DNA of 64,000 nucleotides from Pelistega ratti (lineage in GTDB: Bacteria > Pseudomonadota > Gammaproteobacteria > Burkholderiales > Burkholderiaceae_B), in NCBI RefSeq assembly GCF_009833965.1, contig NZ_CP047165.1:1798001-1862000 (forward strand), given 5' to 3'. The notes beneath the pieces are model-generated. The model made no database searches. It saw only the letters and a list, made by a program, of their open reading frames with translations, and was not told where the DNA came from. Position 1 is the stretch's first letter, and each line of letters begins with the position of its first letter. A program made the position numbers and the translations under genes. Positions 1 through 64,000 of the stretch are shown piece by piece.

Positions 1-569
1 AAATTGAGAAACAAAAAGCAAGTTTAGAAAGCTATCGTACGTTTCCTGATATTGATGAACAGGTATTGAATGCAACAATCCAAAAATTAAATCAAGTATC
101 TCAACAATTAGCGAGTGCTAGAAAACCGGGTAGCCATATCCGAGAGAATGAATGGTTACTTTCTTTAAAAAATCGTTTTTTAACTCCCGGCTCTACCTCT
201 GCTATGGATATTCCTTCTTATACAGCATGGCTAAATGGGAATCATCAAGACTGCTTACATATTTTTCATCAACTGATAGTGCCGTTTATGCCACTTTATA
301 ATGCGGTGAGCCAAGCACTTTCTGTGATTAGAGAGGCTGCGATTCCCCATATGGAAAGTAGTAAAACCAATGGTTTTTTTGAGAAAAATATTGGAGGAAG
401 AATTTATCAGATGGCAAGAATTTGGCTCTCTGCCAATCAAAGGATTTATCCCGAAATTAGTGCGAATAAACATGTTGTAATGATTCGTTTTTTTCGGATT
501 AATGATCATTTTAAACAAATTCTTATGACTGAGCCGATTGGTTTTAAAATAGCGCTATGCCAGATTTAG
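1..569 (+). CDS. zapD: Cell division protein ZapD, C-terminal part (5' end outside window)
   Basis: The reading frame is open from base 3, so the gene enters from the left edge; an internal TTG at 66 is not a credible start. The C-terminal part resembles E. coli ZapD from memory: an 'REN' segment followed by a PG-S turn, a 'YTAWL' stretch matching the family's 'LHIWL', 'NGFF...N-GG', and 'YPEIS-NKH...IRF' matching 'YPQISGHKS-FAIRF'. ZapD crosslinks FtsZ filaments at the division ring in the cytosol. In related bacteria zapD follows coaE and precedes yacG; here an efflux operon follows instead. Identity is by recalled similarity; function is the known family role. Confidence 0.8.
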   Translation, partial: IEKQKASLESYRTFPDIDEQVLNATIQKLNQVSQQLASARKPGSHIRENEWLLSLKNRFLTPGSTSAMDIPSYTAWLNGNHQDCLHIFHQLIVPFMPLYNAVSQALSVIREAAIPHMESSKTNGFFEKNIGGRIYQMARIWLSANQRIYPEISANKHVVMIRFFRINDHFKQILMTEPIGFKIALCQI

Positions 570-682
570 GTTTTATATAAGGAAATGTTTTTGTTTCAAT
601 GCATTGCCCCGTCTAGTATCTTTTTCTTGAATAAGGGACAATAGCAGCCAATCATTTATGTGATATTTCATTTGTACACGGT

Positions 683-1876
683 ATGCGTAAATATCTTTTA
701 TTACTTTTAATAGCCATCTTAGGGTTTGGCTATTATTTTTTTATTGTTTCGTCTCGTGATAATAATACCTCATCATCAGATACGAACACTAGCCCAAATA
801 AACCCTCTACACAGACGAATAATACCGCTAAACCGACTACACAACGCGGAAGGGGAGCAAATAACTTTCAACGTAGCCTTGTTAAGATTGTTTATGCAGA
901 GGAAAAACCAATTCAAGAAGTGGTATCTAGTCTAGGTACTGTTATTCCTTCTCAGTCTGTAATAGTTAATAGTCAGGTAGGCGGTGTTTTACAAGCTATT
1001 TTTTTTGAAGAGGGGCAATATGTTAAAAAAGGGGATTTATTAGCTAAGATTGATCCCAGAACCTATCAGGCAGCACTTGACCAAGCAAAAGGTTCTTTAG
1101 CAGAAAACCAAGCAAGACTAGTGAATGCTCGTCAAGATTTAAAACGTTATCAAACTCTGTATAAACAAGATTCTATTGCACGCCAGCAAGTAGATACCCA
1201 ACAAGCATTAGTTCGTCAGTATGAGGGATCTTCTGTCAATTTACAAGCAGCGGTTGAGCAAGCACAAATTAATCTTAACTATACAGATATTGTTGCGCCT
1301 ATTGATGGAAGAGTTGGTTTACGCAAGGTAGATGTTGGTAATCTTATTGCTGCAAATAGTACAGATGGATTGGTGTTGATTACACAAAATCAACCAATTG
1401 ATGTGAGTTTTTCCGTCCCAGAAATATATATTGCTAAATTAGCAGCCCCTTTTTATCAAGGTAAGTCATTAGCAGTGAGTATTCTCAATAAAGAAAATGC
1501 AACGATTCTAGCAGAGGGAGTGCTGGTTTCTATGGATAACCAAGTTGATACCACAACGGGGAGTGTTAAATTAAAAGCACGTTTTGATAATCATGATTAT
1601 CAACTTTTTCCCAACCAATTTGTTAATGCCAAAATTATCTTACAACAAGTTGATGATGCCATTGTATTAAGTAATGATGCTATTCAATATAGCGATGCTG
1701 GTGCTTATGTGTATATTGTGCAGGAGGATAATACCATCAAAACACAAACGGTACAGACTGGCATTGTAAATGAGGGGTATACACAAATTTTATCGGGACT
1801 AAGCCTTACAGATAAAGTAGTCATTGAGGGGCTTGATCGTCTGCGTAGTGGTTCTACCGTAGAGATTGTGCCGTGA
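683..1876 (+). CDS. mdtA: RND efflux periplasmic adaptor subunit (MdtA-like)
   Basis: 397 residues with an N-terminal membrane anchor/signal (about residues 3-22), a low-complexity Ser/Thr/Asn/Pro linker to about residue 60, then an HlyD-type fold: the first lipoyl half around 'IVNSQVGGVLQAIFFEEGQ', a helical hairpin around residues 130-190, and the second half with 'INLNYTDIVAPIDGRVGLRK'. This is the membrane fusion protein that bridges the inner-membrane RND pumps and the outer-membrane channel. It overlaps the next gene by four bases and heads a four-gene operon. The presence of two RND pump genes downstream makes MdtABC the best match; substrates cannot be read from sequence. Confidence 0.88.
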   Translation: MRKYLLLLLIAILGFGYYFFIVSSRDNNTSSSDTNTSPNKPSTQTNNTAKPTTQRGRGANNFQRSLVKIVYAEEKPIQEVVSSLGTVIPSQSVIVNSQVGGVLQAIFFEEGQYVKKGDLLAKIDPRTYQAALDQAKGSLAENQARLVNARQDLKRYQTLYKQDSIARQQVDTQQALVRQYEGSSVNLQAAVEQAQINLNYTDIVAPIDGRVGLRKVDVGNLIAANSTDGLVLITQNQPIDVSFSVPEIYIAKLAAPFYQGKSLAVSILNKENATILAEGVLVSMDNQVDTTTGSVKLKARFDNHDYQLFPNQFVNAKIILQQVDDAIVLSNDAIQYSDAGAYVYIVQEDNTIKTQTVQTGIVNEGYTQILSGLSLTDKVVIEGLDRLRSGSTVEIVP

Positions 1877-4800
1877 ATATTTCTCGTCAGTTTATTTTAA
1901 GACCTGTAGCAACTGTTTTATTAATGATTGCTATTGTTATGGGTGGTTTATTAGCTTATAAACAATTATCTGTTTCCGCATTACCGCAAGTTGATTACCC
2001 AACGATACAAGTAGCGACACAGTACCCCGGTGCAGGCCCTGAGGTGATGCAAGCGTTGGTAACGAGTCCACTTGAGAAGCAATTTGGTAAGATGGCAGGG
2101 CTAACAGTTATGCGCTCCTCAAGTTCAGAAGGGTATTCATTGATTACACTACAGTTTTCATTAAATATATCTATGAATGTGGCAGAGCAACAGGTACAGG
2201 CGGCTATTAATGCGGCGAGTAATTTATTACCCTCTGATTTACCGAGTACCCCTGTGTATAACAAAGTTAATCCTGCGGATACACCGGTGATGACATTAGC
2301 CATTCTTTCTCATAGCCTTCCCTTATATGAGGCACGTGATATTGTTGAAACAAGGATTGCACAGAAAATTGCCCAAGTAGATGGAGTGGGTTTGCTTAGT
2401 ATTTCAGGAGGACAAAAACCAGCCATTCGTGTACAAGTGAACCCACACCAATTAAATAGTGCTGGTCTTAGTCTAAGTGATATTTATACCAGTATTACTA
2501 GTAATAATGTGAATTCACCGACAGGTAATATTGATGGGGAGAAAAGGGCAACAACCATTTATGCTGACGGACAATTACGAACACCAGAAGCCTATAAAGA
2601 ATTAATTATTCATTACAATAATGGAGCTGCCTTAAAACTAAAAGATATTGCTCAGGTGGTGAGTGATGCCGAAGATATTCGACAAGCAGCGTGGTATGGT
2701 ACACAGCCTGCACTTTTACTCAATATTCAACGACAACCCAATGCGAATGTCATTGAGGTGGTAGAACAAATTCAGCAATTACTTCCTACTTTAGAAGCTA
2801 GCTTACCAGATTCAATTGATATTGCAGTGGTATCAGATAGAACGGTATCTGTTAAACAATCTATCAGTCATGTACAAAATGAATTAATAATGGCGATTGG
2901 TTTGGTGGTATTGGTAACATTCGTTTTTTTGAGAAGTTTTACGGCAACATTTATTCCCTCTATTGTTGTGCCATTGTCTATCATAGGGACATTTGGCGTG
3001 ATGTATTTTTTAGGCTATAGCTTAAATAATTTATCCTTAATGGCATTAACGATTGCAACAGGTTTTGTGGTAGATGATGCGATTGTGATGATTGAGAATA
3101 TTGCAAGGTATATGGAACAGGGAGATTCGCCATTGCAAGCGGCTTTAAAAGGTTCTCAAGAGATAGGGTTCACTTTATTATCATTAACTATTTCTTTAAT
3201 TGCGGTATTAATCCCTCTTTTATTTATGGGTGATGTTATTGGGCGATTATTTCAAGAGTTTGCCGTTACATTAGCCGTAGCTATTTTAATTTCACTGGTC
3301 ATTTCATTAACATTAACCCCTATGTTATGTGCCAAATTATTAAAGGCAGAACATCATCAGCAAGAAAAACCGTGGCAACAATGGCTACGCCGAGGGGTAG
3401 ATAAAATTTTTCAAGTGTATGAGTATGCACTAAATAGAGTATTGCAACATCAAACAGTAACCTTATTGGTATCGCTAGGGACACTACTCTTGACAGCAGT
3501 ATTGTATATAGTGATTGATAAAGGGCTTTTTCCAACACAAGATACAGGTTTAATTCGTATTGTAACGGAAGCACCACAATCCGCTTCTTTTAAAAGTGTA
3601 GCAGAACGACAATTAAAAATTGTTGAAATGATACAAGAAGATCCAGATGTTGATACCGTGTCATCTTTTGTTGGGGTAGATAGCACTAATGCGACCTTAA
3701 ATACAGGGCGTATTCTTGTGCAACTACATTCTGATAAAGCGAGGGATTCTGCTCAAGTTGTTATGGATCGCCTACAAGAAAAGTTATCACAGCAACATGA
3801 AATGCAGGTCTTTATGCAAGCAGTCCAAGATTTAACGATTGATACACAAATATCTAGAACACAGTATCAAATGACATTAAGTGTGGTGGATAATCAGCTT
3901 TTAAAAGAGTGGGTGCCTATTTTTGTAGCAAAAATTCAATCTTTATCAGGGTTATGGGGTGTTACTGATAATTTTCAGGTAAATGGTGCACAGGTAACGG
4001 TTACGGTTAATCGAGAAGAAGCCTCTCGCCTTGGTGTATCGATGTCTGCTGTAGATGATGCATTGTACAATGCCTTTGGACAACGACTCATCTCAACTAT
4101 TTTTACTCAATCCGCACAGTATCGTGTCATATTGGAGGTAGAGAATCACTTTAGCCAATCACCCGATAATCTAAAGGATATTTATGTGAAAGGGACAAGT
4201 GGCTTAGTACGTTTAGATCAGATTGCACAGATAACATTAGAGAATGCTCAACTCGAAAAACAACGTATTGATCAATTTCCTGCTGCCTTAGTTTCCTTTA
4301 ATCTGGAAGAGGGATATGCTTTGTCAGAGGTCGTTGATGAGATTTTTGCGGCTGCACAAGCAATAGGACTTCCTGCAAGTATTGATTTACAGCTACAAGG
4401 ATCGGCAAAAGCCTATGAAAGCTCATCAAGTAATACCCTATGGCTTTTATTAGCGGCTGTTTTTACAATGTATATTGTACTGGGTGTTTTATATGAGAGC
4501 TATATACACCCCATTACTATTTTATCGACTTTACCCTCTGCAACAATTGGGGCTTTTTTAGCTCTAATGCTGACTAATCAAGGGTTAAATATGATTGGGA
4601 TTATTGGGATTATCCTGTTGATTGGTATTGTCAAGAAAAATGCGATTATGATGATTGATTTTGCATTACATACCGAAAGAGAAGAGGGCTTATCACCACG
4701 AGAGGCGATACATAAAGCGGCCTTACTACGATTTAGACCTATTTTAATGACAACATTAGCCGCTTTATTTGGTGCTATTCCATTAATGTTATCTTCAGGG

Positions 4801-4944
4801 TTAGGGGCTGAGTTACGAGCCCCTTTAGGATTAGTATTAGTAGGAGGGCTATTGTGTAGCCAATTATTAACAGTCTTTACAACCCCTGTTATTTACTTAT
4901 TTTTCCATCGTTTTCAGCAAGTAGGTCGTTTAAAAACAGAGTAA
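1873..4944 (+). CDS. mdtB: RND multidrug efflux pump subunit (MdtB-like)
   Basis: 1023 residues, usual HAE-1 RND length. Begins 'MNISRQFILRPVATVLL', the family's first transmembrane helix entry, and uses a GTG start overlapping the adaptor gene's stop (GTGA). Two periplasmic porter regions alternate with two blocks of transmembrane helices; the proton-relay helix 4 reads 'GFVVDDAIVMIENI' with the paired Asp residues. MdtB normally forms a hetero-trimer (2 MdtB:1 MdtC) that exports drugs and bile salts using proton-motive force. Followed two bases later by a second RND gene, which is the MdtBC arrangement. Confidence 0.9.
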   Translation: MNISRQFILRPVATVLLMIAIVMGGLLAYKQLSVSALPQVDYPTIQVATQYPGAGPEVMQALVTSPLEKQFGKMAGLTVMRSSSSEGYSLITLQFSLNISMNVAEQQVQAAINAASNLLPSDLPSTPVYNKVNPADTPVMTLAILSHSLPLYEARDIVETRIAQKIAQVDGVGLLSISGGQKPAIRVQVNPHQLNSAGLSLSDIYTSITSNNVNSPTGNIDGEKRATTIYADGQLRTPEAYKELIIHYNNGAALKLKDIAQVVSDAEDIRQAAWYGTQPALLLNIQRQPNANVIEVVEQIQQLLPTLEASLPDSIDIAVVSDRTVSVKQSISHVQNELIMAIGLVVLVTFVFLRSFTATFIPSIVVPLSIIGTFGVMYFLGYSLNNLSLMALTIATGFVVDDAIVMIENIARYMEQGDSPLQAALKGSQEIGFTLLSLTISLIAVLIPLLFMGDVIGRLFQEFAVTLAVAILISLVISLTLTPMLCAKLLKAEHHQQEKPWQQWLRRGVDKIFQVYEYALNRVLQHQTVTLLVSLGTLLLTAVLYIVIDKGLFPTQDTGLIRIVTEAPQSASFKSVAERQLKIVEMIQEDPDVDTVSSFVGVDSTNATLNTGRILVQLHSDKARDSAQVVMDRLQEKLSQQHEMQVFMQAVQDLTIDTQISRTQYQMTLSVVDNQLLKEWVPIFVAKIQSLSGLWGVTDNFQVNGAQVTVTVNREEASRLGVSMSAVDDALYNAFGQRLISTIFTQSAQYRVILEVENHFSQSPDNLKDIYVKGTSGLVRLDQIAQITLENAQLEKQRIDQFPAALVSFNLEEGYALSEVVDEIFAAAQAIGLPASIDLQLQGSAKAYESSSSNTLWLLLAAVFTMYIVLGVLYESYIHPITILSTLPSATIGAFLALMLTNQGLNMIGIIGIILLIGIVKKNAIMMIDFALHTEREEGLSPREAIHKAALLRFRPILMTTLAALFGAIPLMLSSGLGAELRAPLGLVLVGGLLCSQLLTVFTTPVIYLFFHRFQQVGRLKTE

Positions 4945-4946
4945 GT

Positions 4947-7900
4947 ATGAGTTTATCCACCCCTTTTATTCAACGACCGATTGCGACCCGATTACTGGCA
5001 TTGGCAATTAGTGTGATGGGAATAATTAGTTTTTTCTTATTACCCGTATCACCATTGCCTAATATGACCATTCCAATGATTTCTGTTAGTGCTTCTTTAT
5101 CAGGGGCGAGTGCAGAAACAATGGCAAGTAGTGTGGCAACACCCTTAGAGCGTTCATTAGGGGGGATTGCTGGGCTAAATGCAATGAGTTCTAATAGTTC
5201 AGAGGGGAGAACAAGTATCTTTCTAGAGTTTGACCTGGATAAAGATATTGATGAGGCAGCACAAGAAGTACAAGCAGCGATTAATTCAGCTCGTTCTTTA
5301 TTGCCTAGTGGGATGAAAACACCACCTACTTATGAGAAATTAAATCCTTCTTCTATGCCCATCATGGCATTAGCAATTACCTCTGATGCCTATAACCCCG
5401 GGCAATTATATGATTTTGCCAGTAGTTTATTGAGTCAAAAAATTGCACAAATAGAAGGGGTGGGATCTGTTACTGTTGGCGGAAGCTCATTACCAGCGGT
5501 TCGTGTTGATTTGAATCCTTATTTGGTGAGTGCCTATGGTGTTTCATTAAGTGAAATTAGGCAAACTATTACGCAATCGAATACCCTCGGGCCGAATGGT
5601 ATGATTGAGAATGATCAATACCGTTGGCAGATTAAAACCAATGCTCAGTTACGTAAAGCGGCAGATTATCGTGATTTAGTGGTGAGATGGAATGGAGAGA
5701 ATGCGTTAAGATTAAAAGATATTGCCCATGTCTATGACTATATTGAAAATGAGTTCAATAGTGGTTTTTATAATGATAAACGCGCTATTACCATTCTTGT
5801 AAGGCGTGAGGATCGAGCCAATATTATTAAAACAGTGGATTTGATTAAAGCAAATATACCGGCTTTACAAGAAATGCTACCTGATGATGTTGCTTTAACC
5901 TTGGTTCAGGATAGAAGTCCCAGTATTAGAGCGACACTACATGAAGCTGAGCTAACATTGATGATAGCCATTATATTAGTTATTCTGGTGGTGTTGTTTT
6001 TCTTGGGTAAGTGGCGAGCAACCTTTATTCCAGCAATTAGTGTACCGGTTTCTTTATTGGGGACTTTTATTGTTATCTATTTGCTAGGTTATTCCTTAAA
6101 TACCATCTCTTTAATGGCGCTGATTGTTGCAACAGGTTTTGTGGTTGATGACTCTATTGTTGTTCTTGAAAATATTATGCGTTATATAGAGCAGGGGAAA
6201 AGCACCTATGAAGCCGCTTTAATTGGGGCAAAAGAAGTTGGTTTTACTGTATTGAGTATGAGCCTTTCTCTGATTGCTGTTTTTATTCCTTTATTATTTT
6301 TGAATAATTTGCTGGGTGTTCTTTTTAAAGAGTTTGCTGTTACGTTGTCAGTAGCGATTTTAATTTCATTAGTTGTTTCACTGACACTAACACCTAGTTT
6401 ATGCGTACGATGGTTAAAAGAAGAGAAAAAATCTCAACCCTTTATTCTGTTTAGGGGATTTGAATATGCTTTTGCATCTGTTCAGCAATTTTATAAAAAA
6501 ACATTAACTATTGCTTTAAAGTTCAAGTTTATTACTTTATTCGTTTTTTTGGCAACAATTGTTTTAAATATATACTTATTTATAGTAGTGCCTAAAGACA
6601 TTTTTCCTACTCAAGATACAGGTGTTGTGATGGGATTTTTCCGTGTAGATAAGGGGACATCTTTTCAAGCAATGATGCCAAAACTGGATTATTACCGTCA
6701 GATTATTCTTGATGACCCTAATGTAGAAACAGTAATGGGATATGCAGGGGGTAGAGGGGGATCTAATAGTAGCTTTTTATTAATTCAATTAAAGCCCTTT
6801 GAAGAAAGAACACTCTCTGCACAACAAGTGATTGATGGCTTGAGAACTAAATTTGGTAAAGTAGCGGGTTCTCAAATATCTTTAGTCGTTCAACAGGATA
6901 TTCATACGGGAGGAGGCCCACCAGGCGGTTCTACAGGCTCTTATGATATCGTATTGAAAGCAGGTGACTTAGAGGTACTAAGAGAATGGACACCTAAGGT
7001 CAAAACCGCTTTAGAACGTATTCCTGAGATTACAGATGTGATGCAAGGCATACAAGATAGTGGGCGGCGTTATGAGTTAAAGATTAACCGTGATGCAGTG
7101 ACTCGTTTAGGGTTAAGCATGAATTTAGTAACGAGTACGATAGGTGGTTTTTTTGGTAGTGCACAAATCGCTGTCTTATATGAAGATTTAAATCAATATT
7201 ATGTTGTTATGCGTGCTGCGCCAGAATTTGCACAAGACCCTACTATATTGAAAGATATTCATTTAATTAATAATGAGGGTAAGATTATTCCTTTAAGTGC
7301 GGTAGCCGAGTTTACCACTGGGAGTGCGCCTTTATCTGTACGACATCAGGGATTACAAGTATCTGATTCTCTTTCGTATAACCTTATGCCTAATGTTACT
7401 TTAGAGCAGGCGATGCAAGTGATTCAAAGAGCGATACAAGAAATAGGTTTACCCTCCCATTTAATCGAAGTAGGATCTAGTGGAGATGCACAGTTACTTC
7501 AAGAAACGGAAAAGCAACAACCTCTTTTAATTCTTGCGGCTATTGTGGTGATGTATCTGGTCTTGGGTATTTTATATGAAAGTTTTATTTTGCCATTAAC
7601 CATTTTATCTACCTTACCATCGGCAGGTGTTGGGGCTTTACTTGCATTATTGGCGATTGATATGGAATTTTCACTCATTGCTTTAATTGGTGTGTTTTTA
7701 TTAATTGGGATTGTGAAGAAAAATGCCATTATGATGGTCGATTTTGCGGTGAGTAGAGAAAGAATGTTTGGAGAAACGCCTGAACAAGCAATTTTTACAG
7801 CATGTTTAATCCGATTTAGACCAATTATGATGACGACCATTGCGGCTATTTTTGGGGCAGTTCCTCTTATTTTAGCGACAGGTGCCGGTGTAGAAATGCG

Positions 7901-8033
7901 TCAGCCTTTGGGTGTAACGATTGTGGGAGGGTTATTGTTGAGTCAGTTACTTACACTTTATTCTACGCCAGTTATTTATTTGTTATTGGATAAAATGCGT
8001 CACCGTTTTATTCGTCAATCATCAGCTTCTTAA
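4947..8033 (+). CDS. mdtC: RND multidrug efflux pump subunit (MdtC-like)
   Basis: 1028 residues, homologous to but clearly different from the preceding pump. N-terminus 'MSLSTPFIQRPIATRLL'; helix 4 has 'GFVVDDSIVVLENI'; the C-terminal block contains 'GIVKKNAIMMVDFA', typical of HAE-1 pumps. The periplasmic region has an unusual glycine/proline-rich loop, 'HTGGGPPGGSTGSYD', around residue 650. The gene starts two bases after the stop of mdtB, so translation is probably coupled. As the second pump in the operon it is the natural partner of the MdtB-like subunit. Confidence 0.9.
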   Translation: MSLSTPFIQRPIATRLLALAISVMGIISFFLLPVSPLPNMTIPMISVSASLSGASAETMASSVATPLERSLGGIAGLNAMSSNSSEGRTSIFLEFDLDKDIDEAAQEVQAAINSARSLLPSGMKTPPTYEKLNPSSMPIMALAITSDAYNPGQLYDFASSLLSQKIAQIEGVGSVTVGGSSLPAVRVDLNPYLVSAYGVSLSEIRQTITQSNTLGPNGMIENDQYRWQIKTNAQLRKAADYRDLVVRWNGENALRLKDIAHVYDYIENEFNSGFYNDKRAITILVRREDRANIIKTVDLIKANIPALQEMLPDDVALTLVQDRSPSIRATLHEAELTLMIAIILVILVVLFFLGKWRATFIPAISVPVSLLGTFIVIYLLGYSLNTISLMALIVATGFVVDDSIVVLENIMRYIEQGKSTYEAALIGAKEVGFTVLSMSLSLIAVFIPLLFLNNLLGVLFKEFAVTLSVAILISLVVSLTLTPSLCVRWLKEEKKSQPFILFRGFEYAFASVQQFYKKTLTIALKFKFITLFVFLATIVLNIYLFIVVPKDIFPTQDTGVVMGFFRVDKGTSFQAMMPKLDYYRQIILDDPNVETVMGYAGGRGGSNSSFLLIQLKPFEERTLSAQQVIDGLRTKFGKVAGSQISLVVQQDIHTGGGPPGGSTGSYDIVLKAGDLEVLREWTPKVKTALERIPEITDVMQGIQDSGRRYELKINRDAVTRLGLSMNLVTSTIGGFFGSAQIAVLYEDLNQYYVVMRAAPEFAQDPTILKDIHLINNEGKIIPLSAVAEFTTGSAPLSVRHQGLQVSDSLSYNLMPNVTLEQAMQVIQRAIQEIGLPSHLIEVGSSGDAQLLQETEKQQPLLILAAIVVMYLVLGILYESFILPLTILSTLPSAGVGALLALLAIDMEFSLIALIGVFLLIGIVKKNAIMMVDFAVSRERMFGETPEQAIFTACLIRFRPIMMTTIAAIFGAVPLILATGAGVEMRQPLGVTIVGGLLLSQLLTLYSTPVIYLLLDKMRHRFIRQSSAS

Positions 8034-8048
8034 AAAGTGAGCCATAGA

Positions 8049-9467
8049 ATGCGAAAAATAAGCCTTTTTTTATTCCCTTTTCTACTAAGTGCGTGTGCAG
8101 TTGGTCCTGATTATAAGGAAGCTCCTTCATTAGATATTAGGCAAAACTATAAAGCTTCTACTCTTCCAGAGTGGTCACAATCAACAAATGATTGGGTGCA
8201 AATTACCCAAGATGATTTATCTCAAGGGGATTGGTGGCGACGGTTTCATGATTCAACATTGAATACTTTAATGGCTGAATTGAATCAATCTAATTTTCAG
8301 ATTGAGCAAGCATTAGCAAGTTATGATGTTGCATTAGCCTCGTTAAGATCCTCTCGTGCCGGTTTATTTCCTGCTTTAAACACTAATGCTAGTGCAACAC
8401 GTTCAGGAGGGGATAATCAAATAACTAATTCCGCTTATAGTGGTAGTATCAGTGCTGCTTGGGAGCTTGATTTATGGGGAAAAATTCGCCGAGAAGTGCA
8501 AGCAAGTAAAGCTTCTGCACAAGCCAGTGCAGCCGAACTCGCTAATATGAAACTAAGCCTACAGGGGCAGTTAGCAAAAGCTTATTTTAATTTACGGTTA
8601 GTGGATGCAGAATTAGATTTGCTGAATCGTATCGTGGGTAGTAATGAGCGTTCCCTCAAGGTAAATGAAAACCGCTATCAACAAGGTGTATCAGCAAGAG
8701 CAGATGTTGTCAGTGCGATGAGTGCCTTAGAGCGAGCAAGAGTCAGTGCGATTAATATGAAGGCTTCTCGTCAGCAATATGAAAGTACCATTGCTGTTTT
8801 ACTGGGTAAAGCACCGAGCCAATTTAGCCTAACTCCCGAACCGTTTATGGCAAATATACCAACAGTACCTGTTTTACTACCTTCTGCTTTATTAGTAAGA
8901 AGACCGGATATTTATATAGCAGAGCGAGCTGTCGCAAAAGCGAATGAAGAAATAGGAATAGCTCAATCAGCATGGCTACCTACCTTGAATCTGAGTGCAA
9001 GTACTGGTTTAAGAGAAAGTTCATTTTCTGATTGGCTATCTGCCCCTTTAAACTTTTGGTCATTAGGCCCTGCTTTAGCGTTGAGTATTTTTGACGGGGG
9101 AACTCGTCAAGCGGCTATTGCCAGTAGTAAAGCAGAATATAGGGGACGAGTGGCAGCTTATCGCCAAACGGTACTGAATGCCTTAAAAGAGGTAGAAGAT
9201 AAAATGACCCTTATCAGTGTATTAAATGAACAAGCACTTGCTCAACAAAGGGCATTATCCTCTGCTCAAGAGTTTGCCAAAATTACACGAAATCAGTATT
9301 TAGCAGGATTAGTAGATTATTTGAGTGTTACGCAAGCGGAGGATACTGCTAACAATACCGAGATAAGTACGCTACAATTAAACAATCAACGTTTAGAAGC
9401 GACAATAGATTTAATCATGGCTTTAGGAGGTGGTTGGTCTGTGTCTCATGATTCTACCAATCAATAG
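8049..9467 (+). CDS. Outer-membrane efflux channel lipoprotein (NodT/OprM family)
   Basis: About 472 residues. The signal peptide ends in a lipobox, 'LLSAC', so the mature protein should be lipidated at that Cys, followed by the OMF signature 'AVGPDYKEAP'. The body has two TolC-type repeats ('WWRRFHDSTLNTLM', 'GLFPALN', and 'RRPDIYIAERAVAKANEEIGIAQS' split across the second repeat). It completes the tripartite pump with the two RND subunits and the adaptor. I place the start at ATG 8049; an in-frame GTG at 8037 would add four residues. Neither has a strong ribosome-binding site. Confidence 0.88.
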   Translation: MRKISLFLFPFLLSACAVGPDYKEAPSLDIRQNYKASTLPEWSQSTNDWVQITQDDLSQGDWWRRFHDSTLNTLMAELNQSNFQIEQALASYDVALASLRSSRAGLFPALNTNASATRSGGDNQITNSAYSGSISAAWELDLWGKIRREVQASKASAQASAAELANMKLSLQGQLAKAYFNLRLVDAELDLLNRIVGSNERSLKVNENRYQQGVSARADVVSAMSALERARVSAINMKASRQQYESTIAVLLGKAPSQFSLTPEPFMANIPTVPVLLPSALLVRRPDIYIAERAVAKANEEIGIAQSAWLPTLNLSASTGLRESSFSDWLSAPLNFWSLGPALALSIFDGGTRQAAIASSKAEYRGRVAAYRQTVLNALKEVEDKMTLISVLNEQALAQQRALSSAQEFAKITRNQYLAGLVDYLSVTQAEDTANNTEISTLQLNNQRLEATIDLIMALGGGWSVSHDSTNQ

Positions 9468-9479
9468 GGAAGAGAGAAT

Positions 9480-10448
9480 ATGCCTTTTTATAAATGTGAT
9501 GGACAACACCCTTTAACTTTTGATCAGGAAGAAATTGTTAAAGGATTGAGAGAAGCACGTCAAGCATGGCGAGCGCAATATAATCGTTTAGATGAAGTGG
9601 GTGAATGGCATTTACCCTCACCGCAAGCGGTTGATCAAGCGATTAAACAATTGAGTGGTGCTTTATTCCCTATGCGTTTAGGGCCCGATGGTTTGGTTAA
9701 GGAAAATGAAGATTTTTATGTAGGTTATACCATTGGGGTAGCACTTAGTACATTATTATCTCAAATTAAACACGAAATTAAACACCGCCACCATGAAGAA
9801 GAAATTGATGAGTGTGAGGTAGATAACTGTGCCTCTAAGATTGTCAGAGAATTTGCAAAGCAATTGCCCCGTATTAGAACATTATTAGATTCTGATATTA
9901 AAGCGGCATATGCAGGTGATCCTGCTGCACGTAGTGTTGATGAAGTCTTACTATGTTATCCAGGGGTGCAAGCGATGATTTATCACCGTTTAGCCCATGA
10001 ATTATATAAATTGGATATGACACTAACTGCACGTATTATTGCTGAATTATCCCATAGTATGACGGGTATTGATATTCATCCCGGTGCACAGATTGGTCCT
10101 GGCTGCTTTATTGATCATGGTACAGGTGTTGTGATTGGCGAGACAGCTATTATTGGTCAAAATGTTCGTATTTATCAAGCCGTAACATTAGGTGCAAAAA
10201 GTTTCCCGGCTAATGAAGATGGTACATTACACAAAGGTCTTGCACGTCACCCGATTGTAGAAGATGATGTGGTTATTTATGCCAGTGCTACGATTTTAGG
10301 TCGTATCACGATTGGTAAAGGTGCAGTGATTGGGGGTAATACTTGGGTAACACAGGATGTAGCCCCCGGTGAATTTGTCAGTATGAGCGGTTCTTCTCGT
10401 ACCAAAAAACAAGACTTTTGGGGAAGTGGTTTTGGTGAAGGGATTTAA
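9480..10448 (+). CDS. cysE: Serine O-acetyltransferase
   Basis: 322 residues, longer than E. coli CysE (273) and closer to the long SrpH/EpsC-type enzymes. The C-terminal half is a left-handed beta helix of hexapeptide repeats: 'GIDIHPGAQIGPGCFIDHGT' then 'VVIGETAIIGQNVRIYQAV' and 'IGKGAVIGGNTWV'. The His in 'IDHGTG' and Asp in the preceding helix are the family's catalytic residues. It makes O-acetylserine from serine and acetyl-CoA for cysteine synthesis in the cytosol. The start is supported by GGGAAGAGAG about six bases upstream. Located 12 bases after the efflux channel gene, so it may be co-transcribed although unrelated in function. Confidence 0.88.
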   Translation: MPFYKCDGQHPLTFDQEEIVKGLREARQAWRAQYNRLDEVGEWHLPSPQAVDQAIKQLSGALFPMRLGPDGLVKENEDFYVGYTIGVALSTLLSQIKHEIKHRHHEEEIDECEVDNCASKIVREFAKQLPRIRTLLDSDIKAAYAGDPAARSVDEVLLCYPGVQAMIYHRLAHELYKLDMTLTARIIAELSHSMTGIDIHPGAQIGPGCFIDHGTGVVIGETAIIGQNVRIYQAVTLGAKSFPANEDGTLHKGLARHPIVEDDVVIYASATILGRITIGKGAVIGGNTWVTQDVAPGEFVSMSGSSRTKKQDFWGSGFGEGI

Positions 10449-10514
10449 CGAAATAGGTAGGGTATGAGAGAAAAAGAATATAGATTTCTATTTAATCTAA
10501 CCCTACTTTAATCC

Positions 10515-11471
10515 TTATTCCCCACTCAATATAGCCACCCCATGTGCACCATAGGTTTTCGCTTGGGCGAGTGTTTGGCTTGTTTGTCCGCCGATAGCAA
10601 AAACAGGTCGCCCAGCTTCTATTGCTAATGCACTAAACTGTTCCCAGCCCAGAGGTGCTTGATTAGGGTGAGAGGCGGTTGCTCCAACATGACCTAGTAT
10701 AATAAAATCTGCTTTTAATTGATGAGCATATAAAATATCGGCTAAGGTGTGGCAAGAAATCCCTAATAATTTATCTTCAGGGATAGGGCGTTCATCTAAT
10801 TGAACAGCATCTTCTGCGCGTAATTGTACCCCATCTGCCAATGCCCACCAAGATCTAGGATGACGACTATTTATTAATAGCTTTACACCATGCTCATGGC
10901 ATTTTTGTCGTGTTTTTTCAAAAAGATGGTGTAAAGAACTTGAACCAATCCCATCTGTCCAGAGAGGTTCTCTGAATTGAAAAAGTTGAATGCCTGAGGC
11001 AATAAGACGGTTGAGTTTTTCCCAATAAACAGCTTCATTTTCTACTTGCTGAAAATGTGTAATAGCATAGCGATCAGGAAGTTGTAGCCATTTTAAAGGA
11101 GTGAGTGAGGCAGGTAATAAATCACCTAGCTCATGTGCTTGTTGTGGTGTTGTCCATGCAAATGCTTGTTTTTCTAAGCCTTTAATATCCCCTTGCCAAG
11201 CATATGTCTTACGAAAATGCAGTTCAACAATAGTGGTAGGATACTCATAAACAAAACTCACCCAAGGATAAGATTGATCAATACTAATCCCTAACTCTTC
11301 TTTTAACTCACGGGCGAGTGCTTGATGTATGCTTTCGTCTTTTTCAATCTTTCCACCGGGAAATTCCCACCAACCTGCCCAAGGTTTGCCTTCTGGCCGT
11401 TGAGCGAGTAAAACTTGCTTTCCTTTTAAAATAACGCCAACAGCAACACGAAGATAAGGTTTATTTGACAT
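10515..11471 (-). CDS. Nudix hydrolase fused to a thiamine-phosphate-synthase-like domain (MutT-type)
   Basis: 318 residues with two domains. Residues 1-130 are a MutT-like Nudix hydrolase with a perfect Nudix box (G40, E46, R54-E55, E58-E59, G61), expected to hydrolyse oxidised dGTP or related nucleotides. Residues about 140-318 are a TIM-barrel ThiE/TenI-like domain ('FQFREP', 'LLINSRHPRSWWALADGVQLR', 'ILGHVGATASHP', 'VFAIGGQ'), whose role in these fusions is unclear. Convergent with cysE; the downstream neighbour on the same strand is a DUF815 ATPase gene, a pairing I recall from other betaproteobacteria near zapD/yacG. Confidence 0.85.
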   Translation of the reverse strand: MSNKPYLRVAVGVILKGKQVLLAQRPEGKPWAGWWEFPGGKIEKDESIHQALARELKEELGISIDQSYPWVSFVYEYPTTIVELHFRKTYAWQGDIKGLEKQAFAWTTPQQAHELGDLLPASLTPLKWLQLPDRYAITHFQQVENEAVYWEKLNRLIASGIQLFQFREPLWTDGIGSSSLHHLFEKTRQKCHEHGVKLLINSRHPRSWWALADGVQLRAEDAVQLDERPIPEDKLLGISCHTLADILYAHQLKADFIILGHVGATASHPNQAPLGWEQFSALAIEAGRPVFAIGGQTSQTLAQAKTYGAHGVAILSGE

Positions 11472-11508
11472 AAATAGATATTCCTTTAAATAATCATTAT
11501 GCTTTACT

Positions 11509-12378
11509 TTAGTCTATATGTCGGGCTGTCCAATCACTGGCAAAATGACGAGCAACCCGACCAGATCGAGAACCACGCTGAATCGCCCATTGTAAAGCTT
11601 CCGTATGGCTTTCTTCAATATATTCTTGAGGACAACCTAAGGTATTTAACCAATAATCAACAATGGCTAGATAATCCTCTTGTTTAAAAGGATAGAATGC
11701 TAACCATAGACCAAAGCGTTCGGATAAAGAAATTTTTTCCTCAATGGCTTCCCCTGGGTGTATTTCCCCATCTGCTTGATGATGTGTAGAAAGATTTTCA
11801 CGCATATACTCTGGCATTAAATGACGGCGATTAGAGGTAGCATAAATCAATACGTTTTCACTGCGTGTAGCAATAGAGCCATCTAATGCTGATTTTAGGG
11901 CTTTATAACTGACTTCTCCTTCATCAAAAGAAAGGTCATCACAAAAGATAATAAAGCGTTCAGGACGATGACTGATTAAATCAATAATATCACTTAAATC
12001 ACCCAAATCTGATTTATCCACTTCAATAAGACGAAGCCCTGCGGATGCATATTTGGTGAGCATTGCTTTGACCAGAGAGCTTTTACCTGTACCTCTTGCA
12101 CCTGTCATTAGGATATTATTAGCTGGTTTGCCTTGTAGAAAAAAGCGTGTATTGGTGTCAATGGCTTGCTTTTGTTGAGTAATATGTAGCAGGTTATCCT
12201 CTTTAATCGTATCAATGACTTTGATAGCCTCTAGCCATGCTGTTCCTCCCTTTTTTCGCCAACGAAAGGCTTTAGCATTCCAGTCTATTGCTTGGGGTGC
12301 AGGAGGAAGCCACGCCTCAAGTTGTGCTAAAACACCAATCGCTTTTTGTATCAGTTGTTGTATTTCTTCTTGTTGCAT
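11509..12378 (-). CDS. DUF815-family P-loop ATPase
   Basis: AAA+-like ATPase with Walker A 'GARGTGKSS', Walker B-like 'RFIIFCDDLSF' and a sensor-like 'IYATSNRRHL'. Matches the widespread uncharacterised DUF815 family. I prefer the ATG at 12378 (289 residues): it has GAAGGA eight bases upstream, whereas the longer frame would start at a TTG at 12396 with no ribosome-binding site. The next gene on the same strand, the Nudix fusion, starts 38 bases after this stop, so they may form an operon. Cytosolic; substrate unknown. Confidence 0.8.
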   Translation of the reverse strand: MQQEEIQQLIQKAIGVLAQLEAWLPPAPQAIDWNAKAFRWRKKGGTAWLEAIKVIDTIKEDNLLHITQQKQAIDTNTRFFLQGKPANNILMTGARGTGKSSLVKAMLTKYASAGLRLIEVDKSDLGDLSDIIDLISHRPERFIIFCDDLSFDEGEVSYKALKSALDGSIATRSENVLIYATSNRRHLMPEYMRENLSTHHQADGEIHPGEAIEEKISLSERFGLWLAFYPFKQEDYLAIVDYWLNTLGCPQEYIEESHTEALQWAIQRGSRSGRVARHFASDWTARHID

Positions 12379-12500
12379 ATAAAATCCTTCTGTCAAATGA
12401 TTTACCTTACTTTTATAGTAATGTTAATCCCTATTTTGTTTCATCTGTAAAATGCATATAGTAGAATATACAAATATTTTATTTTTATCATAGGTTTGCC

Positions 12501-13466
12501 GTGAATATTCAAGAAATTATTAGCCCTATTGCTGAGGATATGCAAAAAGTCGATACGGTAATTCGTAATCGCCTAAATTCTGAAGTCGTGATGATTCGTA
12601 CGATTGGAGAATATATTATTAGTGCTGGGGGTAAGCGTATGCGTCCAGCAATGGTGCTAATGGTTGCTAATGCGTTAGGCTACAAAGGTGATTTGCATCA
12701 TATCTTAGCAGCGGTTATTGAGTTTATCCATACTTCCACGCTTTTGCATGATGATGTGGTGGATGAGTCTGATATGCGGCGAGGAAGAGAAACGGCTAAT
12801 GCTGTTTTTGGGAATGCAGCGAGTGTATTAGTGGGGGACTATCTCTATTCACGCTCTTTTGAAATGATGGTTGAAGTTGATTCTATGCGTGTGATGCAGA
12901 TTATATCGGGAGCAACAACTGTTATTGCAGAGGGTGAGGTATTACAGTTATTGAATATTCATGACCCTGATGTGTCGGTTGAACGCTATTTGCAAGTCGT
13001 ACGGTATAAAACAGCTAAATTATTTGAAGCCGCGACACAGGTAGCCGCGGTGATTGCTGGTGCTAGTGCTGAAGTAGAGCAAGCGGCAGCAGCTTATGGT
13101 CGCCATGTGGGAACAGCTTTTCAGTTGATTGATGATGTGTTAGATTATTCAGGTTCAGCCGATGCTTTGGGTAAAAATGTGGGTGATGACCTTAGAGAAG
13201 GTAAACCTACTTTACCCTTAATTCGTGTTATGGAAGTGGGTACACCAGAACAACAAGCGATGATTAAAAAGGCGATTGAAACAGGCGAGGCTGATTTTGA
13301 AGCGGTAGTTGCTGCTATCCAAGCAACAGATGCACTAGATTATACGCGTCAGATGGCGATTCAGGAAGCAGAAATTGCTATGCAAGCATTAGCCCATTTC
13401 CCTGATTCTGTTTTTAAACAATCATTGCGAGATTTCTGTCAATTCTCTGTAGAACGTGATAGATAA
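12501..13466 (+). CDS. ispB: Octaprenyl (polyprenyl) diphosphate synthase
   Basis: 321 residues, same length as E. coli IspB (323). The first Asp-rich motif is at about D84-D85-x-x-D88 within 'LLHDDVVDESDMRRG', and the second is 'QLIDDVLDYSG' near residue 210. These bind Mg-diphosphate in all-trans prenyl transferases. The enzyme builds the ubiquinone side chain from FPP and IPP. Start is GTG at 12501. It is divergent from the DUF815 gene and ends in a strong hairpin shared with the convergent pdxH. Confidence 0.9.
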   Translation: MNIQEIISPIAEDMQKVDTVIRNRLNSEVVMIRTIGEYIISAGGKRMRPAMVLMVANALGYKGDLHHILAAVIEFIHTSTLLHDDVVDESDMRRGRETANAVFGNAASVLVGDYLYSRSFEMMVEVDSMRVMQIISGATTVIAEGEVLQLLNIHDPDVSVERYLQVVRYKTAKLFEAATQVAAVIAGASAEVEQAAAAYGRHVGTAFQLIDDVLDYSGSADALGKNVGDDLREGKPTLPLIRVMEVGTPEQQAMIKKAIETGEADFEAVVAAIQATDALDYTRQMAIQEAEIAMQALAHFPDSVFKQSLRDFCQFSVERDR

Positions 13467-13540
13467 TAGATACAATTGACATACACAGATTATTTGTTTA
13501 AATAGTAAGTATTGTAAATATTAGGTGCTTTGAAGGATAA

Positions 13541-13573
13541 AAGGTCTTACTTTTGCGTAAGACCTTTTTTATT
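13541..13573. terminator. Rho-independent terminator between ispB and pdxH
   Basis: A perfect 10-bp stem, AAGGTCTTAC (13541-13550) with GTAAGACCTT (13557-13566), six-base loop, followed by a T tract on the + strand and preceded by A residues, so it can serve both convergent genes. Confidence 0.85.
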
Positions 13574-13595
13574 AGGTAGAAACAGTATTAATCTA

Positions 13596-14228
13596 TTAAG
13601 GTGATAAACGTACAAGATGCCATTCACCATTCGATTGGCGGATAAATTTAAGACGATCATGAAGACGAGAAGGGCGACCTTGCCAGAACTCAATACTTTC
13701 AGGTACAACACGATAGCCTCCCCAATTATCGGGTTTGGGAACATCTTGAGCAAATTGTTTTTCATATTGTTGGTAGCGTGTTTCTAATTCTTCTCGGCTT
13801 ATTTCTTGGCTTTGTTTTGATGCCCATGCCCCAATTTGTGATCCTAAGGGTCTTGACTTGAAGTAAGCGGTAGATTCCGATTCAGAAATCTTTTCTGCAC
13901 GTCCAATAATATGTACTTGACGTTGTTGAACCATCCAAAAAAACAATAAACTCACATAAGGGTTTTGAGCAATATTCTGTCCCTTGGCAGACTCATAGTT
14001 TGTAAAAAAAACAAATCCGTTTTCATCAAAGTCTTTTAATAGGCAAATACGAGAGCTTGGTTTCCCTTGCGTATTCACAGTAGAAACAGTCATTGCATTT
14101 GGCTCTAATCCACCCTCTTTGGCGGCTTGGTCAAACCAGCGTTGAAATTGCACAAAGGGATTGGGATCAATACTGGTCTCTAATAGAATATCTTTGTCAT
14201 AATTTTGACGTAAATCAGCAATGGACAT
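13596..14228 (-). CDS. pdxH: Pyridoxamine 5'-phosphate oxidase
   Basis: 210 residues, typical for PdxH. Contains the FMN-binding segment 'SRICLLKDFDENGFVFFTNY' and the C-terminal signature 'IEFWQGRPSRLHDR' ending in 'LVRLSP'. It oxidises PNP and PMP to pyridoxal 5'-phosphate. The vitamin B6 gene pdxA lies about 9 kb away in this window, not linked in an operon. Single gene, convergent with ispB. Confidence 0.93.
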   Translation of the reverse strand: MSIADLRQNYDKDILLETSIDPNPFVQFQRWFDQAAKEGGLEPNAMTVSTVNTQGKPSSRICLLKDFDENGFVFFTNYESAKGQNIAQNPYVSLLFFWMVQQRQVHIIGRAEKISESESTAYFKSRPLGSQIGAWASKQSQEISREELETRYQQYEKQFAQDVPKPDNWGGYRVVPESIEFWQGRPSRLHDRLKFIRQSNGEWHLVRLSP

Positions 14229-14431
14229 AACAAATACCTCTCAAAAATCTAGTAATAAGAGTATAAGCCTAAAAAAGAAAGGATGCTAGTTATTAGCTTA
14301 TTTTATTTTTAATGGGTAGGGAGAAACAATAATTGTTTATATATTAATAAGCATCATAAGAGGTTTTGTTTTATTATAGTAGGGAAATGTTTATATCATA
14401 AAAAGTATTCCTTATTTTTCCAGGATTTATC

Positions 14432-15286
14432 ATGTGTTCAAATAAATTACTGAAAACCCTCTTGATAAGTTTCACTGTATTGCTTATGCCTACTCAACTT
14501 TTTGCTGATACACAAGCAGATATGAAGCAAGCAGAGCAGTATCTTGATCAAGAAAACTATAGTAAAGCATTCACTATTCTTCAACCATTAGCAGAGCAAG
14601 GGAATGTAGAGGCCCAATTTTATGTGGGAACAATATTGTTTATAGGGGCGGGTGTAGAGCCAAATTATGAAGAAGGATTAAAATGGTATAAAGCTGCGGC
14701 GGATAAAGGGAGTGTACCTGCACAAATAAGATTAGGAGAACTATATAAAGGAGGAGTAGGGGTACCTAAAGATTATCAAGAAGCATTAAGATGGTATCGA
14801 GCAGCGGCTAAACAAGGAAATAAATATGCACAATATCAAGTCGGTCTTATGTATGATGAAAGTAAATGGGGTTTTCAAAATTATACGGCAGCAGCGATAT
14901 GGTATAAAGCAGCTGCCGATCAAGGTTATGCTGAGGCTAAACTAAAATTAGCCCGTTTATATGCAAGAGGTAATGGTGTTGAAAAAAATAATGAGGAAGT
15001 ACTTAAATGGGTTAAATCAGCTGCGGAGCAAGGATATACAGAAGCTCAGTTTTTATTAGGGACTGTTTATGAAGATGGTGATATCGTTAAACCTGATTAT
15101 ACAGAAGCGATTAAATGGTTTCAGGCTGCCGCAGAACAAAATCATGCTGAAGCCCAATTGCATTTAGGTATGCTATATAAAGAGGGTAAGGGAACAGAGA
15201 AAAATCTTACTCTTGCTAAAAAATGGATTAATAAGTCTTGTGAAAATGGGCGACAAAAGGCATGTGATATAAAAGATACGCTTTAA
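14432..15286 (+). CDS. Secreted Sel1-like repeat protein
   Basis: 284 residues with a cleavable signal peptide (hydrophobic core 'LLISFTVLLMPTQLFA', cut near residue 25) and then about six tandem Sel1-like repeats of 36-37 residues (for example 'AEAQLHLGMLYKEGKG', 'EALRWYRAAAKQGNKYAQYQ'). Such repeats form alpha-solenoids that bind other proteins; the specific role is unknown. The last repeat contains two Cys ('KSCENGRQKACD') that could form a disulfide in the periplasm. Its own upstream AT-rich leader suggests a separate promoter; it converges with the ChaC-like gene with only a 2-base gap. Confidence 0.8.
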   Translation: MCSNKLLKTLLISFTVLLMPTQLFADTQADMKQAEQYLDQENYSKAFTILQPLAEQGNVEAQFYVGTILFIGAGVEPNYEEGLKWYKAAADKGSVPAQIRLGELYKGGVGVPKDYQEALRWYRAAAKQGNKYAQYQVGLMYDESKWGFQNYTAAAIWYKAAADQGYAEAKLKLARLYARGNGVEKNNEEVLKWVKSAAEQGYTEAQFLLGTVYEDGDIVKPDYTEAIKWFQAAAEQNHAEAQLHLGMLYKEGKGTEKNLTLAKKWINKSCENGRQKACDIKDTL

Positions 15287-15288
15287 TA

Positions 15289-15942
15289 CTATGCCCCTGT
15301 CGCTAGCCTTGCTTTAATTTTTTGGCTAAGCTGAGTAAGCCCCTCATCTTTAATACCTGCTGCGGTTAGTGCTTCGGCAGTTTGGGTAACATATTCATGA
15401 CATGGGCCATAAGTACCACTTGCCGTAAGGGCAATAGCAATCATTTCTTCTTCGCTGAGTTCACCAGTATAAGCACAGCTTTGGGTATCCATGACAAAAA
15501 CAAGTGCTTTAACAATCCCCTCTGGTGTTTGACAGTCTAACCACATAGGAATATAGGATTCTGATGGCATTTCTCGTTTCCATAAGGCACGGAATTGTCC
15601 CACTATATCTTCATTAGGTAGTCTGAATACACGTCCCTCACATATTCCCCCGGATTTAAGCCCGAAGACTAAACCGGGTTGTTCTGGTGTGCCTCTATTA
15701 ATACATGACCATAAACATAATGACCGGCTATAGCCGTGTAAGGTAGCAGGTCTTGCTTCTTCAAAAGCAAATTCTGGTCGCCAAATTAATGAACCATAGC
15801 CAAATATCCAAATATCCTTTTGTTCTTCTAACGCACTAAGTGTATCAAACATGGAGGTTTCTCGCTCTTCTTCTGTCCATGTACGAAAGGTGAGTAAATG
15901 CTTTTGAGCTTTTTGGATAGCGGAGGTTTGATAAGGTGACAC
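15289..15942 (-). CDS. ChaC-like gamma-glutamylcyclotransferase
   Basis: The core 'DIWIFGYGSLIWRPEF' is the substrate-binding signature of the gamma-glutamylcyclotransferase fold; later 'ALWKREM' and 'VFVMD' match ChaC. These enzymes cleave gamma-glutamyl peptides such as glutathione to 5-oxoproline. The open frame extends to a TTG at 16014, but that would overlap the divergent tcdA start. I prefer GTG at 15942 (217 residues), which keeps the 'WTEEERE' segment that corresponds to 'WSAEQRA' in E. coli ChaC; ATG 15852 would remove it. Start is uncertain. Confidence 0.78.
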   Translation of the reverse strand: MSPYQTSAIQKAQKHLLTFRTWTEEERETSMFDTLSALEEQKDIWIFGYGSLIWRPEFAFEEARPATLHGYSRSLCLWSCINRGTPEQPGLVFGLKSGGICEGRVFRLPNEDIVGQFRALWKREMPSESYIPMWLDCQTPEGIVKALVFVMDTQSCAYTGELSEEEMIAIALTASGTYGPCHEYVTQTAEALTAAGIKDEGLTQLSQKIKARLATGA

Positions 15943-15998
15943 GATAATTTTCAAAATAAAGCTGATACAATAAGGGCATATTATAGTCAATTCTGTAG

Positions 15999-16805
15999 AT
16001 GATGGAAAATACAAAAGAATTAATCGCCCGCCGCTTTAGTAGTTTAGAAAGATTATATGGTGAAAAAGCAACAAAACAACTTGCTCAATCGCATATTTTT
16101 ATTGCAGGTATTGGCGGGGTTGGATCATGGGTGGCAGAAGCCTTGGCTCGATCTGGTGTGGGTACATTAACATTAGTGGATTTGGATCATATCGCTGAAT
16201 CAAATATTAATCGTCAGGTACATGCTTTGGGTAGTACGATAGGTAAGGCAAAGATTGAAGCGATGAAGGAACGTATTCTGGATATTAATCCATTCTGTAC
16301 GGTAAATATTATTGATGATTTTGTAGAAGAAGATAATATTGGTTTATATTTAAATCAATATAAGCCTGATATGGTCTTAGATTGTACGGATCAGGTTAAG
16401 GCAAAGGTAGCGATGTTATTGGCGGCTAAAGAAGTGAATATTCCCTTTTTAATGTGCGGTGGTGCAGGGGGAAAGATGGATGTGTTTAGTCTGCGTTATA
16501 CCGATTTGGCTTTTGTAAAAAATGATCAGTTATTAGGGCGTATTCGTCAGATTTTACGAAAAGACTATCAGTATCCTAAAGGATCGGATCAAAAGGGACG
16601 TGCTTTGAAGAAACCGCCTAAGATGGGGGTGTCTTGTATTTGGTATGATCAGGTGGCTCAGCTTCCTACCTTGTGGGCTAGTCCTGATAAAGCACCGCAA
16701 GGGCTATCATGTGCAGGGTATGGGTCAAGTGTGACGATTACGGCAAGTATGGGATTAGCGGCAGCTAATTTGGCAATAGAGGCTTTATTGCAAAAAGTAG
16801 CGTAA
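15999..16805 (+). CDS. tcdA: tRNA threonylcarbamoyladenosine dehydratase (TcdA/CsdL)
   Basis: 268 residues of the E1-like ThiF/MoeB superfamily. N-terminal 'RRFSSLERLYGEKA' then the ATP-binding glycine loop 'IAGIGGVGSWVAEALARSGV' and 'LVDLDHIAESNINRQ'. The C-terminal 'GVSCIWYDQV' and 'GSSVTITASMGLAAA' fit TcdA rather than ThiF. It cyclises t6A37 in tRNA to ct6A using ATP. Two start ATGs (15999, 16002) are adjacent. Divergent from the ChaC-like gene; followed by repeat sequences, not by another gene in operon. Confidence 0.88.
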   Translation: MMENTKELIARRFSSLERLYGEKATKQLAQSHIFIAGIGGVGSWVAEALARSGVGTLTLVDLDHIAESNINRQVHALGSTIGKAKIEAMKERILDINPFCTVNIIDDFVEEDNIGLYLNQYKPDMVLDCTDQVKAKVAMLLAAKEVNIPFLMCGGAGGKMDVFSLRYTDLAFVKNDQLLGRIRQILRKDYQYPKGSDQKGRALKKPPKMGVSCIWYDQVAQLPTLWASPDKAPQGLSCAGYGSSVTITASMGLAAANLAIEALLQKVA

Positions 16806-16853
16806 GCATTGTTGAGTTAGGTGTTTATTTTTTAGCAATAAAACGGTATTTAT

Positions 16854-16938
16854 AAAAGCACTGCAAATAATGTTGAGTCGCAGTTGCTCGCTATGCTCGC
16901 AAAACTCGCTTTGTCATTCATTATTTTTCCGTGCTTTT
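16854..16938. repeat. Dispersed intergenic repeat, copy 1
   Basis: About 85 bp bounded by AAAAGCAC and its reverse complement GTGCTTTT, with an inner complementary pair AAATAATG/CATTATTT. The centre carries three CTCGC words ('CTCGCTATGCTCGC' then 'AACTCGC'). A second copy lies 154 bp downstream and a diverged one at 59505. Confidence 0.8.
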
Positions 16939-17007
16939 GATGTAATTTATTTTTACTTGATAAAAATAGGATTAGAAGCTTATTTTTAGCAATAAAACGG
17001 TATTTAT

Positions 17008-17092
17008 AAAAGCACTGCAAACAATGTTGAGTCGCAGTTGTTCGCTATGCTCGCAAAACTCGCTTTGTCAATCATTATTTCTCCATGCTTTT
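17008..17092. repeat. Dispersed intergenic repeat, copy 2
   Basis: Near-identical to copy 1, offset 154 bp; homology also covers the preceding 20 or so bases ('TTTTTAGCAATAAAACGG'). The right end carries a G-to-A change (ATGCTTTT). Confidence 0.8.
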
Positions 17093-17113
17093 GGTAAAGT
17101 TTATTTTTCCTTA

Positions 17114-17159
17114 TTATAAAAAATTATCGCTTATTACCAAGGATGATAATAAGCGATAA
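17114..17159 (-). terminator. Terminator of uvrA
   Basis: Perfect 13-bp stem TTATCGCTTATTA (17124-17136) / TAATAAGCGATAA (17147-17159), followed on the minus strand by six T. It lies just downstream of the uvrA stop. Confidence 0.8.
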
Positions 17160-17171
17160 ATATGAGGCAAA

Positions 17172-20100
17172 TTATGCCTTATCTTTTTTCGCTTTTCTTG
17201 CTGGTTTCTTTGTAGTAGTTACTTGATGACTATTCTGCATAAACTCAGCTAAAACAGCCCCTGTATGGGAGTGTTTTTTCTGTTTAATTAGTGTTTCTGG
17301 GCTACCACTAGCAACTAATTGTCCACCACCAGTGCCGCCTTCTGGTCCCATATCAAGAATCCAATCTGCTTCTGCCATAATATCAAGGTTATGTTCAATA
17401 ACAACAACGGTATTGCCGGTATCCACAAGGCGGTGAAGAACATGGATGAGTTTCTCTACGTCTGCCATTGATAAACCCACTGTTGGTTCGTCTAAAACAT
17501 AGAGGGTATGAGGCTGACGAGAGGCTCGTCCTGTTTTTATCACACCTGTATCTAAACGTGCTTTTACAAGTTCTGAAACGAGTTTAATACGCTGTGCTTC
17601 ACCTCCTGATAGGGTAGGAGAGGCTTGTCCTAGGGTGAGATAACCTAAGCCAACATCTTGCATGAGTTGTAATGGGCGTAATACTTTAGGATGGGCTGCA
17701 AAATAAGGGATAGCATCATCAATTTCCATACGAAGCACTTCGCCCACTGTTTTTTCACGAAGACGTACATTTAGGGTGTCGGGGTTAAAGCGATTGCCAT
17801 GGCAGGCTTCACATGGTACTTTAATATCAGGTAAGAAACTCATTTCTACCGTCCGCATACCTTGTCCTTCACAAACAGGGCATCGACCAGCCCCTGTGTT
17901 AAATGAAAAACGAGAGGCTGTCCATCCGCGGATTTTGGCTTCTTGTGTTTGTGCAAACTGTTGACGAACATCATCCCAAAAACCAATATAGGTAGCAGGG
18001 CAAGAGCGAGGTGTTTTTCCAATCGGGGTTTGATCGACCTCTAATACTCGGTCAATCTGTTCCCATCCGACTATTTTTTGACAACCAGTCCATGATGGTT
18101 TGTCTTTACTACCCACAACTTGTTTAAGGTTATGGAGCAGAACATCTCTTGCTAAGCTAGACTTACCAGACCCAGAAACCCCTGTAATGACACTGAGTTT
18201 CCCTAAAGGAATCTGTGCATCCACTTGTTGTAAATTATGTAAATTAGCCCCTTTAATTTGAATCCATGCTTGATCATCCGTTATTTCCCGTCTTGGTTTA
18301 ATGGGGTGTTGAATAGGGTGTGCTAAGAATTTACCCGTGAGTGATTGAGGATTATTAATAATATCTTCATAACTTCCTTGAGCAACAACCGTCCCACCTC
18401 TGACACCAGCACCGGGGCCTATATCAATAATATGCTCTGCCTTACGGATAGTATCTTCATCATGTTCAACCACCACTAAGGTATTACCGTTACCTTCTAG
18501 TTTGCTAAGTGCTTCTAAGAGAATACGATTATCCCTAGGGTGTAAACCAATAGTAGGTTCATCTAGAATATAGCAAACCCCTTGTAAATTAGAACCCAGT
18601 TGAGCGGCAAGGCGAATACGCTGAGCCTCTCCTCCCGATAAGGTGGGTGATGAACGGTCTAGTGTTAAGTAATTTAACCCTACAGATTGCATAAAACGTA
18701 AACGATTTTTGATTTCTACCAGAATATCCCGAGCAATCTCTGTTTCTCTTTTATCAAGCTGAACATGCATGAAGAAATCTTGAGCCTCTTGTACAGAGAA
18801 TTGGCTAATATCGGTAATGGATTTATCTTGCCAACGAACGGCACGAGCTACAGGATTAAGACGAGTGCCTTGGCATGATACACAAGTACCTAGATATTCT
18901 CCGTTTTCTTCATGTTGTAACCAAGCGTTTTCTTCCCCGGTTTGTTCTGCATCAAATCCTGCAATGGTTAAACCTGTACCAAAACAACTCGTACACCAAC
19001 CATGTTTAGAGTTATAAGAAAATAAACGTGGATCAGGTTCAGGGTAACTGGTATGACAAGAGGGGCAAACACGCTTACTAGAAAAATGCCGTTGTTCGCC
19101 ATAAAGCTCGGTAAAAGAGGCTTTTTTGAGGAGTTGATGTAAGATACTCATTACCCCCTCACCATGTTGTAGGCTAAGAGCTATCCCTTGAATAAGTGTT
19201 TTTTCTTGCTGTGGTGAAACCATTGTATCGAGTACCGGTAATTCAATGGTATGTTCCTTGTACCTATCAAGACGAGGCCAAGGAGATACAGGAATAAACT
19301 CACCATCTACCCGTAAATGTGTGTAGCCTGCTTTTTCAGCCCATTTAGCGAGATCCGTGTAATACCCCTTACGTGCAGTAACCAGTGGTGCAAGTAAAAT
19401 AATACGTTCACTCTTATAGTCATGCATAATATGTGCAAGGATTTGTTCTTTGCTAGAGGGAACAACAGGGACATTACAATTAGGGCAATATTGTGTACCA
19501 AGTTTAACGTAGAGGAGACGTAAAAAATGGTGAATCTCAGTCATTGTTCCAACGGTTGATTTTCGACCGCCACGACTGGTTCTTTGCTCTATCGCTACAG
19601 TAGGTGCAATACCGTAAATGGCATCAACATCCGGTTTACCTGCAGGTTGTACAACGGCTCTTGCATACGCATTAAGTGATTCTAAATAACGGCGTTGTCC
19701 TTCATTAAATAAAATATCAAAGGCTAAGGTAGATTTACCTGAACCTGATACACCCGTAATGACCGTAAATTTCTGATGAGGGATATTCACAGAAATATTT
19801 TTAAGATTATGTTCTCTTGCATTAAGAATTTCTATCTCTTTAGGCTGATTATGCTGTATTTGATAAGAAATTGTTTGATCAGATAAATATGCTTTGGTAT
19901 GAATAACAATCTCTTTTTCGTAATTTTTAAGCGCAACGCCTGTGAGGGATTGAGGATGGTGACTTAAATCAATCGGTGTTCCTTCGGCAACAATCATCCC
20001 ACCGTTTTCACCGCCCTCTGGGCCAAGATCAATAATCCAATCTGCGGCACGAATAACATCAATATTATGCTCAATAATAATAAGAGAATGCCCTGCTTCC

Positions 20101-22853
20101 AATAGCTTACGGAAGGCTCGCATTAAACGTGCCACATCATCAAAATGTAAACCAGTAGTAGGTTCATCAAATAAGAAAAGATTACCTTTATAAGCAAGGG
20201 TCTTGGCTTTAGCACTAAGTTTTTCTGCTTCTACTAAATGCCCTGCTAATTTTAACCGTTGTGCTTCCCCTCCAGATAGGGTAGGAACAGGCTGACCAAG
20301 GCTAACGTATTCTAAACCGACATCAATGAGAGGTTGTAATTTACGTTTAATTTCTTTTAATCCTTTAAAGAAATCCAGTGCCTCACTGACTGTCATAGCT
20401 AATACATCAGCAATAGAGGCAGAATGACCAAGGTGTTCTAGTTTAACCTCTAATATTTCAGGTCTAAAGCGTTTTCCATCACAATCAGGACAACGTAAAT
20501 ACACATCAGAAAGGAATTGCATTTCAACGTGTTCAAAGCCTGTTCCACTACAGGTGGGGCAACGTCCATCACCACTATTAAAGCTAAATGTTCCCGCAGT
20601 ATAGCCTCTTTCTCTGGCAAGTGGTGCTTGTGCAAATAGTTGACGAATTGTATCAAATGCACCGACATAACTTGCAGGGTTAGAACGAGTTGTTTTGCCA
20701 ATAGGTGTTTGATCGACCATAATCACATCAGCGATTTGCTCTGCACCTAATAGTTGCCGGTATGCACCAGGTGATTCGGTGGGTTTGCTGAAATGTTTGA
20801 GTAAGGCTGGATATAACACATCTTGGATAAGTGTTGATTTACCTGATCCTGATACACCTGTTACGCAGACAAGACGATTGAGCGGAAAGGCAACATTAAT
20901 ATTTTTGAGGTTATGTTCTTTTGCTCCTTCCAATATTAGTTTGGGTGTATTGGGTAGCACTTTCATAGGAAGGGGAGATTCAACCCGTAACCGTCCACCT
21001 AAGTATTGTCCTGTTAATGTATTGGCTTGGCGTAATTGTTCGGGTGTTCCATCAAAAACAATTTCTCCGCCACGTTCACCGGGGCCAGGGCCCATATCAA
21101 GAATACGGTCAGCAGCAACCATCACTTGTGGGTCATGCTCAACGACTACTAAGGTATTACCTGCTTGACGTAAGCGTTTCATGACTTGCACAATTCTGTC
21201 CATATCATGAGGGTGTAAACCGATAGAGGGCTCATCTAACACAAAAAGTGTATTGGTTAAGGATGTTCCTAAGGCGGTTGTGAGATTAATTCGTTGAACC
21301 TCTCCGCCAGACAGGGTGCGACTTTGACGATCAAGACTGAGATAAGAGAGTCCTACATCATTAAGGTAGTTTAAACGTGTACGAATTTCTGTTAAGACAA
21401 GTTCAATGGTGCTATCTTCGCCAAAATCCTCTTCGTTAAAGAATTGTTGAATATTCGCAATGGGTAATCTCATTAAGTCATGGATACATAGCCCGGGTAA
21501 AGCATCTAGTTGCTCTGGTGTCCATGCCGTACCGACTGGCATAAAGCGAGTATAATTTGCTTGTCTTTCTGCTGTTTGTGTGCCAATTCGCCAGAGGTTG
21601 GCTTCTGGTTTTAAACGAGAACCATGGCAGGTTTCACAAGGCTGATAACTCCGATACTTAGAGAGCATCACACGGATATGCATTTTGTAGGATTTACTTT
21701 CTAAGTAGTCAAAAAAACGAGCTACCCCATACCACTGGGTTTTCCAACCTTGCTTGCTATCCACAAAGTCTTCATCCCCTTGGATAATCCAATGTTTTTC
21801 AGCTTCTGTTAAGTTTTTCCATGGAATATTGGTACGAATACCTGCTTTTTTAGCATATTTCATCAGTTCATCTTGGCATTCGGCATAGGTGGGTGTTTGC
21901 CAAGGTTTAATAGCACCCTCTGCTAGTGTTTTATTTTCATCAGGGACAACTAAACCGTAATCAATCCCCATTGTGCGTCCAAAACCTCGGCAAGCCTCAC
22001 AAGCACCTAATGGTGAATTAAAGGAAAAGGTGCTAGGAAGTGCTTCTGAATAGGAAATATCACATTTAGCACAATGTAGATGTTGGCTAAAGTTCCATTG
22101 ATAAGCATTGCCCCCCTCATCATTAAGGGCATAGATACGGAGTTTGCCTTGTCCGTAAAGAAACGCTGCTTCAATAGCTTCTGTTACGCGTGTTTTTTCT
22201 GCCTTGCTAAAGCGGAAGCGATCTTGTACAACATAGAGTTCACGGAAACTTTCTTCATTTTTTTTCTTAGCGGTAGAGGTTGTTACAGTATGAATCTGTT
22301 CATCATGAATGCGTGTATAACCTTGTTGCTCTAAAAAACTTTTAACTTCTTCTTCGGTGTAATTATTAGGGATACGAATAGCAAATGTCAGAATAAGACG
22401 GGGGTCTCCTGCGGCTTGACTTAATGTTTTAAGTTGTGTGTAAATGGTCTCACTGTTGTCGTGCTTTACTTCTTGTGCACATTGTCGGCAGTAGAGTTTA
22501 GCGGTACGGGCAAATAATAGTTTGAGATGATCATTTAATTCGGTCATTGTCCCTACCGAACTACGAGAGTTGCGGACAGGGTTGGTTTGGTCAATAGCAA
22601 TTGCTGGAAGAATACCATCAATATGATCCACATTGGGCTTATCCATCCGATCTAGAAACTGTCTAGCATAGGGGGAGAATGTTTCTACATATTTACGCTG
22701 ACCTTCTGCATAGAGTGTATCAAAGGCTAAGGAGCTTTTTCCTGACCCTGAGACACCAGTAATAACGGTTATTTCACCCGTATTAAAAGCAACATTAAGG
22801 TTTTTTAGACTATTTTGTTTTGCGCCGAAGAGTCGAATTTGATGATCTGACAT
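17172..22853 (-). CDS. uvrA: Double-length UvrA-like excinuclease ABC subunit A (tandem fusion of two UvrA units)
   Basis: 1893 residues, about twice the usual 940. Two complete UvrA units are fused: Walker A motifs 'GVSGSGKS' at about residues 33, 664, 1036 and 1559; LSGGE signatures near 514, 859, 1406 and 1747. Each unit has its own zinc modules ('CPTCSGTGFEHVEM...CPDCDGKRF' and 'CPVCEGQGMRTVEM...CEACHGNRF'). The join is an AT-rich linker around residues 975-1005. UvrA recognises bulky DNA lesions and loads UvrB. The halves differ substantially, so the duplication is old. I recall similar long proteins in other Burkholderiales, alongside a normal UvrA; whether this one does standard repair is not known. 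C-terminus is Lys-rich. Confidence 0.88.
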   Translation of the reverse strand: MSDHQIRLFGAKQNSLKNLNVAFNTGEITVITGVSGSGKSSLAFDTLYAEGQRKYVETFSPYARQFLDRMDKPNVDHIDGILPAIAIDQTNPVRNSRSSVGTMTELNDHLKLLFARTAKLYCRQCAQEVKHDNSETIYTQLKTLSQAAGDPRLILTFAIRIPNNYTEEEVKSFLEQQGYTRIHDEQIHTVTTSTAKKKNEESFRELYVVQDRFRFSKAEKTRVTEAIEAAFLYGQGKLRIYALNDEGGNAYQWNFSQHLHCAKCDISYSEALPSTFSFNSPLGACEACRGFGRTMGIDYGLVVPDENKTLAEGAIKPWQTPTYAECQDELMKYAKKAGIRTNIPWKNLTEAEKHWIIQGDEDFVDSKQGWKTQWYGVARFFDYLESKSYKMHIRVMLSKYRSYQPCETCHGSRLKPEANLWRIGTQTAERQANYTRFMPVGTAWTPEQLDALPGLCIHDLMRLPIANIQQFFNEEDFGEDSTIELVLTEIRTRLNYLNDVGLSYLSLDRQSRTLSGGEVQRINLTTALGTSLTNTLFVLDEPSIGLHPHDMDRIVQVMKRLRQAGNTLVVVEHDPQVMVAADRILDMGPGPGERGGEIVFDGTPEQLRQANTLTGQYLGGRLRVESPLPMKVLPNTPKLILEGAKEHNLKNINVAFPLNRLVCVTGVSGSGKSTLIQDVLYPALLKHFSKPTESPGAYRQLLGAEQIADVIMVDQTPIGKTTRSNPASYVGAFDTIRQLFAQAPLARERGYTAGTFSFNSGDGRCPTCSGTGFEHVEMQFLSDVYLRCPDCDGKRFRPEILEVKLEHLGHSASIADVLAMTVSEALDFFKGLKEIKRKLQPLIDVGLEYVSLGQPVPTLSGGEAQRLKLAGHLVEAEKLSAKAKTLAYKGNLFLFDEPTTGLHFDDVARLMRAFRKLLEAGHSLIIIEHNIDVIRAADWIIDLGPEGGENGGMIVAEGTPIDLSHHPQSLTGVALKNYEKEIVIHTKAYLSDQTISYQIQHNQPKEIEILNAREHNLKNISVNIPHQKFTVITGVSGSGKSTLAFDILFNEGQRRYLESLNAYARAVVQPAGKPDVDAIYGIAPTVAIEQRTSRGGRKSTVGTMTEIHHFLRLLYVKLGTQYCPNCNVPVVPSSKEQILAHIMHDYKSERIILLAPLVTARKGYYTDLAKWAEKAGYTHLRVDGEFIPVSPWPRLDRYKEHTIELPVLDTMVSPQQEKTLIQGIALSLQHGEGVMSILHQLLKKASFTELYGEQRHFSSKRVCPSCHTSYPEPDPRLFSYNSKHGWCTSCFGTGLTIAGFDAEQTGEENAWLQHEENGEYLGTCVSCQGTRLNPVARAVRWQDKSITDISQFSVQEAQDFFMHVQLDKRETEIARDILVEIKNRLRFMQSVGLNYLTLDRSSPTLSGGEAQRIRLAAQLGSNLQGVCYILDEPTIGLHPRDNRILLEALSKLEGNGNTLVVVEHDEDTIRKAEHIIDIGPGAGVRGGTVVAQGSYEDIINNPQSLTGKFLAHPIQHPIKPRREITDDQAWIQIKGANLHNLQQVDAQIPLGKLSVITGVSGSGKSSLARDVLLHNLKQVVGSKDKPSWTGCQKIVGWEQIDRVLEVDQTPIGKTPRSCPATYIGFWDDVRQQFAQTQEAKIRGWTASRFSFNTGAGRCPVCEGQGMRTVEMSFLPDIKVPCEACHGNRFNPDTLNVRLREKTVGEVLRMEIDDAIPYFAAHPKVLRPLQLMQDVGLGYLTLGQASPTLSGGEAQRIKLVSELVKARLDTGVIKTGRASRQPHTLYVLDEPTVGLSMADVEKLIHVLHRLVDTGNTVVVIEHNLDIMAEADWILDMGPEGGTGGGQLVASGSPETLIKQKKHSHTGAVLAEFMQNSHQVTTTKKPARKAKKDKA

Positions 22854-23340
22854 AATGCGTATTGATAAGGTGAAAGTAAAGGGTTATTTTAACAGATGGG
22901 TAATTTATAGATAAAGAATATATGGGAGATAATGAGGGATATTAAAGAGAAATTTTATGTGTAATCGTTACAAATTGTTTGGGTGTATATTATTATTGAG
23001 TATATAAAGAGTAGTTAAGAAAATTATTATAAATAGTTTAAATATAAATTTTAAAATTAAACAGATCATTTTATGAAGAAAACGCTTTATAAATAATGTT
23101 GTTTCTCTGGTTGTTTTTTGTGCTACTGACAAAATTTGTTTGATTAATGGCTATTACGTTGTGTTTTTTATCAATAGTATTGATTAGAGTGAGTGGGTTT
23201 TCTTTATATACTTTTATTTGAATAATAGAAAAATTTATAGTGCTATTTAAAATATATATCCTAATTTTGAGTGAATAAATAGCCATTTTATAAAAGTGTT
23301 ATAACAAAAGTATCACTATAGTGATAGACTATATTGACCA
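22854..23340. other. AT-rich intergenic region with a 16-bp perfect palindrome
   Basis: 487 bases between divergent uvrA and pdxA. No convincing coding sequence: a 71-codon frame on the minus strand has no ribosome-binding site. A perfect palindrome TATCACTATAGTGATA lies at 23311-23326, just before pdxA, and could be a regulator site. Confidence 0.5.
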
Positions 23341-23358
23341 ATGGATAAGGGGAAAATG

Positions 23359-24363
23359 ATGCATAAAAGATTACTTGGTATTACGATGGGTGATCCGGCA
23401 GGGATTGGTCCAGAGCTAATTGTAAAGTTACTGTATAAGGGCGTTTCTGTTCCTTTTGTCGTGTATGGTGATGAACAGAGTCTTTATCGTGCGGCGGCAT
23501 TTTCAGGTTTACCCTGTCCATTTATTTATCACTGCCAATCGCCAGAGGAAGCAAGTGCTGTATTATTAGATGCTTCAGAACAGTTTATTATTCCCTTAAT
23601 AAATGCAGGTATCGATTTAGGACAAGATTTTGTATTAGGGCAAACAAGCCGTGAAGGGGGGGAAGCAAGCTATGCTTTCTTAAATAAAGCGATTGATCAT
23701 GCCTTGAGTGGTGAAATTGATGCTATCGTAACAGCCCCTTTACATAAAGTATCTTTAAAATTAGCTGGATATCATTTTCCCGGTCATACTGAAATCTTAG
23801 CGTATCGAGCTGGTGTGGATCATGTGGGTATGATGCTCTTAAATGATGAAATCCGGGTTATTCTGGTAACGATTCATATGGCATTGGCTGATGTCCCCCA
23901 CTATATTACCCCTGAAAATGAAGCGATAGCAATTCGTTTGGCACACAAAGCTTGTCAGCAATTAGGTTTAGTACAAGGGCGGATTGCCGTTGCTGGCTTA
24001 AACCCACATGCAGGGGAAGAAGGACGTTTTGGACGAGAAGAGATAGAAGTCATTAAACCGACCATTGAAGCGCTACAAGCAGAGGGAATTTTAGTCAGTG
24101 GGCCATACCCGGGAGATACTATTTTTATGCGAGCCAGACAAGGTGAGTTTGATATTGTAGTGGCACAGTATCATGATCAGGGTTTAATTCCCGTGAAGTA
24201 TTTGGGGGTTGATTCTGGTGTAAATGTAACGGTAGGACTTCCTTTTATTCGGACTAGTGTGGATCATGGGACGGCATTTGATATTGCGGGTAAAGGTATG
24301 GCGGATGAATCTTCTTTGCGAGAAGCCTTTATGTTAGCGGTAAAAATGCTGGGAAGTGCCTAG
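23359..24363 (+). CDS. pdxA: 4-hydroxythreonine-4-phosphate dehydrogenase
   Basis: About 334 residues. Contains 'TMGDPAGIGPEL', metal-binding His residues in 'PLHKVSLKLAGYHFPGHTE' (split across a longer stretch), 'LNPHAGEEGRFG' and 'AQYHDQGLIPVKYLG', all typical of PdxA. It oxidises 4-phosphohydroxy-threonine in DXP-dependent vitamin B6 synthesis. The frame opens at ATG 23341, but AAGGGG at 23347-23352 is correctly spaced for ATG 23359 (or 23356), so I take the later start. ksgA, its usual partner, is absent here. Confidence 0.9.
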   Translation: MHKRLLGITMGDPAGIGPELIVKLLYKGVSVPFVVYGDEQSLYRAAAFSGLPCPFIYHCQSPEEASAVLLDASEQFIIPLINAGIDLGQDFVLGQTSREGGEASYAFLNKAIDHALSGEIDAIVTAPLHKVSLKLAGYHFPGHTEILAYRAGVDHVGMMLLNDEIRVILVTIHMALADVPHYITPENEAIAIRLAHKACQQLGLVQGRIAVAGLNPHAGEEGRFGREEIEVIKPTIEALQAEGILVSGPYPGDTIFMRARQGEFDIVVAQYHDQGLIPVKYLGVDSGVNVTVGLPFIRTSVDHGTAFDIAGKGMADESSLREAFMLAVKMLGSA

Positions 24364-24505
24364 TGTTTGTTTCACCATAAGCGATTATTTTGTACTCAAT
24401 AGGCGATAAAACAACATATTTCGGTGTAAAGTATCAGAAAATATCCTTTTCTTTTAAAAATAGGCTAAACTAGAGGATTACTTAGTCTGATGTTCGGAGA
24501 AGAAA

Positions 24506-24634
24506 ATGGCAGAAGTTAAACGCAATCGCCGTAATACTCTAGAGCGCCGTTGTTTAAGCAAATCTTTCAAACGTTTGTTTGTAGGCTCTCCAAAGGGTAC
24601 ATTTAAAATGCTAGAAAAAGTTAAACGCGTATAA
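24506..24634 (+). CDS. Small basic 42-residue protein of unknown function
   Basis: A short reading frame below the usual size cut-off. Starts 'MAEVKRNRRNTLERR', ends 'MLEKVKRV', strongly Lys/Arg rich (about one third basic) with one Cys and no transmembrane segment. GGAGAAG sits six bases upstream of the ATG and a clean terminator follows at 24692, so it forms a self-contained transcription unit between pdxA and the glycosyltransferase. The basic composition suggests RNA or ribosome binding, but I do not recognise a family. Confidence 0.6.
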   Translation: MAEVKRNRRNTLERRCLSKSFKRLFVGSPKGTFKMLEKVKRV

Positions 24635-24691
24635 TTGGGTTTAGCATCTAGTCGATAACACATTGTATTGACAATGTTGTTAGTAGAATTG

Positions 24692-24726
24692 AAAGCCAAG
24701 ATTCCTTGTGATTCTTGGCTTTTTGC
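24692..24726 (+). terminator. Terminator after the 42-residue gene
   Basis: Perfect 10-bp stem AAAGCCAAGA (24692-24701) / TCTTGGCTTT (24713-24722), 11-base loop, followed by TT and a T-rich run. Confidence 0.8.
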
Positions 24727-24796
24727 CTTTGTTTTATATACTTTTAATCTTATGCTACTATAAATATCGCTTGCTTTTATCTCGATTGGACTGAAT

Positions 24797-25690
24797 ATGC
24801 TACCCTTTACGGTGATGACACCTACTTTTAATCGGGCAACGACTTTGCCTCGTGTTTATGAGAGTTTATTAGCTCAAGATTTTAAGGATTTTGAGTGGTT
24901 GATTGTGGATGATGGTTCTACCGATCATACGAAATCACTGGTGGAATCTTGGATAAAGGAACAAAAAATAAAGATTCGCTATGTTTGGCAAGAGAACCAA
25001 CATAAAAAAGTTGCTTTTAATCATGGCGTGCGAGAGGCAAAAGGGGTATTACTTGTTGCCTTAGATAGTGACGATACCATGTGCCATGATGCCTTAAAGC
25101 ATATGTGGTCAATATGGTTATCACTAGAGAATAAAGAGAACTACATTGGCATTACAGGGCTTTGTGCAAGACCTACAGGTGAAGTAGTCGGTGATGAGTA
25201 TCCACAAGATAAAATGACACTAAGCTCATTGGATATGTATTTTAAATATAAAGTAAGGGGTGAGAAATTTGGGTGCTTGCATACAGCCGTTTTACGACAA
25301 TTTCCTTTCCCAGAAGATATACAAGGTTTTGTACCTGAAAGTCTTGTTTGGAGAGCCATTGCTAGAGCAGGGTATAAGACATTATTTATTAATCATATTT
25401 ACCGTATTTATTTTGAGAGTGGAGATTCTCTTTCTCATGAGGGGAATATTAATGTGGAAAAGCATGCGCTGGGTTTGTTATTACTTGCTAAAGATATGGT
25501 AAATGATTGCTTGCCTTGGTTTCGCTATCAACCTAAAGAATTTATTAAGGCGGCTATTCGTTATAACCGCTTTGTGCGTATCTTAAAGAAAAGAGGGGAT
25601 ACTATTCCTCCTCAAGCCCAACTGACACATTGGCAAGCCAAATTATTGGTGGGTATGACTGCGCCTGTTGCTTATTTCTTGTATAAGTAG
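24797..25690 (+). CDS. Glycosyltransferase family 2
   Basis: 297 residues with a GT-A fold: 'FTVMTPTFNRATTLPRVYES' start, 'WLIVDDGSTDHTKSLV', and the DxD-like metal site 'LVALDSDDTM'. No transmembrane segment, so likely a cytosolic or membrane-associated transferase for LPS or capsule. Isolated from any polysaccharide cluster in this window; follows the small basic gene's terminator and has its own leader. Confidence 0.82.
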   Translation: MLPFTVMTPTFNRATTLPRVYESLLAQDFKDFEWLIVDDGSTDHTKSLVESWIKEQKIKIRYVWQENQHKKVAFNHGVREAKGVLLVALDSDDTMCHDALKHMWSIWLSLENKENYIGITGLCARPTGEVVGDEYPQDKMTLSSLDMYFKYKVRGEKFGCLHTAVLRQFPFPEDIQGFVPESLVWRAIARAGYKTLFINHIYRIYFESGDSLSHEGNINVEKHALGLLLLAKDMVNDCLPWFRYQPKEFIKAAIRYNRFVRILKKRGDTIPPQAQLTHWQAKLLVGMTAPVAYFLYK

Positions 25691-25725
25691 TGTTACTTGT
25701 TATATTACTCGATAGGGTTCTTTTA

Positions 25726-25764
25726 TTTACAAAGATTTAAATGTAGTTAATAATTATCATTTTT
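25726..25764 (+). promoter_or_regulatory. Candidate promoter with overlapping Fur-box-like site
   Basis: TTTACA (25726-25731), 17-base spacer, AATAAT (25749-25754). Overlapping the -10, bases 25746-25764 match the 19-bp Fur consensus at 15 of 19 positions when read on the minus strand. Upstream of the first membrane gene. AT-rich background weakens the call. Confidence 0.5.
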
Positions 25765-25784
25765 ATTTATATAAAGGAGAACTT

Positions 25785-26198
25785 ATGGTGGGTATAGAAA
25801 TAGTATTAGTATTGATTAAGGCTTTCGTGCTGTATCTTATTATTCCACTTTTTCTAATAAGAATGGTAGGTGACAAAATTATTGCTTTTCTGTGTATAGA
25901 TAGAGAAGATCAAAAGAGTACAGATTTACTGTTTATGGCTATTGGTATAGTTGTGCTAGTAGGTATATCTTTTTTAGATTCTAATGTAGAGTCTATGAGG
26001 CGGGGTTTTATTATTGTAAGTTTATCCGTAATAGTAACTATTATTCTTCATAAATCTATACTAGGGTTTATGGTGTCAAATCTGGATAAAGAGTATATCG
26101 ACTCACAAAAGGGAAGGGTATTATTTTTTGTACTGCTTTTTATAACAGTGTCGGTAAGTACTGTTATTACTAGAAAATTCTATCTGCTTTATCAATAA
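25785..26198 (+). CDS. Four-helix membrane protein, enlarged member of the immunity-like family
   Basis: 137 residues, mostly hydrophobic, with about four membrane segments. The first half ('LYLIIPLFLIRMVGDKIIAFL') parallels the motif of the smaller downstream proteins, and the C-terminus 'TRKFYLLYQ' parallels their 'KFHL' ending. AAAGGAG lies seven bases before the ATG. It stands first in the array and has its own promoter with a Fur-like site. By analogy with microcin immunity proteins it may protect the producer, but this is inference; no experimental family is recognised. Confidence 0.6.
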   Translation: MVGIEIVLVLIKAFVLYLIIPLFLIRMVGDKIIAFLCIDREDQKSTDLLFMAIGIVVLVGISFLDSNVESMRRGFIIVSLSVIVTIILHKSILGFMVSNLDKEYIDSQKGRVLFFVLLFITVSVSTVITRKFYLLYQ

Positions 26199-26350
26199 AA
26201 ATATTTTTTGACCGTAAAGGAGGAAGAAAGCGCAGGACTATACAAATATTAATTTAGGGTTAATCAAATAGAATTCTGTTTTACTTTCTTTTAAAGAGAA
26301 TTCATTTGTCATATTTATAAAAATAATTTAGTATTAATTGGTTTCTTTTA

Positions 26351-26392
26351 TTTACAAAACATTAAAAAATAATTATAATGAGAATTATTTTC
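26351..26392 (+). promoter_or_regulatory. Candidate promoter with overlapping Fur box
   Basis: TTTACA (26351-26356), 17-base spacer, consensus -10 TATAAT (26374-26379). Bases 26374-26392 match the Fur consensus at 15 of 19 positions and cover the -10. The element 'CTTTTATTTACAAA' is shared with the promoter at 25726, so the two promoters are probably related by duplication. Confidence 0.65.
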
Positions 26393-26423
26393 ATTAACGA
26401 AATATTACATGGGAGGGTTAAAT

Positions 26424-26651
26424 ATGGGGCAAGAAATTGAATATAGTTTATATCTTATTGAAAATATTAAATTTCTCTTCCTTTGTGTTTTTCTTCCTGC
26501 TTTTATAACTCGTATTATTATAAAGGGAATAATGATTTTACGGTATGGAGAAGAAAATAATAAAAAAATACATGAAAATTTAGTGTTATTTATTTTTCCT
26601 TTAATGGTGGTTTTGTCTATCTTTTTAACAAAAGATTCTGTTTTTAGTTAA
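26424..26651 (+). CDS. Small two-helix membrane protein, immunity-like paralogue
   Basis: 75 residues from ATG 26424, chosen because GGGAGGG at 26411-26417 is six bases upstream (an ATG at 26409 would lie before it). Two hydrophobic helices flank a short charged loop. 'FLPAFITRIIIKGIMILRYG' fits the family core P-x-x-I/L-T-x-x-x-x-R/K-G/K-I-M-x-x-x-Y-G. It lacks the C-terminal FHL motif of most relatives. Same length as the 28048 and 29050 proteins. Candidate orphan immunity protein. Confidence 0.65.
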   Translation: MGQEIEYSLYLIENIKFLFLCVFLPAFITRIIIKGIMILRYGEENNKKIHENLVLFIFPLMVVLSIFLTKDSVFS

Positions 26652-26740
26652 AAATAGATGAATATTATAAGGTAAGTATATGAATTATTAGATTATATGA
26701 ATGTAACAAGATAGTAGGTTATTTTAGAAGAAAGCCTTTA

Positions 26741-26983
26741 TTGGATATTTTTAGTATGGAATATTTAAAGAATTTAGTTATTGGTTTTATTATACCGATA
26801 GTTTTGACGATTTTTGTTGTTAGAGGAGTAAGTTTTATATTATATGGTAGTAAATCGGATATAGATATAAGAGTAAGAGGGAGAAAATTTATGGAGATGG
26901 TGCTATGTGGATTGGTATTAGGAGGCTTTCATGGATTAAGTAAAAAATTCCATTTGATTAAAGATGTATTTCCTTTTTTTTAA
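26741..26983 (+). CDS. Small two-helix membrane protein, immunity-like paralogue
   Basis: 80 residues from TTG 26741 (alternative ATG 26756). 'MEYLKNLVIGFIIPIVLTIF' then 'RGVSFILYGSKSD', and a C-terminal 'SKKFHLIKDVF' carry the family motifs. A purine-rich GAAGAAAG lies upstream of the TTG. Its 3' end runs directly into a remnant of a microcin tail, suggesting that a recombination joined the two. Confidence 0.6.
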   Translation: MDIFSMEYLKNLVIGFIIPIVLTIFVVRGVSFILYGSKSDIDIRVRGRKFMEMVLCGLVLGGFHGLSKKFHLIKDVFPFF

Positions 26984-27023
26984 TATCAAGTATAGCAAAG
27001 GCGATGGATGTAGTTATTGCTAG
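26982..27023 (+). pseudogene. Relic C-terminal tail of a microcin precursor
   Basis: In frame just after the preceding gene, bases 26994-27023 read S-K-G-D-G-C-S-Y-C-stop, nearly the same as the tail E-G-D-G-C-D-Y-C-stop of the intact microcin gene. It is followed 15 bases later by an immunity-like gene, the same order as in the intact copies. No start codon or leader remains, so it is a remnant of a lost microcin gene. Confidence 0.65.
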
Positions 27024-27038
27024 AGATAAGGATGAAAA

Positions 27039-27278
27039 ATGTTAAATGATTTATTCACTATTATATTTAGTTTTGAATATTTTAAACGAGTTATGGTCTT
27101 TATTATTCTAGCTGTTATAACTCGAATAATTACCAGAGGAATAATGTTTAAATTATATGGAAGTGAAGATAATAAAGAAGTTAAGGAAGTTTTAGGAATC
27201 TTTATATTTTTTATTGTTATATTATGTGCCCATTTTATTAATAGAACTTTTCATTTAATAGAACTCTTCATTTTTTGA
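27039..27278 (+). CDS. Small two-helix membrane protein, immunity-like paralogue
   Basis: 79 residues, with AAGGATGA upstream of ATG 27039. Reads 'IIFSFEYFKRVMVFIILAVI' then 'TRIITRGIMFKLYGSEDNKE', and ends 'NRTFHLIELFIF'. Closest in layout to the 28048 and 29050 proteins. It lies directly downstream of the microcin tail relic, so it is probably the surviving immunity gene of that lost microcin. Confidence 0.68.
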   Translation: MLNDLFTIIFSFEYFKRVMVFIILAVITRIITRGIMFKLYGSEDNKEVKEVLGIFIFFIVILCAHFINRTFHLIELFIF

Positions 27279-27422
27279 TTAAGTAAAAATAATAGTAAAT
27301 ACAATAATATCAGCTAGTTAGTAGATTTTATATAAATTATTATTATAAATAACCATTTATATAAAATATAAATATTTTGTAACTTTAAGTGTTTTATTTA
27401 TCAGTATTAAAGGGAGGAATAA

Positions 27423-27476
27423 ATGTTAATTAACATTCCTGTATCGGTTAAGCAGTTTAGAGAAGAGTATTTTTAG
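27423..27476 (+). pseudogene. Relic 5' end of the JmjC/cupin gene, copy 1
   Basis: The first 17 codons match the intact gene at 29429 ('MLINIPVSVKQFREEYF'), with the same GGGAGGAATAA ribosome-binding site, then GAG and CAA are replaced by TAG and TAA. Similarity fades over the next 40 bases. Confidence 0.8.
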
Positions 27477-27531
27477 TAAAAAACTTTTTTGATTCTAACT
27501 TATAAAATTAAACTACTAGGGTTTATACTTA

Positions 27532-27585
27532 TTCACAAATTATTTATAAAAATTAATAATTATACAAATAAAAATTATTTGCAAT
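27532..27585 (+). promoter_or_regulatory. Candidate promoter and operator of microcin gene 1
   Basis: TTCACA (27532-27537), 17-base spacer, AATAAT (27555-27560), then an imperfect inverted repeat containing 'AAATAAAAATTATTTGC'. Same architecture as at 28562 but with the left arm mutated. Confidence 0.4.
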
Positions 27586-27649
27586 AATTTATTATATTTT
27601 TATTTTGTGTAGTTTTTAGTATAGTTAATAGCTTATTTTAGGAGGCTTT

Positions 27650-28027
27650 ATGAGAGAACTAAGAATAGATGAGTATCAATTAGTTGTGGGTGGATTGATT
27701 CCTTTAAGTGCGGGTGGTGGGGGACCTGCAGGAGGAGGTGGTGGAGGTATTGGAATTTCGGCTGGTATAGGTGCATTTACAGGTGCAGGATCTTATATGG
27801 GGGGTTCAGGAAAGAAAGATCCCATAGAATTAAGTACTGCGATGCTTAGTGGTGCGTTAGGGGGAGCTATTGCTGGTATTTCTCAATCATTTGGGACTGT
27901 AGGTGCAGGTGCAGTAGGAGGTTTTGTGGGAGGTTATGCTGACAGTATTTTAAAAGGGATGTTCCAAAATAATAATACATCTAATAAACCTGAGCATGGA
28001 GAGGGAGATGGGTGTGATTATTGCTAG
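27650..28027 (+). CDS. Class II microcin-like bacteriocin precursor with double-glycine leader
   Basis: 125 residues. The leader is residues 1-15, 'MRELRIDEYQLVVGG', with L at -12, E at -8, V at -4 and G at -2/-1 as expected for C39-peptidase exporters; it parallels the microcin V leader. The core of 110 residues is Gly/Ala/Ser rich with glycine-zipper-like amphipathic stretches ('GALGGAIAGISQSFG', 'GAVGGFVGG'), one K-K-D-P turn and a tail 'EGDGCDYC' with two Cys. AGGAGG precedes the ATG by four bases. It is followed by an immunity-like gene and by the exporter genes. Antibacterial activity is inferred, and no close named relative is recognised. Confidence 0.78.
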   Translation: MRELRIDEYQLVVGGLIPLSAGGGGPAGGGGGGIGISAGIGAFTGAGSYMGGSGKKDPIELSTAMLSGALGGAIAGISQSFGTVGAGAVGGFVGGYADSILKGMFQNNNTSNKPEHGEGDGCDYC

Positions 28028-28047
28028 ATATAAGATTGGGGGAAAGT

Positions 28048-28275
28048 ATGTTAGTGGATTTTTTCTTTGCTATTTTTAGTTTTAAATATTTAAAATTTAT
28101 TGTTATTGCCGCTGTTATTCCTGTTATGTTAACAAGTTTTATTACAAAAAAGATAATGTTTTGGTTATATGGAGATGAAGGAGATTTTCAACTTAGAGAT
28201 TCTATATCAGGAGTTGTCGTTATTATTATTTTATTTTTTGTACAACTCTTAAATGAAAAATTTCACTTATTTTGA
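28048..28275 (+). CDS. Small two-helix membrane protein, candidate microcin immunity protein (copy 1)
   Basis: 75 residues from ATG 28048, preceded by GGGGGAAAG; the frame is open to TTG 28021, overlapping the microcin stop, but lacks a site there. Two hydrophobic helices ('FIVIAAVIPVMLTSFI' and 'VVVIIILFFVQLL') with 'KKIMFWLYGDEGDFQ' between and 'NEKFHLF' at the end. Located 20 bases after the microcin gene: position and size (microcin V immunity protein Cvi is 78 residues) point to immunity. Confidence 0.72.
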   Translation: MLVDFFFAIFSFKYLKFIVIAAVIPVMLTSFITKKIMFWLYGDEGDFQLRDSISGVVVIIILFFVQLLNEKFHLF

Positions 28276-28426
28276 TAGAAAAGTTATTGACGGTTAATTT
28301 TATCAATTATGAAGAAATCTTGCGAAGTTGCTTATTTCAGGATGGTTGTTAGTTGGGATATACGCATTCTGTTTGTAGTAGGTATTTTCAACAGTGTTAT
28401 CTATCAATAATTAATGGGAGGAATAA

Positions 28427-28480
28427 ATGTTAATTAACATTCCTGTATCGGTTAAGCAGTTTAGAGAAGAGTATTTTTAG
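28427..28480 (+). pseudogene. Relic 5' end of the JmjC/cupin gene, copy 2
   Basis: Identical in its 17 codons and both stop mutations to copy 1, showing that the decay happened before the tandem duplication. Confidence 0.8.
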
Positions 28481-28561
28481 TAAAAAACTTTTTTGATTCT
28501 AACTTATAAAATTAAACTACTAGGGTTTATGCTTATTCACAAATTATTTATAAAAATTAAT

Positions 28562-28594
28562 AATTATTGCAAATAAAAATTATTTGCAATAATT
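28562..28594. promoter_or_regulatory. Perfect 15-bp inverted repeat upstream of microcin gene 2
   Basis: Arms AATTATTGCAAATAA (28562-28576) and TTATTTGCAATAATT (28580-28594) around AAA. Sixty bases before the microcin ATG. Its centre GCAAAT...ATTTGC recalls one form of Fur box, but matches the classical consensus at only 12 of 19 positions. Confidence 0.5.
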
Positions 28595-28654
28595 TATTAT
28601 ATTTTTATTTTGTGTAGTTTTTAGTATAGTTAATAGCTTATTTTAGGAGGCTTT

Positions 28655-29028
28655 ATGAGAGAACTAAGAATAGATGAGTATCAATTAGTTGTGGGTGGAT
28701 TGATTCCTTTAAGTGCGGGTGTGGGGGACCTGCAGGAGGAGGTGGTGGAGGTATTGGAGTTGCTGCTGGTACAGGTGCATTGGCAGGTGCAGGGTCTTAT
28801 ATGGGAAGTTCTGGAAAGAAAGATCCCATAGAATTAAGTACTGCGATGCTTAGTGGTGCATTAGGAGGAACTGTCTCCGGAATTTATCAATTAGGAGGTG
28901 TAGTTTCTGGTGCATTCGGTGTTTTTTTTGGAAGTTATACTGAAAGTGTTTTAAAGGGTACATTCCAAAATAATGATACATCTAATAAACCTGAGCATGG
29001 AGAGGGAGATGGGTGTGATTATTGCTAG
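28655..29028 (+). pseudogene. Second microcin precursor copy, frameshifted
   Basis: The leader is identical to copy 1, but around 28719-28727 the copy reads GGGTGTGGGGG where copy 1 has GGGTGGTGGGGG: one base is missing. Translation would give 58 residues ending at TAG 28829. With the base restored the rest is open and ends in the same 'EGDGCDYC' tail; the middle differs from copy 1 ('GVAAGTGALAG', 'SGIYQLGGVVSGAFGVFFG'). Either a recent pseudogene, an assembly error, or a switchable allele. Total length is also three bases shorter than copy 1 at a second site. Confidence 0.75.
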
Positions 29029-29049
29029 ATATAAGATTGGGGGGAAAGT

Positions 29050-29277
29050 ATGTTAGTGGATTTTTTCTCTGTTATTTTTAGTTTTAAATATTTAAAGTTT
29101 ATTGTTATTGCTGCTGTTATTCCTGCTATGTTAACAAGTTTTATTACAAAAAAGATAATGTTTTGGTTATATGGAGATGAAGGAGATTTTCAACTTAGAG
29201 ATTCTATATCAGGAGTTGTCGTTATTATTATTTTATTTTTTGTACAACTCTTAAATGAAAAATTTCACTTATTTTGA
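29050..29277 (+). CDS. Small two-helix membrane protein, candidate microcin immunity protein (copy 2)
   Basis: 75 residues, differing from the copy at 28048 at only a few positions ('FFSVIFSF' for 'FFFAIFSF', 'VIPAML' for 'VIPVML'). Intact although the microcin gene before it is frameshifted, as expected if immunity is still under selection. Confidence 0.7.
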   Translation: MLVDFFSVIFSFKYLKFIVIAAVIPAMLTSFITKKIMFWLYGDEGDFQLRDSISGVVVIIILFFVQLLNEKFHLF

Positions 29278-29428
29278 TAGAAAAGTTATTGACGGTTAAT
29301 TTTATCAATTATGAAGAAATCTTGCGAAGTTGCTTATTTCAGGATAGTTGTTAGCTGGGATATACGTATTCTGTTTGTAGTAGGTATTTTCAACAGTGTT
29401 ATCTATCAATAATTAAAGGGAGGAATAA

Positions 29429-30592
29429 ATGTTAATTAACATTCCTGTATCGGTTAAGCAGTTTAGGGAAGAGTATTTTGAGCAAAAACCCTTTTTGATA
29501 AAGAATGCAGTTAAAAAGGAGAATTTACTTTCTTGGAAACATATCAATGAAATACTACCAAGATGTAATCTTATTTCTGAGAGTAAAATTAAGCTGATGT
29601 ACCAAGGGAATAAGCTCGCTAAAGAAGCGTACCTAGAGCAATATGATGATTTAGGAACTATTCGATATAAGTTTCATCAAGAATCCTTGTATAACTTTAT
29701 GCGTGCAGGGGCAACTTTAGTCGCTAATGGTATTGTAAATGAACCTCACCTAGATATATTTTGCCAAGAGATATCATCTTTTTTAGGATGTCATACTTTT
29801 GCCAGCCTGTATATTGCTTTTAATTCAGAACGTTCTTTTAAAAATCATTGGGATAGTCGAGATATTTTTGCGATACAGATGAAAGGTAGAAAAAGATGGT
29901 TAATCTATAAGCCTACTTTTCCTAATCCGCTCTATATGCATAAAAGTAAAGAAATGCCTTTATATCAGTGTGATACTTCAGAGGTTTATATGGATATTAT
30001 GCTAGAAGAAGGTGATGTCTTATACTTACCTCGTGGGTGGTGGCATGATCCTATTCCTGTAGGAGAAGAGACTGTCCATTTGGCAATTGGTATATTTCCT
30101 CCTTATGCAAATAATTATTTAAACTGGATTACTAAAAAAGTAGTAGATAATGAGGTAGCAAGAAAATCATTACACTCTTTTGCTCAAGATGAAGTGTTGC
30201 TTGAGGAATTAGCGAAAGTAACAAGTGATAGCATAAAGGATAGAGCAAACTATATGAGATTCTTAGAGGAGTTTTATGATTCAAAAAGAATAGAATCTCC
30301 GTTAAATCTTGAAATATTTGCCAATCATAAAAATACTTCATTGTCAGAAGATACAAAGATAGGGTTTATCAGTAAAAATCATTGGCATGATAAATACCAA
30401 AAGATTATTGCGAATGGGTATGGTATTGCTATTGATGAAAAATTTAAACCTATTTTAGAACACTTACAACAGCCATCAAGTATTGCATTACCTGATTTGC
30501 TTAATTCGATAGAGAATGAAGAGGATAAACAAAGTATTTTGGATTTACTTTGGAGTCTTTCATACTTAGGTATTTTAAAAATACAGAGTTAA
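29429..30592 (+). CDS. JmjC/cupin-8 type Fe(II)/2-oxoglutarate oxygenase-like protein
   Basis: 387 residues. Metal-binding HxD is H140-x-D142 in 'KNHWDSRDIFAIQMKGRKRW'; the distal His is H206 in 'GDVLYLPRGWWHDPIP'. This layout matches the ribosomal-oxygenase branch (YcfD/RoxA) of JmjC proteins, which hydroxylate protein side chains, with an extra C-terminal winged-helix-like part from about residue 300. AGGGAGGAATAA supports the ATG. It lies between the microcin genes and the exporter, suggesting that the microcin or its target may be its substrate; this is inference. 5' relics of the same gene sit upstream of both microcin copies. Confidence 0.75.
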   Translation: MLINIPVSVKQFREEYFEQKPFLIKNAVKKENLLSWKHINEILPRCNLISESKIKLMYQGNKLAKEAYLEQYDDLGTIRYKFHQESLYNFMRAGATLVANGIVNEPHLDIFCQEISSFLGCHTFASLYIAFNSERSFKNHWDSRDIFAIQMKGRKRWLIYKPTFPNPLYMHKSKEMPLYQCDTSEVYMDIMLEEGDVLYLPRGWWHDPIPVGEETVHLAIGIFPPYANNYLNWITKKVVDNEVARKSLHSFAQDEVLLEELAKVTSDSIKDRANYMRFLEEFYDSKRIESPLNLEIFANHKNTSLSEDTKIGFISKNHWHDKYQKIIANGYGIAIDEKFKPILEHLQQPSSIALPDLLNSIENEEDKQSILDLLWSLSYLGILKIQS

Positions 30593-30644
30593 TTTATTCA
30601 TAAAATTGTCTTATTGATTTTACTTATTATTTATTAATCATTTT

Positions 30645-31898
30645 ATGTTGTTTAGACAAGAAGCTTTAGATAATCGTAAGTGGAAAAGTAGGGCAATTTT
30701 AGACTCTAAAATACCTGCTTGGGTAATATGTACAGTTAGTTTTTCATTCATTATATTCTTTATTTTATATCTCATTTTTGGTAGCTATACTCGAAAAGAA
30801 GCCGTATTAGGTGAGATTGTTACAGATCCTCATGCAATTATATTGCCATCGCTCAAGTCAGGATATATTTCTGAGGTGATAGTATCTGTAAACCAATCTG
30901 TTCAGAAAGGTCAGGCACTATTTAAAATTAAAGTAGAACGGGTGACTGATAGAGGTAATATTGATAGTAATTCAATAGCATTTTTACAGCATCAAATAGA
31001 AGAAATAGAAAAAACAATTACATTGTTAAAAGAGAATAAAGAACAAATGATTGTAAATATGGAACAACAGTTAGCCAATAATAGGTCTGTATATCAGGAT
31101 ACTAAAAATTACTTAGAGGAAACCAAGAAAACAGCGATTAGCCATCAGAAATTAGCTGATAAATATCGGCAGTTACTCAAGCAAGGTATTATCAGTAATG
31201 ATGAATATCAATTGCAAGTCAGTCGATATTTCCAAAGTAAGGATACAGGAAGTGATTTACAGATACAGCTGATGCAACTAGATGCCACAAAGCTTAATCT
31301 GCTTAATGATGTAGAATCTAAAAAGATGGATTTTGATAATCAAATACTTCAGTATGCTGTACAAAAAAGTAATTTACAAATTCGGTTAATGGAACTAGAG
31401 GCATCTTCTGAAATAGTTATTAACTCGCCATCTGCAGGAAAGATAGAGTCTGTTAGTGTTACACAAGGTCAAATGATTAGAGAGTCTGATACATTGGCAC
31501 AAATTATTCCTGCTACGAATAGTGAATATAAATTAATTATATGGGTTCCTAATAGTGCAATTCCTTTTGTAAAAGAAAATGATAAGGTAAGTATTCGTTA
31601 TGAGTCATTTCCTTTTGAGAAATTTGGGCAGTTTAAGGGAGTTATAGAATCTATTTCGACCTTACCAGCTACTGCACAAGAGTTGTCTTTATATAAAAAT
31701 GTTCCTCTTTTAGAAAATCCAAATAATTCATTATACAAAGTCATTGTTTTAATTGATGATCAAATTGTTCGCTATCAAGATAAACAATTTCAGTTTATTA
31801 ATGGTATGAAAGCAGAGGTAACTTTATTTTTAGAAAACCGTAAATTGTATGAATGGATATTTAAGCCTATCCACCATTTAACAAAAAATATGGAATAA
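30645..31898 (+). CDS. HlyD-family membrane fusion protein of a microcin exporter (CvaA-like)
   Basis: 417 residues: short cytosolic N-terminus 'MLFRQEALDNRKWKSRA', one transmembrane helix (about residues 28-48), a lipoyl half ('ILPSLKSGYISEVIVSVNQS'), a long coiled coil (about 105-240) and a second lipoyl half with 'INSPSAGKIESVSVTQGQ'. Such adaptors link a peptidase-containing ABC exporter to TolC. Its stop is five bases before the ABC gene, so they are co-transcribed. No TolC-type gene is in the cluster; a genomic one may serve. Confidence 0.85.
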   Translation: MLFRQEALDNRKWKSRAILDSKIPAWVICTVSFSFIIFFILYLIFGSYTRKEAVLGEIVTDPHAIILPSLKSGYISEVIVSVNQSVQKGQALFKIKVERVTDRGNIDSNSIAFLQHQIEEIEKTITLLKENKEQMIVNMEQQLANNRSVYQDTKNYLEETKKTAISHQKLADKYRQLLKQGIISNDEYQLQVSRYFQSKDTGSDLQIQLMQLDATKLNLLNDVESKKMDFDNQILQYAVQKSNLQIRLMELEASSEIVINSPSAGKIESVSVTQGQMIRESDTLAQIIPATNSEYKLIIWVPNSAIPFVKENDKVSIRYESFPFEKFGQFKGVIESISTLPATAQELSLYKNVPLLENPNNSLYKVIVLIDDQIVRYQDKQFQFINGMKAEVTLFLENRKLYEWIFKPIHHLTKNME

Positions 31899-31903
31899 CT
31901 ACT

Positions 31904-33991
31904 ATGCATAAATTAAGTTTTGATTTTTTTAGAAAAGTACCTGTTATTCTTCAATCAGAAATTAATGAATGTGGATTAGCTTGTTTAGCTATGGTAAGAG
32001 GATTTTATGGGGATAATTTAAGTTTATCTGATTTAAAAAGGCAATATGGTTTTTCGTTATCAAGAGGTATGAATTTAAAAAATCTTATTGATATAGCTCA
32101 ACAACTAAATTTTATGACGAGGGCAGTGTCATTAAATTTAGAGGAGCTTTATCAATTAAAGTTACCTTGTATATTACATTGGGATTTTAATCATTTTGTG
32201 GTATTGGTAAAAGCAAGTAAAAATACCTTTACTATTCATGACCCTGCATTTGGAAAAAGAAAAATAACAAAAAATGAATTATCAATGCATTTTACAGGGA
32301 TAGCACTTGAGATATGGGCAAATATACAATTTAATAAGAATTCAATAAAATCAGACAAAATAAATCTTTATGAATTATTTAAAAATATTGTAGGTTTAAA
32401 GTCCTCATTGTTAAAGATTTTTGCTTTGTCATTATTAATTGAATTAATTGGCTTACTTATGCCAATGGGAATGCAGTTAGTAACTGACCATATTATGCAT
32501 GCAAAAGATAAACCTTTATTGCTTGTTGTTTGTCTAGGTTTATTTTTCTTTATGTTTTTTCGTAGTAGTGTGAGTATGCTTCGGGCTTGGATATCTTTAA
32601 AAATGAATTATTTAATAGATTTTCAATGGACAGCTAGTTTTTTCTCTCATTTGCTAAAATTACCTTTAGATTTTTTTGAAAAAAGACGAGTGGGTGATAT
32701 TCAATCAAGATTTGCTTCGTTACGAACAATACAAAAAACGCTAACAGGTAGTGTGGTCTCATTTATTATTAATACCATTATGGTTATTAGCTTATTTACC
32801 ATGATGCTTATTTATGGTGGATGGCTAACTTGGATTATTTTTGGTTTTTCTTTTCTTTACTTATTATTACGTGCATTTACTTATTTTACTTATCGTCGCT
32901 TGAATGAAGAGCAGATCATTAAACAGGCAAAAGTTAGCTCTCATTTTATGGAAAGCTTATATGGTATTACTACTTTAAAATTAGGATTAAATAAAAAAAG
33001 AGAAGAATATTGGATGTCCCTAAATGCTGATACTTTTAATACATCTATACGAATAGCTAAGTTCGATATGATGTTTTCAGGGATATATACTTTTATTGAA
33101 ACTTTTGAACAAATATTAGTTCTAGGGTTAGGTGCTTTATTGGTAATAGAGAATCAAATGACATTAGGAATGTTTATTGCTTTTAATGCATATAGAGGTT
33201 CTTTTTCAGGAAGGATAGAGAGTTTAATTAATATTATTTTCAGTCTAAAAATGTTATCTCTTCACTTAGATAGAATTTCAGATATAGCATTACAGGATAC
33301 TGAAAAGGATAATCTAAGATATATTGTGGATAATAATGAAGGTAGGCAATTAGGTAAAATAGAAGTAAGGAATTTATGCTTCCAATATGATCAACTAGGT
33401 AAAGAGCTATTTTCTAATCTTAATCTAACGATTGATTCAGGAGAGAGCGTAGCTATAGTAGCACCTTCAGGCTATGGTAAAACAACTTTATTAAAATTAA
33501 TGGCTGGATTATTAATTCCTAATAAAGGAGGAGTTTATTTTAATGAGAAAGATATTATTCATCAAATAGGCGTTAATAATTACCGTCAATATATCGCTTA
33601 TGTCCTACAGAATGATAAATTCTTCTCTGGGACTATTTTAGAAAATATTACTGGTTTTGAAGATGAATATGATATGAATTGGGTAATAGAATGTGCAAGG
33701 ATAGCTAATATACATGATGAAATTATGTTAATGCCTATGCAGTATGAAACAATATTATCAGAGTTAGGTGGTAACTTATCTGGAGGACAGCAACAACGTT
33801 TATTTATTGCAAGAGCAATTTATAAGAAGCCCCAAGTCATTTTTATGGACGAAGCGACTAGTCATTTAGATAGAGAAAATGAAAAAATCATCAATAAAGC
33901 TATCAAAAATCTAAGTATTACACGAATAATTATTGCTCATAGAGAATCTACTTTACAATCAGTTGATAGAATTATTCATTTGCCAACCTAA
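31904..33991 (+). CDS. Peptidase-containing ABC transporter (C39 peptidase, CvaB-like)
   Basis: 695 residues in three parts. N-terminal C39 peptidase with Q17, catalytic C23 ('NECGLACLAM'), H97 ('NHFVVLV') and D113 ('HDPAFG'); it should cut after the Gly-Gly of the microcin leader. Six transmembrane helices span about 160-440. The C-terminal ATPase has Walker A 'APSGYGKTT', signature 'LSGGQQQR' and Walker B 'VIFMDEATSHLD'. All catalytic residues are present, so it should be active. It processes and exports the precursor from the inner membrane. Confidence 0.9.
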   Translation: MHKLSFDFFRKVPVILQSEINECGLACLAMVRGFYGDNLSLSDLKRQYGFSLSRGMNLKNLIDIAQQLNFMTRAVSLNLEELYQLKLPCILHWDFNHFVVLVKASKNTFTIHDPAFGKRKITKNELSMHFTGIALEIWANIQFNKNSIKSDKINLYELFKNIVGLKSSLLKIFALSLLIELIGLLMPMGMQLVTDHIMHAKDKPLLLVVCLGLFFFMFFRSSVSMLRAWISLKMNYLIDFQWTASFFSHLLKLPLDFFEKRRVGDIQSRFASLRTIQKTLTGSVVSFIINTIMVISLFTMMLIYGGWLTWIIFGFSFLYLLLRAFTYFTYRRLNEEQIIKQAKVSSHFMESLYGITTLKLGLNKKREEYWMSLNADTFNTSIRIAKFDMMFSGIYTFIETFEQILVLGLGALLVIENQMTLGMFIAFNAYRGSFSGRIESLINIIFSLKMLSLHLDRISDIALQDTEKDNLRYIVDNNEGRQLGKIEVRNLCFQYDQLGKELFSNLNLTIDSGESVAIVAPSGYGKTTLLKLMAGLLIPNKGGVYFNEKDIIHQIGVNNYRQYIAYVLQNDKFFSGTILENITGFEDEYDMNWVIECARIANIHDEIMLMPMQYETILSELGGNLSGGQQQRLFIARAIYKKPQVIFMDEATSHLDRENEKIINKAIKNLSITRIIIAHRESTLQSVDRIIHLPT

Positions 33992-34000
33992 TAAATGAAA

Positions 34001-34035
34001 AGAATACTACCTTAATTAATAGTATTCTCTATTTT
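34001..34035 (+). terminator. Terminator of the microcin export operon
   Basis: Perfect 9-bp stem AGAATACTA (34001-34009) / TAGTATTCT (34020-34028), 10-base loop, followed by CTATTTT. It closes the cluster ten bases after the exporter stop. Confidence 0.65.
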
Positions 34036-34120
34036 AAATTTAGAATATATTTTATCCTAGAAATATGCTTTATTATTTTCACCTATTATCTGTAATTGGG
34101 TTTATCACACATTAATACTT

Positions 34121-34651
34121 CTAATGCCAAATCTTCCTACCTAAATAAGTCCCCTTATTCGGCTGAGAAGCTGATTCTTCAGCGTTATCCTCATCAAGAT
34201 CATCATCGTCAAACTCACCATAATCATCTAGCTTATCTTGTAGTGCCATTTCTTCTATTAAATCGGTGTCTGTCATACCAAAAGGTAATAATAAGCTAAT
34301 ATCATCTGACCAATCGACTTCTTCGCCTTGGTAGTCAATACGTGTATAGGTGAGAGGGGGTTCACCAACTTGGATCCCCCAAAGAAATTCACAGTTATAA
34401 ATACTACGATTAAAGTCTTCTAATAAGGCTGACGCACCAATTAGGCGGGCAGAGGGACCTCCCATTTGCATAATAACCGCTTCTGGATCAACGTCTTGAT
34501 TAACCTCTAATGGGGTACCAAAAGCAATCCATTCATAACCCTCTTCGGTTACATCTATTTCAGCCAGTACAGGTTTACCCATATAAGCACTGAGTGCTTC
34601 AACGGTTTTAGAAAGGAGTTCAATATCTTCTTTGGTAAATGTTTGGTTCAT
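34121..34651 (-). CDS. Acidic protein of unknown function
   Basis: 176 residues, cytosolic, no signal or membrane segment. Begins 'MNQTFTKEDIELLSKTVEAL' and has a very acidic C-terminal stretch ('GEFDDDDLDEDNAEE') before a basic end. Contains 'FLWGIQVGEPPLTYTRIDY' in its middle. I do not recognise a family. It is divergent from ettA, with about 190 bases between the starts. The codon use matches the housekeeping genes, not the microcin region, so it probably marks the edge of the accessory block. Confidence 0.6.
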   Translation of the reverse strand: MNQTFTKEDIELLSKTVEALSAYMGKPVLAEIDVTEEGYEWIAFGTPLEVNQDVDPEAVIMQMGGPSARLIGASALLEDFNRSIYNCEFLWGIQVGEPPLTYTRIDYQGEEVDWSDDISLLLPFGMTDTDLIEEMALQDKLDDYGEFDDDDLDEDNAEESASQPNKGTYLGRKIWH

Positions 34652-34838
34652 TGTTTTACAACCATAATAAGCAATAGTTAAATTGTAGCGAATCTGTCAA
34701 TACTTTACCATACCTGAAATAGCAGAGAGAGTGATCAATAGTTTGGTAAAATAGGCTTTTATAGACAGGTATGTAATCGTTTTTATAAAAACAGTACCAT
34801 CATATATTATTAGATTAATTTATTTTTAGTGATTAGAT

Positions 34839-36512
34839 ATGGCTCAATACGTTTTTACTATGAATCGTTTAGGTAAGATTGTTCCGCCTAAGCGTCAGAT
34901 TCTTCGTGATATATCGTTATCTTTTTTCCCGGGTGCTAAGATTGGTGTATTAGGGTTAAATGGTTCTGGTAAATCAACACTTTTAAAAATTATGGCAGGT
35001 CTTGATAAGGACATTGAGGGTGAAGCTACCCCTATGCCTAATTTGAATATTGGTTATCTACCACAAGAGCCTCAATTAAACCCTGAGCATACTGTCCGAG
35101 AGGCGGTAGAGCAAGGGTTGGGTGCTGTCTTTGCAGCGCGTAAACGATTAGAAGAAGTCTATAATGAGTATGCCGACCCTGATGCTGATTTTGATAAATT
35201 AGCTGCGGAACAAGCTGAGTTAGAAGCCATTATTGCAGCAGCGGCTTCTAGTGGAGCAGACGATATTGAGCATCAAATGGAAATTGCGGCAGATGCCTTA
35301 CGGTTACCGCCGTGGGATGCGGTAGTAGGGCATTTATCAGGTGGTGAAAAACGCCGTGTTGCTTTATGTGCCTTACTTTTATCTAAACCAGATATGTTGT
35401 TATTGGATGAGCCGACTAACCATTTAGATGCAGAAAGTGTGGATTGGTTAGAGCAATTCTTACAAAAATTCCCGGGAACTGTTGTTGCTGTTACGCATGA
35501 TCGTTATTTCTTAGATAATGCGGCTGAGTGGATTTTAGAGCTTGACCGTGGTCATGGCATTCCGTGGAAAGGTAATTATAGTTCTTGGTTAGAGCAAAAA
35601 GAAAATCGCTTAAAACAAGAAGAAAACCAAGAGTCTGCTCGTCAGCGTACGATTAAAAAAGAGCTGGAATGGGTACGTCAAAATCCTAAGGGTCGTCAAG
35701 CAAAATCTAAAGCACGTCTTGCTCGCTTTGAAGAATTGTCTTCTTATGATTATCAAAAACGTAATGAAACACAGGAAATTTTTATTCCTGTCGCAGATCG
35801 TTTAGGTAATGAAGTGATTGAGTTTAAAAATGTGAGTAAAGCCTTTGGAGATCGCTTACTCATTGATAATCTAAGTTTTAAAGTGCCAGCTGGGGCTATT
35901 GTCGGGATTATTGGTCCTAACGGTGCGGGTAAATCGACCCTCTTCCGTTTAATTACTGGAAAAGAACAACCCGATTCAGGTGAAGTGCTTATTGGTAAAA
36001 CAGCCAATATTTCTTTTGTAGATCAATCCCGTGAAGGGCTTGAGAATGAGAAGAGTGTCTTTGAGTATATTGCAAATGGGGCAGATTTATTAACTGTTGG
36101 TAAATTTGAAATGCCTGCTCGTGCCTATTTGGGACGTTTTAATTTTAAAGGATCTGATCAGAATAAACAGGTTGGTTCATTATCGGGTGGTGAGCGTGGT
36201 CGTCTGCATATGGCAAAAACCCTTATTAAAGGGGGTAATGTTTTATTATTAGACGAGCCTTCTAATGACCTTGATGTGGAAACATTGCGTGCTTTAGAAG
36301 ATGCTTTACTTGAATTTGCAGGTAGCATTATGGTGATTAGCCATGACCGTTGGTTCTTAGATCGTATTGCTACTCATATTCTTGCTTTTGAGGGAGATTC
36401 GCAAGTGGTCTTCTTTGATGGTAATTATCAAGAGTATGAAGAGGATAAAAAACGTCGTTTAGGGGTAGAGGGTATTCAACCTAAACGTATCCGTTATAAA
36501 GCCTTGAAGTAA
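34839..36512 (+). CDS. ettA: Energy-dependent translational throttle protein EttA (ABC-F)
   Basis: 557 residues (E. coli 555), starting 'MAQYVFTMNRLGKIVPPKRQ'. Two ABC domains with Walker A 'GLNGSGKSTLLK' and 'GPNGAGKSTLFR', signatures 'LSGGEKRR' and 'LSGGERGR', and no transmembrane part. The inter-domain linker carries the basic 'RQNPKGRQAKSKARLARFEE' typical of EttA. It binds the ribosomal E site and gates entry into elongation according to ADP/ATP. Single gene with its own terminator. Confidence 0.93.
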   Translation: MAQYVFTMNRLGKIVPPKRQILRDISLSFFPGAKIGVLGLNGSGKSTLLKIMAGLDKDIEGEATPMPNLNIGYLPQEPQLNPEHTVREAVEQGLGAVFAARKRLEEVYNEYADPDADFDKLAAEQAELEAIIAAAASSGADDIEHQMEIAADALRLPPWDAVVGHLSGGEKRRVALCALLLSKPDMLLLDEPTNHLDAESVDWLEQFLQKFPGTVVAVTHDRYFLDNAAEWILELDRGHGIPWKGNYSSWLEQKENRLKQEENQESARQRTIKKELEWVRQNPKGRQAKSKARLARFEELSSYDYQKRNETQEIFIPVADRLGNEVIEFKNVSKAFGDRLLIDNLSFKVPAGAIVGIIGPNGAGKSTLFRLITGKEQPDSGEVLIGKTANISFVDQSREGLENEKSVFEYIANGADLLTVGKFEMPARAYLGRFNFKGSDQNKQVGSLSGGERGRLHMAKTLIKGGNVLLLDEPSNDLDVETLRALEDALLEFAGSIMVISHDRWFLDRIATHILAFEGDSQVVFFDGNYQEYEEDKKRRLGVEGIQPKRIRYKALK

Positions 36513-36525
36513 TTTATTTAGTGTT

Positions 36526-36556
36526 AGAAGGGGAAAGCATATTTCCCCTTCTTTAA
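36526..36556 (+). terminator. Terminator of ettA
   Basis: Perfect 11-bp stem AGAAGGGGAAA (36526-36536) / TTTCCCCTTCT (36542-36552), five-base loop, followed by TTAA. Confidence 0.7.
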
Positions 36557-36674
36557 TGGAAGATAGTATTTTGATAATAGATTGATACAATTTTTTGTTA
36601 CTAAGGCTAGCATAGAAAGAAAATTTTTGTTAAGCTAGTCAGGTAGATAGATGTTATTCCTCAAGGAGTTTATG

Positions 36675-36881
36675 ATGAAAATATTTACTAAAATTGTATT
36701 GGTTTCAACCGTTGCAGTAGCATTATCAGCATGTGGTAATTTGAGTACTCGTGATAAAAGCACTATTGCTGGTGCAGGTATCGGTGCTGTAGCTGGTTCT
36801 GTTCTTTCTGGCGGTAGTGGCTGGGGAACTGCTGGTGGTGCTGCGGTAGGCGGTGTTATCGGTAATCAAGTGGGTAAATAG
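36675..36881 (+). CDS. Small glycine-zipper lipoprotein (OsmB/SlyB-like)
   Basis: 68 residues from ATG 36675; AAGGAG at 36663-36668 is six bases upstream, so the ATGs at 36651 and 36672 are less likely. Signal peptide with lipobox 'LSACG', then a glycine-zipper two-helix domain ('GAGIGAVAGSVLSGG', 'GTAGGAAVGGVIGNQVG'). Such proteins sit in the outer membrane and often respond to envelope stress; the exact role is unknown. Closed by a strong terminator. Confidence 0.8.
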   Translation: MKIFTKIVLVSTVAVALSACGNLSTRDKSTIAGAGIGAVAGSVLSGGSGWGTAGGAAVGGVIGNQVGK

Positions 36882-36911
36882 ATTTATCCTTTAGTAAATA
36901 GTATAGTTAAA

Positions 36912-36951
36912 ATACCCTGTAAGATAAAATCATTTTACAGGGTATATTTTT
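36912..36951 (+). terminator. Terminator of the glycine-zipper lipoprotein gene
   Basis: Perfect 11-bp stem ATACCCTGTAA (36912-36922) / TTACAGGGTAT (36935-36945) followed by ATTTTT. Confidence 0.85.
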
Positions 36952-37202
36952 GGGAAGTTGCTCATAAAAATACATTGGAAAGTTTGTATTGATACTAAGT
37001 CTGTAGGGTTTCGATATATTGGTGAAATAAGGGGGTTAAGCGTAAACCATAGGTTTAATACAATATATTTTTTAACCTTTTACAGCAATAATAATTTACT
37101 AAAGATAAACTTTAATCCTAAAAATAAGGTTTTATTCTGATGATAGGGTTAAATCCAATGTACAATGAATAATTAGCTTATTGAATGTTATATTGAACGC
37201 TT

Positions 37203-37595
37203 ATGTTGCAAGAATTGGATCAAGTTACTGCCCGTGTGGTGCAAGTTACCGAAATGAGTCATCGCTTACTTACAGAGCGAAATCATTTATTAAATCTTCT
37301 CAAATCGACTGAAGAAACCGTTAGTCAATTAAAAGAGCAATTAACGGCTCAGCATCAAGAGATTTCTGTTCTAAATAGTGAATTGAGTACACAGAAAGAG
37401 ACGGTACTAAGTGAAAACCAGTCTCTGCATCAGCAGGTAGAAACGCTTACTCATAAGGTACAAATGTTAGAATCGACACTAAGTCAAGCCAAGTCAGAAA
37501 TACAACATTTGCGTGAAAATGCGCGTTCAGTCCGAAATCGAGTATCTCATGTTCTTGAAAATTTACCGCATAATAGTGCAGCAGAAGGGGTATAA
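37203..37595 (+). CDS. Coiled-coil protein upstream of zapA
   Basis: 130 residues, almost entirely heptad coiled coil (about residues 15-120) rich in Gln, Glu and Leu; no signal peptide. It ends two bases before zapA. A coiled-coil gene in this position is common in beta- and gammaproteobacteria and resembles ZapB in style, so a division-ring role is plausible, but the sequence alone cannot prove it. Confidence 0.65.
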   Translation: MLQELDQVTARVVQVTEMSHRLLTERNHLLNLLKSTEETVSQLKEQLTAQHQEISVLNSELSTQKETVLSENQSLHQQVETLTHKVQMLESTLSQAKSEIQHLRENARSVRNRVSHVLENLPHNSAAEGV

Positions 37596-37597
37596 AA

Positions 37598-37909
37598 ATG
37601 GAACGTGTAGAAGTGAGTATTCTTGATCGTCAATTAACATTGAGTGTAGAGAGTGCAGAGAAAGAGAAATTACTATCTTCTGTCAAGCATGCGGATCAGT
37701 TGATGCAAGCGATTAAAGCCTCTTCACCTAATCTATCACCAGAGCGTATTGCGATTATGGCAAGTATTAAATTAGCCTCTGATTTAATGAGTATGGAATC
37801 AGGCGATGGCCCTTTTAAAGGCGTGCAATTTGGTGATTTTAAGAGTAAAATAGAGGATATCAATGCAATGCTTGATAAGAGCATTAATGCATTAAAAACC
37901 ATTGAATAA
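37598..37909 (+). CDS. zapA: Cell division protein ZapA
   Basis: 103 residues. Begins 'MERVEVSILDRQLTLSVES' followed by 'KLLSSVKHADQLMQAIKAS' and 'SPERIAIMASIKLASDLM', matching ZapA's N-terminal FtsZ-binding head; the C-terminal helix is the dimer coiled coil. It bundles FtsZ filaments. Next comes 6S RNA, the same zapA-ssrS order as in E. coli, which supports both calls. Confidence 0.88.
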   Translation: MERVEVSILDRQLTLSVESAEKEKLLSSVKHADQLMQAIKASSPNLSPERIAIMASIKLASDLMSMESGDGPFKGVQFGDFKSKIEDINAMLDKSINALKTIE

Positions 37910-37925
37910 TGGTACATACTGTTTT

Positions 37926-38104
37926 GCCCTGCTGTAGTCGTGACCTTGGTCATTCATCTCTTACCTATGCGTATGGCACAAGGTGGTACATTTGTGAAGT
38001 GGGAGCGATTGTCGTTTACCGATGAACCCGAAACTTTACTCTATTCCGCTAAAATTGAACTTTAGGGTTCGAGGTGCCGACCTTGACGCTATAAGCGGGG
38101 CTTC
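37926..38104 (+). ncRNA. ssrS: 6S RNA
   Basis: Noncoding stretch immediately after zapA. The closing stem pairs GCCCTGCT (37926-37933) with AGCGGGGC (38094-38101), one G-U. Internal 'AATTGAACTTTAGGGTTCGAGG' type sequence matches the family's conserved 3' hairpin, split here as 'TTGAACTTTAGGGTTC' and 'GAGGTGCCGACC'. The long hairpin with a large central bubble mimics an open promoter and inhibits sigma-70 polymerase in stationary phase. A terminator follows. Exact ends are approximate. Confidence 0.8.
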
Positions 38105-38117
38105 TTAATTTATATAG

Positions 38118-38145
38118 CGAGTCCTTTTTAGGGCTCGTTTTTTTT
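38118..38145 (+). terminator. Terminator after 6S RNA
   Basis: Stem CGAGTCC (38118-38124) / GGGCTCG (38131-38137) with one G-U pair, followed by an uninterrupted run of T. Confidence 0.8.
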
Positions 38146-38173
38146 GATTTATATTGTTTTTCAAGGAGTTTTT

Positions 38174-38899
38174 ATGCGTCAAACAATAGCAAAAAAAATA
38201 GTAATGGGAGCCATTCCTTTTCTACTATGGCAAAGTTCATTAATGGCTCAACCCCTTGTAGAGTCTGCTGATTCACGAACAGAATTAAATTTTATAACAA
38301 CAATTTCTGAAGAAGTAGATGCAGATACCGTTAAACTGACTTTTTCAAAAAAATTAACAGGTAAAAATCAAAAATCTCTGACAGAAGAATTAAATAAATC
38401 CATTAATGCAGTTATCGAAAAAGGTAAGCAAAATCCAGCATTAACAGTGCGTACGGGTGATTATAATTTCTGGAGTCGTAGTGATAAAGATAAAAGTATC
38501 ATTTGGGAAATGCGAGGTGAGGTAGATGTGATCAGCCGTGATTTTGAAAAAGCACGAGAATTTATCGTGAGTACCAAAGATGATATGACGTTAGATGGTA
38601 TTCATTTTAGCTTATCAAAAGAGGCTCAAAAAAGTACGGAAGATGCTTTGCTAACTAAAGTAGCAGAGGCCTTTAAAGTAAAAGCAGATGCAAGTGCTAA
38701 GGCATTTGGTTTTCAAAATTATACAATTAAATCCATCCGTTTAGATACAAATTCAGCACAAAACCGCCCCTTGTTGATGAGTGCGCCTAAGATGATGAGA
38801 GCCGCCTCATTTGATGCTGAGGCGGGAGATGCGGTGCGTTTATCTGGTGGTAAGATTGATGTAACGGTTAGTGCTGATGCTTCGATTGTTTTGTACTAA
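38174..38899 (+). CDS. Periplasmic SIMPL (DUF541) domain protein
   Basis: 241 residues from ATG 38174, with AAGGAG seven bases upstream; the frame is open to a TTG at 38144. Signal peptide ends near 'LMAQ'. The mature part fits the SIMPL fold ('[15 protein letters not shown]', '[18 protein letters not shown]', '[20 protein letters not shown]'). Members are secreted and their roles are mostly undefined. The last 32 bases overlap the convergent lgt gene. Confidence 0.75.
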
Positions 38900-39686
38900 G
38901 TACAAAGATAGCTATTCCAGCCAGAATCATGGGCAATGATAACCATTGTCCCATGCTAAACCCTAGTGCTAAAAAACCAAGGTGTGCATCAGGTTCACGG
39001 GTAAACTCTACAATAAATCGGAAGAAACCATACCCCATTAGGAATACCGCACTGACTTGACCTGTAGGGCGTTTTTTACTTGAAAAAATCCAAAGAATAA
39101 TAAAAAGACTAAACCCTTCTAATGCCATTTGATAAAGTTGAGAAGGATGACGAACAGCCCCATCACTATAAGGGAAAATCATTCCCCAAGGTGCATCAGT
39201 TACTCGACCCCAAAGTTCCCCATTGATAAAATTACCAATACGACCAGTCGCTAGTCCTAGAGGCACGAGAGGAGCAACAAAATCACTGATTTGGAAGAAA
39301 GTTTTTTTCTCTTGACGGGCAAACCAAAGCATAGCGATTAATACACCGATTAATCCACCATGAAATGACATTCCCCCATCCCATACTTTGAATATATCAA
39401 GAGGATTTTGTAAATAAAACAAAGGTTTATAAAATAGGACATAGCCTAAACGACCACCAAGGATAACGCCTAAAATACCATAAAAAAGTAGGTCTTCAAA
39501 ACGGGTTAGACTAATATCTAATGCCCCTTGCTTCACACGGTAGCGTCCTAATAACCAAGCAAAGAAAAAGGCTAATAGGTACATAAGTCCGTACCAATGC
39601 ACAGGGATATAGAGTGTGCCGATAATGGGTAGCTCAAAAGGACCTATAGCAATAGCAACAGGATTAATATGAGGGAAACTTAGCAT
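38868..39686 (-). CDS. lgt: Phosphatidylglycerol-prolipoprotein diacylglyceryl transferase
   Basis: 272 residues with seven membrane helices. Contains the Lgt signature '[14 protein letters not shown]' and '[17 protein letters not shown]', with the essential Arg and His. It attaches diacylglycerol to the lipobox Cys of lipoproteins in the inner membrane and would act on several lipoproteins in this window. Its 3' end overlaps the SIMPL gene. Confidence 0.93.
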
Positions 39687-39761
39687 AGGGTCTATTCCAT
39701 AGAGATTGATGGTATGATTAAAGATTAAAGTAAAGAGCCTACCATTTTAGCAGAGGATACT

Positions 39762-40097
39762 ATGATGATAAGATTGTTTTTTAGACTTGCCTTTCTTTTT
39801 TTCTGCTGTTCACCGCTTGCCTATGCAACAGATAATGATGCGGAAATGTTGAAACTTTTTAAAAATAAAATTTGTTTAGGCTGTCATCAAGTGGATGCTA
39901 AAAGAGTAGGGCCTTCATTCAATATGGTACGCGAAAAGTATCAACAAGATAGTGAGATGACAACAGATATATTAGCAACCCGTATCCGTAGGGGTGGTAG
40001 TGGTGTATGGGGGGCATTACGGATGCCACCACAACCTAAAGTTTCTCAAGAAGAGGCGCTTTTAATGGCACAGTGGATATTGGGAAAGGGAGAGTAA
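39762..40097 (+). CDS. Periplasmic cytochrome c (c551/c552 type)
   Basis: 111 residues: signal peptide (about residues 1-22, cut after 'AYA') and one haem site C38-x-x-C41-H42 ('CLGCHQVDAKRVGPSF'), with the distal Met likely M88 in 'ALRMPPQP'. The '-VGP' after the haem site and 'MPPQ' are typical of small class I c551/c552 electron carriers. Single gene, divergent from lgt. Confidence 0.87.
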   Translation: MMIRLFFRLAFLFFCCSPLAYATDNDAEMLKLFKNKICLGCHQVDAKRVGPSFNMVREKYQQDSEMTTDILATRIRRGGSGVWGALRMPPQPKVSQEEALLMAQWILGKGE

Positions 40098-40299
40098 CTA
40101 TTTCCCGGTATTTTTCTTGGGCTAGATTGAAGTAAATACAGAAACGACTAATATGTTATTTTGTTTAAATAAGTATTGTCTGTGTTCAAATGAGAGTGGT
40201 ATTGTTTGAATAAGCTGTTTTTACCATATTACTTTATAATGAGAATATTAATACTTTCAGTAAGTAGGGTTGATAAATTCAATAAAAAGGATAGTTAAG

Positions 40300-40827
40300 A
40301 TGAAAGAAAATATAGCAGTTTTTGGTGGTGGGTGCTTCTGGTGTACAGAGGCGATTTTTTCTCGCTTAAAGGGTGTGCATCAAGTTGTTCCGGGTTATTG
40401 TGGTGGTCATGTTGAAAACCCTCGCTATGAAGAAGTCAAAGCGGAAAAAACAGGACATATTGAAGTAATTAAGATTACTTTTGATCCTACCGTTATTTCG
40501 TATGGGGAATTATTAGAAGTATTTTTTAATACACATGATCCAACCACTGTAAATCGTCAGGGTGAAGATGTGGGATCGCAGTATGCTTCTGTTATTTTTG
40601 CACAAAATGAAGAACAAGCACAGTTAGCTGTTGAGGTAAAAGATAAGATACAAACAGAATTTGAAGCCCCTATTGTGACCAAAATTTTACCAGCAGAGAC
40701 ATTTTGGACGGCAGAAGAGTATCATCACCGTTATTTTGAACAACATCCTAATCAAGCCTATTGTTCATTAGTCATTGCACAAAAAGTACAAAAATTTATG
40801 CAAAAATATGCGGATAAATTGAAATAA
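40300..40827 (+). CDS. msrA: Peptide methionine-S-sulfoxide reductase
   Basis: 175 residues from ATG 40300 (AAAAGGA upstream; the frame is open to TTG 40270). Has the catalytic motif 'GGGCFWC' with the active Cys at residue 12, then 'GYCGGHVENPRYEEV' and 'HDPTTVNRQGEDVGSQY'. It reduces Met-S-oxide in proteins with thioredoxin. A typical resolving Cys remains near the C-terminus ('QAYCSLV'). Confidence 0.92.
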   Translation: MKENIAVFGGGCFWCTEAIFSRLKGVHQVVPGYCGGHVENPRYEEVKAEKTGHIEVIKITFDPTVISYGELLEVFFNTHDPTTVNRQGEDVGSQYASVIFAQNEEQAQLAVEVKDKIQTEFEAPIVTKILPAETFWTAEEYHHRYFEQHPNQAYCSLVIAQKVQKFMQKYADKLK

Positions 40828-40894
40828 GTATTTTGGTTTATGCTTACTACACCATAAACGGTTGCATAGAAAGAGAATAATTCGTGTATTTTAT

Positions 40895-40931
40895 GCTCTC
40901 TACCACTTTAGATAAGATAGTGATAGAGAGC
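40895..40931. terminator. Hairpin between msrA and the split DUF4153 gene
   Basis: 13-bp stem GCTCTCTACCACT (40895-40907) / AGTGATAGAGAGC (40919-40931), one mismatch. No good T tract on either side, so it may be a weak bidirectional terminator. Confidence 0.4.
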
Positions 40932-40939
40932 TAATCATA

Positions 40940-42040
40940 TTACTTAGGGTAGCTTTTCTTATTTGTATCTTTTTCCATAATAGAAAGCACTTCAGCGGCA
41001 CTTAGTGTATATCGATTGTTCCTATAGTGTAGTGAGGCTTCATGTAGAGTAATTAAGGCATCAGGAAGGTCAATTTGTAATAGTTCCCTCTTGAGTGGTT
41101 CAAAGGTCGTATCACTATACAGTTGAGTCACCTCTAATCCATGTTTTTTAAATATGGCTTCAATATGTTGATCGATTGAGAAAGTCAGTAAGGTACCTTT
41201 ATAGTCAATAGTAATGATTCCTTGTGGATCAGGTGATATAGATAATGAGACAGGATAAATGATACGTTTAAAGGTATCTAATTGGTCTTGCTCAATCACC
41301 CAATCTTGTCTATTTTGCGTATAGAAAAAATTAGTATAAAATCCTGTTGTGGTGGGTTCAATGCTAGACTGACAATGGTTACTTTCAGTGCATTTCTTGA
41401 GATCTATCCTTTTTAAGGAAAGAAGTTGTTTAAACTTTTCTTCCCCATAAGTTAATACTAAGTTGTCTATTTTACGCTCATAATCTTTATAATATTTTGC
41501 CAATACCAATACATTAGCCGCTCGACTAGCATATAGTAGGTTTTGTGTATGATGAGGTTGTTGATATAAGGCGAGTAAATCTATCTCTTTAATACGCCCA
41601 GATGAATCGACTATATCGGCTTTTTTCAAATAATATGCTAATCGCTGTGTTTGTAATTGATAGCTCAAAGAACGGGTATCGAGTATAAAACCAAATAGAA
41701 TAATAAAAATAATGCTAATCCCTGCTAGTTGACGGTATTTTATCCAAGAGAGAGAAAGATTTAAAAAGGCATAAATACTGATATAAAGTAAAATAGCACC
41801 AAGAAAAATACGTTGGCTACTAAATCCATAAGACTGAATACGAATATAAAAACTGAACCACGCTAGTCCTAAAGGCAGTAGTATTAAATAGCGATTTAAG
41901 CGCAGAATAAAATGATTTTCTTCTTTAAGTAAATAAGCCAAATATTGTGCTAAAAAACTCAGTATAAAATAAGGTATGACAACCATCATAATACGGTTAG
42001 ATGGAAGCTCCCCTGCTAATAAAATACGGATAGTATAAAG
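40940..42040 (-). pseudogene. C-terminal part of an IS-disrupted DUF4153 membrane protein gene
   Basis: Open from inside the insertion site ('LTLYTIRILLAGELPSNRI' then 'MMVVIPYF') through at least four membrane helices and a C-terminal soluble domain to the stop at 40940. An ATG at 41989 could allow translation of this part alone. Removing the IS and one copy of the 7-bp duplication joins it in frame to the N-terminal part at 42933-43607 (about 587 residues in total). Function of the family is unknown. Confidence 0.8.
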
Positions 42041-42937
42041 TGTTAAAAACTCAAGCGTTGTTTACACTATTTGCAAAATAAATTTCTAAATATTCGTAAG
42101 GTGTCAGTGTCCGTTTATGACCAAGTTGATCTTGGTAAACAAGAGCACTATGTGGTTTTACGGTGTTGTAGAAATTAATAAATCGGGTAAGCTCCTGTTT
42201 TCTATGCTGGCTATCGGTAAATTCATGTTTATCATGCCACATTTGCATCAAGGTTCTAATTACCCGTTCTGCTTTTCCATTGGTTTTAGGATTGGCGACT
42301 TTAGTAAATTTTTGATTGATATGATGTTGATAACAAGCTTTACCAAACTCATGTTCTTTTGTTCCTTTATATTCTGTTCCATTATCTGAGTAAATAACCT
42401 CTATGGTATAAGGACAAGGGTCTATCAGATGTTGGGTTAAGAACGTAGCTGCGCTAAAGGCGGTTTTATCTGGCATAATAGCCGCATATAATTCACGCGA
42501 GTAATCATCGATAGCCACAAACAGATATTCCCTTTGACTTTGCGTGTGTTGTCCTTTCAGTAAAGGCAAGCGTTTTGTATCGACATGAACCATTTCGCCA
42601 GGATAGGATTTATTATAGCGTTTAGCTTGTTTCTTTAATCGTTCTTGGATGGACTTTTCTACTTTAGCTAAGCGCTTAATCCCAAATTTAGCCTGTCTAA
42701 ACCGATTATTGATACTGGTCTGAGGTTTTAATAATCGACCACGAGCGAGTTTGAGTATCTTATAGATAGTGGGGCGAGAAACCTTGTATTCTTTCGCTAA
42801 AGAAGTGACATTTTGTTTGTTTTGAGTATAGGCTAGCCAAATCTCTTCTCTTTGGCGAGGTAATAAGCGAGTGTTTTTGTGTATATTCATCGTACTATTA
42901 TCTTAAAATAATGTAAACAACGCTAGTTTATTCTACA
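42041..42937 (-). mobile_element. IS481-family insertion sequence
   Basis: 897 bp. Ends are imperfect inverted repeats starting TGT: outer part weakly matched, inner part AGCGTTGTTTACA conserved at both ends, then TATTT. Flanked by the 7-bp direct repeat TATAAAG (42034-42040 and 42938-42944). Excision restores an open DUF4153 frame. Contains one transposase gene. Confidence 0.88.
42051..42890 (-). CDS. IS481-type DDE transposase
   Basis: 279 residues. N-terminal helix-turn-helix ('QNVTSLAKEYKVSRPTIYKI'), then an RNase H-like DDE core: first Asp in 'MVHVDTKRLP', second in 'VIYSDNGTEYKG', Glu in 'NGKAERVIRTL'. Full length and without stops, so it may be active. It reads in the same direction as the disrupted gene. 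Confidence 0.9.
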   Translation of the reverse strand: MNIHKNTRLLPRQREEIWLAYTQNKQNVTSLAKEYKVSRPTIYKILKLARGRLLKPQTSINNRFRQAKFGIKRLAKVEKSIQERLKKQAKRYNKSYPGEMVHVDTKRLPLLKGQHTQSQREYLFVAIDDYSRELYAAIMPDKTAFSAATFLTQHLIDPCPYTIEVIYSDNGTEYKGTKEHEFGKACYQHHINQKFTKVANPKTNGKAERVIRTLMQMWHDKHEFTDSQHRKQELTRFINFYNTVKPHSALVYQDQLGHKRTLTPYEYLEIYFANSVNNA

Positions 42938-43607
42938 TATAAAGATATAAGACAAGTGTATAAGCAATCAGAGAGGGGAAAAAAATATACTTTACGATAA
43001 TAGAAAGAAAATTATTCTGATTGGTAGAAGTGCTAGATTTATTTTCAAGTATAAGGAAAAAGAAAGGTAGTGCCAGTGATAAGGTGACGAAAGCACTTCT
43101 AAAATAAATAAATTCTCTGATGGTATTTTTTAGAATGAGTGTGTCAATGCTGAATAGAATTAATAGCACAATAGTCGTAATAAGTCCGCTAGCAATATAT
43201 CCTAGTGCAAAGTGAATAAAGGTCTTTAGGGACTGTTGAATAAAATAAAGATTATTTTTATCCCAATTATTAGCAAGCAAGAGAATAAAAGCCATTAAGG
43301 TAGCTGAATAATAATATGAACTCTCCAGTACATCTTGTGCGGTAATATCTAATGAAAAGAGGAATGCCGTCCCTATCAGTGGTAAGAGTGCAGAAAGATA
43401 ATAGTATCGTTTGAAATAGGTTGATTGATGAATTCTATAAATAATGGCGAAATAGATAGGACATAATAACCAAATAGATAAACGAGTATCATAATAATAC
43501 TCAGGTAGAAATAGTAATCCTATAGCGAAAAGGATTGTCCAGATGAGTTCTACGGGATATTGACGTAAAAGAGTTATCGTCTTGTTGAGTGAAAAAAATT
43601 GTGCCAT
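42933..43607 (-). pseudogene. N-terminal part of the IS-disrupted DUF4153 membrane protein gene
   Basis: 224 codons, hydrophobic, about six membrane helices, from ATG 43607. It ends at a TAG created by the first bases of the IS (TGTAGA). The truncated product would lack the C-terminal half. Confidence 0.8.
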
Positions 43608-44184
43608 ATATTTATTTTTCCCTTAGTTTATGTTTTAGCTATTTAATAATATAGCTTTTTATTAAGAGTATATATTATTCTATAACCTACTCGTTGTGTA
43701 GGCGGTGATGTATCTTATTTAGTAAAGTAGGGGGGTAAGAAAGTTTTATTGGTTTTAGTGTATTTATATACATAAATATTTTATCTATTATGAATAGCTT
43801 GCCTAAGATAAACGGCATAAATAAAAAGTAATTAAGTTATGTATCTAAAAACAACAGATCGTTAAAAAAGCGACTATTGCTAAAAAGCAACAGGTTAAAA
43901 GAAAGTATGTGTCTTTTTAACGACATTTTATGGAATACTAAAAAGAGATGATAAATCAAGGTATTACAGCATTACTTTGAGGTGTTAAACGGAAGGAAAA
44001 TCTACCTGATAGCAAGGTTTTCGATCGAAACCACTTGCTAAAGCGGGTAGAAGTTGGCATAATTACATTTCTTCGCTGCACAACAGTGTTTGTGCCAAGC
44101 GGTCAAGTGAAAAAAGAATCGTCGTAATGTGTTGTTTCTTTTTTCGTTTTTTAAAAAAGATTTTAAATTTTTTAAAAAAACACT
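43608..44184. other. Long leader region of the rRNA operon
   Basis: No credible gene. Holds AT-rich sequence (possible UP elements) and a first promoter at 44035. Two segments, 44056-44077 and 44207-44228, both read 'CATAATTACATTTC...' or 'CATAATTACATTCT...', showing that the promoter was duplicated. Confidence 0.55.
44035..44063 (+). promoter_or_regulatory. rRNA promoter 1 (candidate)
   Basis: TTGCTA (44035-44040), 17-base spacer, CATAAT (44058-44063); the downstream sequence repeats at promoter 2. Confidence 0.5.
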
Positions 44185-44214
44185 TGACAGAATGTAGTCA
44201 GTTAGTTCATAATT
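44185..44214 (+). promoter_or_regulatory. rRNA promoter 2
   Basis: Consensus -35 TTGACA (44185-44190), 18-base spacer, CATAAT (44209-44214), preceded by an A/T-rich run that could act as an UP element. Confidence 0.7.
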
Positions 44215-44257
44215 ACATTCTTTCGTTGCTCAACGCAACGTCGCCTCAAAGCGAATC

Positions 44258-44270
44258 TGTTCTTTAACAA
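44258..44270 (+). promoter_or_regulatory. boxA antitermination site in the rRNA leader
   Basis: TGTTCTTTAACAA, the standard Nus-factor boxA, also found in the 16S-23S spacer at 46307. Confidence 0.75.
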
Positions 44271-44454
44271 CTAACAGCCGATAAGTGTGGGTGCTTGGAA
44301 TGCAAAGCTCATTACCCTATCACGGGGTAAGCTTACAAGTTATTTTAAGTGCTTACACTACATATATGAAGAAGTAAGGTTTTATACATAAAACGTTATT
44401 TCTTTTGAGTGAAGCAGCGATGATAGATTTTTCTATCACAAGAAAACAGGAATT

Positions 44455-45991
<1,537 letters not shown>

Positions 45992-46060
45992 AAGAGCAAG
46001 AGCTTTAAAGCCAAAGCATCCACATTTATCGGTTGTTCATGAAAAACGTAGCTAGAATTT

Positions 46061-46137
46061 GGGTCAGTAGCTCAGTCGGTTAGAGCACCGTCTTGATAAG
46101 GCGGGGGTCGCTGGTTCGATTCCAGCTTGACCCACCA
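46061..46137 (+). tRNA. ileT: tRNA-Ile (anticodon GAT)
   Basis: 77 bases including encoded CCA; acceptor GGGTCAG...CTTGACC with anticodon loop CTTGATAAG (GAT at 46095-46097) and TTCGATTC T-loop. In the usual 16S-23S spacer position. Confidence 0.95.
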
Positions 46138-46142
46138 ATCAC

Positions 46143-46218
46143 GGGGGATTAGCTTAGTTGGTAGAGCGCCTGCTTTGCAAGCAGGAGGTCATCGGTTCGA
46201 TCCCGTTATCCTCCACCA
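46143..46218 (+). tRNA. alaT: tRNA-Ala (anticodon TGC)
   Basis: 76 bases with CCA; anticodon TGC at 46176-46178 in 'CTTTGCAAG'. Lies six bases after tRNA-Ile. Confidence 0.95.
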
Positions 46219-46306
46219 CTCTATTCGGTGACTAGGTAGCGTTTTTTAAAAAACAACGAACAAGTTTTTATTGTCTATTGCAGCAGGATATGCTACAATA
46301 GTCGGC

Positions 46307-46319
46307 TGTTCTTTAACAA
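46307..46319 (+). promoter_or_regulatory. boxA in the 16S-23S spacer
   Basis: TGTTCTTTAACAA, same as the leader boxA, ahead of 23S. Confidence 0.7.
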
Positions 46320-46643
46320 TTTGGAAGAAGCACAACAAGTAAATAAAGTGAACTTAAATTTCACCAGGAATTTAAGCCAACTTATTGATGGGTTGTGATT
46401 GCATTATTATTTTTGAAGTTCTCAACGCATATAGGATAACCCCTATATGAATAAACATTGATGAACGGCATAAACACGCAAACTCAAGCAAATGGGTGTT
46501 AACGGGTACGAACCAGTACCAAAAAGGCGTTAATATCCAAGGTAAATGGAAAGATGAGTGTATTTTACTTAATTTTTATTTATCTAAAACCGTAAAGTTA
46601 ACTTATGCTATAGCAAAGTAGGCATTAAGCCGATAAAGTTATA

Positions 46644-49680
<3,037 letters not shown>

Positions 49681-49812
49681 ATAACTTTATCGGTTAACGA
49701 GAAAAGTGTGGGTATGCCCCATTAACAGAAAACTTCAAAATAACCATAACCCTCAATTCCTACAAGCTGTGTTTCTTCCAAAGGGCTAAAGCAACAAGCC
49801 TAATCCGTTTAC

Positions 49813-49926
49813 GCTTGACGACCATAGCAAGGTGGACCCACTCCTTCCCATCCCGAACAGGACAGTGAAACGCCTTTGCGCCGATGATAGTGGGTGGACA
49901 CCTGTGAAAGTAGGTCATCGTCAGGC
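49813..49926 (+). rRNA. rrf: 5S ribosomal RNA
   Basis: 'CCCATCCCGAACAGGACAGT' and 'GAAACGCC...GCGCCGATGATAGT' are 5S core sequences. Ends pair (GCTTGACGA with TCGTCAGGC). Ends approximate. Confidence 0.92.
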
Positions 49927-49938
49927 TCTTATTCCCTA

Positions 49939-49975
49939 AACCTCTCAATCCTAGACCGATTGAGAGGTTTTTTAT
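49939..49975 (+). terminator. Terminator of the rRNA operon
   Basis: Perfect 12-bp stem AACCTCTCAATC (49939-49950) / GATTGAGAGGTT (49958-49969), followed by TTTTATT. Confidence 0.9.
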
Positions 49976-50510
49976 TGCCCATCTTTTCCTCCCTGCCCCT
50001 TATCGTATCGCCACGTTATATCTATCTCGTTAATGGGTGAATCGTAACGCTATCGCCACCAATAAATCGATATCTCTGATTATCCCTACCTCCTTCGATA
50101 ACCTCATCGCCCAGTTTAGCCATCTCTCTATTCCCTAACACCTATACCGCTTTCTCAGTGAATCATCATGTTTTATTATTAATTGCTATACAGTCCTTAT
50201 TGTATACTCCCATTATATTTATTTAATCCTTGTAGGTATACTCACTAGGCTATAATGCTGCTTTCTACTATTCGCTTCCACTTACTATTAATAACCCCTC
50301 ATATTCTTTCTATATATCTTTATTCATATGACCTCTCTTGTCAGAGTCAATATCGTATAGCTCATATTGTTCATTCATAATTTGAAATCTTGCCCCTTTA
50401 TCTTGAATTTAAAGTCATTTTTAATCCCCTCTAATTATTAAATAAATTTATGTAATGTAAATTAAATGTTTTTTTTCGTAAAATTACAGAAAACCTAGTA
50501 GAAACCCTAA
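49976..50510. other. Gene-free intergenic region
   Basis: 535 bases between the rRNA terminator and the lctP promoter. The first half is C-rich on the + strand with few purine runs and has no open frame with a ribosome-binding site. I see no gene, repeat or hairpin that I can name. Confidence 0.5.
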
Positions 50511-50590
50511 TTACTGAAAAATTTAGATAAAGGTATTATGCTAGGCACTTAATTATTGGATATACCAATCATGAATTGGTAATACCAATT
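50511..50590 (+). promoter_or_regulatory. lctP promoter with two LldR-type operators
   Basis: TTACTG (50511-50516), 17 bases, TATTAT (50534-50539). Downstream lie two ATTGG-N5-CCAAT sites: 50555-50569, and a perfect 17-bp palindrome AATTGGTAATACCAATT at 50574-50590. This pattern matches operators of the GntR/FadR regulators LldR and PdhR; the adjacent lldR gene is the natural ligand sensor. Confidence 0.8.
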
Positions 50591-50632
50591 CATACTGTTT
50601 ATTTATTAAATGCCTTGGAGGGCAATAACAAT

Positions 50633-52273
50633 ATGCAATGGCAACAACTCTATGATCCATTTGGGAATATATGGCTATCTAGTTTAGTCGCACTTATCCC
50701 AATTATTTTCTTTTTCTTAGCATTAACTGTTTTTCGTCTAAAAGGTTTGATGGCGGGTACGATTACCGTTATTCTTGCTATTTTAGTCGCTTTATTTGCT
50801 TATAAAATGCCTGTAGGAATGGCATTATCTTCAGCTGTATATGGTTTCTTCTACGGTCTATGGCCGATTGCATGGATTATTATTGGTGCGGTATTTCTTT
50901 ATAAAATCTCTGTTAAAACAGGGCAATTTGATATTATCCGTTCAAGTATTTTATCTATCACAGAAGACCAGCGCATGCAGATGCTCTTAGTTGGTTTTGC
51001 GTTTGGAACATTCTTAGAGGGGGCTGCCGGTTTTGGTGCGCCTGTTGCGATTACAGCTGCTTTATTAGTGGGCTTAGGATTTAACCCTTTATATGCCGCA
51101 GGTCTTTGCTTAATTGCTAATACTGCCCCTGTTGCTTTTGGTGCAATGGGTATTCCAATTATTGTGGCAGGTCAAGTATCTAACTTAGATCCTATGCACA
51201 TTAGCCAAATGGTAGGTCGTCAATTACCGTTTGTTGTACCAATTGTTTTAGTATGGTTAATGGCGATTATGGACGGTTGGCGTGGTGTTAAAGAGATGTG
51301 GCCTGCTATTTTAGTGGGTAGCTTATCATTTGCAGTTACACAATGGGCTACATCAAACTATTTAGGCCCAGAGCTACCTGATATTACCGCATCTATTGCG
51401 ACTATCATAAGTTTAACTATTTTATGCCGCTATTGGCAGCCTAAAACGATTTTCCGTTTTAACCAAGATGATAAATCATCTGATAAACATTCTTATACAA
51501 CGGCTCAAATTATGAGAGCATGGATGCCATTTGTTATTCTAACCGTTGTAGTAACTGTTTGGAGTCTTAAATCTTTTAAAGATTTATTCAAAGCAGGTGG
51601 AGCGTTAGAACACTTTATTATCAATATTGAAGTGCCAGGGTTACATAATTTAGTTCAGAAATTACCACCTGTCGTTGCTGAAGTAACAAATTATGCGGCA
51701 GTTTATAAGTTTGACTGGTTATCGGCTACAGGTACAGCTATTTTAATTGCGGCAATCATTACAATTATTTATTTACGTATGAAACCCTCTCAAGCCGTTG
51801 CTACTTTTGGTGAAACATTAAAAGAATTACGTGCATCAATTATCTCTATCGGTATGGTGCTTGCGTTTGCTTTTATCGCTAACTACTCAGGTTTATCAAC
51901 AACCTTAGCCTTAGCGCTAGCACATACAGGCGGTGCGTTTACGTTCTTCTCACCATTCTTAGGTTGGTTAGGCGTATTCTTAACTGGGTCAGATACTTCT
52001 GCAAATGCCCTATTTGGTGCATTACAGGCAATGACAGCACATCAAATTGGTGTATCTGATATTTTATTAGTAGCAGCGAATACAAGCGGTGGTGTAACAG
52101 GTAAAATGATTTCACCACAATCTATTGCAATTGCTTGCGCAGCAGTTGGTATCGTGGGTCGTGAGTCAGATTTATTCCGTTTCACTGTTAAACATAGCTT
52201 AATTTTTGCGGTAATTATTGGTATTATAGTAACTGTACAGGCATATTTATTGCCCGGAATGATTCCTCACTAA
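50633..52273 (+). CDS. lctP: L-lactate permease
   Basis: 546 residues from ATG 50633 ('[20 protein letters not shown]'); GGAGGG lies 11 bases or so upstream. The frame is open back to TTG 50576, but that codon lies inside the operator. About 13 membrane helices with '[20 protein letters not shown]' and '[17 protein letters not shown]', signatures of the LctP family. It imports lactate with protons and heads the lactate operon. Confidence 0.93.
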
Positions 52274-52291
52274 TTTCTCTAAGGCAGGTTT

Positions 52292-53035
52292 ATGGTTGCA
52301 ACAGAATCACTCATTGCTTCTCTATGTGATATGATTCAATCTCAAGGAATTGAAGTTGGAGACCGTTTACCTGCCGAAAGAAAACTATGTGAGATATTAT
52401 CTGTCTCTCGTACAAGATTAAGAGAATTATTAAAGCAATTAACGGCTCAAGGTATTATTGAAACCAAAGTTGGTTCTGGTACGTTTTTAAAACAAAATCC
52501 TGTTATCCAGAAGATGGATGCTAATCTACAACAGATAGATAATCTTTTATTACAGGATCCTGATTATCGCTTTGATGTACAAGAAGCCAGAGCTGTATTA
52601 GAAAGTGGTGCAGCATGGTATGCGGCACTTCGAGCGACAGATGAAGAAAAAAACCATATTCGGGCAGTGTATGAAGAGTTACAACACTATCAGAATATAG
52701 GCGACTTAGAAAAGGCGGCTCATGCAGATGCTAAATTTCATCTAGCCATTGCAGAAGCTAGCCATAATATTGTGCTGATTCAATTAATGCGCAATGTGTT
52801 TGAACTATTGCAACATAATGTCGTCTTAGCACGTCATAAAATGTATACCGATACGTTGATGGTTGATCAATTAAATCATCAACATTCGACACTCTTAACG
52901 GCGATTGAGCAAAAAGATGCGACCAACGCTTTAAAGAGTGTACAACAACATATTCATTATGTAATTGACCAGGTAAAGCAAATTGATGAGGAAATTGCTC
53001 GTCAAGAACGTAAAAACCGGTTAAAGAAATTTTAG
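52292..53035 (+). CDS. lldR: GntR/FadR-family lactate regulator
   Basis: 247 residues. N-terminal winged helix ('[20 protein letters not shown]') and an all-helical FCD ligand domain with metal-binding Asp/His positions ('[14 protein letters not shown]', '[14 protein letters not shown]'). Nineteen bases after lctP and before lldD, so it is the operon's regulator, expected to bind the two operators ahead of lctP and be released by lactate. Confidence 0.88.
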
Positions 53036-53045
53036 GATAGAAAAA

Positions 53046-54230
53046 ATGATTATTTCATCAACGAAAGACTATCGTGAAGCGGCTAAACGCCGTTTACCTC
53101 CCTTTTTATTCCACTATATTGATGGTGGTGCTTATGATGAAGCCACATTAAGAAATAATGTGAGTGATTTATCAACAATTGCTTTACGGCAATTAGTGCT
53201 TCGTGAGGATATGACGAATGTTGATACTTCTACCCAAATTTTTGGAGAACAATTTTCTTTACCTCTAGCATTAGCACCTGTTGGTTTAACGGGTATGTAT
53301 GCAAGACGTGGTGAGGTACAAGCTGCTAAAGCCGCTGATAAAAAGGGTATTCCCTTTACGATGTCAACGGTATCTGTTTGTCCGATAGAAGAGGTTGCGC
53401 CTGCGATTAATCGTCCTATGTGGTTTCAACTTTATGTACTACGAGATCGTGCCTTTATGAAAAATGTCCTAGAACGAGCTAAGGCAGCAGGATGCAGTAC
53501 ATTGGTCTTTACGGTTGATATGCCTGTTCCAGGGGCACGTTATCGTGATGCACATTCTGGTATGAGTGGCCCTAATGCGGCAATGCGTCGATATATGCAA
53601 TCGGTTTTCCATCCACATTGGGCATGGGATGTAGGTGTCAATGGTCGTCCGCATGACTTAGGTAATATTTCTAAATATCGTGGACAGCCAACAGGCTTAG
53701 AGGATTATATCGGCTGGTTAGGTGCTAATTTTGATCCTTCTATTTCATGGAAAGACTTACAATGGATTCGTGAGTTCTGGGAAGGCCCGATGATTATTAA
53801 GGGAATTCTTGATCCAGAAGATGCCTTAAAAGCAGCAGAATTTGGTGCGGATGGTATTATTGTGTCTAATCATGGTGGTCGTCAATTAGATGGTGTTTTA
53901 TCGAGTGCAAAAGCCTTACCTGCTATCGTAGATGCGGTTAAGCCTAAGTATCCAGAGTTCAAAATTTTTGCAGACTCTGGTATTCGTAATGGGCTAGATA
54001 TTGTGCGTATGTTGGCATTAGGGGCTGATGCGTGTTTAATTGGTCGTGCCTTTGTCTATGCCCTTGGTGCAGCAGGTCAAGCAGGTGTAGAAAATTTACT
54101 TGATTTAATGAAAAAAGAAATGCACGTTGCGATGACGCTCACAGCAGCTAAAACTGTCTCTGAAATTACGCGTGATAGCCTCGTTAGAACAGAGAAACAA
54201 CTTGTTGAGGCAGCCAGTGATCTTACTTAA
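53046..54230 (+). CDS. lldD: L-lactate dehydrogenase (FMN, quinone-linked)
   Basis: 394 residues (E. coli LldD 396). Begins '[20 protein letters not shown]', has '[14 protein letters not shown]' and the catalytic-His segment '[14 protein letters not shown]', typical of FMN alpha-hydroxy-acid oxidases. It oxidises L-lactate to pyruvate at the membrane and feeds quinones. Third gene of the lactate operon. Confidence 0.95.
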
Positions 54231-54255
54231 CAAATAAATAGTTTAGATATAAAAC

Positions 54256-54306
54256 AATCGGTTGACTTATACTATGACATAATAGGTAATCAACCGATTT
54301 TTTATT
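54256..54306 (+). terminator. Hairpin with T tract between lldD and dld
   Basis: Perfect 10-bp stem AATCGGTTGA (54256-54265) / TCAACCGATT (54290-54299), 24-base loop, then TTTTTATTTT. Ends 18 bases before dld, leaving no room for a promoter after it. It may thin transcription into dld. Confidence 0.65.
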
Positions 54307-54324
54307 TTGATGAAGGATAAGAAA

Positions 54325-56007
54325 ATGAATACCTCTATAATTGATGTATTAAAACAAATCGTAGGTCAGAAATATGTTTTAACAGAGGATAATCAAACCC
54401 GTCTTTATCGTCAGGGTAAACGTTATGGGTCGGGTGAAGTATTAGCCGTTGTTCAACCCGGAAGTTTATTAGAGCAATGGCAAGTGCTAAAAGCAGTAGT
54501 GCCTCATTGTATTGTTATTATGCAAGCAGCAAATACAGGGCTGACAGGCGGTTCGACACCTTTTGGCAGTGATTATGATAGACCTGTTGTTATTTTAAAT
54601 ACTACTCGATTAAAAGGGGTGCAGTTAATTAATCAGGCAACACAAGTAGTTTGTTTACCAGGGGCAACCTTAAATGAATTAGAAAAAGTGCTTGCACCAC
54701 ATAATAGAGAGCCGCATTCAGTGATAGGTTCTTCTTGTATAGGAGCTTCTGTGTTGGGTGGTATTTGTAATAACTCAGGCGGTGCTCTTGTCAGACGAGG
54801 TCCTGCCTATACCGAATTAGCTTTATATGCAAGGTTGAATGAAGACAATGAATTAGAGTTAATTAATCACTTAGGGATTGATTTAGGTGATACCCCAGAA
54901 GAAATTTTACAACGCTTATCTACTGCTCATTATAGTGAACAGGATATTGATAATAATACTCAACGGGTTGCTTCTGATCATCGTTATGCACATGATGTGA
55001 AACAAGTTGATGCGGATACTCCGGCTCGGTTTAATAATGATCCTTCTCGCTTATTTGAAGCATCAGGCTCTGCCGGTAAAGTTTGTGTTTTTGCAGTGCG
55101 ATTAGATACCTTTGAAAAAGTAGCGAGTGAGGTTTTTTATATTGGGAGTTCAACACAAGATGATTTAACCGCAATTAGACGGTACCTTTTAAAAGAGTTA
55201 CCCAATTTACCGATTGCTGGTGAGTATATTCATCGCACTGCCTATGATATAGGGGCAGAGTATGGTAAGGATACTTTTTTATTTATTGAGAAATTTGGTA
55301 CAGATAAAGTGCCACAAGCGTTTGCCCTAAAAGCAAAAGTAGATGGTGTATTAGAAAAATGTAAACTTAAAGGATGGGGTGATAAACTGATTCAGTTTTT
55401 CATGAAATTCTTACCAAACCATTTACCTGAGCGCATGAATCAGTACCGTGATTTATATCCGCATCATTTAATTATTCGTATAGAAAAACAAGATGTAGAG
55501 CAAGTCAAAGATTTTTTGACTACTTATTTCAAAGAGCATACAACAGGAAATTTTTTCCTATGTAATGCCGATGAAGGAAGAAAGGCTTTTTTACATCGCT
55601 TTGCTATAGCAGGGGCGGCTATTCGCTATCGGGATTGTCATCAAAAAGAAGTAGAAGATATAGTAGCATTGGATATTGCTTTGCGTAGAAATGATAGAGA
55701 ATGGGAGGAAGAGTTACCAGAAGAGTTGAATAAGGATATTATTCATAAGCTCTACTATGGTCATTTTTTCTGTCATGTATTTCATCAAGATTATATTGTT
55801 CGTAAAGGGGTTGATCCGCTTGCTATGGAGCATAAGATGTGGACCATATTAGATGGTAGGGGGGCAGAATACCCTGCTGAACATAATGTAGGGCATTTAT
55901 ATTTAGCAAAAGCTGCCTTGGTGAACCATTATCGCCGATTAGACCCAAGCAATACGTTTAATGTCGGGATTGGTCATACCAGTAGAAAGCGTTATTGGAA
56001 AGAGTAG
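54325..56007 (+). CDS. dld: D-lactate dehydrogenase (FAD, quinone-linked)
   Basis: 560 residues from ATG 54325; AAGGA at 54313-54317 is seven bases upstream, so the in-frame codons at 54307 and 54310 are not the start. FAD-binding type 4 domain ('QAANTGLTGGSTPFGSDYDR', 'VIGSSCIGASVLGGICNNSG') and a D-LDH membrane-binding domain. E. coli Dld has 571 residues. It oxidises D-lactate to pyruvate; together with lldD the cell can use both isomers. Confidence 0.93.
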   Translation: MNTSIIDVLKQIVGQKYVLTEDNQTRLYRQGKRYGSGEVLAVVQPGSLLEQWQVLKAVVPHCIVIMQAANTGLTGGSTPFGSDYDRPVVILNTTRLKGVQLINQATQVVCLPGATLNELEKVLAPHNREPHSVIGSSCIGASVLGGICNNSGGALVRRGPAYTELALYARLNEDNELELINHLGIDLGDTPEEILQRLSTAHYSEQDIDNNTQRVASDHRYAHDVKQVDADTPARFNNDPSRLFEASGSAGKVCVFAVRLDTFEKVASEVFYIGSSTQDDLTAIRRYLLKELPNLPIAGEYIHRTAYDIGAEYGKDTFLFIEKFGTDKVPQAFALKAKVDGVLEKCKLKGWGDKLIQFFMKFLPNHLPERMNQYRDLYPHHLIIRIEKQDVEQVKDFLTTYFKEHTTGNFFLCNADEGRKAFLHRFAIAGAAIRYRDCHQKEVEDIVALDIALRRNDREWEEELPEELNKDIIHKLYYGHFFCHVFHQDYIVRKGVDPLAMEHKMWTILDGRGAEYPAEHNVGHLYLAKAALVNHYRRLDPSNTFNVGIGHTSRKRYWKE

Positions 56008-56093
56008 GGGAGTGGAGGATTATTTTATAGAAAGTATCGCTACTTGTATTTATTATGATTGATGGTATAAGTCAGATGATGTCTAAATTATAG

Positions 56094-56144
56094 CGTAGAT
56101 ATTGATAACCTTTTATGGGGTTTAAAGCGTTTTCAATATCTACG
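56094..56144. repeat. Perfect 12-bp inverted repeat between dld and queF
   Basis: CGTAGATATTGA (56094-56105) / TCAATATCTACG (56133-56144) with a 27-base loop. No T tract. Lies between convergent genes, so it could be a factor-independent stop for either, or an unrecognised element. Confidence 0.5.
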
Positions 56145-56201
56145 ATAATATTACAGAAAAATAATTTAAATATAAACTACTATTTAATTAATAATACAAA
56201 C

Positions 56202-57098
56202 CTATTGCCTTGGTGTACGAATAGATTGATCATAGTGAGTATTCGCTTGTATAGGTACAAAATTAGGGCTTTGGCGGCGAGGGTTAATATCTAATCCCCC
56301 ACGGCGAGTATAGCGAGCATAGACCTCTAAGGCGACAGGATTACATTGTTGCATAATATCACAGTAAATCTGTTCTACACATTGTTCATGAAAACCATTA
56401 TGATGGCGATATGACACAATATATTGCAGTAATGCTTTGTGATCAATCGCTGATCCCTCGTAACTAATCACAACTGTTCCCCAATCGGGCTGGGAAGTAA
56501 CAGGGCAATTACTTTTGAGTAAATCAGAGATAAGTACTTCTTTAACAATACGTGAATCATCTTTTTTTAATAAGCTCGCTGTTGGCTCATAGATATGGCA
56601 TTCAATATCTAAGTCATCTAGCAGGATAGCGTGAAGAGAGGGGGTAATAGTAAGTGTGTCAGTATCTGGTGTAGCTTGTTCTAAAGCAGTATTTTGAACA
56701 ATAGCCGTATGTGCTTGCTCTCGTTTAATGCTTACTTCTGCTCCTGCTGCTTGGCTAAGATCTTTTTTTAACCTTTCCAAAAGCACTTCCCATGTTATTT
56801 TTTCTTGGTTAAAAGAATTAAGATAAAGTTTAAAAGATTTGGATTCAATAATATAGGTTGAAGAGGCAGGAATGCTAAAGGTTAAGATAGCAATCTCTGG
56901 TTTGCCTTTATGATTTAACCAAGAAACTTCAAATGCTCTCCATATATCTTCCCCTATCCATTCGGGTGTTGGCTGCATACTCAAATACTGGCGACCAATA
57001 GAGCGAGGGATAGGGTAAAGTAAGCTAGGATCATAGTGATCTGGGTATTCACTACTTTTACCAAGTGGTGCGTGATTAAGTTCTTGTTCGATAGTCAT
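56202..57098 (-). CDS. queF: NADPH-dependent 7-cyano-7-deazaguanine reductase
   Basis: 298 residues, the long two-domain type (E. coli 282). Catalytic Cys near residue 197 in 'LKSNCPVTSQPDWGTVVISY'; C-terminal 'YARYTRRGGLDINPRR' and 'SYRHHNGFHEQC' are QueF signatures. It reduces preQ0 to preQ1 for queuosine. Followed upstream (same strand) by ttcA and folB; 20-base gaps suggest an operon of tRNA modification and folate genes. Confidence 0.93.
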   Translation of the reverse strand: MTIEQELNHAPLGKSSEYPDHYDPSLLYPIPRSIGRQYLSMQPTPEWIGEDIWRAFEVSWLNHKGKPEIAILTFSIPASSTYIIESKSFKLYLNSFNQEKITWEVLLERLKKDLSQAAGAEVSIKREQAHTAIVQNTALEQATPDTDTLTITPSLHAILLDDLDIECHIYEPTASLLKKDDSRIVKEVLISDLLKSNCPVTSQPDWGTVVISYEGSAIDHKALLQYIVSYRHHNGFHEQCVEQIYCDIMQQCNPVALEVYARYTRRGGLDINPRRQSPNFVPIQANTHYDQSIRTPRQ

Positions 57099-57118
57099 AA
57101 GGTTTCCTTACTTTATAC

Positions 57119-58072
57119 TTAAAGTTTTTGGATGCTAATAATTTTTTGACGAGTGGTATCAGGGGGTGTTGTAGAGGAAGTAACCATATTCTCTGGTGAG
57201 TCTTCGTCTTGATGATCAGGGAATGTCTCTTCATCAAATGCTTTATCCCCATTCTCATCTGCAATACCTGTAGGACGCAAATTGATAAAATCAAAAAGAT
57301 TTTTATCCATTAAGTGAGAAGGAGCAACTGCTGCCAGTGATTTAAAAATATTCCATACTTTTTTGGGGCTTTCTTTTTCCCATGCTCTAAGCATATTAGC
57401 GACTTCTTTCCGTTTAAGGTTCTCTTGTGAACCGCATAAATTACAGGGAATAATAGGGAATTTTTTCAATTCTGCATAGGCGATTAAATCTTTTTCTGTT
57501 ACATAAGCTAAAGGGCGAATGATAGTATGCTTTCCATCATCACTCACTAATTTAGGTGGCATGGTTTTTAATTTAGCCGCATAAAATAGGTTTAAGAAAA
57601 AGGTTGCCAAAATATCATCACGATGATGCCCTAGTGCAATTTTTGTACAGCCTAGTTCATCTGCCACACGGTATAAAATCCCTCGTCTTAAACGTGAACA
57701 AAGTGAACAGGTTGTTTTCCCCTCGGGGACAAGACGTTTGACAATAGAGTAGGTGTCTTTGTTTTCAATATGAAAAGGAACACCTACTTGGGTAAGATAG
57801 GTGGGTAGGACTTCTTCAGGAAACCCCGGTTGCTTTTGATCAAGATTAACGGCAATTAAATCAAAGTGAATAGGAGCGCGTGTTTTAAGCGTCATTAACA
57901 CATCTAGTATGGCATAGGAGTCTTTACCGCCAGAGAGACAAACCATTACTTTATCACCGTCTTCAATCATATTGTAATCGGTGATGGCAGTGGCTGTTTC
58001 TCGAATAATACGTTTACTTAATTTATTATTATCTTGGCGTAATTTTTCTTTTAAAGCAGGATCAATAGTCAT
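57119..58072 (-). CDS. ttcA: tRNA 2-thiocytidine biosynthesis protein TtcA
   Basis: 317 residues. PP-loop '[15 protein letters not shown]' (SGGKDS at about 47-52) and two CxxC pairs, '[12 protein letters not shown]' and '[13 protein letters not shown]', that hold the iron-sulfur cluster. It puts sulfur on C32 of tRNAs. The C-terminal 50 residues are an unusual acidic, Asp/Glu-Thr-rich extension beyond the usual end. Confidence 0.93.
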
Positions 58073-58093
58073 ATAAAAATTATTTATTTAAAA

Positions 58094-58456
58094 TTAACGG
58101 GAAGCAGAAAATTCAAGCCCTACAGCATCACAATCTGAAAAAGCGGCAGGTTTACTAATACGCAATTTAACGTGTTTAACTTCAGCAAAATCATTTAACA
58201 GTCGGCGTGTAATCTGACGGCCAAGCACTTCGACAAGGTGGATATGTTGGCGAGTCGCTTCTTCAATAATGGTTTCACGAATTTTACGATAGTCTAAGAC
58301 GGTTGATATATCAAGGTCATCAGGCTCACCCATTTCATCAATATCAAGTTCTACATCAATATAAATAATTTGGGTTGCTCGTAATTCATGCTCTAAAATC
58401 CCTATACGCGCATCTAGTCGTAAGCGATTAAAAAAAATCTTTTGTGTTGGTGTCAT
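58094..58456 (-). CDS. folB: Dihydroneopterin aldolase
   Basis: 120 residues. 'NRLRLDARIGILEHELRATQ' at the start, 'TVLDYRKIRETIIEEA' and 'LVEVLGRQITRRLL' match FolB, including the Tyr and Glu that bind the pterin. It acts in folate synthesis, in the cytosol. Upstream end of the folB-ttcA-queF group. Confidence 0.87.
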   Translation of the reverse strand: MTPTQKIFFNRLRLDARIGILEHELRATQIIYIDVELDIDEMGEPDDLDISTVLDYRKIRETIIEEATRQHIHLVEVLGRQITRRLLNDFAEVKHVKLRISKPAAFSDCDAVGLEFSASR

Positions 58457-58562
58457 GATATAAAAATAATGCTTAATATCTAAGAGTAAATTGTAATGTT
58501 TTCTATCTCTAAATTGGCTACAATACGGCTTATTAATAAAGAAACTTTATATGTGAGCGACT

Positions 58563-59480
58563 ATGAACGCAATGATTTATGATGCGGTAATTATTGGTGC
58601 AGGCCCAGCGGGTGCGTCCTGTGCTGTTTGGCTATCATTATTAGGGTTTAAACCGATTATTATTGATAGAGCCTCAACAGTAGGAGGGTTATGCGCTTTA
58701 AATCCTTTTCCTGATCCGTGGAATATTACTGCCCCTGATTTGACTGGTGAGGAGGTTTCTGTACAAATTAAAAAGAGTTTAGAGTCTGCGCGTGTACCTG
58801 TTCTATTGGAACAAATGGTTAAAAATATTCAACGTGAAGAAGCAAGTGAAACGCTTTTATTTAAAGTTTTCTTTGAAGATAAAGAAAAACAACTTCATGC
58901 TATTAGGGGGCGTAATATAGTGATTGCGAGTGGTGTTAAACATAAGCGCCCTGTGCAGATGAAAGAAAATGAACGTTATCCCAATATTCTACTGGGGCCG
59001 GGAAAACATGTCTATAAGCAAGACTTTGTGATGAAAAAGGTTGCTATTCTTGGTGGTGGGGATAATGCCTTGGAAAATGCAGTATATGTGATGGATAGGG
59101 GCGTTCGGACGGTTGATATTTATGCGCGTAGTATTCGTGCTCAGAAAAAGTGGTTAAATAGTATTAACCCTAAACAATTACATATAGGTGAATATGAATT
59201 TGACCCTGATAATATGTGTATTAATGGGGAAAAATATGAGATTATTATGGTTTTTTATGGCTATGAACCTCAGTTAGATGGGATTACGCATTTAAATTTA
59301 AAACTGAAAGAAATGGGATATATTTGGACAGAAGAAAAAACAGCACAGAGTAGTATCCCCGGAATTTATGCGATTGGTGAATCTGCTAATCGTATGCACC
59401 CTTGTGTGGTAACGTCAATGGCTGATGGTATTGTCGCGGCTAAGGCAATTCAGCGGTCTTTAGAGGGAATCGAGAGGTAA
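58563..59480 (+). CDS. Thioredoxin-reductase-like flavoprotein lacking the CxxC motif
   Basis: 305 residues. FAD-binding 'IIGAGPAGASCAVWL' and NADPH-binding 'AILGGGDNALENAVYVMDR', ending with 'IPGIYAIGESANRM'. Size and domain order fit the low-molecular-weight TrxB family, but there is no redox CxxC between the NADPH motif and the middle. Related proteins act as ferredoxin/flavodoxin-NADP reductases. Electron partner unknown. Divergent from folB. Confidence 0.78.
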   Translation: MNAMIYDAVIIGAGPAGASCAVWLSLLGFKPIIIDRASTVGGLCALNPFPDPWNITAPDLTGEEVSVQIKKSLESARVPVLLEQMVKNIQREEASETLLFKVFFEDKEKQLHAIRGRNIVIASGVKHKRPVQMKENERYPNILLGPGKHVYKQDFVMKKVAILGGGDNALENAVYVMDRGVRTVDIYARSIRAQKKWLNSINPKQLHIGEYEFDPDNMCINGEKYEIIMVFYGYEPQLDGITHLNLKLKEMGYIWTEEKTAQSSIPGIYAIGESANRMHPCVVTSMADGIVAAKAIQRSLEGIER

Positions 59481-59504
59481 ATAGCTTATAAAATATTAGC
59501 TAGC

Positions 59505-59576
59505 GTTAAGTCGCTCGAGCGGTTTCTTGCTACGTTCGTAAAACTCATTTTGTTAATCACTATTTTTCCGTACTTT
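59505..59576. repeat. Dispersed intergenic repeat, diverged copy 3
   Basis: Follows the same order as the copies at 16854 and 17008: GTTAAGTCGC, then TTGCTACGTTCG, AAAACTC, TTGT, TATTTTTCCGTAC and CTTT. The left inverted-repeat arm is mostly lost. It lies between the convergent flavoprotein and btuF genes. Confidence 0.55.
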
Positions 59577-59637
59577 GGGGAATAGTATTATGATGGGTTT
59601 TGTGAAAAATTAGTTTAAATATTAAATAAATAGATTG

Positions 59638-60597
59638 CTATTGCTCTACTTTGTGTTGTTGTATCGCTTCACATAGTTGAGGTAGATGATTTAAGAAACG
59701 AATACTGGGTCTAAATAAAATATCTTCATCAAAGAGTAAAATATTATTTGAATGAATATTAACACCAATTTTTTCAAGTGCTTTTTGTATTTCTGCTTGT
59801 TTGGTTGGATAATGCTCAGAAGAGGCTATACCGGCAATAATGATGTCGGGAGGATTAAGGATAAGTTCTTCTGCGGAGAGAATAAAGGCACTTTGTTTGA
59901 TATGAGGAAACATATTTTCAGCACCACAGGTTTGTAGGCTCTGGCTAAGAAAGGTTTCTTTCCCTAAGGCATAGATAGGTTGTGTGCCTAAGAAAACAAA
60001 TGCTTTTTTCTTTGGTGCTTGGGTATATTGTTTTTTAAGTGTATCCCATCTGTGTTGCCATTGTTTAATGGATTGTTGTGCTTGTTGTTGATTATGGTTT
60101 GCTTCTTCCGTAGGCTGTTTGGTTTTTGTTATTTGTTGTGCCAAACGCTGTGCTTGTGTGAGTAGTTCATCGATGTTTTTAGGTTGCATGATGAGTAGCT
60201 TAAATTGGAGCTGTTGCTGTGCTTGTTCAATAACAGGAGATAATGAAAAGCTAATAACGATATCAGGATTTAGTAGAGTGAGTAATTCTCTATTAGGTGA
60301 AAAGGCATCACCGATCGATTGAAGTTGTTTGGTTTGTTCAGGGTAATTACTGTTTTTATCAATAGCTAGCAAATGGTTTTCTAAACCAAGGTCATAGATT
60401 AATTCTGTTGCGGCGGGTGAAAGGCTGATAATACGTGGACTAACAGCTAATGTAGTAGCGGTATTTTCTACTGCTGAATGGTTTATAGTAGAAATACCCT
60501 GCTGATCTATTAACGTATCAGCAGCGTTTGATGGGGTATTTGCAAAAGCAGATACCCCAAAGGATAGTAGTAATAAAACTATTCCTTTTTTCATCAT
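59638..60597 (-). CDS. btuF: Cobalamin-binding periplasmic protein (BtuF-like)
   Basis: 319 residues. Signal peptide (cut after about residue 19, 'VSAFA'), then a helical-backbone metal-receptor fold: 'RIISLSPAATELIYDLGLEN', 'LLTLLNPDIVISFSL' and 'ILSAEELILNPPDIIIAGI'. It has an unusual Gln-rich insertion of about 40 residues in the middle ('NHNQQQAQQSIKQWQHRW'). Start overlaps btuB's stop by one base (TAATG), so translation is coupled and B12 is the expected ligand. The ABC permease genes are not in this window. Confidence 0.82.
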   Translation of the reverse strand: MMKKGIVLLLLSFGVSAFANTPSNAADTLIDQQGISTINHSAVENTATTLAVSPRIISLSPAATELIYDLGLENHLLAIDKNSNYPEQTKQLQSIGDAFSPNRELLTLLNPDIVISFSLSPVIEQAQQQLQFKLLIMQPKNIDELLTQAQRLAQQITKTKQPTEEANHNQQQAQQSIKQWQHRWDTLKKQYTQAPKKKAFVFLGTQPIYALGKETFLSQSLQTCGAENMFPHIKQSAFILSAEELILNPPDIIIAGIASSEHYPTKQAEIQKALEKIGVNIHSNNILLFDEDILFRPSIRFLNHLPQLCEAIQQHKVEQ

Positions 60598-62483
60598 TAG
60601 TGTTGATAAGCTAAGTTTAAGAAGTAGGTACGCCCTTCGCCTTTATAGCCGTAAGCAGGGGTGTAGTGCTTATCGAAGAGGTTGTTAATGCTGAATTGAG
60701 CAGATAGCTGTTCATTGAAGTTTACAGATGCTCGAAGATTCACTAAACCATATCCTCCTAAGCGTACAGTACGACTTGTATTGAAATCAGTATCTGTACG
60801 ATGACCTACAAATAAATAGTCAGCACCTACTTCATAGTTGCCGATTTGTTGTGTGATACCTGCTCGGTAAATCGCTTTAGCTCGGCGAATTAAGCGTTCA
60901 CCCGTAATATCATTTTTGGCATTTAGAAAATCAGCACCTGCATAAATCTGGGTACTACCAAAATCATGTTCAGCGGTGAGACTAATACCTTTTATTTTTG
61001 CTTTACCAATATTTTCTAGGCGATTGTTAGGATAAGATTGCCCATTAGAAATAATGAGATCTTTGATGGTATTATGGAAAACCGTTGCTTGTAAGGTAGT
61101 GCTATCTGTACGGTAAGTAATATGTGCTTCTATATTACGTGATTTCTCAGGGGCAATGGTTTTGTTACCACCATAAGTTCCAAATTGTTCTTGGAATGTA
61201 GGTGCTCTAAAACCCGTATTACCTGCTATACCGATAGATAAAGCGTTAGTAATATCAAAATCATAACCCAAACTACCTGTTACTTTATGACCATAGTCAG
61301 AAAAATTATCATTACGAATACTAGCTTGAATATGATGGCGGTTAAAGTGTCCTCGATAGATTAGTCCTAGTGCGTTTGTGGTTCGATGAGATTTTGTAGG
61401 AGCATAGTTATTTGCGACACCACTCTCAATATTACGTTCTACGATTGTTGATAGGGAATTATTAGCATCTAAACTAAAATTATTTTGCCATGTGAGTTGG
61501 CGTTGGTAAGAATTAGCTCTATAGGCGGGATTTGTACTTACACCGTATCCGTAATCAGCATCATATGAAGGGGTAAAATAGCTCGTTTTACTAAAGCCAA
61601 AACGAAGAATACTTTGCCACCATGGTGTTATTTGATTAGTAGATGTAACGGTATAGACTTGTTGGCGAGTTATATCATAGATATTGTTGGTGAGTAATCC
61701 TGCATCATAGTCATTATGGCTATAACCATTAAAAAAAGTAATACCAATATGCTGACCATCTGCCCATTTATATCCTAAAGCGCCATTAAGCGTAGCTTGT
61801 TTATAACCATCCCTATCTGCATTATAAGTAGAAGTACCGCTTTCTGGTGTGGTTGCATTAAAACCATCTGCACGAGCAAAAGAACCTGCTAGATGGTAGT
61901 CAAAATTGCCTTGTACACCATTAACACCAGCATAGGTATTGACTTTGCCTCGGCTACCTGCACCGATACCAGCAAAGAAATGATTACCTTGTTCTGTTGT
62001 ATCTGCAGGTGTACTAATGGCATTGATAACACCACCTAATGCACTAGAACCATATAAACTGCTGCTTGCACCACGGACAATTTCTAAACGGTTAAAAGTG
62101 GCTGGGCTAAGTGCTGACCAGTAAGCCCCCCCATTAAAGGTTTCATTAATGCGAATACCATTAATCATAATAAGGGATTGTTTTTCAGCGACACCACGAA
62201 TAAAAACGCCTGTTGTTGTTTGTGAACCGCCATTGTTATAGGTTTGTATCCCTGCTTGTTTTTTGAGAATGTCGGCAATAGTCAGTGAGTGGCTATTACG
62301 TAGTTGATAACTATCTACAACCGTTACATCCCCCACCACATTCTTCAATGTTTCTGGTGTGCGAGAAGCGGTTACAACAATAGGATCTAATTGTTCAGAT
62401 AATGGCGTTGTATTTTCTTGTGCAAAGGCACAGACAGGTACAAAGGCTGCCATAATGGCAACTTTTAAAGGAGAAATATTCAT
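60597..62483 (-). CDS. btuB: TonB-dependent vitamin B12 receptor
   Basis: 628 residues (E. coli 614). Signal peptide to about residue 21, a TonB box near 'LDPIVVTASRTPETL', the plug domain ('GVFIRGVAEKQSLIMINGIR', 'IVRGASSSLYGSSALGGVIN') and a beta-barrel ending in 'YFLNLAYQH'. It brings cobalamin across the outer membrane with TonB energy. The upstream riboswitch supports cobalamin as the ligand. Confidence 0.93.
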   Translation of the reverse strand: MNISPLKVAIMAAFVPVCAFAQENTTPLSEQLDPIVVTASRTPETLKNVVGDVTVVDSYQLRNSHSLTIADILKKQAGIQTYNNGGSQTTTGVFIRGVAEKQSLIMINGIRINETFNGGAYWSALSPATFNRLEIVRGASSSLYGSSALGGVINAISTPADTTEQGNHFFAGIGAGSRGKVNTYAGVNGVQGNFDYHLAGSFARADGFNATTPESGTSTYNADRDGYKQATLNGALGYKWADGQHIGITFFNGYSHNDYDAGLLTNNIYDITRQQVYTVTSTNQITPWWQSILRFGFSKTSYFTPSYDADYGYGVSTNPAYRANSYQRQLTWQNNFSLDANNSLSTIVERNIESGVANNYAPTKSHRTTNALGLIYRGHFNRHHIQASIRNDNFSDYGHKVTGSLGYDFDITNALSIGIAGNTGFRAPTFQEQFGTYGGNKTIAPEKSRNIEAHITYRTDSTTLQATVFHNTIKDLIISNGQSYPNNRLENIGKAKIKGISLTAEHDFGSTQIYAGADFLNAKNDITGERLIRRAKAIYRAGITQQIGNYEVGADYLFVGHRTDTDFNTSRTVRLGGYGLVNLRASVNFNEQLSAQFSINNLFDKHYTPAYGYKGEGRTYFLNLAYQH

Positions 62484-62498
62484 AAAAAGGTATCTTCT

Positions 62499-62519
62499 AA
62501 AAATGTGCGTCCCCGCACA
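62499..62519 (-). terminator. Terminator stem of the btuB leader
   Basis: On the minus strand TGTGCG-GGGA-CGCACA followed by five T (62499-62503), 15 bases before the btuB start. This is the off-switch expected for a transcription-terminating riboswitch. Confidence 0.8.
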
Positions 62520-62549
62520 AAGTTAAAGGAAGTATCACTGATGTGATTA

Positions 62550-62696
62550 TCTTTAAAAGGCTGGTATCGGACTCGCTTTTATGAAAAAAGCCTACCGTTG
62601 CGGGGGCAGTACAGGTTAATTACATTGAATATCTGTTTCCCATTTACTTTTACCCCATAGTCGTTACTTTTGGCTATGTTAAAAGCACCTCTAAAG
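62550..62696 (-). promoter_or_regulatory. Cobalamin riboswitch
   Basis: Read on the minus strand: 'AGGTGCTTTTAACATAGCC', then 'TAAATGGGAAACAGAT', 'TACTGCCCCCGCAACGGTAG' (the most conserved core) and 'GCGAGTCCGATACCAGCC'. These are the conserved B12 elements in order. It should bind adenosylcobalamin and shut off btuB-btuF when B12 is plentiful. Confidence 0.92.
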
Positions 62697-62756
62697 ATCA
62701 TTGATGGAGGGTGTAAAGTTGTACGACATTTTTATCACCCAACCGAGTATCAATTG

Positions 62757-62861
62757 AGATGATGTATTAAAAGATACGTAGAATTGGATTTACTCTTTTT
62801 CTGTTTTCTTCGCTTATATAGGACACAAACCCATAAGCATAAGACTTTTAATACATCATCT
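62757..62861. repeat. Perfect 17-bp inverted repeat between btuB leader and metH
   Basis: AGATGATGTATTAAAAG (62757-62773) and its exact complement (62845-62861), 71 bases apart; the right arm runs into TTTT on the + strand. No gene inside. Could be a small structured RNA, part of a leader or a short mobile element remnant. Confidence 0.6.
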
Positions 62862-62999
62862 TTTACAAGAGGTTACTATTGTAGCGTAAACTGTTTTACC
62901 TATAAAGCATTGAATGTGAATAACAGCACTCTATAGGGAAATTATTAAGTTTTTGTTGTGTAAATGGTAAAATTTTCTATCGTTAAAATTTTAGAAGTG

Positions 63000-64000
63000 A
63001 TGATTATCGTGAAATATCCTAGCTTACCTTATCCTATTGATGCTTATACACATGGTGCTGAGTTTGCACGCCGTTTGAATCAAGGCAAGATCCTGATTCT
63101 GGATGGAGCAATGGGTACAATGATTCAACGCTATAAGCTAACCGAGCAGGATTTTAGAGGGGAGCGTTTTGCCGATCATCAACAAGATGTCAAAGGTGAT
63201 AATGAGTTACTAAGCCTTACACGCCCTGATGTTATTTTAGAAATTCATCAACAATACTTAGCGGCTGGTGCAGATGTGATTGAAACAAATACCTTTGGGG
63301 CAACTTCTGTTGCGCAAGGGGATTATGATTTATCTCATCTTGCGTATGAGCTAAATGTGGTATCGGCTCAATTAGCGCGTCAGGCTTGTGATCAGTATAG
63401 TACCCCTGAACACCCTCGTTTTGTCGCTGGTGCTTTGGGCCCTCAGCCTAAAACGGCTTCTATTTCCCCTGATGTGAATGATCCGAGTGCACGTAATATC
63501 ACGTTTGATGAGTTGGTTGCAACCTATACTGAACAGCTAAATGGTTTATTAGATGGGGGTATTGATATTGTTTTAATTGAAACAATTTTTGATACTTTAA
63601 ATGCAAAAGCAGCTATTTTTGCGGTTGAAACGGTTTTTGAAGAAAGAGGTATTCGTTTACCCGTTATGATTTCGGGTACGGTTACTGATGCATCAGGCCG
63701 TATTTTATCAGGGCAAACGGTTGAGGCATTTTGGAACTCTGTTCGCCATGCTCGCCCCATTACGATTGGTCTAAACTGTGCTTTAGGGGCAGCATTAATG
63801 CGCCCTTATGTAGCAGAGCTTTCTAAGATTTGTGATACTTTTTTATGCGTTTATCCTAATGCCGGTCTGCCTAATCCTATGAGTGAAACGGGCTTTGATG
63901 AAGGGCCACAAGATACTTCCGCTCTTTTACAGGAATTTGCTCAAGCAGGTTTAGTCAATATGGTTGGGGGGTGCTGTGGTACAACACCAGAACACATTCA
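63000..64000 (+). CDS. metH: Cobalamin-dependent methionine synthase, N-terminal part (3' end outside window)
   Basis: Open from ATG 63000 to the right edge with no stop (333 codons); GTG 63009 is the alternative start. Reads '[15 protein letters not shown]', '[14 protein letters not shown]', '[15 protein letters not shown]', '[17 protein letters not shown]' and '[11 protein letters not shown]', the homocysteine-binding domain with the Zn-binding Cys pair. MetH makes methionine from homocysteine with methyl-cobalamin. It diverges from the B12 import genes, a functional link. Confidence 0.9.

What the first reader, a model, noticed from the sequence alone, without database searches (positions are those of the whole stretch)
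25726..34035. Candidate iron-regulated class II microcin gene cluster with an oxygenase-like gene
The sequence shows a double-glycine-leader precursor, a C39-peptidase ABC exporter with all catalytic residues (C23, H97, D113), an HlyD adaptor, a JmjC/cupin protein, and six related small membrane proteins. Promoters at 25726 and 26351 overlap Fur-box-like sites (15/19 each). Leader and exporter match the known microcin V type; the combination with a JmjC-like gene and many immunity-like genes is not one I recognise. It may be an undescribed microcin from this group.
Basis: partly seen in the sequence, partly recalled or inferred. Interest (0 to 1): 0.9.

Follow-up and report, generated by a model that had tools for sequence, protein, structure and literature searches.

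The report
Microcin cluster with JmjC oxygenase
A recently acquired gene cluster in this bacterium looks built to make and export a small bacteria-killing protein whose conserved tail is probably chemically altered by an iron-dependent oxygenase encoded next to it.

Summary
The parts are real: a class II microcin-type cluster in a Pelistega-like genome, an 8.4-kb low-GC insertion with a double-glycine precursor, a frameshifted second copy, five related small membrane proteins plus one weakly related, a JmjC oxygenase, HlyD and a C39 exporter with C23/H97/D113. The combination is not unprecedented: Acinetobacter Mcc17978 (killing shown) has the same microcin-cupin-HlyD-PCAT set, uses the catecholate receptors Fiu/PiuA and is induced by low iron; Moraxella mcbABCI lies beside a split relative of jmjC.

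New here is a family-wide pattern. Precursors beside this JmjC clade end in one or two G-x-[D/N]-Y motifs: 34 of 43 canonical-leader ORFs (1.04 expected after shuffling); 39 of 45 close loci on the jmjC strand, 4 of 45 on the other; 0 of 15 leader-like ORFs at 40 C39 loci without JmjC; 5 of 5 close loci fetched later. Between the two copies here the core is 84% identical, tail 96%, leader 100%. I infer that JmjC oxidises the tail before export. Whether this makes an iron-binding siderophore mimic is open: Fur-like sites are not enriched across the family. Nothing was tested biochemically.

The parts
25785..26198 (+). orf137, hydrophobic membrane protein, first gene of the insertion; weakly related to im3
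   Evidence: ORF; no Pfam/NCBIfam family above cut-off; hydropathy and 24%/67 aa match to im3, E 0.001-0.002
25726..25759 (+). promoter-like site (TTTACA-17-AATAAT) overlapping a Fur-like 15-mer (2 mismatches)
   Evidence: consensus match only
26351..26393 (+). promoter-like site (TTTACA-17-TATAAT) followed by a Fur-like 15-mer (2 mismatches)
   Evidence: consensus match only
26409..26651 (+). im1, orphan immunity-like membrane protein, 80 aa
   Evidence: homologous to im3/im4/im5 (E 4e-12 to 1e-7)
26741..26983 (+). im2, orphan immunity-like membrane protein, 80 aa, TTG start
   Evidence: 37% to im4/im5
26997..27023 (+). remnant of a lost precursor: C-terminal tail KGDGCSYC and stop, directly in front of im3
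   Evidence: (repeat D8)
27039..27278 (+). im3, immunity-like membrane protein, 79 aa
   Evidence: 35% to im4/im5
27406..27493 (+). truncated 5' piece of jmjC (reads MLINIPVSVKQFREEYF then stop), cassette 1
   Evidence: sequence, repeat D2, tblastn match with stops, alignment
27532..27560 (+). promoter-like site in front of precursor 1
   Evidence: consensus match only
27650..28027 (+). precursor 1: 15-aa GG leader, 110-aa Gly-rich mature part (10.19 kDa unmodified), tail GDGCDYC
   Evidence: 98% relative P0001
28048..28275 (+). im4, presumed cognate immunity protein, 75 aa from ATG 28048; its frame is open from TTG 28021 and there overlaps the precursor
28410..28497 (+). truncated 5' piece of jmjC, cassette 2 (same stop as in cassette 1)
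28536..28564 (+). promoter-like site in front of precursor copy 2
   Evidence: consensus match only
28655..29028 (+). precursor copy 2, broken by a frameshift just after the leader; tail GDGCDYC in the other frame
29050..29277 (+). im5, 75 aa, 96% identical to im4
29429..30592 (+). jmjC: ribosomal-oxygenase-like Fe(II)/2OG oxygenase, 387 aa; H140, D142, H217 invariant in the 41-row alignment A1
30645..31898 (+). hlyD-type periplasmic adaptor, 417 aa
   Evidence: HlyD_3 6e-15; type_I_hlyD 2.9e-29, below its cut-off
31904..33991 (+). C39-peptidase ABC exporter, 695 aa, C23/H97/D113, LSGGQ

Best explanation
A horizontally acquired class II microcin cassette cluster whose product is a JmjC-tailored peptide. 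Shown from sequence: (1) a precursor with a 15-residue double-glycine leader, a Gly-rich variable core and a short conserved C-terminal tail; (2) a C39 exporter and HlyD adaptor that would cut after GG and export the 110-residue product; (3) an intact ribosomal-oxygenase-type JmjC enzyme whose clade is found beside precursors with a G-x-[D/N]-Y tail; (4) small membrane proteins paired with precursors or left as orphans, as immunity genes would be. Inferred: the JmjC enzyme hydroxylates the tail (Asp/Asn most likely, Tyr less likely) in the cytoplasm before export; the core acts at the inner membrane of competitors; the oxidised tail serves uptake through an outer-membrane siderophore receptor, as Fiu/PiuA serve the related Mcc17978; the im proteins protect the producer. 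New core/immunity units pile up in front of jmjC and leave copies of its 5' end behind.
Against: No modification, export, processing or killing was measured. Bisaro et al. found that plasmid-borne mcaB alone protects, and read the cupin-like protein as immunity. McbC of M. catarrhalis kills without the tail, so the tail is not needed for every microcin near this clade. The gonococcal locus has an intact JmjC but an untailed Cys-rich precursor and a frameshifted tailed one; Bibersteinia has three tailed and one untailed leader ORF. Sister JmjC proteins (L053, L192) sit by precursors ending SEDGDG or SEDGDE. 6 of 45 close loci have no tail ORF. By my judgement only about 3 to 11 ORFs of the JmjC- control look like genuine precursors, so that control is thin. 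Fur-like sites are not enriched upstream of the family's precursors. The transposon that carries the Mcc17978 locus also carries a siderophore system. Whether Mcc17978 itself has the tail was not tested: its sequence is not held.
Confidence: 0.6

Rival explanations
1. The JmjC protein is a self-protection factor: it modifies the producer's own target or the incoming microcin, and the tail is unrelated to it.
For: Plasmid-borne mcaB (cupin-like) alone protected the locus-deleted A. baumannii strain from Mcc17978 (PMC10333792, passages and section 27); the fold is that of enzymes that modify ribosomal proteins.
Against: The tail follows the JmjC clade far above chance, also in 5 of 7 close loci without an exporter match. 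Pelistega has separate immunity-like membrane proteins paired with the precursors. Here the membrane-protein genes are multiplied, whereas jmjC is kept once, with only 5' scraps elsewhere.
Confidence: 0.15
2. The tail is an unmodified receptor-binding or export signal, and JmjC acts on the core, the leader, or another residue; the co-occurrence reflects inheritance of one cassette type.
For: Unmodified class IIa microcins also have uptake domains; one passage of PMC13174018 puts receptor binding in the C-terminal part (another passage of the same paper states the reverse). JmjC and precursor are neighbours and travel together, and co-inheritance alone gives association.
Against: The tail persists while the core diverges across a 49-row JmjC clade spanning many families; distant JmjC clades lack it.
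Confidence: 0.17
3. The cluster is decaying or silent: a broken second precursor, orphan immunity genes and jmjC fragments are debris.
For: Frameshifted precursor copy, jmjC fragments and a tail remnant.
Against: Precursor 1, im4, jmjC, hlyD and the exporter are all intact open frames with catalytic residues; a 98% identical intact precursor exists in another Pelistega record.
Confidence: 0.05
4. The exported Gly-rich peptide is not antibacterial but a surface, biofilm or signalling peptide.
For: C39 exporters also serve non-bacteriocin peptides (general knowledge); no activity measured.
Against: Same kind of gene set as two loci with demonstrated killing, Mcc17978 and mcbABCI; immunity-like gene next to the precursor and orphan copies.
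Confidence: 0.06

Closest known systems
Mcc17978 locus mcaABCD, Acinetobacter baumannii ATCC 17978 (PMC10333792)
   Same: Microcin with GA-type leader, cupin-like gene, HlyD, PCAT; low-iron induced with a putative Fur site; killing shown.
   Different: Authors propose the cupin-like protein as immunity and leave the subclass and any modification open; no tail is described in the parts I saw (abstract, sections 21 and 27, passages). Here: tandem cassettes, homologous small membrane proteins, Pasteurellaceae-type JmjC. Whether Mcc17978 has the G-x-[D/N]-Y tail was not testable.
mcbABCI of Moraxella catarrhalis pLQ510 (PMC2761928)
   Same: HlyD, C39 exporter, GG precursor, overlapping small immunity gene; a JmjC-family gene lies upstream.
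   Different: Its cupin gene is split over two frames, McbC lacks the tail, and the exporter genes come before the precursor.
Class IIb siderophore microcins (MccE492, MccH47, MccM)
   Same: GG leader, C39 exporter, conserved C-terminal tail that aids uptake, one tailoring set that can serve several microcins (passages of PMC10233263).
   Different: Their tail is Ser/Gly-rich and gets an enterobactin-derived group by dedicated genes; no such gene was seen in the insertion, and the tail here is G-x-[D/N]-Y with a JmjC gene.
Ribosomal oxygenases YcfD/RoxA, NO66, MINA53
   Same: Fold over nearly the whole length, HxD...H site.
   Different: Cluster-borne clade of its own; substrate predicted to be an exported peptide.
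BipG, JmjC ornithine hydroxylase of biphenomycin biosynthesis (PMC12707348, passages)
   Same: JmjC enzyme hydroxylating a side chain of a ribosomal precursor peptide.
   Different: Different pathway, residue, leader and export.

Membership tests
Class II microcin | 15-18 aa double-glycine leader | tested here: met
   MRELRIDEYQLVVGG
Class II microcin | C39-peptidase ABC exporter plus membrane fusion protein | tested here: met
Class II microcin | about 5-10 kDa mature peptide | tested here: inconclusive
   110 aa, 10.19 kDa unmodified, just above the usual range
Class II microcin | cognate immunity gene | tested here: inconclusive
   im4 follows and in its open frame overlaps the precursor, and belongs to a family with orphan copies; no protection test
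Class II microcin | antibacterial activity | not testable with these tools
   needs bench work
Class IIb (siderophore) microcin | Ser/Gly-rich C-terminal region | tested here: not met
   tail is NNNTSNKPEHGEGDGCDYC; family consensus GxDYxDGxNYx
Class IIb (siderophore) microcin | siderophore-attachment genes in the cluster | tested here: not met
   the larger ORFs between 25691 and 34120 are jmjC, hlyD and the exporter; the rest that were scanned are short and mostly hydrophobic, without a family
Mcc17978-type (microcin + cupin-like + HlyD + PCAT) | four-gene set | tested here: met
   against the gene list
Mcc17978-type (microcin + cupin-like + HlyD + PCAT) | precursor homologous to Mcc17978 or sharing its tail | not tested
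   sequence of Mcc17978 not held; other Acinetobacter-genus loci have the tail (L091, L190 and L191)
Ribosomal-oxygenase (ROX) JmjC fold | full-length structural match and HxD...H | tested here: met
Ribosomal-oxygenase (ROX) JmjC fold | Fe(II)/2OG hydroxylation of a ribosomal protein | not testable with these tools
   needs enzymology
Fur-regulated microcin | Fur site at the promoter | tested here: inconclusive
   two sites with 2 mismatches, weak genome-wide enrichment, not family-wide

The most novel reading that the evidence does not exclude
A third tailoring route for class II microcins: instead of attaching a siderophore, the producer's JmjC oxygenase oxidises one or two G-x-[D/N]-Y repeats (to beta-hydroxy-Asp/Asn, or Tyr to a catechol) so that the peptide's own tail becomes an iron-binding siderophore mimic. 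That would explain why the related Mcc17978, whose four-gene locus (microcin, cupin-like, HlyD, PCAT) sufficed for killing when moved to other strains, enters through the catecholate receptors Fiu and PiuA.
Probability: 0.25. Interest if true: 0.9.

Novelty: new variant of a known kind. Interest (0 to 1): 0.68.

Why it matters
Class II microcins are taken to be either unmodified or siderophore-conjugated (passages of PMC10233263 and PMC13174018). A JmjC-linked tail found from Pasteurellaceae and Neisseria to Pseudomonas, Marinomonas and Burkholderia would define a further subclass. It gives a simple sequence rule (GG leader at the start, G-x-[D/N]-Y at the end, JmjC next door) for finding more, supplies a candidate substrate for an enzyme so far read as an immunity protein, and makes the receptor question of Mcc17978 directly testable.

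Tried and rejected
Structural or adhesin protein: rejected because of leader, exporter and immunity-like neighbours. Iron regulation as a family trait: tested on 34 tailed precursors with their 600 bp upstream, 8 with a Fur-like site (<=3 mismatches) against 4.67 expected; of 12 Pseudomonas loci above 50% GC, 2 have any site at <=3 mismatches; kept only as a weak local hint. Anti-phage defence: no PADLOC match for the four proteins given. Curated precursor family: none over cut-off in NCBIfam or Pfam for 10 precursors (only sub-threshold MccV, Bacteriocin_IIc, E492 and the like), nor for the window's precursor. Class-wide sample for the JmjC: only the own genome at 1e-30 (1 of 369), so the clade is rare. 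Viral-contig scan with P0038: no relative. A second leader pattern was poorly tuned (20 ORFs in 45 JmjC+ loci, 6 with tail; 0 of 24 in 40 JmjC- loci) and is not relied on. The upstream glycosyltransferase (24797-25690) is not counted as part of the cluster: it is in 4 of 6 other genomes of the genus.

Rows and weak points of the counts: the 43 canonical-leader ORFs were de-duplicated by sequence (L092 repeats L016, L093 repeats L091) and keep some doubtful ORFs (for example L027 14867-15130 on the minus strand); the motif in L012 8513-8758 and L047 (GEDY) is probably incidental. In one search the 45 close loci were chosen by me (L010-L048, L053, L058, L090-L093), include L053 (outside the 49-row clade in the tree) and the duplicate plasmid loci, and some of the 39 hits are incidental frames; the 7 hits in distant loci look incidental by eye. 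For the JmjC- control I fetched 40 stretches of the 48 C39 matches listed, one of which is the window's own. For the later check I fetched 6 new loci found: five close ones, 34-59% identical to the window's JmjC but not placed in the tree (all five with tail; L200 and L201 have the same tail ORF end and are not independent; L199 has the contig length of the record behind P0007, whose JmjC was already in A1), and L192 of the sister type (without); the fragmentary G645 matches were not fetched.

Literature: word searches. No paper in that library holds both 'bacteriocin' and 'JmjC domain' or 'class II microcin' and 'JmjC'; the cupin-microcin link appeared through. The tail motif itself was not searched for in print. 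Papers: PMC10333792 abstract, outline, sections 21 and 27, passages; PMC2761928 section 6 and passages; PMC10233263, PMC13174018, PMC12707348 passages only; all others search listings only. PMC13174018 contradicts itself on which end of the peptide serves uptake.
Full report
WHAT IS THERE. The window lies in a 2.33-Mb one-contig genome. Apart from this genome's own second copy, the only relative found of the precursor is from Pelistega sp. NLN82 (98%, three differences in 125 residues), so I take the genus as Pelistega by inference. Between a glycosyltransferase gene (24797-25690) and a conserved gene on the other strand (34121-34651) lies 8.4 kb of DNA; the 2-kb bins within it have 27-31% GC, most flanking bins 36-42% (the 33-34% bins at 40-44 kb and the rRNA bins are exceptions). 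In three other genomes of the genus the same two neighbours are about 0.25, 0.34 and 0.82 kb apart (G005, G004, G006, by match coordinates). In G006 the gap holds a small toxin-antitoxin-like pair (my reading of the two frames), so this looks like an insertion hotspot. The exporter is absent from the six other genomes of the genus at E 1e-60; of these six, three have only a weak JmjC match (28%) and three none.

GENES. In order: a hydrophobic 137-aa protein; three small membrane proteins without an intact precursor (im1-im3); precursor 1 and im4; a second, frameshifted precursor copy and im5; jmjC; hlyD; the C39 exporter. The exporter has C23, H97, D113 and an LSGGQ signature. im1-im5 are one family (E 5e-17 to 8e-5 between different members, im4 and im5 96% identical); the 137-aa protein is only weakly like im3. 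The precursor has a 15-residue leader ending GG and a 110-residue, 30% Gly, 10.19-kDa mature part that ends GDGCDYC.

CASSETTE ARCHAEOLOGY. Precursor-immunity units are repeated at 1002-1005 bp. Each is preceded by about 70 bp of the 5' end of jmjC, which reads MLINIPVSVKQFREEYF and then a stop in both copies. In Bibersteinia trehalosi (L010) three tailed precursors lie around jmjC (a fourth, untailed leader ORF lies further upstream) and two truncated jmjC starts are present; one runs into the 3' end of hlyD and the start of the exporter gene. In the three further Pasteurellaceae-family loci fetched later (L199-L201) I saw no such direct copy of the jmjC start. In front of im3 in the window, the tail of a vanished precursor survives (KGDGCSYC, stop). 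This looks like repeated duplication or import of units with the jmjC start as one boundary, followed by internal deletions; the mechanism is inferred. Between the two Pelistega units the leader is 100% identical, the core 84.1%, the tail 95.7%, the immunity gene 97.8% and the flanks 96-98%: a variable core between fixed ends.

THE FAMILY. From 80 loci around JmjC relatives, most of the close ones also carry HlyD and a C39 exporter: Pasteurellaceae, Photorhabdus/Xenorhabdus, Moraxella, Psychrobacter, Neisseria, Marinomonas, Pseudomonas, Delftia and others. Their precursors share the leader and commonly end in G-x-[D/N]-Y, once or twice (GTDYNNAAGTNYN, GSDYGDGCNYQ, GNDYCDDGTDY). Counts: 34 of 43 distinct canonical-leader ORFs (in the last 35 residues 17 have one copy, 17 two, 9 none) against 1.04 expected after shuffling the mature part. 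39 of 45 close loci have a tail ORF on the jmjC strand within 3.5 kb, 4 of 45 on the other strand; in 39 distant JmjC loci the numbers are 7 and 1, and those 7 look incidental. With one ORF scan for both sets, 30 of 61 leader-like ORFs in 45 JmjC+ C39 loci have the strict terminal tail, 0 of 15 in 40 C39 loci without JmjC (Fisher 2e-4); few of those 15 look like genuine precursors. Loci fetched after the motif was set: 5 of 5 close ones have it (L190, L191, L199, L200, L201; L200 and L201 share the same tail ORF end), and the sister-type L192 has SEDGDG instead. In close loci without a C39-bearing exporter match in the stretch held, the tailed precursor is still beside jmjC in 5 of 7 (L020, L022, L035, L044, L199; not L045, L048).

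HOW IT PROBABLY WORKS. Shown: presence and intactness of the parts, the conserved tail, its association with JmjC. Inferred: JmjC hydroxylates the tail before export. Asp/Asn is favoured because both occur at that position and JmjC enzymes such as FIH hydroxylate Asn and Asp (recalled); Tyr to a catechol is possible. A JmjC enzyme that hydroxylates a side chain of a ribosomal precursor is known (BipG; passages of PMC12707348). Class IIb peptides carry a siderophore on their C-terminal tail for uptake (passages of PMC10233263); for E. coli microcins in general one passage of PMC13174018 puts receptor binding in the C-terminal part and another says the reverse. Mcc17978, with the same gene set, uses the catecholate receptors Fiu and PiuA and is induced by low iron, and its locus on a plasmid sufficed for killing in two strains that lack it (PMC10333792). 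Together these suggest a siderophore-mimicking tail; I give that 0.25.

RESULTS AGAINST. The cupin-like mcaB alone protected cells from Mcc17978 and was read as immunity; the transposon that carries that locus also carries a siderophore system. McbC kills without a tail; its JmjC gene is split, which fits but is a single case. The gonococcal locus has an intact JmjC next to an untailed precursor and a frameshifted tailed one. 6 of 45 close loci show no tail ORF: L036, L042, L045, L048, L053, L090. Fur-like sites are not enriched in the family (8 of 34 against 4.67) and weakly at best here. The JmjC- control is small in real precursors.

VERDICT. Not a new kind of system and not an unknown gene combination, but a new member of a little-studied microcin type. 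I found no description of the conserved JmjC-linked tail in the word searches made (most papers seen as listings only). It gives a concrete, testable mechanism.

Noticed in passing
44455-49926: Complete rRNA operon (16S, two tRNAs, 23S, 5S), which explains the high-GC stretch.
   Followed up: no
62542-62706 (- strand): Cobalamin riboswitch, 46.8 bits.
   Followed up: no
G000:C1:585901-586254 (L002): A second, weak C39-like match (21.8 bits, 22.1 with its neighbours) in a 737-aa frame elsewhere in the genome.
   Followed up: no
L177 (G006 gap, about 1246-2080): At the site occupied here by the microcin cluster, another genome of the genus has two small genes that read like a HigB/HigA toxin-antitoxin pair: an insertion hotspot (identification by eye).
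   Followed up: partly
L053 9198-9724, L192 5879-6442: Acinetobacter-genus precursors beside a sister JmjC type end in SEDGDG or SEDGDE instead of G-x-[D/N]-Y: possibly another substrate motif.
   Followed up: partly
L092 10318-10726: In Neisseria gonorrhoeae a tailed precursor is frameshifted: leader in one frame, tail KSGNGYTDGTDYC in another; jmjC is intact.
   Followed up: no
NZ_CP119142.1: A 2.17-Mb gonococcal record, by its size a chromosome, is listed in the plasmid collection.
   Followed up: no
L010 7053-8305 and 12082-14218: In Bibersteinia trehalosi hlyD and the exporter gene are each split over two frames although jmjC is intact.
   Followed up: no
L091 8456-8686: Unannotated 76-aa hydrophobic ORF just before the tailed precursor on an Acinetobacter plasmid: a candidate immunity gene besides the cupin.
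   Followed up: no
L199: A Pasteurellaceae-family locus keeps jmjC and a tailed precursor although no HlyD or C39 exporter match lies in the 17.5 kb held.
   Followed up: no
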